From assembly GCF_913777995.1 (NCBI RefSeq), contig NZ_CAJYVE010000049.1, positions 1 through 39,081 on the forward strand: a stretch of DNA of 39,081 nt, written 5' to 3'. A program made the translations under genes and the position numbers. Under the pieces are notes generated by a model. The model ran no database searches. It worked only from the letters and a program-made list of their open reading frames with translations, and was not told the origin of the DNA. Below, one piece after another: positions 1-39,081 of the stretch. Each line of letters starts with the position of its first letter. The first letter of the stretch is position 1. This DNA comes from an uncultured Pseudomonas sp. (GTDB taxonomy: Bacteria; Pseudomonadota; Gammaproteobacteria; Pseudomonadales; Pseudomonadaceae).

Positions 1-14
1 GCCATGTCGTTCAT
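1..14 (-). CDS. algC: Start of a gene, probably algC (phosphomannomutase/phosphoglucomutase), cut by window edge
   Basis: Only five codons (MNDMA) are present, reading leftwards out of the window. A GGGG stretch lies about 8 bases upstream of the ATG as a possible ribosome binding site. The identification rests on gene order: in Pseudomonas chromosomes the coaBC-dut pair is normally followed by algC, the bifunctional sugar phosphate mutase that supplies alginate, LPS and rhamnolipid precursors. The sequence itself cannot confirm the product, and a second ATG at 5-3 could be the true start. Confidence 0.4.
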
Positions 15-124
15 CTGGAAAACCCCATCAGTCAGCAGCGCTCGGTTGCAGGCGCACGCAGAGCGCTTGGACGAAGGTTGCAGCCCGGAGTTCGCCATCC
101 ATGGCGAATTTGCTCATGTCCGGT

Positions 125-580
125 TCAACGGGTGCCGGAGTGACCGAAGCCACCGGCGCCGCGCTGGCTTTGATCGAACGATTCGACGATCTCGAACTGC
201 GCCTGTACCACGGGCACGAGCACCAGCTGGGCGATACGCTCACCGACTGCGATGGTGAAGGCGGTGGTGCCGCGGTTCCAGCACGACACCATCAGTTCGC
301 CCTGGTAGTCCGAATCGATCAGCCCGACCAGGTTGCCCAGCACGATGCCATGCTTGTGGCCCAGGCCCGAGCGCGGCAGCACCAGTGCGGCAAGACCCGG
401 GTCGCTGATATGGATGGACAGGCCTGTCGGAATCAGCACCGTCTGGCCGGGTTCGAGCACCGTGTCTTGCGCGAGCAGGGCGCGCAGGTCCAGGCCGGCA
501 GAGCCCGGCGTGGCGTATTGCGGCAACGGAAATTCGGTACCCAGGCGTGGGTCGAGGATCTTGGCTTGTAATGCGTGCAT
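125..580 (-). CDS. dut: Deoxyuridine 5'-triphosphate nucleotidohydrolase (dUTPase)
   Basis: A 151-residue protein of normal length for the homotrimeric dUTPase family. The enzyme hydrolyses dUTP to dUMP and pyrophosphate, keeping uracil out of DNA and feeding dTMP synthesis. The conserved motifs are visible in order: [11 protein letters not shown] (motif 2), [11 protein letters not shown] (motif 3, with the Asp that activates water), GERIAQLV (motif 4) and the flexible C-terminal [10 protein letters not shown] (motif 5) that closes over the nucleotide. It starts 5 bases after the coaBC stop on the same strand, so the two genes are almost certainly one transcript. No strong Shine-Dalgarno is visible, which fits translational coupling to coaBC. 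Confidence 0.97.
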
Positions 581-585
581 GTAAC

Positions 586-1797
586 TTATTGAACCTGGTT
601 GAGCCGTTCGGCGATGAAGGCAACCAGCTGGCGGGCGATCTTGCCCTTGCTGGTCTGCGCGAAGAGGGTCTGGTGCTGCTGGCGGTCGATCACGGTCAAG
701 GCGTTTTCTTCGCTGTTGAAGCCGATGCTGGGGTTGGCCACATCATTGGCGACGATCAGGTCGAGGTTCTTGTCCTTGAGCTTGCGTGCAGCATAGTCGA
801 GCAGGTGCTCGGTCTCGGCGGCGAAACCGACGCTGAACGGACGGTCCGGGCGGGTCGCGATGGTCGCCAGGATGTCCGGGTTGCGGACCATCTGCAGCAA
901 CAGGCCATCGCCGGTGCTGGGGTCCTTCTTGAGCTTGTGCGCGGCGACCACCTCGGGGCGGTAGTCGGCCACGGCCGCCGAAGCGATGAACAGATCGCAG
1001 GGAATCGCCGCCTCGCAGGCCGCGAGCATGTCGCGGGCGCTGACCACGTCGATGCGTGTGACGCGGTCCGGGGTCGGCAGGCTTACCGGGCCGGTGATCA
1101 GCGTCACCCGTGCGCCCGCTTCCACGGCTGCCTCGGCCAGGGCGAAGCCCATCTTGCCGGAGCTGTGGTTGGTGATGTAGCGCACCGGGTCGATGTTTTC
1201 CTGGGTGGGGCCGGCGGTGATCAGCACGTGCTTGCCGGTCAGGGTCAGGCGCTGGAAGCATTCGGCGGCGCACAGCGCCAGCTCGCCGGGTTCCAGCATG
1301 CGCCCGTAGCCCACGTCGCCGCAGGCCTGGCTGCCCGAGGCCGGGCCGAACACCCGCCAGCCGCGCTCTTCGAGCTGCCGGGTATTGTGCTGCACCGAGG
1401 CGTCGCGCCACATGGCCTGGTTCATCGCCGGCGCAATGGCCACGGTGGCGTCGGTGGCCAGCACGATGGTGGTCAGCAGGTCGTTGGCGATGCCCTGAGC
1501 GAGGCGCGCGATGAGGTCGGCGGTGGCTGGGGCGATGAGAATCAGGTCTGCCCACTTGGCCAGCTCGATATGCCCCATGGCCGCTTCGGCCGCCGGGTCG
1601 AGCAGTTCCAGGTGCACCGGGTTGCCCGACAGGGCCTGCATGGTCAGAGGGGTGATGAATTCCGCACCGCCACGGGTCATCACGACCCGCACCTCGGCGC
1701 CCTGGTCACGCAGCCGGCGAACCAGCTCCGCGCTCTTGTAGGCCGCGATGCCGCCGCCGACGCCCAGAACGATGCGTTTTCGATACAGCCGCTGCAT
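586..1797 (-). CDS. coaBC: Bifunctional phosphopantothenoylcysteine decarboxylase / phosphopantothenate-cysteine ligase
   Basis: A 403-residue protein that joins cysteine to 4'-phosphopantothenate (CoaB) and decarboxylates the product (CoaC), the second and third steps of coenzyme A synthesis. The N-terminal flavoprotein domain shows [18 protein letters not shown], the PAMNQAMW segment and the conserved Cys in [13 protein letters not shown]. The C-terminal ligase half begins near residue 190 with [27 protein letters not shown], followed by SAAVADYRP and the KLKKDP motif. An AAGG lies upstream of the chosen ATG. It is the first gene of a leftward operon with dut and probably algC, and is divergent from radC across about 180 bp that must hold both promoters. 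Confidence 0.97.
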
Positions 1798-1979
1798 AGG
1801 CCTGCCTTATCCTGGTCAATGTTGGCGCTGTGTCGACTGCAGCACAGGGGCTGTCGAAGTCTCCTACAAGACTTGATAGGTCCACAGCCTTCCCGGCAGG
1901 TCGCCGCGCAAAAAAGATTGGCTAAGATAGCACAGCGTCCGTACTGGAGCAGCGATGAGCCTATGCACAGGGAGGTGTC

Positions 1980-2654
1980 ATGAGTATTCGCAACTGGCCT
2001 GCGCCGGAGCGCCCGCGTGAACGTCTGCTTAGCCTGGGAGCGGCGAGACTGTCCGACGCCGAGCTGCTGGCCATCTTCCTGCGTACCGGTGTGTCCGGGC
2101 GCAGCGCTGTAGACCTGGCGCGGTACCTGTTGAGTGAGTTCGGTGGCCTGCGCGCACTGCTCGAGGCCGATCTCCCCGCGTTCTGCGCCCATCTGGGGCT
2201 GGGGCCGGCGAAGTTCGCGCAACTGCAGGCGGTGCTGGAGATGTCGCGTCGGCATCTGGCCGAGTCCCTGCGCCGCGACTCGGCGCTGGAAAACCCCCAG
2301 CAGGTGCGCCACTACCTCAAGTCGCTGCTGCGCCACGAGCCCCACGAAGTCTTCGGTTGCGTGTTTCTCGACAGCAAGCACCGCGTGCTGGCCTTCGAGG
2401 TCCTGTTCCAGGGCTCCATCAATACGGCCTATGTGCACCCGCGCCAGGTCGTGAAGCGTGCCCTGGCGCACAATGCCGCCAGCGTCATCCTGTGCCACAA
2501 CCATCCTTCCGGCGTCAGCGAGCCCAGCCGTGCCGACATCGAACTGACCAAGCGCCTCACCCAGGCGCTGGCGCTGGTCGATGTGGTGGTGCTGGACCAC
2601 GTGATCGTCGGTGACGGTGATCCGCTGTCACTGGTCGAGCGTGGCCTGATGTAA
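1980..2654 (+). CDS. radC: RadC family JAB/MPN-domain protein
   Basis: A 224-residue protein of typical length. The N-terminal helix-hairpin-helix-like region (about residues 1-100) contains [25 protein letters not shown]. The C-terminal JAB/MPN metalloprotease-like domain carries the zinc-binding motif [15 protein letters not shown] with its His-x-His and Asp. The biochemical role of RadC is unsettled; the original link to repair of radiation damage was not upheld. A strong GGGAGG lies just upstream of the ATG. The last 27 bases overlap the 3' end of the convergent sensor kinase gene. Confidence 0.95.
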
Positions 2655-4028
2655 CGGCAGGCTCAGGGTCGCCGCCAGCCCGCCGGTTTCCCGGTTGCGG
2701 ATTTCCAGGCGCCCACCATGCAGCACGGCAACGCGCCTGGCGATGCTCAGGCCCAGCCCGTAGCCCCCGGAGTTGGGATTGCGCGAAGCGTCGCCGCGCA
2801 CAAAAGGTTCGAAGATACCCGGCAGCAGTGGCTCGGGAATGCCGGGGCCACGGTCGAGAATATCGATGTGCAGCGCCTGGGTGTCGGTGCGCAGTTCGAT
2901 GCTCACCTGCCGGGCATAGCGCAAGGCATTGCCCAACAGGTTCTGCAGGCAGCGCTGCAGCAGCAGCTCGTTGGCCAGAAGCCAAGCGGCCTGGCCGCTG
3001 ACCGGCAAGGGCTCCTCAGGCGTGGACAGTTCCTGGCGCAGCCGCAGCAACAAGGCGTGCACGTCGACCGGCTGCATGGCGTGCTGCTCGGCGCTTTGCA
3101 GGTAGTCCAGGATCTGCACGGTCATGCGTTCCATCTCGTTGATGTTGTGCCGCAGCCGCTCACGCGGGCGCTCCTGCTCGACGCGTTCGATCAGCAGGCG
3201 CATGCGTGTCAGCGGCGTGCGCAGATCGTGGGAGACCGCCGCGAGGAAGTAGGCCTGGTCATCGAGCATGGCCTTCAGGCGTTGCTGCATGCTGTTGAAT
3301 GCCTGCGCCGCCTGGCGGACCTCTTCGGAGCCCTCGATGGCCAATGGCGGCTGTTCGAGGTTGTCGCCCAGGCCGCGCGCTGCCTCGGCCAGGCGTTTGA
3401 GCGGGCGCAGGCACAGGCGCACGGCGATCAGGCAGATGACCAGCACGGCAACGATACGCAGGGCATAGACCCGCAGCAGGTAATCGGCAATCAACACCCA
3501 GGCCGACTGACCGCTCCAGCCCTGCAGTTCTTCACCTTCCACCTCCAGCCAGCGGTCCTGGGCCAGTTGCACGGCGAAGTGCAGGTGCGCCTGGGCGGTG
3601 CGCAGGCCGAACAGGCTGTGCCAGACGATGGGCTGGCCTTGGGTGTCAGTCAGCCCGGTGGCGAGCAGGTGGATGCGATAGTCACGGCCGGTTTCATAGT
3701 GCAAGGCCTGGGTCAGCAGCATCTCGATGCGCCGGCTGGCCCGGCCGGTCTCGGTCGAGGCGTTGCGCTCGGGGCGCTGCGTGCGGCAATGCACTTGGTA
3801 ATGAGTACGCAGGCCGGAGGGCAGCGGTGCCTGGCAATCGACCTGCTCGATGATGACTGCCGTGTCCCGCGCCATCAGGCGCACCGGCGCTTCCAGCACT
3901 TGCGCGAAGCGCACATCGAACCAGATGCTGCTGGACGCCAGCTGGATGCCCAGCACGCCAATCACCATGATCACCAGCAGTTGGGCGAACAGGGTTCTGG
4001 GCCACAGGCGCTGCAACAGGGCACGCAT
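2628..4028 (-). CDS. Two-component sensor histidine kinase
   Basis: A 466-residue inner-membrane kinase. TM1 is near residues 13-32, followed by a periplasmic sensor region of about 150 residues and TM2 near 186-206. A HAMP segment follows, then the dimerisation/phosphoacceptor helix with [11 protein letters not shown] (His267). The ATPase domain has the N-box [12 protein letters not shown]1 DRGPGIP, F-box FEPF and G2 GGYGLGLSI. The start was chosen at the ATG that overlaps the stop of the response regulator as ATGA, so the two are translationally coupled. Its architecture resembles EnvZ/PfeS-type kinases. The divergent siderophore receptor suggests that the periplasmic domain senses iron-siderophore status, which is inference. 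The 3' end overlaps radC. Confidence 0.93.
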
Positions 4029-4777
4029 CAGCGGTTGGCCAGGCTCAGCAGGTAGCCTTCGTTGCGGAGGGTGACGATCTCTACCCCCGAGCTGCTTTTG
4101 AAGTGCTGGCGCAGACGGCTGATGCACATGTCCACCGAGCGGTCGTCGGGCTGATAGTCGCGGCCAAAGGCACTGCGGGTGAGCTGTTCGCGGCACAGGA
4201 TGCGCTCTGGCGCCGCCAGCAGCTCGCTGAGGATGCGGTAGTCGGAGCGTGGCAGGGCCACCTCGTGTCGGTCGGCCAGGACCAGCAGGCGGCGCGCGTG
4301 GTCGAGGCGATGGCCGGCGAACGTCTGGCTGCGTGGCAGGCCGGTTTCATGTTCGGCCTCCGGTCGCGCCGAGCGGCGCAGCACGGCCTTGATCCGCGCC
4401 AGCAGTTCACGGGGTTCGAAGGGCTTGGTGACATAGTCGTCGGCACCGACCTCCAGGCCGATCACCCGGTCCAGCGCCGAGCCGCGTGCCGAAAGCATGA
4501 TCACCGCAAGGTCACGATGGCCCTGCAACTGGCGACACAGGCTCAGGCCGTCGTCGCCGGGCAACATCAGGTCGAGGACCAGCAGGCTCACTGGCTCGCT
4601 TTGCAGGTGTTGCCACATCTGCTCGCCATCGGCGGCGGCCAGCACCCGGTAGCCCGCTTCGCTCAGGTAGTCACAAAGCAGCTCACGGATCTCGTCATCA
4701 TCGTCGACCACCAGCAGTGTGTCCCCATACAGCGGCGCCGGGGCAGGGGCGGTGGCCTCATGCTCATTACATTCCAT
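4028..4777 (-). CDS. OmpR/PhoB-type response regulator
   Basis: About 249 residues from the chosen ATG. The receiver domain shows the acidic pocket VVDDDDEIRE, the phosphoacceptor Asp69 in LLVLDLMLPGDDG, and Lys118 in ADDYVTKPFEPRELLARI. The C-terminal winged-helix domain includes RILCREQLT and DRSVDMCISRLRQHF. It forms an ATGA-overlapping operon with the kinase. The start is uncertain: an in-frame ATG at 4792 would add five residues, but a GAG about 6 bases before 4777 makes the later start slightly better. Gene context (divergent TonB-dependent receptor under 100 bp away) suggests it controls that receptor, as PfeR and PirR do in P. aeruginosa. That assignment is by analogy, not by sequence. 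Confidence 0.92.
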   Translation of the reverse strand: MECNEHEATAPAPAPLYGDTLLVVDDDDEIRELLCDYLSEAGYRVLAAADGEQMWQHLQSEPVSLLVLDLMLPGDDGLSLCRQLQGHRDLAVIMLSARGSALDRVIGLEVGADDYVTKPFEPRELLARIKAVLRRSARPEAEHETGLPRSQTFAGHRLDHARRLLVLADRHEVALPRSDYRILSELLAAPERILCREQLTRSAFGRDYQPDDRSVDMCISRLRQHFKSSSGVEIVTLRNEGYLLSLANR

Positions 4778-4790
4778 TACAAACTCATAC
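4765..4790. promoter_or_regulatory. Possible response-regulator binding repeats
   Basis: CATTAC occurs at 4765-4770 and again exactly 10 bases later at 4775-4780, followed by CATAC at 4786-4790. OmpR-family regulators typically bind direct repeats spaced one helical turn apart, so this could be an autoregulatory site also serving the divergent receptor gene. It overlaps the likely start codon of the regulator, and no mutational or comparative support is available here. Confidence 0.25.
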
Positions 4791-4866
4791 ATACGCGCAG
4801 TACAGCGTGAAGAAGCGGTTGATGAAAATCGTATCAAAACTCAACTGCGAACACGAAGCGATTACA

Positions 4867-7170
4867 ATGGCACCCTTTCGTTCTACCTGTTTTCACGCTC
4901 CCGCTTTCCACTCCTTCCCTTTGAAACGCTCGACCCTGTTGCTTGCCCTGGGCTTTGGCACATTGCTTGGCGGCCAGAGCGTACTGGCTGCCGAGGCGCT
5001 GGAGCTGAATGCCATCGATGTGCATGACAGCGCCTACACCCCGGAAGACAGCACCGGGCAGGCGGGCTACACGGTGAAGAGCACGACCAGCTCTACCGGC
5101 CTGAAGCTGACCCCACGGCAGACCCCGCAGTCAGTCACCACCATCACCCAGGAACAGATGCAGGACCGCGCCATCACCAACATGGAGCAGGCCCTGGACG
5201 CTGCGCCGGGGGTCAGCATGAGCAAGATGGAGGTCGGCGGGCGTACCGAATACCGCGCCCGTGGCTATGCAATCAGCAACTGGAAGGTCGACGGCCTGCA
5301 GTATCCGGGCGGCACCGATTTCAGCGGCGCCGGTTCGTCGCTGAACATGGACATGTACGAGCGCATGGACGTGGTGCGTGGCGCCAACGGCCTGCTGGGT
5401 GGCAGCGGCGACCCCTCCGCAACCGTCAACCTGATCCGCAAGCGCCCGACCCGCGAGTTCGGCGGCAGTGCCTACATGACCTACGGCAGCTGGGACAAGG
5501 CCCGCCTGGGCGCCGACCTGAACCTGCCGCTGTCCGAAGACGGCCGTCTGCGTTCGCGCTGGGTGGTCACCCAGCAGGAAGCCAACTCGTTCCGCGACCA
5601 GCAATCCGACCGTTCGCGCGCCGCGCTGGCCAACTTCGAGTTCGACCTGGACGACGCCACCACCCTGGGCGCCGGCTTCCAGTACGAGTACTCCAAGGTG
5701 GTCGGCGGTGGCTGGGGTGCGAACATTCCGATCTGGTACGGCAATGGCAGCAAGACTGACCTGCCGCGCAGCACCAACGTGGTGCCGAGCTGGAGCTTCG
5801 GCGAGTACACCACCCGCACCGCGTTCGGCTCGCTGGAGCATCGTTTCGACAATGACTGGGCACTGAACGTCCACCTGGCGCAGAGCACCACCGATGCCCT
5901 CAACCATCGCGGCCTGGCCAAGGTCAACTCGGGCGGTGGCGGTAATTATGTGGGCTACTTCAACGAAGATGGCAGTGGCGCCATTCTCAACGGCCTGCAC
6001 AGCTCCACCGACACCACCCAGCAGTCCGGGCAGGTCGACCTGAGCGGCCCGTTCCAGGCCTTCGGCCGTACCCACCAGGCAATGTTCGGCTACAACGACA
6101 GCCGCACCGTGGCCTGGTCGCCGCAGTACACCTGCACCATGACCAGCGGCCTGCGCAGCAGCGCGCCGGCGCTGGGCTGCCAGTTCCGTGGCAACAACGG
6201 TTTCGCCATCAGCGACTGGCGCAACGGGGTGGACGACAGCTACTACATGAATGCCAGCCAGACCGGCCTGCACAGCAAGACCACTACGCGCCTGCAGGGC
6301 CTGTACGCGGCCACCCGGATCAGCGTCACCGACCCGCTGTCGGTCATCGCCGGGGTGCGCACCAGCAACTACGACGCGGTGAGCATTGCCACCTCGGGGG
6401 CGCGCACCAGCCAGAGCGAAAGCGGCATCGTCACGCCGTACCTGGGGGCGGTGTATGACCTCAATGACAACTACTCGCTGTATGCCAGCTACACCGACAT
6501 CTTCACCCCGCAGAGCGAGGAAAATGCCGGTGGCGGCAAGATCGAGCCGATTCGTGGCAAGAGCTATGAAACCGGTGTGAAGGGTGAGTGGTTCGAAGGG
6601 CGGCTCAATGCCCAGGTGGCCTACTTCCGCACCCAGCAGGACAACAAGGCGGTCACCGACGGAGCCAACTTGACGCCTACCGGCGCCCAGGCCTACAAGG
6701 CGGGTTCTGGTACGGAAACCGACGGTATCGACCTGGAAATCGCGGGCGCGATCACGCCGAACTGGAACGTCTATGGCGGCTACACCTACCTGCATTTCCG
6801 CCGGGTCGACGCCGACGGTCGCAGCGACCCTTCGCACCTGTTCAAGGCTTCGACCACCTACCGGTTGTCCGGTCCGCTGGACCGCCTGACCCTCGGTACC
6901 GGGGTGACCGCGCAGACCAACATCCGCGCGCTGTCCACCCCGGCCGGGCAGCCCAGCAACGGTGTGAGCCGCAGTGCCAGCGACGTGAACTGGTCCGGCT
7001 ATGCGCTGTGGAACGCCATGGCGCGCTATGACATCAGCGATGACACCTCGCTGACGCTCAATGCCAACAACCTGTTCGACAAGCACTACTACACCCGCTA
7101 CGGCTTCTACGCCGGGGCCATCTACGGTGACCCACGCAACCTGTCGCTGACCCTGCGTACCCGCTTCTGA
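4867..7170 (+). CDS. TonB-dependent siderophore receptor (outer membrane)
   Basis: About 767 residues. The N-terminus has a basic stretch and a hydrophobic core (KRSTLLLALGFGTLLGG) ending near SVLAAEA, a plausible signal peptide, then a TonB-box-like ALELNAIDV. The plug domain is clear (TPRQTPQSVTTITQEQMQDR, YRARGYAI, VDGLQYPGG, VRGANGLLGGSGDPSATVNLIRKRPT). The rest is a 22-stranded-barrel-type region ending in the outer-membrane-typical LTLRTRF with terminal Phe. No N-terminal STN signalling domain is present, so it is not a FpvA-style transducer and probably relies on the adjacent two-component system for induction. The siderophore cannot be named from sequence. An earlier in-frame ATG at 4822 with a GAAG upstream is an alternative start. 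Confidence 0.93.
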   Translation: MAPFRSTCFHAPAFHSFPLKRSTLLLALGFGTLLGGQSVLAAEALELNAIDVHDSAYTPEDSTGQAGYTVKSTTSSTGLKLTPRQTPQSVTTITQEQMQDRAITNMEQALDAAPGVSMSKMEVGGRTEYRARGYAISNWKVDGLQYPGGTDFSGAGSSLNMDMYERMDVVRGANGLLGGSGDPSATVNLIRKRPTREFGGSAYMTYGSWDKARLGADLNLPLSEDGRLRSRWVVTQQEANSFRDQQSDRSRAALANFEFDLDDATTLGAGFQYEYSKVVGGGWGANIPIWYGNGSKTDLPRSTNVVPSWSFGEYTTRTAFGSLEHRFDNDWALNVHLAQSTTDALNHRGLAKVNSGGGGNYVGYFNEDGSGAILNGLHSSTDTTQQSGQVDLSGPFQAFGRTHQAMFGYNDSRTVAWSPQYTCTMTSGLRSSAPALGCQFRGNNGFAISDWRNGVDDSYYMNASQTGLHSKTTTRLQGLYAATRISVTDPLSVIAGVRTSNYDAVSIATSGARTSQSESGIVTPYLGAVYDLNDNYSLYASYTDIFTPQSEENAGGGKIEPIRGKSYETGVKGEWFEGRLNAQVAYFRTQQDNKAVTDGANLTPTGAQAYKAGSGTETDGIDLEIAGAITPNWNVYGGYTYLHFRRVDADGRSDPSHLFKASTTYRLSGPLDRLTLGTGVTAQTNIRALSTPAGQPSNGVSRSASDVNWSGYALWNAMARYDISDDTSLTLNANNLFDKHYYTRYGFYAGAIYGDPRNLSLTLRTRF

Positions 7171-7242
7171 CCCCTATCAGAGCAGAAAGGCATCGCGGCT
7201 GAACCCGTTCCTATCGGTACCTCTGAATAGCGGCATTCACCT

Positions 7243-7383
7243 GGTAGGACCGGCTTCAGCCGGGAAGAGGCCGGCAAGGCCAGCGCATCTGATGTGGATG
7301 CGCCGCACGCTTCGCGGCTGAAGCCTACCGGTGTTTACCTCGGTTGCGGACCACCCGGTAGGCACGGCTCAGCCGCGAAGCAG
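7243..7383. repeat. REP-type inverted repeats
   Basis: Three related units lie between two genes: GGTAGGACCGGCTTCAGCC at 7243, its inverted relative CTTCGCGGCTGAAGCCTACC ending at 7329, and a further GGTAGGCACGGCTCAGCCGC near 7357. Such intergenic palindromes are typical of P. putida-group REP/BIME elements and may act as transcript ends for the flanking convergent genes. Confidence 0.7.
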
Positions 7384-7388
7384 CGAGC

Positions 7389-8975
7389 CTACTTGACCTG
7401 CACCTTGGCGAAGTCCTGGCGCCCGAACGGGTTGACCTGATAGCCGCTGACTGCCTTGCGCGCCAGCACGGCGGCGGTCGGGTGGGCCAGCGGCAGCCAC
7501 AGGGCCTGCTGCTGGATCTGCGCCTGGGCCTGCTGGTAGAGCTTGCTGCGCGCGGCCTGGTCGCTGGTGGCCTTGGCGTCGCTGATCAGCTTGTCCAGCG
7601 TCTTGTCGCAGTAACGGGCGAAGTTGGTGCCCGACTGCACGGCTGCGCAGGAAAATTGCGGGGTCAGGAAGTTGTCCGGGTCGCCGTTGTCGCCCGCCCA
7701 GCCCATGAACAGCAAGTCATGTTCGCCCGCCTTGGCGCGGCGGATCAGCTCGCCCCACTCGATCACCTTGATCTCGGCGTCGATGCCGATCTGCTTGAGG
7801 TCCGCCTGCAGCAATTGCGCGCCCAGCCCCGGGTTGGGGTTGAGCAGGCTGCCCGACGGTCGTGTCCAGATAGTGGTCTTCACGCCTTCCTTGACGCCCG
7901 CCTTGGCCATCAGCGCCTTGGCCTTGGCCACGTCGTGCTTGTAGCCCGGCAGGTTCTTGGCGTAGCTCCAGGTATTGGGCGGAAAGGGGCCGTTGGCAGG
8001 CTCGGCGGTGCCTTCGAACACCGCCTTGAGGTAATTGGCCTTGTCGAACGCCAGGTTCACCGCCTGGCGCACTTCGGGCTTGTCGAATGGCGGGTGCTGG
8101 CTGTTGAAGGCCACGAAGGCGGTCATGAAGGCTTCGGTCTTCTCGACCTTGAGGTCCTTGTCCTCGCTGGCCGCCTGGATGTCCATGGGCTTGGGCGACA
8201 GGGCGATCTGGCATTCGTCGCGGCGAATCTTCTGCAGGCGCACGTTGGCGTCCGGGGTGATGGCATAGACCAGGGTGTCGATGGCCGGCTTGCCGGCGAA
8301 GTAGTCGGGGTTAGCGGTGTAGCGCACCGCAGCGTCCTTCTGGAAGCGGCGGAACACGAACGGCCCGGTGCCGATCGGTTGGGTGTTGAGCTTCTCCGGG
8401 GTCCCGGCCTTGAGCAGCTGCGCGGTGTATTCGGCGGAGTAGATCGACGCGAAGCCCATGCTCAGCGTGGCCAGGAAGGTCGCATCGGCGCGGTTCAGGG
8501 TAAAGCGCACGGTATGCGGGTCGGTCGCCTCGACCTGCTTGATCAGCGCCGGCAGCTGCATCGACTGCGCATGCGGGAAGCCGCTCTGCGCCACCTTGTG
8601 CCAGGGATTCTGCGGGTCGAGCATGCGCGTGAAGGTGAACACCACGTCGTCGGCGTTCAGCTCACGGCTGGGTGTGAAGTAGTCGGTGCTGTGGAACTTC
8701 ACCCCCTGGCGCAGCTTGAAGTCGTAGGTGAGGCCGTCTGGCGACACGCTCCAGCTCTGCGCCAGGCTGGGCACCAGCTTGCCGCTGCCCGCGTCGAACT
8801 CCACCAGGCGGTTCATCAGCACGTCGGCCGAAGCATTGGTGGTGGTCAGCGAGTTGTACTGCACCACGTCGAAGCCCTCCGGGCTGGCTTCGGTACACAC
8901 GGCCAGGCTGGCGGCCTGGGCCAGTGGCGACAACAACAATGGGGCGAGCAACAGCGGGAGTGCAGCAAGGCGCAT
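7389..8975 (-). CDS. ABC transporter periplasmic substrate-binding protein, dipeptide (DppA/SBP family 5) type
   Basis: A 528-residue secreted protein. The signal peptide is clear (MRLAALPLLLAPLLLSPLAQA, cleavage near residue 21). The mature protein follows the family 5 pattern: SLAVCTEASPEGFDVVQ at the start, ADVLMNRLVEFD, the LAQSWSVSPDGLTYDFKLRQGVKFH signature, and DGLLFMGWAGDNGDPDNF-type sequence near the C-terminus. AGGAA sits 8 bases before the ATG. No permease or ATPase genes adjoin it, so it is an orphan binding protein that must share a Dpp-like transporter elsewhere. A peptide-binding-protein gene at this position beside rpmB is, to my knowledge, also found in P. aeruginosa (PA5317). 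Substrate is likely di/tripeptides; haem or other ligands cannot be excluded. Confidence 0.93.
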   Translation of the reverse strand: MRLAALPLLLAPLLLSPLAQAASLAVCTEASPEGFDVVQYNSLTTTNASADVLMNRLVEFDAGSGKLVPSLAQSWSVSPDGLTYDFKLRQGVKFHSTDYFTPSRELNADDVVFTFTRMLDPQNPWHKVAQSGFPHAQSMQLPALIKQVEATDPHTVRFTLNRADATFLATLSMGFASIYSAEYTAQLLKAGTPEKLNTQPIGTGPFVFRRFQKDAAVRYTANPDYFAGKPAIDTLVYAITPDANVRLQKIRRDECQIALSPKPMDIQAASEDKDLKVEKTEAFMTAFVAFNSQHPPFDKPEVRQAVNLAFDKANYLKAVFEGTAEPANGPFPPNTWSYAKNLPGYKHDVAKAKALMAKAGVKEGVKTTIWTRPSGSLLNPNPGLGAQLLQADLKQIGIDAEIKVIEWGELIRRAKAGEHDLLFMGWAGDNGDPDNFLTPQFSCAAVQSGTNFARYCDKTLDKLISDAKATSDQAARSKLYQQAQAQIQQQALWLPLAHPTAAVLARKAVSGYQVNPFGRQDFAKVQVK

Positions 8976-9197
8976 GGTGAAATTCCTGTTCAGGTAGAGA
9001 GGGCTGTGGCCTTACGGCATGATGCGCGAACGGCGACAGCTCCGGGCCCCATCTGCCGGTGCAGTCTGGTCATCGACCTACCCTAGACGATGTACCGCCG
9101 CACGACAATCAAAGGCAGGCGACGAATGGTCATGTGCCATCGACCGCGCCAGGCCGCGTCGGTGCCCATGTAAATGCAAGGCAAAACGCTTTGCTTG
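8976..9197. other. Intergenic region between the binding-protein gene and rpmB
   Basis: This stretch must hold the leftward promoter of the binding-protein gene. I see no convincing coding sequence; the leftward open frame that crosses 9083-9376 covers the rpmB promoter and leader and has no family resemblance. No clear terminator or known operator was recognised. Confidence 0.5.
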
Positions 9198-9226
9198 TTG
9201 TTGCCCTGCGGGCTTTCTGGTATAAA
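9198..9226 (+). promoter_or_regulatory. Sigma-70 promoter of the rpmB-rpmG operon
   Basis: TTGTTG at 9198-9203 and TATAAA at 9221-9226 are separated by exactly 17 bases. This is a good match to the sigma-70 consensus, and lies about 150 bp upstream of rpmB, implying a leader of about 140 nt. Confidence 0.7.
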
Positions 9227-9328
9227 GCAGCGCTCTTTTCTAGGGCCCGGTTTCTTGCACACCTGCTGTAGCCGGTAAGACCCTTGAAGAAACGCGGCGC
9301 TCAGGCGCCAAATGACTGAGAGATAAGC

Positions 9329-9360
9329 GGCCAACCCATGCCGGGTTGGGCATGTGGTTT
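9329..9360 (+). promoter_or_regulatory. Leader segment with two mutually exclusive hairpins before rpmB
   Basis: CAACCC (from 9333) can pair with GGGTTG, while the overlapping CATGCC can instead pair with the later GGCATG. Both cannot form together. Ribosomal protein operons are often autoregulated through leader structure, so this could be an L28 control site; no comparative data are available here. Confidence 0.3.
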
Positions 9361-9374
9361 TAGAGGGCTGAGGC

Positions 9375-9608
9375 ATGTCGAGAGTCTGTCAAGTTACCGG
9401 TAAGGGTCCGGTAACCGGGAATAACATTTCCCACGCAAACAACAAAACCCGTCGTCGTTTCCTGCCAAACCTGCAGCATCACCGCTTCTGGGTTGAGAGC
9501 GAGAAGCGCTTTGTCCGTCTGCGCGTTTCCGCCAAAGGCATGCGCATCATCGACAAGCGCGGTATCGAGGCCGTTCTGGCTGACCTGCGCCGTGACGGCA
9601 AAATCTAA
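9375..9608 (+). CDS. rpmB: 50S ribosomal protein L28
   Basis: 77 residues, starting [29 protein letters not shown], the unmistakable L28 N-terminus, and ending [11 protein letters not shown]. It is a basic structural protein of the large subunit. It is the first gene of a two-gene operon with rpmG, 11 bases apart, driven by the promoter at 9198-9226. Confidence 0.98.
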
Positions 9609-9619
9609 GGAGACTGATC

Positions 9620-9775
9620 ATGCGTGAACTGATTCGTTTGATTTCCAGCGCCGGTACTGGTCACTTCTACACTACCGACAAGAACAAGCGTACTACTCCC
9701 GACAAGATCGAGATCAAGAAGTACGATCCTGTTGTGCGCAAGCACGTGATCTACAAGGAAGGCAAGATCAAGTAA
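9620..9775 (+). CDS. rpmG: 50S ribosomal protein L33
   Basis: A 51-residue protein starting [20 protein letters not shown] and ending YKEGKIK, matching L33 over its whole length. AAGGAG lies 8 bases before the ATG. It carries no CxxC zinc pairs, so it is the zinc-free (C-minus) form. It is cotranscribed with rpmB and followed by a strong terminator. Confidence 0.98.
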
Positions 9776-9791
9776 TTGATCCGGCTTCCAG

Positions 9792-9825
9792 AAAAAGGCC
9801 CGTATCGCGAGATACGGGCCTTTTT
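9792..9825 (+). terminator. Rho-independent terminator of rpmB-rpmG
   Basis: A perfect 15-bp stem (AAAAAGGCCCGTATC with its complement) closes a GCGA tetraloop and ends in a run of five T followed by CGTTTT. The flanking A and T runs make it potentially bidirectional. Confidence 0.92.
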
Positions 9826-9859
9826 CGTTTTCGGCTCGTTGTATTCCGAAGCCGCATAC

Positions 9860-9894
9860 GACAAGGCCCGCCTCCAGAGGACGCGGGCCTTGTC
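9860..9894. terminator. Second stem-loop, probable terminator of the leftward gene
   Basis: GACAAGGCCCGC at 9860-9871 pairs perfectly with GCGGGCCTTGTC at 9883-9894 around an 11-base loop. It sits just past the stop of the leftward I78-type gene. No long T-run follows on either strand, so termination is inferred from position. Confidence 0.55.
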
Positions 9895-9911
9895 GTGGGT
9901 GTCAGGGTGGG

Positions 9912-10115
9912 TCAGCCGAAGCTGAAGCCGGTGATGACGTCCTTGTCATCGGTCTGCACGGTGATGCGGTTCAGGTCGTATTCCCTGGTGGTGATATCGC
10001 GGGGACCGTGGACCCGGTCACGGCCGGTCAGTTCGCCGATGTAGGCGCGTGCGGCCGGTACATAGCGGCTGCCGATCAGGTATTGCAGGGCCTGGATGAT
10101 TTCGTCGTTGTTCAT
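9912..10115 (-). CDS. Peptidase inhibitor I78-like small protein
   Basis: A 67-residue protein starting MNNDEIIQALQYLIG. The C-terminal pattern REYDLNRITVQTDDKDVITGFSFG resembles the I78 inhibitor family, where an Arg-rich loop is followed by D-x-N/R-x-R-I/L-x-V and a closing G-x-x-x-x-x-x-G segment. No signal peptide is present, so unlike secreted family members it would act in the cytoplasm or have another role. The start was chosen because GGA lies 8 bases before this ATG, whereas it is only 2 bases from the alternative ATG at 10121. Family assignment is from the motif only. Confidence 0.65.
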   Translation of the reverse strand: MNNDEIIQALQYLIGSRYVPAARAYIGELTGRDRVHGPRDITTREYDLNRITVQTDDKDVITGFSFG

Positions 10116-10196
10116 GCTCATCTTCCATGTTGAGAAATTAGGATGCCCGGCGATCCGGACAGCCACATGCTCTCAATGGCGCAGCGGCTCCATGCG

Positions 10197-10568
10197 TTAC
10201 ATATGTCTATCGTTCTTTTCAAAGATCACGTAGATCTTGCGGCATGTTTCCAGCACCTCCCAGGTACCCTTGAAACCGGCCGGGATCACGAAACGGTCGC
10301 CGGCGCGCAGCGTCTTGCCTTGCCCCTGCTCGTCGCGCAGCACCGACACGCCGTGGATGATTTCGCAGTACTCATGCTCGGTGTAGTTCACCGTCCATTG
10401 TCCCGGTTCGCCCTCCCAGACACCGGCGCCGAACTGCTGGCAGGGGCTCTGGTAATGGTCATAGAGGGTCTGCTGCGGGTCGCCCTTGAGAATTTTCTCC
10501 GGGGCCGGGCGATAGCGTTGAGGCTGGGTGGCGATTTCGGCGAAGTCGACGATGTTCTGGATATCCAT
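10197..10568 (-). CDS. Cupin-domain protein
   Basis: 123 residues starting MDIQNIVDFAEI. The single cupin barrel has motif 1-like sequence around YTEHEYCEIIHGVSVLRDEQG and motif 2-like GDRFVIPAGFKGTWEVLETCRKIYVIFE, closest to the Cupin_3 / ureidoglycine-aminohydrolase-like type. Metal ligands are incomplete, so catalysis is uncertain. The start is supported by AGGGGA 5 bases upstream. It lies divergent from the aldehyde dehydrogenase gene kauB and may share control with it. Small proteins of this type often sit beside amine-catabolic genes; a specific role cannot be assigned. Confidence 0.8.
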   Translation of the reverse strand: MDIQNIVDFAEIATQPQRYRPAPEKILKGDPQQTLYDHYQSPCQQFGAGVWEGEPGQWTVNYTEHEYCEIIHGVSVLRDEQGQGKTLRAGDRFVIPAGFKGTWEVLETCRKIYVIFEKNDRHM

Positions 10569-10754
10569 GCGAATCCCCTGTGACGGAAAAGTATGAATGC
10601 GGCGTTCGTTCAATAAATTCAACATATGTCCGCCAGAGCGGGGCTTTCTGTCAAATATATTGGTTTTGTCCGGTGGCTGGTTTAGGGTGGTGAGCGTTTT
10701 CGGCTGATCGCTACTCTATAGCCGACCATCATCGACGATTAAGAGGACATGCGT

Positions 10755-12248
10755 ATGACCACCCTGACGCTTGCCGATTGGGAGCAACGTGCCCGCGACC
10801 TGAAGATCGAAGGCCGGGCCTTCATCCAGGGCCAGTACACCGATGCCGCTTCCGGTGCCACCTTCGACTGTATCAGCCCGGTCGATGGCCGCCTGCTGGC
10901 CAAGGTTGCCAGTTGTGACAGCGCCGATGCGCAAAAGGCAGTGGACAGCGCGCGCAAGGTGTTCGAGGCCGGTACCTGGTCGCGCATGGCGCCGGCCAAA
11001 CGCAAGGCCACCATGCTGCGCTTCGCGGGCCTGCTGCGCCAGCACGTCGAAGAGCTGGCGCTGCTGGAAACCCTGGACATGGGCAAGCCGATCAGCGACT
11101 CGTCGAAGATCGATGTGCCCGGCGCAGCCCAGGCCCTGAGCTGGAGTGGCGAGGCCATCGACAAGCTGTACGACGAAGTGGCCGCCACCCCGCATGACCA
11201 GCTTGGCCTGGTCACCCGCGAGGCCGTGGGCGTGGTCGCCGCCATCGTGCCGTGGAACTTCCCGCTGCTGATGGCCTGCTGGAAGCTGGGGCCGGCGCTG
11301 TCGACCGGTAACTCGGTGGTGCTCAAGCCTTCGGAAAAATCGCCGCTCACCGCCATCCGTATCGCCCAACTGGCCGTGGAAGCCGGCATTCCCGCGGGCG
11401 TGCTCAACGTCCTGCCGGGCTACGGCCACACGGTGGGCAAGGCCCTGGCGCTGCACATGGATGTCGACACCGTGGTGTTCACCGGCTCGACGAAGATCGC
11501 CAAGCAGCTGATGGTCTATGCCGGCGAGTCGAACATGAAGCGCGTCTGGCTGGAAGCCGGTGGCAAGAGCCCGAACATCGTCTTCGCCGACGCCCCGGAC
11601 CTCGAGGCGGCGGCCCAGGCAGCCGCCAGCGCTATCGCCTTCAATCAGGGCGAAGTCTGCACCGCCGGCTCGCGCCTGCTGGTCGAACGCTCGATCAAGG
11701 ATCGCTTCCTGCCCATGGTGGTCGAGGCGCTGAAGGCCTGGAAGCCAGGCAACCCGCTGGACCCGGCGACCACCATCGGCGCGCTGGTCGATACCCAGCA
11801 GATGAACACCGTGCTGGGCTACATCGAGGCCGGCCACGCCGACGGTGCCAAGCTGGTCACCGGCGGCAAGCGCATCCTCGAGGAAACCGGCGGCACCTAC
11901 GTGGAGCCGACCATCTTCGACGGTGTGAACAACGCCATGAAGATCGCCCAGGAAGAAATCTTCGGCCCGGTGCTTTCGGTGCTGACCTTCGACAGCGCCG
12001 ACGAGGCCATCCGTATCGCCAACGACACCCAGTACGGACTGGCTGCGGCCGTATGGACCGCCGACCTGTCCAAGGCTCACCTCACCGCCAAGGCCTTGCG
12101 GGCCGGCAGCGTGTGGGTCAACCAGTACGACGGTGGCGACATGACCGCGCCGTTTGGTGGTTTCAAGCAGTCGGGCAACGGCCGTGACAAGTCGCTGCAT
12201 GCCTTCGACAAGTACACCGAACTGAAAGCCACCTGGATCAAACTGTAA
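10755..12248 (+). CDS. kauB: NAD(P)-dependent aldehyde dehydrogenase, KauB/PuuC type
   Basis: 497 residues from the second ATG, the same length as P. aeruginosa KauB; AGAGGA is 7 bases upstream of this ATG but only one base from the first (10749). It oxidises omega-amino aldehydes such as gamma-glutamyl-aminobutyraldehyde or 4-guanidinobutyraldehyde in polyamine and arginine catabolism. Catalytic residues are visible: Glu267 in WLEAGGKSPN and Cys302 in FNQGEVCTAGSR, with the cofactor-binding VVFTGST and the IVPWNFPLL segment. Neighbouring PauB-type oxidase and PauR support the polyamine role. The precise substrate is inferred from family and context. Confidence 0.9.
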   Translation: MTTLTLADWEQRARDLKIEGRAFIQGQYTDAASGATFDCISPVDGRLLAKVASCDSADAQKAVDSARKVFEAGTWSRMAPAKRKATMLRFAGLLRQHVEELALLETLDMGKPISDSSKIDVPGAAQALSWSGEAIDKLYDEVAATPHDQLGLVTREAVGVVAAIVPWNFPLLMACWKLGPALSTGNSVVLKPSEKSPLTAIRIAQLAVEAGIPAGVLNVLPGYGHTVGKALALHMDVDTVVFTGSTKIAKQLMVYAGESNMKRVWLEAGGKSPNIVFADAPDLEAAAQAAASAIAFNQGEVCTAGSRLLVERSIKDRFLPMVVEALKAWKPGNPLDPATTIGALVDTQQMNTVLGYIEAGHADGAKLVTGGKRILEETGGTYVEPTIFDGVNNAMKIAQEEIFGPVLSVLTFDSADEAIRIANDTQYGLAAAVWTADLSKAHLTAKALRAGSVWVNQYDGGDMTAPFGGFKQSGNGRDKSLHAFDKYTELKATWIKL

Positions 12249-12256
12249 GTCTCATC

Positions 12257-12278
12257 CCGTGGGAGTGCGCTCCCACGG
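12257..12278. terminator. Short perfect hairpin after kauB
   Basis: CCGTGGGAG pairs perfectly with CTCCCACGG around TGCG. There is no T-run, so it may act as a processing or attenuation site before the MFS gene rather than a full terminator. Confidence 0.4.
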
Positions 12279-12325
12279 CCCTCTTGATGCGGTCATGGGC
12301 GCCAGCCAGTGACCCGGAGTTTCGC

Positions 12326-13468
12326 ATGCCTTGGGCAACCTATTTCGCCGTGCTGGCCTCGGTGCTGAGCGTCGGCCTGGCGGTGGGCGTCAGCATGCCG
12401 CTGGTTTCGCTGCGCCTGGAGAGCTGGGGCTACGGCAGCTTCGCCATCGGCGTCATGGCGGCCATGCCGGCGGTGGGGGTGCTGGTAGGCGCCGGGCTGG
12501 CCAGTCGCCTGGCGGCGCGGTTGGGTACCCCGCAACTGATGCGCCTGTGCCTGTGGGGTGGTGCGCTGTCGATCGGCTTGCTGGCCCTGCTGCCGGCTTA
12601 CCCGGTATGGCTGGTGCTGCGCCTGCTGATCGGCATGATCCTCACCATCGTCTTCGTTCTCGGGGAAAGCTGGATCAACCAGCTGGTGATCGAACGCCTG
12701 CGCGGTCGGCTGGTGGCCCTGTATGGCTGTACCTACGCCCTCAGCCAGCTCAGTGGCCCGCTGCTGCTGAGCTGGATCGGCACCCAGGCCGACTACGGCT
12801 TCTGGATCGGCGTGGCCTTGCTGGTCAGCTCACCCTTGCTGCTGCTCGGGCGTGGTGGCGCGCCCAGCACCGAGGCCTGCCATGTGGGCTTCGCCGACCT
12901 GCTGGGCTTTTGCCGCGGGCTGCCGGCCATCGCCTGGGCGGTGTCTTTGTTCGCCGCCTTCGAGGCGATGATCCTCACCTTGCTGCCGGTTTATTGCCTG
13001 CGCCAGGGCTTCTCGTCGGAAGTGGCCTTGATGATGGTCAGCACCGTCGTGGTGGGTGATGCCTTGCTGCAGCTGCCCATCGGCATGCTCGCCGACCGGG
13101 TTTCCCGGCGCGGGCTGTTCGGTGGCTGTGCGCTGTTGCTGCTGGTGTCCAGCCTGCTGGTGCCGGTATTCATCCACACCCCGTTGATATGGCCATTGTG
13201 GGTGCTGTTCGGCGCCAGCGCCGGCGGCCTGTTCACCCTGTCGCTGATCCTCATCGGCGAACGCTTTCGCGACGACGCGCTGGTGCGTGCTAACGCTCAC
13301 GTGGCGCAGCTGTGGGGTATTGGCTGCCTGGTCGGGCCGCTGATCGCCGGGGCCGGCAGCCAGTGGCTCAGCGGTCATGCCGTGCCCTGGCTGATGGCGG
13401 CCGGGGCGTTCGGCCTGGTGATGCTGTTGCTGCGCCCTGGCGCGTTTGGCACCAAGGCCGCCGCTTGA
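12326..13468 (+). CDS. Major facilitator superfamily transporter
   Basis: 380 residues, about 12 hydrophobic segments, typical length for the small YcaD/YbcL-like MFS exporters. The start MPWATYFAVLASVLSVGLAVG is preceded by CGGAG 7 bases upstream. The loop between TM2 and TM3 (GLASRLAARLGTPQLMR) and the repeat GMLADRVSRRGLF in the second half are the MFS signature loops. Substrate is unknown; a transporter in this position near kauB also occurs in P. aeruginosa as I recall. It follows kauB by under 80 bp and could be cotranscribed past the short hairpin. It converges on the phospholipase-D-like gene with 15 bases between stops. Confidence 0.88.
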   Translation: MPWATYFAVLASVLSVGLAVGVSMPLVSLRLESWGYGSFAIGVMAAMPAVGVLVGAGLASRLAARLGTPQLMRLCLWGGALSIGLLALLPAYPVWLVLRLLIGMILTIVFVLGESWINQLVIERLRGRLVALYGCTYALSQLSGPLLLSWIGTQADYGFWIGVALLVSSPLLLLGRGGAPSTEACHVGFADLLGFCRGLPAIAWAVSLFAAFEAMILTLLPVYCLRQGFSSEVALMMVSTVVVGDALLQLPIGMLADRVSRRGLFGGCALLLLVSSLLVPVFIHTPLIWPLWVLFGASAGGLFTLSLILIGERFRDDALVRANAHVAQLWGIGCLVGPLIAGAGSQWLSGHAVPWLMAAGAFGLVMLLLRPGAFGTKAAA

Positions 13469-13483
13469 CCTCGGTCAGGCCGG

Positions 13484-15064
13484 TTAGAGCATCTTTTCCA
13501 GACCCACGGCCTTGCTGATCCAGGCGTTGAAGCGTCGCCACCAGTCGCCCGGTTCCTTGTCCAGGGTGTGGATCTGGCCGTTGTCTTCGGTCACCCACAC
13601 CAGCTGGCCGTCCTGCAGGCGTACTTCGTAGCTGCGCTCGGGTGACATGCCTTCCAGGGTCAGCTCGCGCAGCTGTTCGGCAAGTTTCGGGCTGTCCACC
13701 AGGATGCCGATCTCGGTGTTCCACAGCACCGAGCGCGGGTCGAAGTTGAACGAGCCGACGAAGATCTTCTGGCGGTCGAAGATCATCGCCTTGCTGTGCA
13801 GGCTGGAGTCCGAGCCGCTGGTGAGCAGCGAGGGCTTGGCGAACAGCCGCGAGCGGTCATGGTTGGACGATGGGTCGCCGGGCTGACGGCGCAGCTCGAA
13901 CAGCTTCACGCCGTGCTGCAGCAGCGCCTTGCGATAGGGCGCGTAGCCGCCATGCACGGCAGGCACGTCGGTGGCCTGCAGCGAGTTGGTCAGCAGGCTC
14001 ACCGCCACCCCGGCATCGGCGCGCCCGGTGAGGTACACCAGGCCCTGCTGGCCCGGCACGAAGTAGGCGGAAATCAGCATCAGTTCCTGATGCACCCTGA
14101 GCAGCTCCGGTGCCAGCTGGGTGGTCAGCAGCAGGTGTGGGTCAGGCTCGCCCTGGGCCAGCACCTTGGTCGGTGCGTCCCACAGCACCTGGTTGTAGGC
14201 CCAGGTCAGTTGCCGCAGCCAGGCATGCAGCTGGGGCCGGGTCTGGTAAGCCATCAATCGTTCGTAGAGCGCCTTGTGCTGCTGGTGCGCCTGTTCCAGC
14301 GAGGCGCTCAGGCGCTTGCGCGCCTTGCTCAGGTCGTGGTGGCCGGGCAGGAAGTACATGAAGCTGTCGATGGGCTTGCTCAGCGTGCTGTTCCAGTACT
14401 GGTCGAAGCTGTGCCCCAGTTGTTCGGCCACCGGGCCTGCTGCCAGCAGGTCGACGTCGGTGAAATTCAGGTTGGGCTCGGCGTCGAAGTATTCGTCGCC
14501 CAGGTTGCGGCCGCCGACGATGCCGACGCTGTTGTCGGCCAGCCACAGCTTGTTGTGCATGCGCCGGTGCTGGCGCGACAGGTTCATCAGCCGCCCGAAG
14601 CTGCGCGTGACGCCGGTTTCGCGGCCCAGCGCCTGGGGGTTGAACAGGCGAATCTGGATCTGCGGATGCGCGGCCAGGGTGGCGATGGCCTGGTCCTGGC
14701 CGTCGCTGGTGGTGTCGTCCAGCAGGATGCGGATGCGCACGCCCCGGTCGGCGGCCTTGAGCAGTTCGTCCACCAGGGCGCGGGTGCTCAGGCCGTCATG
14801 GACGATGTAGTACTGCAGGTCGAGGCTGGTGCGCGCCATGCGGATCAGCTCGGCGCGAGCGTGGAATGCCTCGCTGCTGTTGGCCAGCAGGCGAAAGCCC
14901 GAGCGCCCGGCCTGCGGCTCGGCCAACGCCTGGATCGAGCGCCCGAACGAAGACTGCGCGGCCGGCAGTGCCTGGCTGGGCTCGTCGTTCTGCGGATGAT
15001 GCGCACAGCCACCCAGGCCGAGCGTCACCCAGAGGAAGAAGGGCAGGAGCCATGTTCTATTCAA
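13484..15064 (-). CDS. Phospholipase D / cardiolipin synthase-like lipoprotein
   Basis: About 526 residues. It contains two HKD catalytic motifs, HNKLWLAD (His170, Lys172, Asp177) and HSKAMIFD (His423, Lys425, Asp430), each followed by the GG/GS-x-N segment (GIVGGRNLGDEYF, FVGSFNFDPRS), so both half-sites look active. The N-terminus is a lipoprotein signal ending LGLGGC, with the lipidated Cys at residue 20. No ATG fits this signal; the likely start is TTG at 15064, with GTG at 15103 as alternative, and the only in-frame ATG lies far upstream with an unsuitable leader. Likely roles are cardiolipin synthesis (ClsC-like) or phosphodiesterase activity at the membrane. Confidence 0.88.
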   Translation of the reverse strand: MNRTWLLPFFLWVTLGLGGCAHHPQNDEPSQALPAAQSSFGRSIQALAEPQAGRSGFRLLANSSEAFHARAELIRMARTSLDLQYYIVHDGLSTRALVDELLKAADRGVRIRILLDDTTSDGQDQAIATLAAHPQIQIRLFNPQALGRETGVTRSFGRLMNLSRQHRRMHNKLWLADNSVGIVGGRNLGDEYFDAEPNLNFTDVDLLAAGPVAEQLGHSFDQYWNSTLSKPIDSFMYFLPGHHDLSKARKRLSASLEQAHQQHKALYERLMAYQTRPQLHAWLRQLTWAYNQVLWDAPTKVLAQGEPDPHLLLTTQLAPELLRVHQELMLISAYFVPGQQGLVYLTGRADAGVAVSLLTNSLQATDVPAVHGGYAPYRKALLQHGVKLFELRRQPGDPSSNHDRSRLFAKPSLLTSGSDSSLHSKAMIFDRQKIFVGSFNFDPRSVLWNTEIGILVDSPKLAEQLRELTLEGMSPERSYEVRLQDGQLVWVTEDNGQIHTLDKEPGDWWRRFNAWISKAVGLEKML

Positions 15065-15119
15065 GGAGTCGTGTCCACGCCGTCGATTTGGCGATAAGAC
15101 CACCGAATGCCCGAAAAAG

Positions 15120-16544
15120 TTACCCAAGGTCCTGTGCCAGCAGCGCCTTGATGGTGTCACCCACCCGGCGCACGGCGGCCTCGATCTTCGCGCTGGGCCG
15201 GCTGGCGTAGTTCATGCGCAGGCAATTGCGGTACTTGCCGGAGGCCGAGAAGATGCTGCCGGCGGCGATCTGCACCTTATGCTCGTAGAGGGCACGATTC
15301 AGGCGCACGGTGTCGAAATGCTCGGGCAGCTCCACCCACAGCATGAAGCTTCCCTGTGGCCGGCTGACCCGCGTGCCTTCGGGGAAATAGCGCGTCACCC
15401 AATCGATCATCTGGTCGCGGTTGCGCTGGTACTGGCTGCGCGCGCGCCGCAGGTGCGGTTCGTAATGCCCGCCCTTGAGGAATTCGGCAATCGCCAGTTG
15501 CGGCTGGGGCGCGGTGGAGCCGGTGCTGATGTATTTCATGTGCAGCACCTGCTCCAGGTAGCGCCCCGGCGCCACCCAGCCGACCCGCAGGCCCGGCGCC
15601 AGGGTCTTGGAGAACGAACCGCAGAGCAGCACACGGCCGTCTTCGTCGAACGACTTGATGGTGCGTGGGCGCGGGTAGCTGTAGGCCAGGTCGCCATACA
15701 CGTCGTCTTCGATGATCGCGATGTCGAAGCGCTGGGCCAGGCGCAGCAGGGCGCGCTTGCGCTCTTCGGGCATCACATAGCCCAGTGGGTTGTTGCAGTT
15801 GGGGGTCAGTTGGATGGCTTTGATCGGCCACTGCTCCAAGGCCATTTCCAGGGCTTCGAGATTGATGCCGGTGAGCGGGTCGGTGGGGATTTCCAGGGCC
15901 TTGATGCCCAGGCCCTTGAGGGTCTGCATGACGCCGAAGAAGCTCGGTGAGTCGACCGCGACGATATCGCCGGTGGCGCACAGCGCGCGGATGCTGGCCG
16001 ATAGCGCCTCGTGGCAGCCGGTGGTGATGATCAGGTCGGCGGCACTCAGCTGGCAGCCCGCGTCGAGAGCCAGCCGGGCAATCTGCTCGCGCAGGGCCTG
16101 CACGCCGAGAATATTGTCGTAATACAGCCCAGGCATGTCCTGGTGGCGAGAGAGCTGCGCCAGGGCGCGCAGCAGCGGCTTGAGGGTCGGGCTGCTGACG
16201 TCGGGCATGCCACGCCCGAGCTGGATGAAATTGGCGTCCGGCGTCACGCGGATCATGTCCAGCACCTGCTCCCACTGGGAGATATCCACAGGCCGCTGCA
16301 CGGGGCGCCCCACGACGGGCAGTTCTGGTGCCTTGTGGCGCGCACTGACGAAATACCCCGACTTGGGCCGCGGCACGGCCAGGCCGTTGTCTTCCAGCAA
16401 TCGGTAGGCCTGCTGCACGGTACTCAGGCTGACCCCATGCTCGTTGCTCAGCGCACGTACCGACGGCAGCCGGTCGCCAGGACGGTAAAAGCCGCTCTCG
16501 ATGCGTGAGCCGAGCAGTTCGGCGAGGTTGAGGTACAGGGTCAT
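15120..16544 (-). CDS. MocR-family transcriptional regulator (GntR HTH fused to class I aminotransferase domain)
   Basis: 474 residues from the ATG with GGAG 7 bases upstream. The N-terminal winged-helix (residues 1-70) reads GSRIESGFYRPGDRLPSVRALSNEHGVSLSTVQQAYRLLEDNGL. After a linker, an aminotransferase-fold domain contains NPLGYVMPEERK, DDVYGDLAY and the PLP-lysine segment CGSFSKTLAPGLRVGW. MocR proteins use PLP plus a ligand as an effector. It is divergent from a DUF1127 gene, and the region between carries matching inverted ATCTGTATTG-type sites that could be its operators. The effector and regulon are unknown. Confidence 0.93.
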   Translation of the reverse strand: MTLYLNLAELLGSRIESGFYRPGDRLPSVRALSNEHGVSLSTVQQAYRLLEDNGLAVPRPKSGYFVSARHKAPELPVVGRPVQRPVDISQWEQVLDMIRVTPDANFIQLGRGMPDVSSPTLKPLLRALAQLSRHQDMPGLYYDNILGVQALREQIARLALDAGCQLSAADLIITTGCHEALSASIRALCATGDIVAVDSPSFFGVMQTLKGLGIKALEIPTDPLTGINLEALEMALEQWPIKAIQLTPNCNNPLGYVMPEERKRALLRLAQRFDIAIIEDDVYGDLAYSYPRPRTIKSFDEDGRVLLCGSFSKTLAPGLRVGWVAPGRYLEQVLHMKYISTGSTAPQPQLAIAEFLKGGHYEPHLRRARSQYQRNRDQMIDWVTRYFPEGTRVSRPQGSFMLWVELPEHFDTVRLNRALYEHKVQIAAGSIFSASGKYRNCLRMNYASRPSAKIEAAVRRVGDTIKALLAQDLG

Positions 16545-16574
16545 GACACACTCCGGCGCCGTGCGGGCAGGTTG

Positions 16575-16661
16575 CAATACAGATGAAGGCAAAATAAAGC
16601 ATTCAGAGCGCTGAGCAAGCTTTCTGTATGGAAAATATTAGGTTTTTTTGAATCTGTATTG
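16575..16661. promoter_or_regulatory. Candidate MocR operator sites
   Basis: CAATACAGAT at 16575-16584 is the exact reverse complement of ATCTGTATTG at 16652-16661, and a third, partial copy (CTGTAT, 16624-16629) lies between them. MocR-type regulators often bind repeated or inverted sites in their own divergent intergenic region. The assignment is inference from position and symmetry. Confidence 0.45.
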
Positions 16662-16717
16662 TCCGGGCGTTTGTCCGCATCATTTCTCCACGGCCAACCA
16701 CGGGAGAACAGGCGGCT

Positions 16718-16969
16718 ATGAACGGGTTCAACGATGTGCGGGGATTGTTGCGCGAAGGCAGTTCGCAGCGCGGGCAGCTACTGGCGTTGGGCGGTGAGAA
16801 GGTGCTGCCCACGACCCGATCGCCTGCCTGCGGCCGTTGGGCGCTGTACCGGCATCGCTGGGTGTCGCGCCGCATCCTGCTGGCGCTGACCGACGAAGAA
16901 CTGCGCGATATCGGCCTTGACCGGCAACAGGCTTGTGCAGAGGCTGCCAAGCCATTCTGGCGGGGATGA
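16718..16969 (+). CDS. DUF1127 small protein
   Basis: 83 residues; the second half (WVSRRILLALTDEELRDIGLDRQQACAEAAKPFWRG) is the DUF1127 signature with R-x-L-x-x-L-T/S-D-x-x-L-x-D-I-G-L. Small DUF1127 proteins are Arg-rich; some in alphaproteobacteria affect phosphate or carbon metabolism and RNA turnover, but the function here is unknown. It is divergent from the MocR gene and may be its target. An AGG five bases before the ATG is the likely binding site. Confidence 0.88.
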   Translation: MNGFNDVRGLLREGSSQRGQLLALGGEKVLPTTRSPACGRWALYRHRWVSRRILLALTDEELRDIGLDRQQACAEAAKPFWRG

Positions 16970-16991
16970 GCTGACTGGTCAGGCGTGGCAG

Positions 16992-17083
16992 GGTAGGAGC
17001 GGCTTTAGCCGCGAAAGCGCCAGGAAATTCACTGCATCTGTTGTGAACATGCGGTCGCTTCCCGGCTGAAGCCGATCCTACCG
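16992..17083. repeat. REP/BIME inverted pair
   Basis: GGTAGGAGCGGCTTTAGCCG at the left and CGGCTGAAGCCGATCCTACC at the right form an inverted pair around a conserved spacer. The whole 92-bp unit reappears at 26757-26847 with only a few differences, so it is a dispersed composite repeat. It lies between a rightward and a leftward gene end. Confidence 0.85.
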
Positions 17084-17097
17084 AGTTAGTTTCAGGG

Positions 17098-18381
17098 TTA
17101 CACCAGCTCCTTGAGGCGGTGCCAGAGCATGCCCAAGGCCAGCAGTGGCGAACGCAGGTGGCGCCCGCCGGGGAAGGTGATGTGCGGCACCTTGGCGAAC
17201 AGCTCGAAGCCGCCGCCGTGCTGGCCGCTGATGGCTTCGGCCAGCAGGCGGCCGGCCAGGTGCGTAGCGTTCACGCCATGCCCGGAATACGCCTGGGCGT
17301 GGAACACGTTGGGGTGCTCCTTGAGTCGGCCGATCTGCGGCAGGCGGTTGGCGCCGATGCCGATCATGCCGCCCCACTGGTAGTCGATGCGCACATTGGC
17401 CAGTTGCGGGAACACCTTGAGCATCTTGGGTCGCATGTAGGCGCCGATGTCCTGCGGGTCGCGGCCCGAGTAGTGGCAGGCACCGCCGAACAGCAGGCGC
17501 CGGTCGGCGGACAACCGGTAGTAGTCCAGCGCCACGCGCTGGTCGCACACCGCCATGTCCTGAGGCAGCAACTGGCGAGCCTGCTCTTCGCTCAACGGTT
17601 CGGTGGCGATGATGTAGCTGCCGGCCGGCAGCACCTTGCCGCCCAGCTCGGCGTTGAGGTCGTTGAGGTAGGCGTTGCAGCCCAGCACCAGAAACTTCGC
17701 CTGAACCTGGCCCGTCGCGGTGTGCACCGTGACCTGCGGGCCGTAGTCGATACGCGTCACCGTCGAGTCTTCGAACAGCTGCACGCCCAGTTGCCGCGCC
17801 ACGGCAGCTTCGCCCAGGGCCAGGTTGAGCGGATGCAGGTGTCCCGAGCCGCGGTCGATCAGGCCGCCGACGTAACGGTCCGAGCCCACCACGCTGTGCA
17901 TTTCATCGGCCTGCAGCAGTTGCAGTTCATGGCGGTAGCCGAGGCTGCGCAGTTCTTCGAGGTCTTCGGCGAAACCCTGCAACTGGGCGGGCTTGTTGGC
18001 CAGGTCGCAGTAACCCCACTTCAGGTCGCACTGGATACCATGGCGCTCGACACGCTGGCGCACGATCTCCACCGCTTCCAGGCCCATCAGCTTGAGCTGG
18101 CGCACGCCTTCGCTGCCGATTACTGGAGCGAACTGCTCCACGCCGTGGCCGACGCCACGAATCAGCTGCCCGCCATTGCGGCCGCTGGCGCCCCAGCCGA
18201 TGCGCCGGGCCTCCAGCAGGATCACGCTGAGGCCGCGTTCGGCCAGTTCGATGGCGGTGTTGAGCCCGCTGAAGCCGCCGCCTACCACGCAGACATCCGC
18301 CGTGTGCGCTCCTTGCAGGCTCGGGAAGTCCGGCTGCGGATGGCTGCTGGCGGCGTAATAAGAGGCGGCGTGAGCGGGCAT
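17098..18381 (-). CDS. pauB: FAD-dependent oxidoreductase, gamma-glutamylputrescine oxidase (PauB/PuuB) type
   Basis: 427 residues of the DAO/glycine-oxidase fold. The FAD-binding Rossmann motif is near residue 30 (VCVVGGGFSGLNTAIELAERG), followed by GASGRNGGQL; the C-terminal region has GGMIGIGANRLPQIG and AYSGHGVNATHLAG. The family oxidises gamma-glutamylated putrescine or other polyamines to the aldehyde that KauB then uses. AGGA is 7 bases before the ATG. Several PauB paralogues occur in Pseudomonas; this position, next to lrp/dadR, matches P. aeruginosa pauB4 as I recall, but which polyamine it prefers cannot be told from sequence. Confidence 0.85.
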   Translation of the reverse strand: MPAHAASYYAASSHPQPDFPSLQGAHTADVCVVGGGFSGLNTAIELAERGLSVILLEARRIGWGASGRNGGQLIRGVGHGVEQFAPVIGSEGVRQLKLMGLEAVEIVRQRVERHGIQCDLKWGYCDLANKPAQLQGFAEDLEELRSLGYRHELQLLQADEMHSVVGSDRYVGGLIDRGSGHLHPLNLALGEAAVARQLGVQLFEDSTVTRIDYGPQVTVHTATGQVQAKFLVLGCNAYLNDLNAELGGKVLPAGSYIIATEPLSEEQARQLLPQDMAVCDQRVALDYYRLSADRRLLFGGACHYSGRDPQDIGAYMRPKMLKVFPQLANVRIDYQWGGMIGIGANRLPQIGRLKEHPNVFHAQAYSGHGVNATHLAGRLLAEAISGQHGGGFELFAKVPHITFPGGRHLRSPLLALGMLWHRLKELV

Positions 18382-18421
18382 GGAGGCATCCTTGGATTAA
18401 ACGCAGTACGTTCACTCGGGC

Positions 18422-18509
18422 TGTGGGAGCTGGCTCGCGAAGGCTGCGGCACATTCACCGCTGATGCACCGGCATTGCCGGCCTCTTCGCGACCAAGGTC
18501 GCGCCTACA
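18422..18509. repeat. REP-type inverted pair
   Basis: TGTGGGAGCTGGCTCGCGAAGG at the left is related to the reverse complement of CTTCGCGACCAAGGTCGCGCCTACA at the right. It lies upstream of the leftward oxidase gene and of the rightward YkgJ-type gene, so any promoter for these must lie close to each start. Confidence 0.6.
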
Positions 18510-18629
18510 AACCCGAATGGTGTCTAACCGGCGAGTGTTGGATTAAATGCAAACCCGCCGAGGATAAGCCGCTGTCCCGGCTGTGCCAACTGCGGCACAA
18601 TCGTGCCGCCCAGCCAACCCGGAGTCCTG

Positions 18630-18983
18630 ATGAGTTGTAACCGTGAAACCGTGCGCAGCCTGCGCCGGCAGATTCCCACCTTCGAATGCGTACCGGGCTG
18701 CCATGACTGCTGCGGACCGGTGACCACCTCCCCGGAAGAAATGTCGCGCCTGCCGCGCAAGAGCGCCGCCGAGCAGCAGGCCGCGCTGGAACAGTTGAAC
18801 TGCGTGCACCTGGGGCCGCAAGGCTGCACGGTGTACGACGAGCGCCCGCTGATCTGCCGGCTGTTCGGCACCACCCCGCGCCTGCCGTGCCCGAACGGCC
18901 GCCGCCCGGTGGAGATGATCCACCCCAGGGTCGAGAAGCAGATCCATCAGTACATGGCTGCTCACCGCCAGGTGCTGGTCTGA
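18630..18983 (+). CDS. YkgJ-family cysteine cluster protein
   Basis: 117 residues from the ATG with GGAG 6 bases upstream. It contains the cysteine cluster typical of the family (CVPGCHDCCGP near residue 25, then CVHLGPQGCTVYDERPLICRLFG), which likely binds zinc or an Fe-S cluster. Function is unknown. It stands alone and converges with the Lrp gene across about 20 bp. Confidence 0.85.
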   Translation: MSCNRETVRSLRRQIPTFECVPGCHDCCGPVTTSPEEMSRLPRKSAAEQQAALEQLNCVHLGPQGCTVYDERPLICRLFGTTPRLPCPNGRRPVEMIHPRVEKQIHQYMAAHRQVLV

Positions 18984-19004
18984 GCGGCTAAAGGCACGCG
19001 GCAG

Positions 19005-19493
19005 TCAGTCGGCAATCGGCAGGTTCAGGCTTTCTTTCACTTCTTCCATGACGATGTAGCTTTTCGACTCGCGCACGTGGGGCAGCTTGAGCAGGATGTC
19101 GCCCAGCAGTTTGCGGTACGAGGCCATTTCCGAAATGCGCGCCTTGACCAGGTAGTCGAAGTCGCCCGACACCAAATGACACTCCAGCACATGGGGCAGT
19201 TTGAGAATGGCGCGGCGGAATTCGTCGAAGGTGTCGCCTGACTTGTAGTCCAGGCTGATTTCCACGAACACCAGCAGGCTGGCCTTGAGGCTCTGCGGGT
19301 TGAGACGGGCGTTGTAGCCCATGATGATGCCCTCGCGTTCCAGGCGGCGGACGCGCTCGGTGCAGGGCGTGGTAGACAGGCCGACGCGTTCGCCCAGCTC
19401 GGTGAAGGAAATGCGCCCGTCGGCTTGCAGAATGCGCAGGATGTTGCGGTCGATCTTGTCCAGTTCGCGCTTGGACTGATGCTGGGTGCGCAT
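19005..19493 (-). CDS. dadR: Lrp/AsnC-family regulator, DadR type
   Basis: 162 residues. The N-terminal HTH reads LDKIDRNILRILQADGRISFTELGERVGLSTTPCTERVRRLEREGII and the C-terminal RAM/effector domain includes HVLECHLVSGDFDYLVKARI. It is divergent from dadA, and in Pseudomonas the equivalent regulator (DadR, also called Lrp) binds L-alanine and activates the dad operon. The 156-bp gap contains AT-rich DNA and a TATACT -10 without a good -35, as expected for an activated promoter. The alanine link is from family and position. Confidence 0.92.
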   Translation of the reverse strand: MRTQHQSKRELDKIDRNILRILQADGRISFTELGERVGLSTTPCTERVRRLEREGIIMGYNARLNPQSLKASLLVFVEISLDYKSGDTFDEFRRAILKLPHVLECHLVSGDFDYLVKARISEMASYRKLLGDILLKLPHVRESKSYIVMEEVKESLNLPIAD

Positions 19494-19583
19494 GGGTAAT
19501 CCCCCTCTGTCTGAGCGCTGTTTCCCGAGAAAACGCCTCGAATATAGCTCGTTATATAGTGAAAAGCACTGCTTCTACCTCCC

Positions 19584-19589
19584 TATACT
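19584..19589 (+). promoter_or_regulatory. Probable -10 element of the dadA promoter
   Basis: TATACT is a close match to the sigma-70 -10 box about 60 bp before the dadA start. No TTGACA-like -35 is present at the right distance, which fits a promoter that depends on an activator such as DadR. Confidence 0.4.
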
Positions 19590-19649
19590 GGCCACATTCT
19601 CAACTTGCCCGTAAAACGTCAGCGGCTTCGCCGCGATGAGGTAATCGAC

Positions 19650-20951
19650 ATGCGCGTTCTGGTTCTTGGTAGTGGTGTGATCGGTACGACCAGTGCCTAT
19701 TATCTGGCCCGCGAGGGCATGCAGGTGACCGTGGTCGACCGCCAGAACGCCGTGGCCATGGAAACCAGCTTCGCCAACGCCGGCCAGGTGTCGCCAGGCT
19801 ACGCCTCGCCCTGGGCGGCGCCGGGCATTCCGCTCAAGGCCATGAAGTGGCTGCTGCAGCGCCACGCGCCGCTGGCCATCAAGCTCACCGGCCAGCTCGA
19901 CCAGTACCTGTGGATGGCGCAGATGCTGCGCAACTGCACCGCCAGCCGCTATGCGGTGAACAAGGAGCGCATGGTGCGCCTGTCCGAGTACAGTCGCGAC
20001 TGCCTCGACGAACTGCGTGCCGAGACCGGCATCGCCTACGAGGCGCGCCAGCTGGGCACCACCCAGCTGTTCCGCACCCAGGAGCAACTCGACAACGCCG
20101 CCAAGGACATTGCCGTGCTGGAGCAGTCCGGCGTGCCCTACGAGCTGCTCGACCGCGACGGCATCGCCCGCGTCGAGCCGGCCCTGGCCGGCGTGGTCGG
20201 CAAGCTCAGCGGCGCATTGCGCCTGCCCAACGACCAGACCGGCGACTGCCAGCTGTTCACCACCCGCCTGGCCGAAATGGCCACCAACCTGGGCGTGGAG
20301 TTCCGCTACGGGCAGAACATCGAGCGCATCGACTTCGCTGGCGACCGCATCAATGGCGTGTGGATCAACGGCAAGCTGGAAACTGCCGACCGCTACGTAC
20401 TGGCGCTGGGCAGCTATTCGCCGCAACTGCTCAAGCCGCTGGGCATCAAGGCCCCGGTCTACCCGCTCAAGGGCTACTCGCTGACCGTGCCGATCACCCA
20501 GGGCGACATGGCGCCGACCTCGACCATTCTCGACGAAACCTACAAGGTGGCGATCACCCGCTTCGACAACCGCATCCGCGTGGGCGGCATGGCGGAAATC
20601 GCCGGTTTCGACCTGTCGCTCAACCCGCGGCGTCGCGAAACGCTGGAGATGATCGTCGACGATCTCTATCCTCACGGCGGCGACCTGAGCCAGGCCAGTT
20701 TCTGGACCGGCCTGCGCCCGGCGACCCCGGACGGCACGCCCATCGTGGGCGCCACCCCGTACCGCAATCTGTTCCTCAACACCGGCCACGGCACTCTGGG
20801 CTGGACCATGGCGTGTGGCTCCGGCCGCCTGCTGGCCGACCTGATCGTGCGCAAGAGCCCGCAGATCAGCGCCGAGGGCCTGGACATCTACCGCTACGGC
20901 AACCACAAGGAGAACGCACGACATGTCAATCCAGCGCCTGCACACCAATGA
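19650..20951 (+). CDS. dadA: D-amino acid dehydrogenase small subunit
   Basis: 433 residues, the length of Pseudomonas DadA (about 432). It is a membrane-associated flavoenzyme that oxidises D-alanine and other D-amino acids to 2-oxo acids and passes electrons to the respiratory chain. The FAD motif [23 protein letters not shown] starts the protein; [20 protein letters not shown] and the C-terminal [21 protein letters not shown] are DadA signatures. GAGGT lies 7 bases before the ATG. It is the first gene of a dadA-ridA-dadX operon, overlapping ridA by 29 bases. Confidence 0.97.
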
Positions 20952-21276
20952 ACGCATGAGCCAGGTGGTAGTGCACAACGGCACCGTCTACCTGGCTGGC
21001 CAGGTAGGCGATGACCTGACGGCCGGTATCGAGCAGCAGACCCGCGAGACCCTGGCGGCCATCGAGCGTTTGCTGGACGAGGCGGGTACTGACAAGACCC
21101 GTCTGCTTTCGGTGACCATCTACCTCAAGGACATCGACGCCCACTTCGCCGGCATGAACAGCGTCTGGGATCAGTGGCTGCCCGCTGGTGTCGCGCCCGC
21201 CCGTGCCACCGTCGAAGCCAAGCTGTGCGAGCCGGAAATCCTCGTCGAGCTGTCGGTCACCGCCGCACTGCCGTAA
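20923..21276 (+). CDS. RidA-family enamine/imine deaminase
   Basis: 117 residues of the YjgF/YER057c/UK114 fold. Family motifs are [41 protein letters not shown] and the closing [25 protein letters not shown] with the conserved Arg that contacts the imine. RidA proteins hydrolyse reactive enamine/imine intermediates. DadA produces 2-iminopropionate from alanine and PLP enzymes can leak 2-aminoacrylate, so a deaminase between dadA and the alanine racemase makes metabolic sense. AGGAG is 8 bases before the ATG, inside the end of dadA. Confidence 0.93.
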
Positions 21277-21313
21277 CCACTCCTTTGCCTTTACCACACA
21301 AGAAAGCCTGACC

Positions 21314-22387
21314 ATGCGCCCAGCCCGTGCCCTCATCGACCTCCAGGCCCTGCGCCACAACTACCGGCTGGCCCGCCAGCACGCCGGGGCCAAGGCCCTG
21401 GCGGTGATCAAGGCCGACGCCTATGGTCATGGTGCAGTGCGCGTGGCCGAGGCCCTGCAGGACGAGGCCGATGGTTATGCAGTGGCCTGCATCGAGGAAG
21501 CCCTGGAACTGCGCGCCGCCGGTATCCACGGGCCGATCCTGTTGCTCGAAGGCTTTTTCGAAGCCGACGAGCTGGAACTGATCGTCGAACACGACCTGTG
21601 GTGCGTGGTGCATGCTTTGTGGCAGGTCGAGGCGATCGAGCGCGCGGCGTTGGGCAAGCCGCTCAACCTGTGGCTCAAGCTCGACAGCGGCATGCACCGG
21701 GTGGGGCTGTTTCCGGCCGAGTACCCAGCGGCTTACCAGCGCCTGCTGACCAGCGGCAAGGCGGAGCAGATCACCCTGATGACCCACTTCGCCCGTGCCG
21801 ATGAGCTGGACTGCCCGCGCAGCGAAGAGCAACTGGCGGTGTTCCAGACCGCCACCCAAGGGCTGAACGCACCGACCAGCCTGAACAACTCGCCAGCATT
21901 GCTGGGCTGGCCGCAGATCAAGAGCGACTGGGTACGCCCTGGCATCATGCTCTACGGCGCCACACCCTTCGACCGCCCGCAGCCCCTGGCCGACCAGTTG
22001 CGTGCGGTGATGACCCTGGAGTCGAGGGTCATCAACCTGCGTGAGCTGCCGGCCGGTGAGCCGGTGGGTTACGGCGCCACCTACATCACCGAGCGGCCAA
22101 GCCGCATCGGCGTGGTGGCCATGGGGTATGCCGATGGCTACCCGCGCCACGCGCCCACCGGTACGCCGGTGATCATCGACGGCCAGCGCAGCCGCCTGCT
22201 GGGGCGCGTGTCGATGGACATGCTGTGCGTCGACCTCACTCACCTGCCACAGGCCGGCCTCGGCAGCCGGGTGGAGTTCTGGGGGCCGAACCTGTCGGCC
22301 AGCGAAGTCGCCGCCCAGGCCGGCGCTATCCCTTACCAGCTGTTCTGCAACCTCAAGCGCGTACCGCGCCTGTACGCCGACGACTGA
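21314..22387 (+). CDS. dadX: Catabolic alanine racemase
   Basis: 357 residues, the same length as P. aeruginosa DadX. PLP-dependent fold III racemase converting L-alanine to D-alanine for DadA. The PLP lysine is Lys33 in [11 protein letters not shown], and the second catalytic tyrosine lies in [14 protein letters not shown] (the YADGYPR motif). It follows ridA by 37 bp and ends the operon at a hairpin. The operon position argues for the catabolic DadX rather than the biosynthetic Alr, although both have the same activity. Confidence 0.95.
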
Positions 22388-22394
22388 TCCTGCC

Positions 22395-22412
22395 CGGGCC
22401 GTAAACGGCCCG
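22395..22412 (+). terminator. Stem-loop after the dad operon
   Basis: CGGGCCG pairs perfectly with CGGCCCG around a TAAA loop directly downstream of dadX, followed by ACTGTTGT. The T-run is weak, but the position supports a terminator. Confidence 0.65.
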
Positions 22413-22652
22413 ACTGTTGTAAATATTGAACGCTGTTGCCATGATGCCCCGGTCTCGACTTTAACCTCAGGCTTCGTGCGAGTGTGCCTGCGTGTCGATC
22501 ATGCTGCGATCGAAGGCGATCCGAAGAGATCGTGCAGCAAGGGAGCATAACGCCCAGTGTGGGATGCCCAGCCCGGGCCAGGTTCGCCTGTGCCTGCCCA
22601 GGGCGATGACGCGCGTGCCGTACGAGGCCTCCGAACCTGGAGGAGTGCCGAA

Positions 22653-23201
22653 TTGGACGTCGGTGAGCGACTGCAACACATCCGTAAGCTCAAGGGCCTG
22701 TCCCAGCGCGAACTGGCCAAGCGGGCCGGCGTGACCAACAGCACCATTTCCATGATCGAGAAGAACAGCGTCAGCCCGTCGATCAGCTCGCTGCGCAAGG
22801 TGCTCGGCGGCATTCCGATGTCGATGGTCGAGTTCTTTTCCGAGGAAATGCAGCCGGACAACAGCACCCAGGTGGTCTACAAGCCCGGTGAGCTGCTGGA
22901 TATCTCCGACGGTGCAGTGACCATGAAGCTGGTGGGCAAGTCGCACCAGGGCCGGGCCATCGCCTTTCTCACCGAGACCTACCCGCCCGGCGCCGACACT
23001 GGCGAAGAAATGCTGGTGCATGAAGGCGAAGAGACCGGCATCCTCATCGAAGGCCGCCTGGAGCTGATCGTCGGCGCCGACACCTACCTGCTGGAAGTGG
23101 GCGACAGCTACTACTTCGAAAGCAGCCGCCCGCACCGTTTCCGGAATCCCTTCGACACTCCGGCGCGACTGATCAGCGCAGCCACGCCGGCGAATTTCTG
23201 A
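22653..23201 (+). CDS. pauR: XRE-cupin transcriptional regulator, PauR type
   Basis: 182 residues from a TTG start, matching the length of P. aeruginosa PauR. The TTG is supported by GGAGGAG 7 bases upstream, while no suitable ATG is in frame. The N-terminal HTH_XRE domain reads VGERLQHIRKLKGLSQRELAKRAGVTNSTISMIEKNSVSPSISSLRKVL; the C-terminal half is a cupin_2 barrel (EEMLVHEGEETGILIEGRLELIVGADTYLLEVGDSYYFESSRPHRFRN) that likely binds the effector. PauR represses polyamine catabolism genes until putrescine or cadaverine is present, consistent with pauB and kauB in this window. Confidence 0.9.
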   Translation: MDVGERLQHIRKLKGLSQRELAKRAGVTNSTISMIEKNSVSPSISSLRKVLGGIPMSMVEFFSEEMQPDNSTQVVYKPGELLDISDGAVTMKLVGKSHQGRAIAFLTETYPPGADTGEEMLVHEGEETGILIEGRLELIVGADTYLLEVGDSYYFESSRPHRFRNPFDTPARLISAATPANF

Positions 23202-23212
23202 CCCCTTGCGGC

Positions 23213-23236
23213 CAGGCCCCGGTAAACCGGGGCCTG
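23213..23236 (+). terminator. Stem-loop after pauR
   Basis: CAGGCCCCGG pairs perfectly with CCGGGGCCTG around TAAA, starting 12 bases after the pauR stop. The loop is the same TAAA as in the dadX hairpin. The T-run is weak. Confidence 0.7.
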
Positions 23237-23381
23237 TCGGGTATTGATCTAGGGCAAGGGTAATAACCCTTCGCGATGTAGGGCCGTTCCGGGTCTGCGG
23301 GCGCGTCGTTATACTTTGCGCCTGCTCGCAGCGCCTGAAGCGCCGTGGCGAGCCTGACCAGCCACCAGTGAGGGTGAACGC

Positions 23382-23804
23382 GTGAACCTGACAAGACTAT
23401 GCCTGGCCCTGGCCGCCACCCTGTCACTGCTGCCGCTGGGCCTGCAGGCGGCGACCAGTGACGAGATCGCCAAGCGCCTCGAGCCGGTGGGCAAGGTGTG
23501 CATCAAGGGCCAGGAATGTGCGGGGGTGGCGGTGAGCGCCGCTGCCGGTGGTGCCGGCGCGGCCCGCCCGGCGCAGGACATCATCGCCAAGCACTGCACC
23601 GCCTGCCACAGCGTCGGCCTGATGGACGCGCCGAAGATCGGCGACAGTGCCGCCTGGAAAGCCCGCGCCGACAAGGAAGGCGGCCTCGACGGCCTATTGG
23701 CCAAAGCCATCACCGGCATCAACACCATGCCGCCGAAGGGCACCTGTGGCGACTGCTCCGATGAAGAGCTGAAGGCCGCGATCCAGAAGATGTCCGGGTT
23801 GTAA
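23382..23804 (+). CDS. Cytochrome c5-type monohaem c-type cytochrome
   Basis: 140 residues from a GTG start with AGGGTG 5 bases upstream. A signal peptide (residues 1-23, ending GLQAA) leads to the periplasm. The haem motif CTACH and the distal-ligand region GINTMPPKGTCGDCSDEELKAAI are the c5/c552 pattern, with the CxxC after the Met ligand typical of this group. It would carry electrons in the periplasm to terminal oxidases. I recall a cytochrome gene (cycB) at this position in P. aeruginosa. Confidence 0.9.
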   Translation: MNLTRLCLALAATLSLLPLGLQAATSDEIAKRLEPVGKVCIKGQECAGVAVSAAAGGAGAARPAQDIIAKHCTACHSVGLMDAPKIGDSAAWKARADKEGGLDGLLAKAITGINTMPPKGTCGDCSDEELKAAIQKMSGL

Positions 23805-23870
23805 CCGGCCCGCCTCGCTGGGCGTGGCTGATGCCCGCGAGGATCGGCTTCAGCCGCAATACAGTTCAGA

Positions 23871-23963
23871 CCGTGGGAGCGAGCTTGCTCGCGAAGGCGG
23901 CGTCACGTTCACAGCAAACTCAGCGATTTTTCCAGCTTTTCGCGAGCAAGCTCGCTCCCACAG
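23871..23963. repeat. REP/BIME with perfect 23-bp inverted arms
   Basis: The arm GTGGGAGCGAGCTTGCTCGC (from 23873, running to 23895) is the exact reverse complement of the arm at 23939-23961. Each arm is itself partly palindromic (GCGAGCTTGCTCGC). A near copy lies at 27495-27586. It sits between convergent gene ends and may protect or end both transcripts. Confidence 0.85.
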
Positions 23964-24056
23964 GAACTGCAAAGCGCTTAATCGAACTGTATTGCCTTCA
24001 GCGCGAAAAGCATCTCGGCCGAAGCCACTCCCACCGGTCAGGCACCTGGCATGGCC

Positions 24057-25985
24057 TCAAGCATGCCCCGTCGTGTTGTGCAGCCCCGCCAGCAGCAGCC
24101 GTTGCAGCAATTCCTCACGCAGCCCGTCCGGGTTGTCCAGGCCCATGCGCCGCAGGTGCTCGGGGTACGCCTCGGGTTCTGGCGCATCGAGGGTGGCCTT
24201 GCCCAATTCCAGTATCTCGGTGAGCTTGAGTTTGCTCTTGAGCCAGTTCAAGGCGCGCAGCAGGTCGCGCTCTTGCGGTTCGAAATCACTGCCCAGCGGG
24301 TATTCGCTGAACAGCTGTGGATAACCTTCCGCCACGGCTTTCAGGCGTTCGGGGGTGTTGTCGGTAAAACGCGGATCGAGGGCAAAGTCGCGGGGCAGCT
24401 TGCCGGCGCGCTGCGCCTGTTCGATCAGGCCGGGCTGGAAGCGTGAGTCGCTGATGTTCAGCAGCCGTTCGATCACCGTGGCATCGGTCTGCCCACGCAG
24501 GTCGGCAATGCCGTACTCGGTGACCACGATGTCGCGCAGGTGGCGGGGTATGGTGCAGTGCCCATACGACCAGACGATGTTCGAGCTGACCTCGCCGCCG
24601 GACTCGCGCCAACTGCGCAGGATCAGCACCGAGCGGGCACCCTCCAGGGCGTGGGCCTGGGCCACGAAGTTGTACTGCCCACCTACGCCGCTGAGCACCC
24701 GACCGTCTTCCAGCTGGTCGGCGGCGGCCGCACCGAGCAGGGTCACGCAGAACGTACTGTTGATGAACCGCGCATCCTTGCGCTGCAAACGCTTGAGTTC
24801 TTCATTGCCGTACAGCTCGTTGATGAAGCTGATGGCGCTCATGTTGAACTGCGCCAGGCGCTCGGCCGGCAACTCGCGCAGCCGTGCATAGAAACTGCGC
24901 GGGCCGAGGAAGAAACCGCCGTGCACCACCACGCCGCCGACGTCTTGCGTTTCGTCGAGCATGCCCATGTCGGCCAGGCGCTGGCGGTCGAGGTCGGCGT
25001 ACACCTTGCGGCGCACGATGCCGGCATCGGCCAGGGCCAGCAGGCCGTTGACGAACATCTCGCTGCAGCCGTACAGGCCCTGGGCAAAGGGCGCGGTGCC
25101 GCCTTCACGGTCGATCATCACCTGCCAGTTGCTCATGTTCAGTTCGCCCAGCAACCGGGTGTAGCTGTGGTTGTCGCCTTGCCGGGCCAGCAGCGCAGCA
25201 GTCAGCGCGTCGCCCATCGAGCCGATGCCGATCTGCAGGGTGCCGCCGTCGCGCACTAGGGTGCTGGCATGCAGGCCGATGAAGTGGTCCTGCAGGCCCA
25301 CCGGCATGTTCGGGGTGGAAAACAGCGTGCTGCGCTCCGGCTCGTCGATCAGCAGGTCGAAGGCGGCAATGTCCAGCTCGGAATCGCCTGGCATGTAGGG
25401 CAGGTCGGCATGCACCTGGCCGACCACCAGGATGGTTTCCCCGGCGGTGCGGCGCTTGGCGACCAGCGGCAGCAGGTCAAGGGTCACGTCGGGGTTGCAG
25501 CTCAGGCTCAGGCAGCCGGGCCGCTGCGGGTCGGCGGCCACCAGTTGGGCGATCAGGTTCAGGCCTTTGGCGTTGATGTCCCGTGCGGCGTGGCTGTAAT
25601 TGCTGCTGACGTAGTCCTGCTGCGCCGGCACGCTGTCGAGCAGGCTGCCGGGCTGCATGAAGAACTGCTCGACGCGGATGTTCGGCGGCAGGCGGTCGCG
25701 GCGCAGGTCGGCCAGGTAGTCCAGCTCCGGGTAGTCGCCGAACACCCGCTCCAGAAAGGGTTCGAGAAAGCGTGCCTGCAAGCCTTCGCCGGGCGTGGGG
25801 CGGCCAAGGCTCAGCGCGGTGTAGATCGTCAGCTGCCGCTCGGGCAGCTCGCGGATGCGGCGGTACAGCGCGTTGACGAAGGTATTGGGCTTGCCCAGGC
25901 CCAGCGGCATGCCCAGGTGAATGTGTGCAGGCAGGTGGTCCAGTACATGGTCGACGGCGCGCTCGATGGAGCAGGATTGCAGCAT
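24057..25985 (-). CDS. Acetyl-CoA hydrolase/transferase family protein
   Basis: 642 residues, longer than the usual 500-550 of acetate:succinate CoA-transferases, as expected for the Pseudomonas version. The N-terminal half contains HIHLGMPLGLGKPNTFVNALYRRI and QIGIGSMGDALTAALL; the C-terminal AcetylCoA_hyd_C region has FINSTFCVTLLGAAAADQLEDG, LSGVGGQYNFVAQAHAL and VVTEYGIADLRGQTD. It would transfer CoA between acyl-CoA and a carboxylate or hydrolyse acyl-CoA; substrates unknown. AGGAG is 7 bases before the chosen ATG (an upstream in-frame start at 26027 lacks one). It stands alone. Confidence 0.9.
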   Translation of the reverse strand: MLQSCSIERAVDHVLDHLPAHIHLGMPLGLGKPNTFVNALYRRIRELPERQLTIYTALSLGRPTPGEGLQARFLEPFLERVFGDYPELDYLADLRRDRLPPNIRVEQFFMQPGSLLDSVPAQQDYVSSNYSHAARDINAKGLNLIAQLVAADPQRPGCLSLSCNPDVTLDLLPLVAKRRTAGETILVVGQVHADLPYMPGDSELDIAAFDLLIDEPERSTLFSTPNMPVGLQDHFIGLHASTLVRDGGTLQIGIGSMGDALTAALLARQGDNHSYTRLLGELNMSNWQVMIDREGGTAPFAQGLYGCSEMFVNGLLALADAGIVRRKVYADLDRQRLADMGMLDETQDVGGVVVHGGFFLGPRSFYARLRELPAERLAQFNMSAISFINELYGNEELKRLQRKDARFINSTFCVTLLGAAAADQLEDGRVLSGVGGQYNFVAQAHALEGARSVLILRSWRESGGEVSSNIVWSYGHCTIPRHLRDIVVTEYGIADLRGQTDATVIERLLNISDSRFQPGLIEQAQRAGKLPRDFALDPRFTDNTPERLKAVAEGYPQLFSEYPLGSDFEPQERDLLRALNWLKSKLKLTEILELGKATLDAPEPEAYPEHLRRMGLDNPDGLREELLQRLLLAGLHNTTGHA

Positions 25986-26060
25986 CCGGGCTCTCCTGAC
26001 GGAAAAGGAATGCAGCTTGGACTGCATCGAGCGGGTATTTGCTGCATGGTCGGCTCAGGG

Positions 26061-26087
26061 CTTCCCGGCTGAAGCCGGTCCTACAGG
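26061..26087. repeat. Single REP unit
   Basis: CTTCCCGGCTGAAGCCGGTC followed by CTACAGG is one REP arm, the same type as the right arm of the units at 16992 and 26757. It lies between the acetyl-CoA hydrolase start and the end of the first small repeated gene. Confidence 0.6.
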
Positions 26088-26126
26088 GCGAGGATCGGCC
26101 TGCGGGGCACTCGGTTAGGGACGGTT

Positions 26127-26378
26127 TCAGCCGGGATCAACGGCCAGGCTGGCGGATGCAGGCCACTGGTCGAGCACCTGGTCCAGCACCTGATGTGCCT
26201 GGGTGATCAAGTGCATGCCAGCCAGGGCCAGGTGTCGCGGCGGGCCTTGCAGGTTGTCGGCGCTTTCGACGGTGGTGGCGGTAGCGCAGCGCAGCAGCTC
26301 GACGGCGTGGGCGATGCGGCATTCGAGGAGGGTCAGCAGGTCGGGTGAAACGGGTGGGTCTGGAACGATCTTCTTCAT
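26127..26378 (-). CDS. DUF3077/DUF6124-like small protein, tandem copy 1
   Basis: 83 residues starting MKKIVPDPPVSPDLLTLLECRIAHAVELLRCATATT and ending in an acidic/hydrophobic helix. The MxKIVPDPP start and the following two-helix region resemble small Pseudomonas-restricted proteins named DUF3077 or DUF6124; function is unknown. It is about 90% identical in DNA to copy 2 at 26885-27139, so the pair is a recent tandem duplication. Only a weak GAG precedes the start codon, and the start region can pair with an upstream leader segment (see the leader entry). The longer in-frame reading to 26513 is not coding because the corresponding frame in copy 2 is broken. Confidence 0.75.
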   Translation of the reverse strand: MKKIVPDPPVSPDLLTLLECRIAHAVELLRCATATTVESADNLQGPPRHLALAGMHLITQAHQVLDQVLDQWPASASLAVDPG

Positions 26379-26575
26379 GGCGGCAAGCTCATTGATCTGA
26401 GGCCACCGGATGCCCGCTGCTAAACGAACAAGGGTGGCGGCTTTGACGCGGGTTAGCAGACCGGTGAGCTTGCAAACCGGCGCACGCGAACGTGCCCCAC
26501 GCAAAGCCGCCATAGGCGATCTTGCGCATGCAAGCTTTATCAGGCTGCTAAACCCGATCGCTGATGTTCAGCGAC
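26379..26575 (-). ncRNA. Structured leader of copy 1 (candidate RNA switch)
   Basis: In transcript order: hairpin A (TCGCTGA-N3-TCAGCGA, 26558-26574), upstream arm TTTAGCAG (within 26545-26556), upstream variable segment AGCTTGCA (26529-26536), stem arm GGCGGCTTTG (26502-26511), a UUCG hairpin GCACG/CGTGC (26482-26495), hairpin C (CCGGT/ACCGG, 26461-26480) with TGCAAGCTCA in its loop, middle arm CTGCTAACCCG (26449-26459), CAAAGCCGCC (26436-26445), downstream arm GTTTAGCAG (26417-26425), and TGAGCTTGC (26383-26391) just before the start codon. The loop and the middle arm can pair either upstream or downstream. Pairings are by inspection and are supported by compensating changes in copy 2. Confidence 0.65.
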
Positions 26576-26668
26576 GAAGGCAGCCTAGTCAGGGGCATTT
26601 GCACACGCAAGGGTCGGCGATTCTCTCGGAAATTTCCTTCAAGAGATAGAGAGGCATCTTGCAATTAC
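26543..26668 (-). repeat. 126-bp block identical to 27309-27434
   Basis: Every base from the upstream TTTAGCAG arm through hairpin A, the candidate promoter and a GGAAATTTCC palindrome (26628-26637) is the same in both tandem units, offset by 766 bp. Divergence begins sharply at both edges. Recent duplication or gene conversion would explain it. Confidence 0.95.
26582..26610 (-). promoter_or_regulatory. Candidate promoter of copy 1
   Basis: On the leftward strand, TTGCGT (26610-26605) and TAGGCT (26587-26582) are 17 bases apart, a partial sigma-70 match. It would place the transcript start near 26575, immediately before hairpin A. A perfect GGAAATTTCC palindrome lies about 20 bases upstream of the -35 box as a possible operator. 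Confidence 0.35.
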
Positions 26669-26756
26669 ACCCTCGAGGGGGGCTGCAGATCGGCTTTGAG
26701 CGCAGCAAGCTTCCCGGCTGAAGACAATACTGTTTGGTTAGGCGTCATGTGGCCCG

Positions 26757-26847
26757 GTGGGAGCGGCTTTAGCCGCGAAAGCGCCAGGAAATTCACTGCA
26801 TCTGTGGTGAGCATGCGTCGCTTCTCGGCTGAAGCCGGTCCTACAGG
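26757..26847. repeat. REP/BIME inverted pair between the tandem units
   Basis: GGTGGGAGCGGCTTTAGCCG and CGGCTGAAGCCGGTCCTACA form an inverted pair around the same spacer as the unit at 16992-17083, from which it differs at only a few positions. It separates copy 1's promoter region from the end of copy 2's gene. Confidence 0.85.
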
Positions 26848-26884
26848 GCAAAGACCGGCTTGCGGCACACGCCGGTAGGTGACT

Positions 26885-27139
26885 TCAGCCGCGATCAACC
26901 ATCTGGCTGGCGGACAAAGGCCATTGGTCGAGCACCTGGTCCAGCGCCTGATGAGCCTGGGTGATCAAGTGCATACCAGCCAGGGCCAGGTGTCGCGGCG
27001 GGCCTTGCAGGTTGTCGGCGCTTTCGGCAGTGGTGGCGGTGGCGCAACGCAGTAGCTCGACGGCGTGGGCGATGCGGCATTCGAGGAGGGTCAGCAGGTC
27101 GGGTGAAACGGGTGGGTCTGGAACCAGCTTCTTGGTCAT
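26885..27139 (-). CDS. DUF3077/DUF6124-like small protein, tandem copy 2
   Basis: 84 residues starting MTKKLVPDPPVSPDLLTLLECRIAHAVELLRCATATT. It has the same layout as copy 1; most differences are in the first few residues and near the C-terminus. Its Shine-Dalgarno AGGGA is 7 bases before the ATG and lies inside an 8-bp hairpin (27148-27170) and inside the segment that can pair with the leader loop, so translation should depend on leader folding. Function unknown. Confidence 0.75.
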   Translation of the reverse strand: MTKKLVPDPPVSPDLLTLLECRIAHAVELLRCATATTAESADNLQGPPRHLALAGMHLITQAHQALDQVLDQWPLSASQMVDRG

Positions 27140-27341
27140 GACATTTTCCCTGGGTTGAGGCCACCCAGGGTTCGCTGCTAAACGAACAGGGGGTGGCGGC
27201 TTCGTCGCGGGTTAGCAGACCGGGGGAAAATGCAAAAGACCGGCGCACCCGAAGGTGCCCCGCGCGAAGCCGCCATAGGCGGTCCGTGCGTGACATTTTC
27301 CTGAGTCGGGCTGCTAAACCCGATCGCTGATGTTCAGCGAC
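27140..27341 (-). ncRNA. Structured leader of copy 2 (candidate RNA switch)
   Basis: Same plan as copy 1: hairpin A (27324-27340), upstream arm TTTAGCAG (in 27311-27322), variable GGAAAATG (27294-27301), stem arm GGCGGCTTCG (27265-27274), UUCG hairpin GCACC/GGTGC (27245-27258), CCGG-flanked loop with CATTTTCCC (27224-27232), middle arm CTGCTAACCCG (27208-27218), CGAAGCCGCC (27195-27204), downstream arm GTTTAGCAG (27175-27183) and GGGAAAATG (27142-27150) over the Shine-Dalgarno. The loop can pair 8 bp upstream or 9 bp downstream, as in copy 1 but with different sequence. The stem TTCG/CGAA replaces TTTG/CAAA of copy 1, a compensating change. Confidence 0.65.
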
Positions 27342-27434
27342 GAAGGCAGCCTAGTCAGGGGCATTTGCACACGCAAGGGTCGGCGATTCTCTCGGAAATT
27401 TCCTTCAAGAGATAGAGAGGCATCTTGCAATTAC
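27309..27434 (-). repeat. 126-bp block identical to 26543-26668
   Basis: Second copy of the promoter-and-hairpin block. It carries the same GGAAATTTCC palindrome at 27394-27403. Confidence 0.95.
27348..27376 (-). promoter_or_regulatory. Candidate promoter of copy 2
   Basis: The same TTGCGT-17-TAGGCT arrangement as in copy 1, within the identical block, with a predicted start near 27341. Confidence 0.35.
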
Positions 27435-27494
27435 GCCCTGGTCGAGGGCCGGCAGATCGGCGTTTACCCCAGGCGGCAGGGCCCTGCGGATCCT

Positions 27495-27586
27495 TGTAGG
27501 AGCGAGCTTGCTCGCGAAACGGGCCAGTAAGGTCGCCGCATCTGCTGGAGCACGAAGCAGCCTTCGCGAGCAAGCTCGCTCCCACA
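27495..27586. repeat. REP/BIME with near-perfect inverted arms
   Basis: TGTAGGAGCGAGCTTGCTCG (continuing to 27518) is inverted against the arm at 27563-27586, with one mismatch. It is of the same type as the element at 23871-23963 and lies between the end of the rep gene and the second leader's promoter. Confidence 0.85.
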
Positions 27587-27603
27587 AATGTGAACTGCGC
27601 TGG

Positions 27604-29613
27604 CTAACGCTTGAGCATCGCCCGAATATCGGCCAGGGCGTTATTGCCGCGGGCCGCCTTGACCTCGACCGGGGCTTCTTCCAGACCTTCCCAGGCCAGG
27701 TCGTCAGGGGGCAGCTCGTTGAGGAAGCGGCTGGGCGTGCAGTCGATGATCTCGCCGTACTGCTTGCGCTTGGCTGCGAAGGTAAAGGCCAGGGTCTGGC
27801 GGGCGCGGGTGATGCCCACGTAGGCCAGGCGGCGTTCTTCCTCGATGGTGTCGGCCTCGATGCTGGAGCGGTGCGGGAGGATTTCCTCTTCCATGCCCAT
27901 GATGAACACGTAGGGAAACTCCAGGCCCTTGGAGGCGTGAAGGGTCATCATCTGCACGCCTTCGGCGCCTTCTTCCTCTTCCTGCTGGCGTTCGAGCATG
28001 TCGCGCAACACCAGCTTGCCGATCGCCTCTTCGATGGTCATCTCGCCATCTTCGTCTTTTTCCAAGGTGTTCTTCAGCGCCTCGATGAGGAACCACACGT
28101 TGCTCATGCGGTAGTCGGCGGCCTTGTCGCTGGAGCTGTTCTGGCGAATCCAGTTCTCGTAGTCGATGTCCATGACCATGCTGCGCAGCGCGGCGATGGG
28201 GTCGTTCTGCGCGCATTGCTGGCGCACGCCGTCCATCCAGCGCTTGAAGCGTTGCAGGCGCTCGGTGTAACGCGAATCGAGGTGCTCGCCCAGGCCCAGT
28301 TCCTCGGTGGCCGCGTACATCGAGATCTTGCGCTCGGAAGCGTAGTTGCCGAGCTTTTCCAGGGTGGTGGAGCCGATTTCCCGACGCGGCACGTTGATCA
28401 CCCGCAAGAACGCGTTGTCGTCGTCCGGGTTCACCAGCAGGCGGAAGTAGGACATCAAGTCCTTCACTTCCTGGCGGCTGAAGAAGCTGGTGCCGCCCGA
28501 CAGTCGATACGGCACCTGGTGGTGCTGCAGCTTCAGCTCGATCAGCTTGGCCTGGTAGTTGCCCCGGTAGAGGATGGCGAAGTCGCTGTAGGGCCGGTCG
28601 GTGCGCAGGTGCAGGGTGAGGATTTCCATCGCCACCCGTTCGGCCTCGGCCTCTTCGTTGCGGCAGCGGATCACGCGGATCTCGTCGCCGTGGCCCATTT
28701 CCGACCACAGTTGCTTCTCGAAGGCATGGGGGTTGTTGGCGATCAGCACGTTGGCGCAGCGTAGGATGCGGCTGGTAGAGCGGTAGTTCTGCTCGAGCAT
28801 CACCACCTTCAGCGACGGGTAGTCTTCCTTGAGCAGCATCAGGTTTTCCGGCCGCGCCCCGCGCCAGGCGTAGATCGACTGGTCGTCGTCGCCGACCACG
28901 GTGAACTGGTTGCGTGTGCCGATGAGCATCTTCACCAGCAGGTACTGGCTGGCGTTGGTGTCCTGGTATTCGTCGACCAGCAGGTAGCGCACGCGGTTCT
29001 GCCACTTCTCCAGAATGTCGGCGTGCTCCTGGAACAGCTTGACCGGCAGCAGGATCAGGTCGTCGAAGTCCAGCGCGTTGTAGGCCTTGAGGGTGCGCTG
29101 GTAGTGGGCATAGACGATGGCGGCGGTCTGTTCCTTGGGGCCACGGGCATTGGCCAGGGCTTCTTCGGGCAGGATCAGGTCGTTCTTCCAGGCACCGATG
29201 ATGTTCTTGATCTCGTCGACGCCGTCGTCGCCGGCGTACTCCTTCTGCATGATGTCGGTCAGCAGGGACTTGATGTCGCCTTCGTCGAAGATCGAGAAGC
29301 CCGGCTTGTAGCCCAGCCGCGCATGTTCCTTGCGGATGATGTTCAGGCCCAGGTTGTGGAAGGTCGAGACCGTCAGGCCGCGCCCCTCGCCCTTGCGCAA
29401 CAGGGTACCGACCCGCTCTTTCATCTCCCGCGCGGCCTTGTTGGTGAAGGTCATGGCCACAATGTACTGGGCACGGATACCGCAGTTCTGGATGAGATGG
29501 GCGATCTTGCGCGTGATCACGCTGGTCTTGCCGGAACCGGCGCCGGCGAGCACCAGGAGCGGGCCGCCGACGTAGTTCACGGCTTCCTGCTGCCGGGGGT
29601 TGAGTCGGGACAT
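27604..29613 (-). CDS. rep: ATP-dependent DNA helicase Rep
   Basis: 669 residues, the same length as P. aeruginosa Rep. UvrD/Rep superfamily 1A 3'-5' helicase that clears proteins ahead of the replication fork. Motifs: Q-motif LNPRQQEAVNYVGGPLLVLAGAGSGKT (Walker A), TFTNKAAREM (Ia), LLVDEYQDTNASQY (II), VVGDDDQSIYAWRGA (III), EQNYRS (IV), LHASKGLEFPYVF (V) and VGITRARQTL (VI). The ATG at 29613 lacks a clear Shine-Dalgarno; a GTG four codons upstream is possible. Confidence 0.97.
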   Translation of the reverse strand: MSRLNPRQQEAVNYVGGPLLVLAGAGSGKTSVITRKIAHLIQNCGIRAQYIVAMTFTNKAAREMKERVGTLLRKGEGRGLTVSTFHNLGLNIIRKEHARLGYKPGFSIFDEGDIKSLLTDIMQKEYAGDDGVDEIKNIIGAWKNDLILPEEALANARGPKEQTAAIVYAHYQRTLKAYNALDFDDLILLPVKLFQEHADILEKWQNRVRYLLVDEYQDTNASQYLLVKMLIGTRNQFTVVGDDDQSIYAWRGARPENLMLLKEDYPSLKVVMLEQNYRSTSRILRCANVLIANNPHAFEKQLWSEMGHGDEIRVIRCRNEEAEAERVAMEILTLHLRTDRPYSDFAILYRGNYQAKLIELKLQHHQVPYRLSGGTSFFSRQEVKDLMSYFRLLVNPDDDNAFLRVINVPRREIGSTTLEKLGNYASERKISMYAATEELGLGEHLDSRYTERLQRFKRWMDGVRQQCAQNDPIAALRSMVMDIDYENWIRQNSSSDKAADYRMSNVWFLIEALKNTLEKDEDGEMTIEEAIGKLVLRDMLERQQEEEEGAEGVQMMTLHASKGLEFPYVFIMGMEEEILPHRSSIEADTIEEERRLAYVGITRARQTLAFTFAAKRKQYGEIIDCTPSRFLNELPPDDLAWEGLEEAPVEVKAARGNNALADIRAMLKR

Positions 29614-29818
29614 GGGAGAGGGCACGAGTCGTATGCGAAATGGCCGGGCATTTTAACAGGCTGGCAATTTTGTGCAGCCTTCCAGGGTTTTGATGCGCCG
29701 ACCTATCTAAATTTTTTGGTTTTGTTACATTTGCGCATGGCACGCAATTGCGTGTGCCTCATGCCTCTTTTCCGAGGCCACTTACCCCCTTGTTGTTCTT
29801 CGGAATAGGGAGTCTGCG

Positions 29819-31486
29819 TTGCCAACGCCTGTCGAGCCGATGCGGTTATTGCTGCTGGTCCAAGAACCAGCCTGGCAGGCGTTGCTGGAATCTTGTCTGT
29901 CGGCGTTGCCGGCGGGCACCAGCCTGCATGTGCTCGACCATTGGGGCAGTACCAGCCGGCTCCTGGCCTGTGAACGCAACGCCGTGCTGTTGGCCTCGCC
30001 GGGCCTGCAACCGCCGGTGGGCAGTTGCCGGGCACCGCTGGTGATGCTTCTGGATGCCGAGCCCAACGCCACGCCGGTGGGCGCCTGCGACTGGCTGGTG
30101 CGCGACAGCCTGACCCCCGACACCCTGCGCCGGTGCCTGCGCCATGTGCGCGAGCGGCGCGGGCTGGAAGACACCCTGCAGCGCCTCGCCGAGCAAGACC
30201 CGCTGACCGGCATCGCCAATCGCCAGGGCTTCCAGACCCTGCTCGCTGCCCGTCTGGCTGAGCACGCAGGTGCCGGCCTGGCGCTCGGGCATCTGGACCT
30301 GGACAATTTCCGCCGTGTCAACGATGCCCTCGGCCACCAGGCCGGCGACCGCCTGATCCTGCAGGTGGTGGCGCGCCTCAAGCAGCAACTGGGCAGCAAC
30401 GATCAGTTGGCGCGGCTGGGCGGCGACGAGTTCGCCCTGCTGCTGGACACCCGTGAAGCCCCGCAGCGGGCTGCGGAGGTGGCAGAGCGCGTAGTCGACG
30501 CCTTGTCCGAACCCTACTGGATCGACGGCGAAAGCCTGCTGCTGGGCAGCAGCCTGGGGCTGGCGCACGCCTGCCCGCAGGCCGGTGCCGACTCGCTGAT
30601 GTGGCATGCGCACATCGCCATGCGCCAGGCCAAGGGCATCCAGGGCTGTACCTGGCACCCGTTCGACGAGCGTATCAACCGCAATGCCCGCAGCCTGGCT
30701 GACCTGGAAGGCGAATTGCGCCGCGCTCTGCGCCGCGACGAGCTGGAGCTGCACTACCAGCCGCGGTTGTGCCTGCGCAGCGGGCGTATCGTCGGTCTCG
30801 AGGCCCTGGTGCGCTGGCGCCACCCGGAGCGCGGCCTGCTGCCACCCAACGAATTCGTGCCGCTGGCCGAGCAGAGCGGGCTGATCGTACCGTTGGGTTA
30901 CTGGGTGATCTTCCGTGCCCTGCGTGACATGCAGGCCATGGCCGCGCAGGGCCTGGAGCCGCTGCACATGGCGGTCAACCTGTCGTTCCGCCAGTTCCAG
31001 GACAACCAGTTGCTCGACACCCTCAGCCGGCTGATCACCGAGCAGGGCATCGACGCCCATTGGCTGGAGTTCGAACTCACCGAAACCGCCGTGATGCGCC
31101 GCAGCGACCTGGTCAGCAAGACCATGGACGCCCTGCGGGCCTTCGGTGTGCGCTTCTCGCTGGATGACTTCGGCACCGGCTTTTCGTCCTTCGTGCACCT
31201 GAACAGCCTGCCGATCGCCCTGCTGAAGATCGACCGCAGCTTCGTCGCCGACATGGAGCAGCGCGAAGAAAACCGCAAGCTGGTGCACGCCATGATCAAC
31301 CTGGCGCACAACCTGGGGCTGGAAGTGGTGGCCGAGGGTATCGAGTCGCCCGCGCAACTGGCGCTGTTGCGCGAGTTCGGTTGCGACCAGGCCCAGGGCT
31401 TCATGATTTCCCGGCCCTTGCCCATCACGCAGCTGACCCAGTACCTGCTGGCGGGCACGGCAGGGCAGATGATCGTCGGCCTGTGA
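29819..31486 (+). CDS. GGDEF-EAL cyclic-di-GMP phosphodiesterase
   Basis: 555 residues from a TTG start with GGGAG 6 bases upstream. The first ~115 residues look like a degenerate receiver-like domain. GGDEF is intact ([11 protein letters not shown], residues 201-205), and EAL is intact (GLEALVRW, 328-330) with the catalytic DDFGTG, KIDRSF and EGIES motifs, so phosphodiesterase activity is likely and cyclase activity possible. In P. aeruginosa a protein at this position (PA5295, ProE) is a c-di-GMP phosphodiesterase, as I recall. The stop abuts the stop of the convergent MATE gene with no base between. Confidence 0.9.
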
Positions 31487-32869
31487 TCAGACCTTGAGCG
31501 TGGCCGGCTCGCCCGGCTGACGCAGCAGTTTGCGCATGCGCCGCTCGAACGCCAGGGTCAGCGTCACGGCTGCGCACAGCAAGCCCAGCGCCAGCCCCCA
31601 CCACACGCCCTCGGCCCCGGCCGGAGTGCCGAAGCCCAGCAGCCACGCGGCAGGCGCGGCTACCAGCCAATAGCAGCCCAGGCCGATGAGAAAGGTGGTC
31701 TTGGCATCCTTGAGTCCGCGAATCGCGCCCATGGCGATGGTCTGGGTGCCGTCGAACAGTTCGAACCAGGCGGCGATGGCCAGCAGCTTGACCGCCAGGA
31801 CCACGGTGTCGGCAAAGGCCGGGTCGTCGAGGTCCAGGAACAGCCCGACGATGGGCCGGGGCACCAGCCAGAACAGCAGGGCGAACAACAGCATGAAGGC
31901 GCCGCCGCAGCCAATGCCCATGCGCCCGGCGGTGCGCGCCATGAGCAGGTCGTTGGCACCGTAGTGCTTGCCGATGCGCATGGTCACCGCGTAGGAGATG
32001 CCCACCGGAATCATGAACGCCATGGACACGGTCTGCAGGGCGATCTGGTGGGCGGCCAGCTGCGTGGTGCCCAGTGCGCCCATGCAGAAGGCGGCAAAGG
32101 TGAACAGCCCGACCTCCACGGCATAGGTGCCGCCGATCGGCAGGCCCAGGCGCCAGAGTTCGCCCAGGTGGCTGCGCGACAGCCGGCCGAGCTGCTGGCC
32201 GATGGGGTAAGCCTCGTAGGCGCGATGGCGGCGGATGTGCAGCGCCAGGGCCAGGGCCATGCAGTTGCTGACCACGGCGGTGACCAGCCCGATGCCCCAC
32301 AGGCCCAGATGCGGCAATCCCAGCCAGCCTTCGATCAGCGCGTAGTTGAGGACGAAGTTGGCCGCCGCGCCAGCCAGGCTGATGACCATCACCGGCATGG
32401 CGCGGCCCAGCGCACTGGTGAAGCCGCGCAGGGCCATGAAGCTGAGCAGGCCCGGCAGTGCCAGGGGCAGGGTGGTGAGGAACTGCATGGCCATGGCCAC
32501 GTTGGCTGGCTGCTGGCCGAAGTGCAGCAGCACCGGCTCGATGTTCCACAGCAACAGCGCGGCCAGTACCGCCATGCCCCAGGCCAGCCACAGCCCGGCC
32601 TGGGTCAGGCGGGTGGCGCCCTGCTGATCGTTGGCGCCAAGACGGATCGACACCAGCGTACCCACCGCGGCCATGACCCCGATGCAGAAAAACGACACGA
32701 AATTGTAGGTCGCCGCGCCCAGGCCGCCGCCGGCCAGCGCCTCGGGGCCGAGCTTGCCCATCATCACGGTGTCGGTGAACACCATCAGCATGTGCGCCAC
32801 TTGCGAGGCAATCAGCGGCGCCGCCAGACGCAGGATGATCCAGAGTTCCTTGAAGGCAGCCGATTGCAT
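31487..32869 (-). CDS. MATE family efflux transporter
   Basis: 460 residues with about 12 hydrophobic segments. The N-terminus MQSAAFKELWIILRLAAPLIASQVAHMLMVFTDTVMMGKLGPEALA is the standard MATE/NorM start, and the internal duplicate (GGTYAVEVGLFTFAAFCMGALGTTQLAAHQIALQ) follows. Such exporters expel cationic drugs and dyes using Na+ or H+. The start was chosen as the ATG that begins this segment; upstream ORF codons would add a non-conserved tail. No regulator adjoins it. Confidence 0.92.
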   Translation of the reverse strand: MQSAAFKELWIILRLAAPLIASQVAHMLMVFTDTVMMGKLGPEALAGGGLGAATYNFVSFFCIGVMAAVGTLVSIRLGANDQQGATRLTQAGLWLAWGMAVLAALLLWNIEPVLLHFGQQPANVAMAMQFLTTLPLALPGLLSFMALRGFTSALGRAMPVMVISLAGAAANFVLNYALIEGWLGLPHLGLWGIGLVTAVVSNCMALALALHIRRHRAYEAYPIGQQLGRLSRSHLGELWRLGLPIGGTYAVEVGLFTFAAFCMGALGTTQLAAHQIALQTVSMAFMIPVGISYAVTMRIGKHYGANDLLMARTAGRMGIGCGGAFMLLFALLFWLVPRPIVGLFLDLDDPAFADTVVLAVKLLAIAAWFELFDGTQTIAMGAIRGLKDAKTTFLIGLGCYWLVAAPAAWLLGFGTPAGAEGVWWGLALGLLCAAVTLTLAFERRMRKLLRQPGEPATLKV

Positions 32870-33063
32870 GGTCGTGAGGGCTCGGTGGGGAGAAACGAAG
32901 CGCCTATTCTCCTGGCTGGTGCGGCAGAAGACAAACCGATAAATCCCGCCGATCATTCAATAAGCGCCTATAACTGTCTTATCGACGCAACCCTTGCAGG
33001 GCGGTGCTGTCGAAGGCGCGCTTCGGGGGCGCGCAATCGTTTGCCAGTACCTGAGAAAAAGCC

Positions 33064-33090
33064 TCAAGTTTGTAGGGGATATGCCGACTC
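33064..33090 (+). promoter_or_regulatory. Sigma-28 (FliA) promoter of the chemoreceptor gene
   Basis: TCAAGTTT at 33064-33071 and GCCGACTC at 33083-33090 are separated by exactly 11 bases; the FliA consensus is TAAAGTTT-N11-GCCGATAA. Seven of eight and five of eight positions match. It lies about 100 bp before the start, in a 317-bp gap with no other recognisable gene. Confidence 0.6.
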
Positions 33091-33186
33091 CATTGGGGAA
33101 ATCGCGTGTAAACCTTGCTCTTTTCACTAATAACGATGCTGGCTGGCAGGCCCCATGGCGCCTGCACCAACCAGCCAGGAGTTCGT

Positions 33187-35163
33187 ATGTCCAAGCCTCG
33201 CGCCCGGATTGCCTCTCAACTCGGTATTGCCCTGGCGGTCATCCTTGCGGTGGTCATCAGTTGCAGTACGCTGTTCGCCTTGCGTTCGCTGGATGCCGCC
33301 AACCTCGTCATCCGCGAAGAACACCTGAGCAGTGAGGCTCGCCTGCTCGCCGACCAGCTCAACACTTTCCATACCACCCTGCGCGACAGCACCCGTCGCC
33401 TGGCCAGCCTGTTCGAGAAGCGCTTCGGCTCCGGTCTGAGCCTGCAGACAGGCACCTCCTTCACCGTGGCCGGCACCCAGACCCCCGGTCTGTACCTCGA
33501 CGGCCAGGCGCTGAACAACGAGTTCGGCGAGGTGGACGAGTTCCGCAACCTCACCGCTGGCGTGGCCACGGTATTCGTGCGCAGCGGCGATGACCTCGTG
33601 CGTATCAGCACCTCGCTGACCAAGCAGGACGGCTCGCGCGCCATCGGCACGGTGCTCGATCGCCAGGGCCAGGCCTACGCACGGCTGATGGCCAACAAGG
33701 AATACGTCGGCAAGGCCATGCTGTTCGGGCGTCTGTACATGACCCAGTACAGCCCGGTGGTAGACGCCTCCGGCAAGGTGATCGCCGCACTGTTCGTGGG
33801 TTTCGACTACACCGATGCGCAGAACGCGCAGTTCGAGAACCTGCGCAACTTCCGCATCGGCAAGACCGGCTCGCTGGCGCTGCTCGACGACCAGGGCAAG
33901 TGGCTGGTGGCCCCGGCGGGCGTCAAGCAGTCGGATGAAGCCGCCAAGACGGCGACCGAACTGGCCAAGCAGCCGGGCAAGGGGCGTTTCTGGAGTGACA
34001 CCGAAGACGACTTCTACAGCGTGGGTGTGCCCTTCACTGACGGTCCGTGGACCGTCGTGGCGAGCATGCCGGAAGATGAAATCGGCTCGGTGACCTGGAG
34101 CGTCGGGACCCAGCTGGCCATCGGCAGCCTGTTGGCCATGCTGATCGCCGTGGGCGGTTCCATCTGGCTGCTGCGCAGCAAGCTGCAGCCGCTGTCGGAA
34201 CTGGTGCGCCAGGCCGAGGCCCTGGGCGCCGGTAACCTCAAGGTGCGCCTGGCGGTCAACAGCCACGATGAAATCGGCCTGCTGGCCAGCAGCTTCAACA
34301 CCATGGGCGAGGCACTGTCGAACATGGTCGAGCACATCCGCACCGCTTCGCGGCAGGTCAGTGACCGGGCGCATGCGCTGTCCGGCCTGTCCAGCGGCGC
34401 CCATGCCGGCATGGAGCAGCAGTCGGGCGAGATCACCAGCATGGCCGGCGCGGTGGAAGAGTTCAGCGCCACCTCGATGAACATCGCCGACAACATGAAG
34501 GACACCGAGCGCCTGGCTCAGGAAAACGCCCGCCAGACGCGTATCGGCCGCTCGTCCATGGAGGAAGCGTCCAGCTCCCTGCAGCAGATCGCCGCGTCGC
34601 TGAACAGCACCGCCACGGTGGTCAACACCCTGGGCCAGCGCTCTCAGGAAATCGGCAGCATCGTCGGTGTGATCACCTCGATTGCCGAGCAGACCAACCT
34701 GCTTGCCTTGAACGCCGCCATCGAAGCGGCGCGTGCTGGCGAACAGGGCCGCGGCTTCGCGGTGGTGGCCGACGAGGTGCGCAGCCTGGCTTCGCGCACC
34801 CGCGAGGCGACCGATGAAATCTCCTCGATGATCGCCAGCATCCAGCAGGAAACCGGCAACGCCATCAACACCATGCAACAGGGCAACACCCTGATGCAGG
34901 AAGGCCTGTCGCGTAACGCCAAGGTGGCCGAGGCGCTGGCACAGATCGACGAACAGAGCCGCGCCGCCGGCCAGCAGTTCACCGTCATCACCAACGCTGC
35001 CCAGGAACAGAGCAGCACCGCCACCGCCCTGAGCGGCAACCTGCAGAGCATCGCCATGACTAACACCGAGCAGCGCGAAGTGGTGGCCAACCTGGCCGTG
35101 ACCGCCCGCGAACTCAACGAGTTGGCGGCTGAGCTGTTGGATGAGGTGGGGCGGTTCAAGTAA
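33187..35163 (+). CDS. Methyl-accepting chemotaxis protein with Cache-type sensor domain
   Basis: 658 residues from an ATG with AGGAG 5 bases upstream. TM1 (residues 11-33) and TM2 (about 309-332) flank a periplasmic region of about 275 residues that has the pattern of a single Cache (Cache_3-Cache_2) fold ([48 protein letters not shown]). Then come HAMP and the cytoplasmic signalling domain, with the conserved tip [37 protein letters not shown] near residue 495-535. Ligand unknown. The upstream sigma-28 promoter fits a chemotaxis gene. Confidence 0.93.
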
Positions 35164-35283
35164 GGCATCCGGTGACGCCTCTTGAACCTTGATCGCGAAC
35201 AGGCGAGGAAAGCCGGTACGTTGCCAAGAGCATGTTCAGTGTTCGCGACACATCGCTTCTGCGGTTTGAATAGATGTCATGCA

Positions 35284-35320
35284 TGAGCCGCCATCCCGGT
35301 AACGCCAGGATGGCGGCTCA
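35284..35320. terminator. Perfect 13-bp stem-loop
   Basis: TGAGCCGCCATCC pairs perfectly with GGATGGCGGCTCA around an 11-base loop, 120 bp after the chemoreceptor and just before the leftward toxin-like gene. It could terminate both converging transcripts. Confidence 0.7.
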
Positions 35321-35380
35321 TATTCATCGAGCGTTACGCTGAGAGTACGACGCGTAACTGAGCGGCGGAGCTAATCGTGG

Positions 35381-36367
35381 TCAACGGCTGGACCACACGG
35401 GGTTATTGGCCTCGTCATAGACGCTCAGTACACCTTCGTCCGACAGCGTGACATAGCTGCCGGGTGCAGAGGCCGAGGCGCTCCAGACGGCTTGGCCTTC
35501 ACCTTCGAGTGTCGAGAATTTCCCTTGAGCATCCAGCCCGCAGCGCCACGCGTTATGGAAGCTGGTGCTCGAGGCCCAGACGCTTTTGTGCAGGCTGTTC
35601 AGGTCACTCACCACCAGATTGCCGTCTTTTTCCTGATAAGACGCCGCGAAAGCGCCGTTACGCGAAATCAGGAACTGGCCGGGGGTTAGGTATTCGCCCG
35701 CCTTGAGCGTGTCGCCGCGATTGGCTTGCGCGTCCTGGCGTGCTTCGGTGATGCAGTAGACGAAGCGCCGGTCACCACCGGCAGCCGCCTGGTCGGCATA
35801 TACCGCTACATTGAAGCCCAGTACCTCGTATTGCTTGGCTTCGACGTTGTCGCAGGCGTCATAGGCGAGACGGACCGGGGCGCCGGCACCCACCACGCCG
35901 ATCTCGCTCTTGAAGCCACCGAACTGAGGGTTGGTGAACCCGATGTCGAGAGCGAAGCGGGTTCCTTCGATACGCCATTTCCCCGCACCACTGACACCCG
36001 TCATGATCGAGCCTTGTCCGTTTGCGACGGTCCACAGCGTCGCGCCGATAGGATGCAATTCGTCGATCGGGTCGATGTTCATGGGCGCCGGGCCGGCGAA
36101 GGTGGTGCCCGAATCGAAGAAGCTGCCTTCCCACACGAGGCGGTGGCTGGTTGCGTTGACGATGATCAGCTCCAGCGTGCGATGGCGATCACCGAAGGCC
36201 TTGGCACCTTCGAACGCACCATACAGCTTCATGACCGCACTGTGCAGTTCGGTAACCGAATTGATGATGTCCTTTCCTGCATCGATGGCGGCCTTGACCT
36301 GGCCTGCGGTGGTGGTGAGGCTGGCCAGTCGGCCTGCGTTCAGGGCTGCGCTATTACCTGTGGTCAT
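35381..36367 (-). CDS. Actinoporin-like / bulb-type-lectin two-domain protein, candidate pore-forming toxin
   Basis: 328 residues from the ATG with GGAG 8 bases upstream. Residues 20-52 form an amphipathic helix. Residues 62-165 (NATSHRLVWEGSFFDSGTTF, GATLWTVANGQGSIMTGVSG, FALDIGFTNPQFGGFKSEIGV) follow the order of the actinoporin/anemone-cytotoxin beta-sandwich: N-E/A-S, FxSGT, ATGVxG, then FxxPxxxxxxxNxxV. Residues 220-328 are a bulb-type lectin region (GEYLTPGQFLISRNGAF, DGNLVVSDLNSLHKSVWAS, LSDEGVLSVYDEANNPVWSS) whose mannose-site residues are partly changed. No signal peptide is visible. This reading is by eye; an aegerolysin-like fold is an alternative. ATGA overlap with the LuxR gene shows coupling. 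Confidence 0.6.
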   Translation of the reverse strand: MTTGNSAALNAGRLASLTTTAGQVKAAIDAGKDIINSVTELHSAVMKLYGAFEGAKAFGDRHRTLELIIVNATSHRLVWEGSFFDSGTTFAGPAPMNIDPIDELHPIGATLWTVANGQGSIMTGVSGAGKWRIEGTRFALDIGFTNPQFGGFKSEIGVVGAGAPVRLAYDACDNVEAKQYEVLGFNVAVYADQAAAGGDRRFVYCITEARQDAQANRGDTLKAGEYLTPGQFLISRNGAFAASYQEKDGNLVVSDLNSLHKSVWASSTSFHNAWRCGLDAQGKFSTLEGEGQAVWSASASAPGSYVTLSDEGVLSVYDEANNPVWSSR

Positions 36368-36909
36368 TCCTTGCTCTCCAGATGTCCATTCGACGTTAAA
36401 CGATTCCATGGTGCTGATTTGCTATCAGCGAGCTCAGTCTCGCTGCCGACCCTAGCAGCGGCTACCCCACACATCGCGTACTGGTCGTTGATCCAGGCAA
36501 CTAATTGGCGTGTACTGTGTCGGCCTGATTTGATCAGCAAATGTTGTCTGTGTTTATCAGCGGTACGCGGGCTGATATCGAGAAGTCGTGCGATATGTTT
36601 ACTGGAGCATCCATGGCAGAGATGTCGTAGAACGGCGGATTCCGTCGGGCTGATGTCAGCCTCACACAGGTTCATCAGCCCCTGCCATTCGGCGTCCGAT
36701 AACGCTGAGAGGGCATGCAGTGCCGTTACGCTGAGCACACCGGTTTTTTGCTTGAGGCTGCTCACATGTTCCCTGGCCGTGTACAGGCCAATCCCCAGAA
36801 AGTGCGCGATTTCCCTGTTGTTGAGACCTTGGCGCACAAGACGGAGAACATCTTGCTCTCTTGGCGTGAGAGCTGTACGCGCGCTTTTCTTCCCTGTTAC
36901 TGGCTTCAT
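36364..36909 (-). CDS. Regulator made of two tandem LuxR-type HTH domains
   Basis: 181 residues. Two GerE/LuxR DNA-binding domains follow each other: ALTPREQDVLRLVRQGLNNREIAHFLGIGLYTAREHVSSLKQKTG and DISPTESAVLRHLCHGCSSKHIARLLDISPRTADKHRQHLLIKSG. No receiver or autoinducer-binding domain is present. Its stop overlaps the start of the toxin-like gene as ATGA, so it is cotranscribed with it. The start at 36909 has GGAG 9 bases upstream; an upstream ATG at 36969 has none. It may control its own operon. Base composition looks somewhat richer in A/T than the surroundings by eye. Confidence 0.75.
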   Translation of the reverse strand: MKPVTGKKSARTALTPREQDVLRLVRQGLNNREIAHFLGIGLYTAREHVSSLKQKTGVLSVTALHALSALSDAEWQGLMNLCEADISPTESAVLRHLCHGCSSKHIARLLDISPRTADKHRQHLLIKSGRHSTRQLVAWINDQYAMCGVAAARVGSETELADSKSAPWNRLTSNGHLESKE

Positions 36910-37214
36910 GCCGAATTGCTCCGTCCACGGAATGACGATTGTCCAAACATCAGAATGAAGTTCGGTCATGGCGGAGCGTTGGTTACATTCGAGATAAGTG
37001 CTGAACGGCGAGCGCGTGGTGTTTCGAGAGCTATGAAAATCAGAGATCGAAGGGCTTAGAGGTAGGTAACCCGTAGAGCAGAAGAAAAGCCGGCCGTCGA
37101 CCGTGATTGAGAAACTTGAAGTAGATGTTCAGGCACCTGGCCCGGATTAATAGATGGCTGAATAGATGATTCGCAACGCGGGCATGCAGAATGGGCGGTA
37201 GCAAGCGCGTTGGA
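36910..37214. other. Intergenic region upstream of the LuxR-toxin operon
   Basis: No convincing coding sequence is present; a leftward open frame over 37040-37312 overlaps the end of the MerR gene and resembles nothing. The region must contain the leftward promoter of the LuxR-toxin operon and the end of the merR transcript, but I do not recognise a clear promoter or terminator. Confidence 0.4.
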
Positions 37215-37592
37215 TCAAAGTGTCGCTTCAGACAGGTCGGGCTCGCTGCGCAACGGGCAGGCCAGGGTAAGACGCTGCAACAGTGTGCTGCGCAGTGCTT
37301 GTAACTCTTCAAGACGCTGTTCGATCAGCGCCAACTTGTCGCGCAGCAGCGCTTCCACCGCCTGATCGGGGTTCGGGTTTTGCCACAGTTGCCCGACGTT
37401 GTCGCCGATCTCCGTGAGGCTGAAACCCAGGCGTTGGGCGTCGCGGATGAAGTGCACCAGTTGAGCGATTTCTTCCGGGTAGTCGCGGTAACCGTTGGCC
37501 AAGCGTCGAGCTTGAATGAGGCCGCGCTCTTCATAGAAGCGCAGCGTATCGCGGCTGACGCCGCAGACCTGGGCGAGTTCGCCAATGCGCAT
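37215..37592 (-). CDS. MerR-family transcriptional regulator
   Basis: 125 residues from the ATG with AGGA 7 bases upstream. The N-terminal winged-helix reads MRIGELAQVCGVSRDTLRFYEERGLI-ARRLANGYRDYPEE, followed by FIRDAQRLGFSLTEIGD and a coiled-coil dimerisation helix (QAVEALLRDKLALIEQRLEELQALRSTLLQRL). It has one Cys in the DNA-binding region and one near the C-terminus, without the clear metal-binding cluster of CueR or ZntR, so its inducer is unknown. It is divergent from a small membrane-protein gene whose promoter has MerR-type spacing. Confidence 0.9.
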   Translation of the reverse strand: MRIGELAQVCGVSRDTLRFYEERGLIQARRLANGYRDYPEEIAQLVHFIRDAQRLGFSLTEIGDNVGQLWQNPNPDQAVEALLRDKLALIEQRLEELQALRSTLLQRLTLACPLRSEPDLSEATL

Positions 37593-37612
37593 GAGCACTT
37601 CCTTATTCGGGC

Positions 37613-37643
37613 TTGACCTTGGAGCTTACTCCAGGCTTTAGCC
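37613..37643 (+). promoter_or_regulatory. MerR-type promoter and operator
   Basis: TTGACC at 37613-37618 and TTAGCC at 37638-37643 are 19 bases apart, the long spacer typical of MerR-regulated promoters. The spacer contains the dyad CTTGGAG-N4-CTCCAGG centred between the boxes. The divergent MerR gene is the obvious regulator. Confidence 0.65.
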
Positions 37644-37676
37644 TGATGCCTTCGTTGATTCGAGGGAGTGCAGCAA

Positions 37677-38099
37677 ATGTGGACATCCGCCCAATATCGT
37701 CAGTTGGTTCGTGCCAGTGGTCTCTACGACCTGATCATTACAATCGGTTTCGTGACGCCCTGGAGCTTCGCCCTGCTGCATCAGTGGCTGGGTTCACTGC
37801 ACGGCATGCTCGGTTTGAGTGGCCAGATTCCGCTGTTTGAGCCGATGCACGTGATGATGGCCAACCTGATGGGGTCTATCGTCTGCGTTTGGTCCTGGCT
37901 GAGGATCCGTCACCCCCAGCGACGCTTCGGCCGCTACGATGCCGCTGGGCGGATCCTGTTTGCCATATGGCAGTTGTATGCCTTGGCTCATGGTGCATCC
38001 GGTCTGCTCTGGGTGATCTTCTCGTTCGAGGTGCTGTGGGCGATCGCGCAATGGGCGCCGGTCAGGGCGCGGCGCACAGCGCAACTTCAATGGGCTTGA
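37677..38099 (+). CDS. Small integral membrane protein of unknown function
   Basis: 140 residues from the ATG with GGGAG 8 bases upstream. Four hydrophobic segments are visible at about 18-38, 57-76, 92-108 and 110-127. It has many Trp and aromatic residues (MWTSAQYRQLV, TPWSFALLHQW, VCVWSWLRIRHP, AIWQLYALAHGASGLLWVIF). I do not recognise its family. It is likely induced by the divergent MerR protein. It converges with the YifB gene across 86 bp. Confidence 0.75.
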   Translation: MWTSAQYRQLVRASGLYDLIITIGFVTPWSFALLHQWLGSLHGMLGLSGQIPLFEPMHVMMANLMGSIVCVWSWLRIRHPQRRFGRYDAAGRILFAIWQLYALAHGASGLLWVIFSFEVLWAIAQWAPVRARRTAQLQWA

Positions 38100-38185
38100 A
38101 AGGCTTATCGGGTTGTTGAAATGCCATTGGCGCAAGCCAGGCAGTCCTTCTTCGGTTTCCATTCTTGTCCTGATGACGCCTATAC

Positions 38186-39081
38186 CTACTGACTCGCCGG
38201 CCGATACTGCAACGCCTCGGCCAGGTGCCCGCGGCTTATCTCGGCCTGCCGCTCAAGATCTGCCAGGGTGCGCGCCACCTTGAGCAGGCGGTGTGCGGCA
38301 CGCAGCGACAGGTTGAGGCGCTCGCACGCGGTTTCCAGCCAGCTTTCGTCGGTTGTGGATAACCTGCAGTGCTGGCGCAGGCCGGGCAGGTCGAGAAAGG
38401 CGTTGGCACAGCCTTGGCGGCGCTGTTGCAACTCGCGGGCTTCGGCGACCTTGGCAGCGGCGCTGGCGGTGGTTTCGCCACCGCCCGGCAAGGCCGAAAG
38501 GCTGGTGGCTTCGCGGGCCACGGTGAGGTGCAGGTCGATGCGGTCCAGCAGCGGCCCGGACAGCTTGTTGCGGTAGCGCTGGATCTGTTCGGTGGAGCAG
38601 CGGCAGCGGCCACTGGGCTCGCCGAGATAGCCACAGGGGCAGGGGTTCATCGCCGCCACCAGCTGGAAACGCGCCGGAAAGCGCACCCGGTCGCGAGCCC
38701 GCGACACCACGATATGACCCGACTCCAGCGGCTCGCGCAGCACCTCCAGTACCCGGCGGTCGAACTCCGGCAACTCATCGAGAAACAATACGCCGTGATG
38801 CGCCAGGGTAATTTCTCCGGGTTGCGGGCGGCTGCCACCCCCCACCAGCGCCGGCCCCGACGCCGAGTGGTGCGGTTGACGGAACGGTCGCAGCGGCCAA
38901 CTGCTCAGCGGCACCTGGCTGGCAACCGAATGAATCGCCGCCACTTCCAGTGCTTCCTGTTCATCCAGCGGCGGCAGCAGGCCGGGCAGGCGGCTGGCCA
39001 GCAGGGTCTTGCCGGTGCCCGGCGGGCCGCTGAACAGCAGGTTGTGGCCTCCGGCTGCCGCCACCACCAGCGCCCGCTTGG
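38186..39081 (-). CDS. YifB/ComM-family Mg chelatase-like AAA+ ATPase, 5' part outside window
   Basis: The C-terminal ~298 residues are present and the reading frame runs off the right edge. Walker A (LLFSGPPGTGKTLLASRLPGLLPPL), the sensor HHSASGPALVGGG, Walker B (GVLFLDELPEFDRRVLEVLREPLESG), the NPCPCGYLGEPSGRC segment and the Mg_chelatase_C helices (LSLRAAHRLLKVARTLADLERQAEISRGHLAEALQYR) are clear. The missing N-terminus would be the Lon-like ChlI domain. ComM is a hexameric helicase that promotes branch migration in recombination during natural transformation. Confidence 0.93.
   Translation of the reverse strand, partial: KRALVVAAAGGHNLLFSGPPGTGKTLLASRLPGLLPPLDEQEALEVAAIHSVASQVPLSSWPLRPFRQPHHSASGPALVGGGSRPQPGEITLAHHGVLFLDELPEFDRRVLEVLREPLESGHIVVSRARDRVRFPARFQLVAAMNPCPCGYLGEPSGRCRCSTEQIQRYRNKLSGPLLDRIDLHLTVAREATSLSALPGGGETTASAAAKVAEARELQQRRQGCANAFLDLPGLRQHCRLSTTDESWLETACERLNLSLRAAHRLLKVARTLADLERQAEISRGHLAEALQYRPASQ

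Follow-up and report, generated by a model that had tools for sequence, protein, structure and literature searches.

The window analysed here is a stretch of 39,081 nucleotides from an uncultured Pseudomonas sp. (contig NZ_CAJYVE010000049.1 of assembly GCF_913777995.1), and it contains two leaders about 760 nt apart, each standing before one of two similar DUF6124 genes (84 and 83 aa, 90% protein identity). Both copies are located on the minus strand, where "upstream" means the larger coordinate. An Rfam scan of the whole window revealed exactly four matches above the gathering threshold, all of them within these two leaders; each leader contains a C4 antisense RNA (RF01695, gathering threshold 45 bits) and a c4-a1b1 element (RF03163, gathering threshold 46.7 bits), and no further Rfam family exceeded its threshold in the window. 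The parts of each leader follow the same order, namely a1-b1, the C4 RNA with its segments a' and b', and a2-b2 at the start of the gene, with the DUF6124 gene coming next (Table 1). Both leaders are very probably C4 antisense RNA modules of the phage P1 immI kind, present as chromosomal copies; they belong to a known RNA family and do not represent a new riboswitch.

Table 1. Elements of the two leader-gene units, with positions in the window.
Element	Position	Strand	Remarks
Copy 2, candidate sigma-70 promoter	27348-27376	-	TTGCGT - 17 nt - TAGGCT, read from the sequence; -10 overlaps the 5' end of the RF03163 match
Copy 2, c4-a1b1 element (RF03163)	27303-27354	-	52.9 bits
Copy 2, a1, TTAGCAG	27311-27317	-	7 bp with a'
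Copy 2, b1, GGAAAATG	27294-27301	-	8 Watson-Crick bp with b' (9 with G-U)
Copy 2, C4 antisense RNA (RF01695)	27189-27280	-	72.1 bits
Copy 2, putative mature C4	27192-27274	-	by analogy with P1
Copy 2, b', loop of third hairpin, GCATTTTCCC	27224-27233	-	pairs with b1 and b2
Copy 2, a', single-stranded, CTGCTAA	27212-27218	-	7 bp with a1 and with a2
Copy 2, a2, TTAGCAG	27175-27181	-	pairs with a'
Copy 2, b2, GGGAAAATG	27142-27150	-	over the Shine-Dalgarno region; 9 bp with b' (10 with G-U)
Copy 2, DUF6124 gene, 84 aa	26885-27139	-	PF19619, 1.6e-11
Copy 1, candidate sigma-70 promoter	26582-26610	-	TTGCGT - 17 nt - TAGGCT, read from the sequence
Copy 1, c4-a1b1 element (RF03163)	26537-26588	-	50.9 bits
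Copy 1, a1, TTAGCAG	26545-26551	-	7 bp with a'
Copy 1, b1, AGCTTGCA	26529-26536	-	8 bp with b'
Copy 1, C4 antisense RNA (RF01695)	26430-26517	-	79.0 bits
Copy 1, putative mature C4	26433-26511	-
Copy 1, b' loop, TGCAAGCTCA	26465-26474	-	pairs with b1 (8 bp) and b2 (9 bp)
Copy 1, a', CTGCTAA	26453-26459	-	7 bp with a1 and with a2
Copy 1, a2, TTAGCAG	26417-26423	-	pairs with a'
Copy 1, b2, TGAGCTTGC	26383-26391	-	just 5' of the start codon; 9 bp with b'
Copy 1, DUF6124 gene, 83 aa	26127-26378	-	longer frame 26127-26513 matches PF19619 at 4.1e-11

Pairing segments and likeness to phage P1

A preliminary description of this stretch had reported that each leader possesses an upstream, a middle and a downstream segment, the middle one being complementary to both others, and a second set of arms that can pair in the same way; the former correspond to b1, b' and b2, and the latter to a1, a' and a2. 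All arms were found at the places described, with 8 and 9 bp for the first set in each copy and, for CTGCTAA with TTAGCAG, 7 bp up and down in both copies, and the downstream segment was rightly placed at the start region, just before the start codon in copy 1 and over the Shine-Dalgarno region in copy 2. The statement that the segments differ completely between the copies, within nearly identical surroundings, is true of b1, b' and b2, which are replaced between the copies, with indels, but not of a1, a' and a2, which are identical. A stretch of 126 nt, which stops just after a1, is the same in both copies. When the b' loops are paired across the copies, 4-6 bp are obtained, and base-shuffled loops matched both observed pairings in 1 case out of 5000 for each copy; the summed a' + b' duplex energies, with the cost of opening the structures left out, are -22.9 and -21.0 for the cognate and -13.9 and -11.9 for the crossed combinations.

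The annotation of the P1 record (AF234172) lists a1, b1, C4 (77 nt), a2, b2 and then icd, with C4 acting on a2/b2 of the icd-ant mRNA; the same script applied to P1 gave 7 bp for a' with both a1 and a2, 7 bp for b' with b1 and 8 bp for b' with b2. With P1 as the yardstick, a' and b' are complementary in both copies to a1/b1 as well as to a2/b2 ahead of the regulated gene (7 bp for a, 8-10 bp for b including G-U pairs), and both copies contain the ATGGCGG...CCACC found in the C4 family consensus. The modules resemble P1 immI (c4-icd-ant) in the order of the elements, the C4 fold, the position of b2 before the start codon and the a and b pairings, which in P1 comprise 7 bp and 7-8 bp, respectively. 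They differ from it in being chromosomal rather than part of a known phage, in occurring as tandem copies and in their target; the icd and ant genes that follow in the P1 immI operon are absent downstream of both copies, and DUF6124 genes are found instead. A covariance model built in the present study from 35 C4 sequences, with P1 left out of the training set, finds the P1 C4 at 45 bits; C4 RNAs were found with Rfam and with this model, while a regular-expression search for C4 gave nothing. The intergenic repeat families of P. fluorescens were considered as a name for the modules and rejected, as the part of PMC2718517 that was available contains nothing linking the two.

A CTAnnCTG element is located upstream of 10 of the 11 modules of the window's genome and of only 3 of the 51 modules of another Pseudomonas genome (G049), and the comparison does not show a promoter common to the genus. 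Two further repeats were observed in the surroundings: a repeat of about 135 nt between the modules (about 26709-26844), REP-like by its look, which has 85-92% identity to several other places of the same genome, and a 25-nt inverted repeat upstream of copy 2 (27494-27518 and 27563-27587, 96% complementary, 44 nt apart).

Folding of the C4 domain and of the whole leaders

The isolated C4 domain is predicted to take the family fold in copy 1 (-46.3 kcal/mol, z -5.09) and in copy 2 (27193-27274; -49.2 kcal/mol, z -5.75), and in both folds the third hairpin carries b' in its loop and a' is unpaired. The stems covary, with both sides changed in 15 of 24 pairs over the 35 sequences (shuffled mean 7.5); 98.2% of the cells of the consensus structure pair over these sequences, and all slid versions drop to 34-49%, though the structure was drawn from the same 35-sequence alignment, which favours it.

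These folds bear on the two-state leader proposed in the preliminary description, in which b' would pair by turns with b1 and with b2 of one and the same RNA, the ribosome site being hidden or exposed accordingly, and no separate C4 RNA would be formed. The complementarity of b' to both b1 and b2 of one transcript suits such a switch, and so does the minimum-energy fold of the whole copy 2 leader, where the C4 stem is broken and all 9 b2 bases pair with b' in cis; the copy 1 leader, in contrast, retains the C4 fold in its minimum-energy structure and shows neither b'-b1 nor b'-b2 pairing. Moreover, the middle segment belongs to a conserved C4 domain with covarying stems, whose fold in isolation is strong and leaves a' unpaired and b' in a loop, and the P1 homologue is a separate RNA. 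A cis alternative thus keeps some likelihood, for copy 2 above all, but a two-state leader is not needed, and we regard it as unlikely; an antisense RNA acting in trans is the preferred reading. RNAcofold runs on the four C4-leader combinations returned no intermolecular pairs; loop-loop pairing being outside what this program can represent, the result speaks neither for nor against pairing in trans.

Distribution and address matching of the modules

C4 and DUF6124 occur together across the genus. C4 was found in 54 of 59 sampled genus genomes (53 above the family cut-off), with a median of 14 and a maximum of 54 copies, and in 18 of 274 genomes of a class sample, a count that includes the window's genome, the other 17 (of 273) carrying 1-6 copies; both multi-genome searches used stricter filters, with which weak matches are lost. 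DUF6124 is present in 47 of the 59 genus genomes, its counts correlate with those of C4 (Spearman 0.88), and it was found in none of the five genus genomes without C4. The window's genome (92% complete) contains 11 C4 and 8 DUF6124 matches; an open frame follows C4 in all 11 modules, encoding DUF6124 in eight, a Bro-N anti-repressor-like protein in two and, in one, a short product without Pfam match. The two Bro-N modules (one on contig 31, scanned, and one on contig 29, near-identical by eye) provide a link to the phage immI arrangement. G049, available as one contig, contains 55 C4 matches, 52 of them above the cut-off; 35 of its 41 DUF6124 genes are preceded by a same-strand C4 at a distance of up to 600 nt, and 20 of the 55 C4s are without DUF6124. 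Six further non-DUF6124 frames of G049 were scanned, revealing one DUF3077 (PF11275, 1.4e-31), one Bro-N and four frames without a Pfam match above the cut-off. A tblastn search (E 0.01) with the copy 2 DUF6124 protein gave no match among 50,697 phage records and matches to three Pseudomonas plasmids among 72,556 plasmid records. Many matches to one module (L086) begin at query position 1270 and end near the stop codon, with the flanking genes excluded, and look as if the whole module were the moving unit.

Address matching was scored in 167 modules from 85 genomes or contigs, comprising 51 from G049 (of 55; L112, at 45.6 bits, and L113-L115, below the cut-off, were left out), 11 from the window's genome and 105 others. 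The 105 are loci chosen by a high C4 score or by likeness to the window or G049 sequence; they represent 99 of 101 matches of one search (two being duplicates of other places) and 6 of 7 of another (P1 being omitted). Exact a'/a2 matches of at least 7 bases are present in 160 of the 167 modules and comprise 36 different 7-mer addresses; of 8098 draws, 53 found an a address in the a2 region of a module that is addressed differently. Within the windows searched, a' can form at least 7 bp with a2 in 164 modules and with a1 in 126, and 123 modules allow both; for b' and a minimum of 6 bp, the counts are 160 modules for b2, 146 for b1 and 140 for the two together. Pairing is less constant at the upstream than at the downstream sites. 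The preliminary description had proposed a conserved RNA device whose pairing changes in step between copies, and had named missing complementarity in homologous leaders as evidence to the contrary; homologous leaders do show the complementarity, and the proposal is supported to that extent.

The b'/b2 score averages 19.5 for cognate partners and 11.9 (sd 0.19) for permuted ones over the 167 modules. By the joint a + b score, a module's own downstream target is the best in 43 of the 51 G049 modules (42 with slightly different windows), and in the window's genome the cognate target ranks first in 8 of 11 modules, including both window copies, and second in the other three. A ranking of G049 modules by RNAduplex on loop and stem letters performed poorly, placing the cognate a + b first in 4 of 51 cases downstream and 18 of 51 upstream, likely because the stem letters and the common UCCU/AGGA dominate; the cognate mean (-26.8) was still better than all permutations (mean -22.7, best -24.3). 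The contiguous-helix score on trimmed windows was adopted after this poor result had been seen. Avoidance of shared addresses inside a genome was not supported by a cross-recognition test, which was noisy, since at a backbone identity of 0.6-0.9 same-genome pairs cross-match as often as different-genome pairs or slightly more (132/633 versus 1139/6865 at a C4 backbone identity of 0.7-0.8); at an identity of at least 0.9 the counts are 1/8 and 163/306 (Fisher p 0.03), but the pairs are too few, and the different-genome group includes orthologues.

A relative of copy 1 (L138, in genome G435) shares with it the neighbouring acetyl-CoA hydrolase-like gene (89% identity between residues 9 and 429), while the helicase gene on the other flank of copy 1 was not found in the G435 stretch fetched around L138. 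The b address of L138 is close to that of copy 1, and its b' pairs with its own b2 over 10 bp and its own b1 over 7 bp; compared by hand with the b'/b2 pairing of copy 1, one A-U pair has become G-C, a double change, and one G-C pair has become G-U. Given the shared neighbour and the similar address, copy 1 seems to have been in place first, and copy 2 to be a duplicate that has acquired a new b address. The same observations weigh on the view that the modules constitute a repeat family without function, which spread together with the gene and in which the pairing is an ancestral leftover of no present use. Some G049 copies do look decayed, with the target frame absent or broken or with weak cognate pairing; however, the addresses vary between copies while complementarity is kept across the 36 a addresses, and the compensating change is found beside the same gene, where drift would be expected to break the pairing, so that this view appears very improbable compared with retained antisense function.

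Other tandem sets, which were chance finds and not a sample, give a mixed picture of address change beyond the window and Pseudomonas ovata. In P. ovata (L060), three tandem C4-DUF6124 modules that are 91-92% alike, with near-identical proteins, all differ in their b address, which in every case matches b1 (6-8 bp) and b2 (7-9 bp) of the same module. The loops of a pair in G467 differ, and one copy matches its own b2 over only 5 bp and that of its neighbour about equally; a pair in G500 has different a addresses, but its b addresses largely overlap and the b loops fully cross-match. One address is common to both members of a pair in G010, the upstream copy of which is without a normal gene start, and a G049 pair about 1 kb apart (L087/L088) has different loops, one of them with a weak cognate rank.

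Proposed action, the DUF6124 product and significance

The sequences establish family membership, the architecture, the matched addresses and the conservation of the pairing. The most likely explanation of the module, as deduced from the comparisons above, is that C4, once excised from the leader, acts in trans to repress the gene of its own module. A single transcript, starting at the candidate promoter, would comprise a1-b1, the C4 RNA, a2-b2 and the DUF6124 gene; the C4 domain would be freed from it, probably by RNase P as in P1, giving a stable RNA of about 79-83 nt with two sticky segments, the single-stranded a' and the hairpin loop b'. This RNA would pair with a2 and b2 of its own mRNA and, b2 being located just before the start codon, would block the entry of ribosomes, again by analogy with P1. 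In P1, blocking icd translation also halts transcription into ant. The a and b sequences would serve as an address; copies 1 and 2 have the same a address and different b addresses, and each C4 should consequently silence its own gene more than that of its neighbour. The P1 C4 is described as being excised by RNase P (PMC5320573), and a 4-nt difference in this region is said to abolish the cross-reaction between P1 and P7 (PMC5320573, citing Citron & Schuster 1990).

Searches of NCBIfam, PHROG and PADLOC with the copy 2 DUF6124 protein gave no match, and a sequence comparison with the PDB revealed no relative; the predicted structure is a helical hairpin, a shape too common to tell the function. 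A motif of the P[DNS][PLS]P type (VPDPP, TPNPP) is present near the start of 41 of 62 script-picked frames after C4, some of them non-DUF6124, and P1 Icd begins with MVNANPC; the C4 module may include the first codons of the gene. A DUF3077 pseudogene with a one-base insertion is mentioned for a furfural-tolerant P. putida in the available part of PMC9630843. An addition to trans repression by C4 would be an addiction system resembling type I toxin-antitoxin pairs, in which C4 would keep a harmful DUF6124 protein silent and the copies would be retained because their loss, or a mismatch, has a cost. The gene beside C4 in P1 is icd, an inhibitor of cell division according to a note in the P1 record, and the modules are numerous and self-contained, as such a system would have it; against this, the search of PADLOC was negative for the copy 2 protein at E 1, and the other 6 of the 41 DUF6124 genes of G049 have no C4 within 600 nt upstream. 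We consider this extension of the repression model improbable.

The C4 family and the presence of many C4-like RNAs per genome are already known; the scale on which they occur in Pseudomonas, and their independent addressing there, may be new. According to a table in Weinberg et al. 2010 (PMC2864571), c4 antisense RNA occurs in Proteobacteria and phages, and c4-a1b1 in gamma-Proteobacteria and phages. The scores place the window elements in the corresponding Rfam families (RF01695, RF03163); the target genes and the address divergence seen in Pseudomonas are not mentioned in the available passages of that paper. Group 1 of A. baumannii AB5075 includes 21 similar C4-like sRNA sequences with variable pairing segments and with reads suggesting processing at a GGW motif (PMC5320573). 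The Pseudomonas modules resemble this group in the number of C4-like RNAs per genome and in their variable pairing segments; unlike that group, whose targets were left unassigned in the available part of the paper, each carries its own matched target gene. Among the papers found in a mainly open-access literature for these RNAs and proteins, no title or opening of an abstract describes addressed C4-DUF6124 modules in Pseudomonas.

Taken more broadly, a phage immunity device would have turned, in Pseudomonas, into a collection of as many as about 50 self-addressed antisense switches spread over the genome. Each would silence the small gene that belongs to it, and duplicated modules would take a new address (b1/b'/b2, sometimes a1/a'/a2) and become independent of the parent; we find the case for and against this wider picture evenly balanced. 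If the addresses work as in P1 and P7, one bacterium would possess dozens of natural RNA repressor-target pairs built on one scaffold. The modules would then constitute a natural set of RNA regulators and would allow a test of how an RNA address written in three places can change once its gene is duplicated, without loss of control on the way; they would also offer an initial approach to DUF6124 and DUF3077, two protein families of unknown function.
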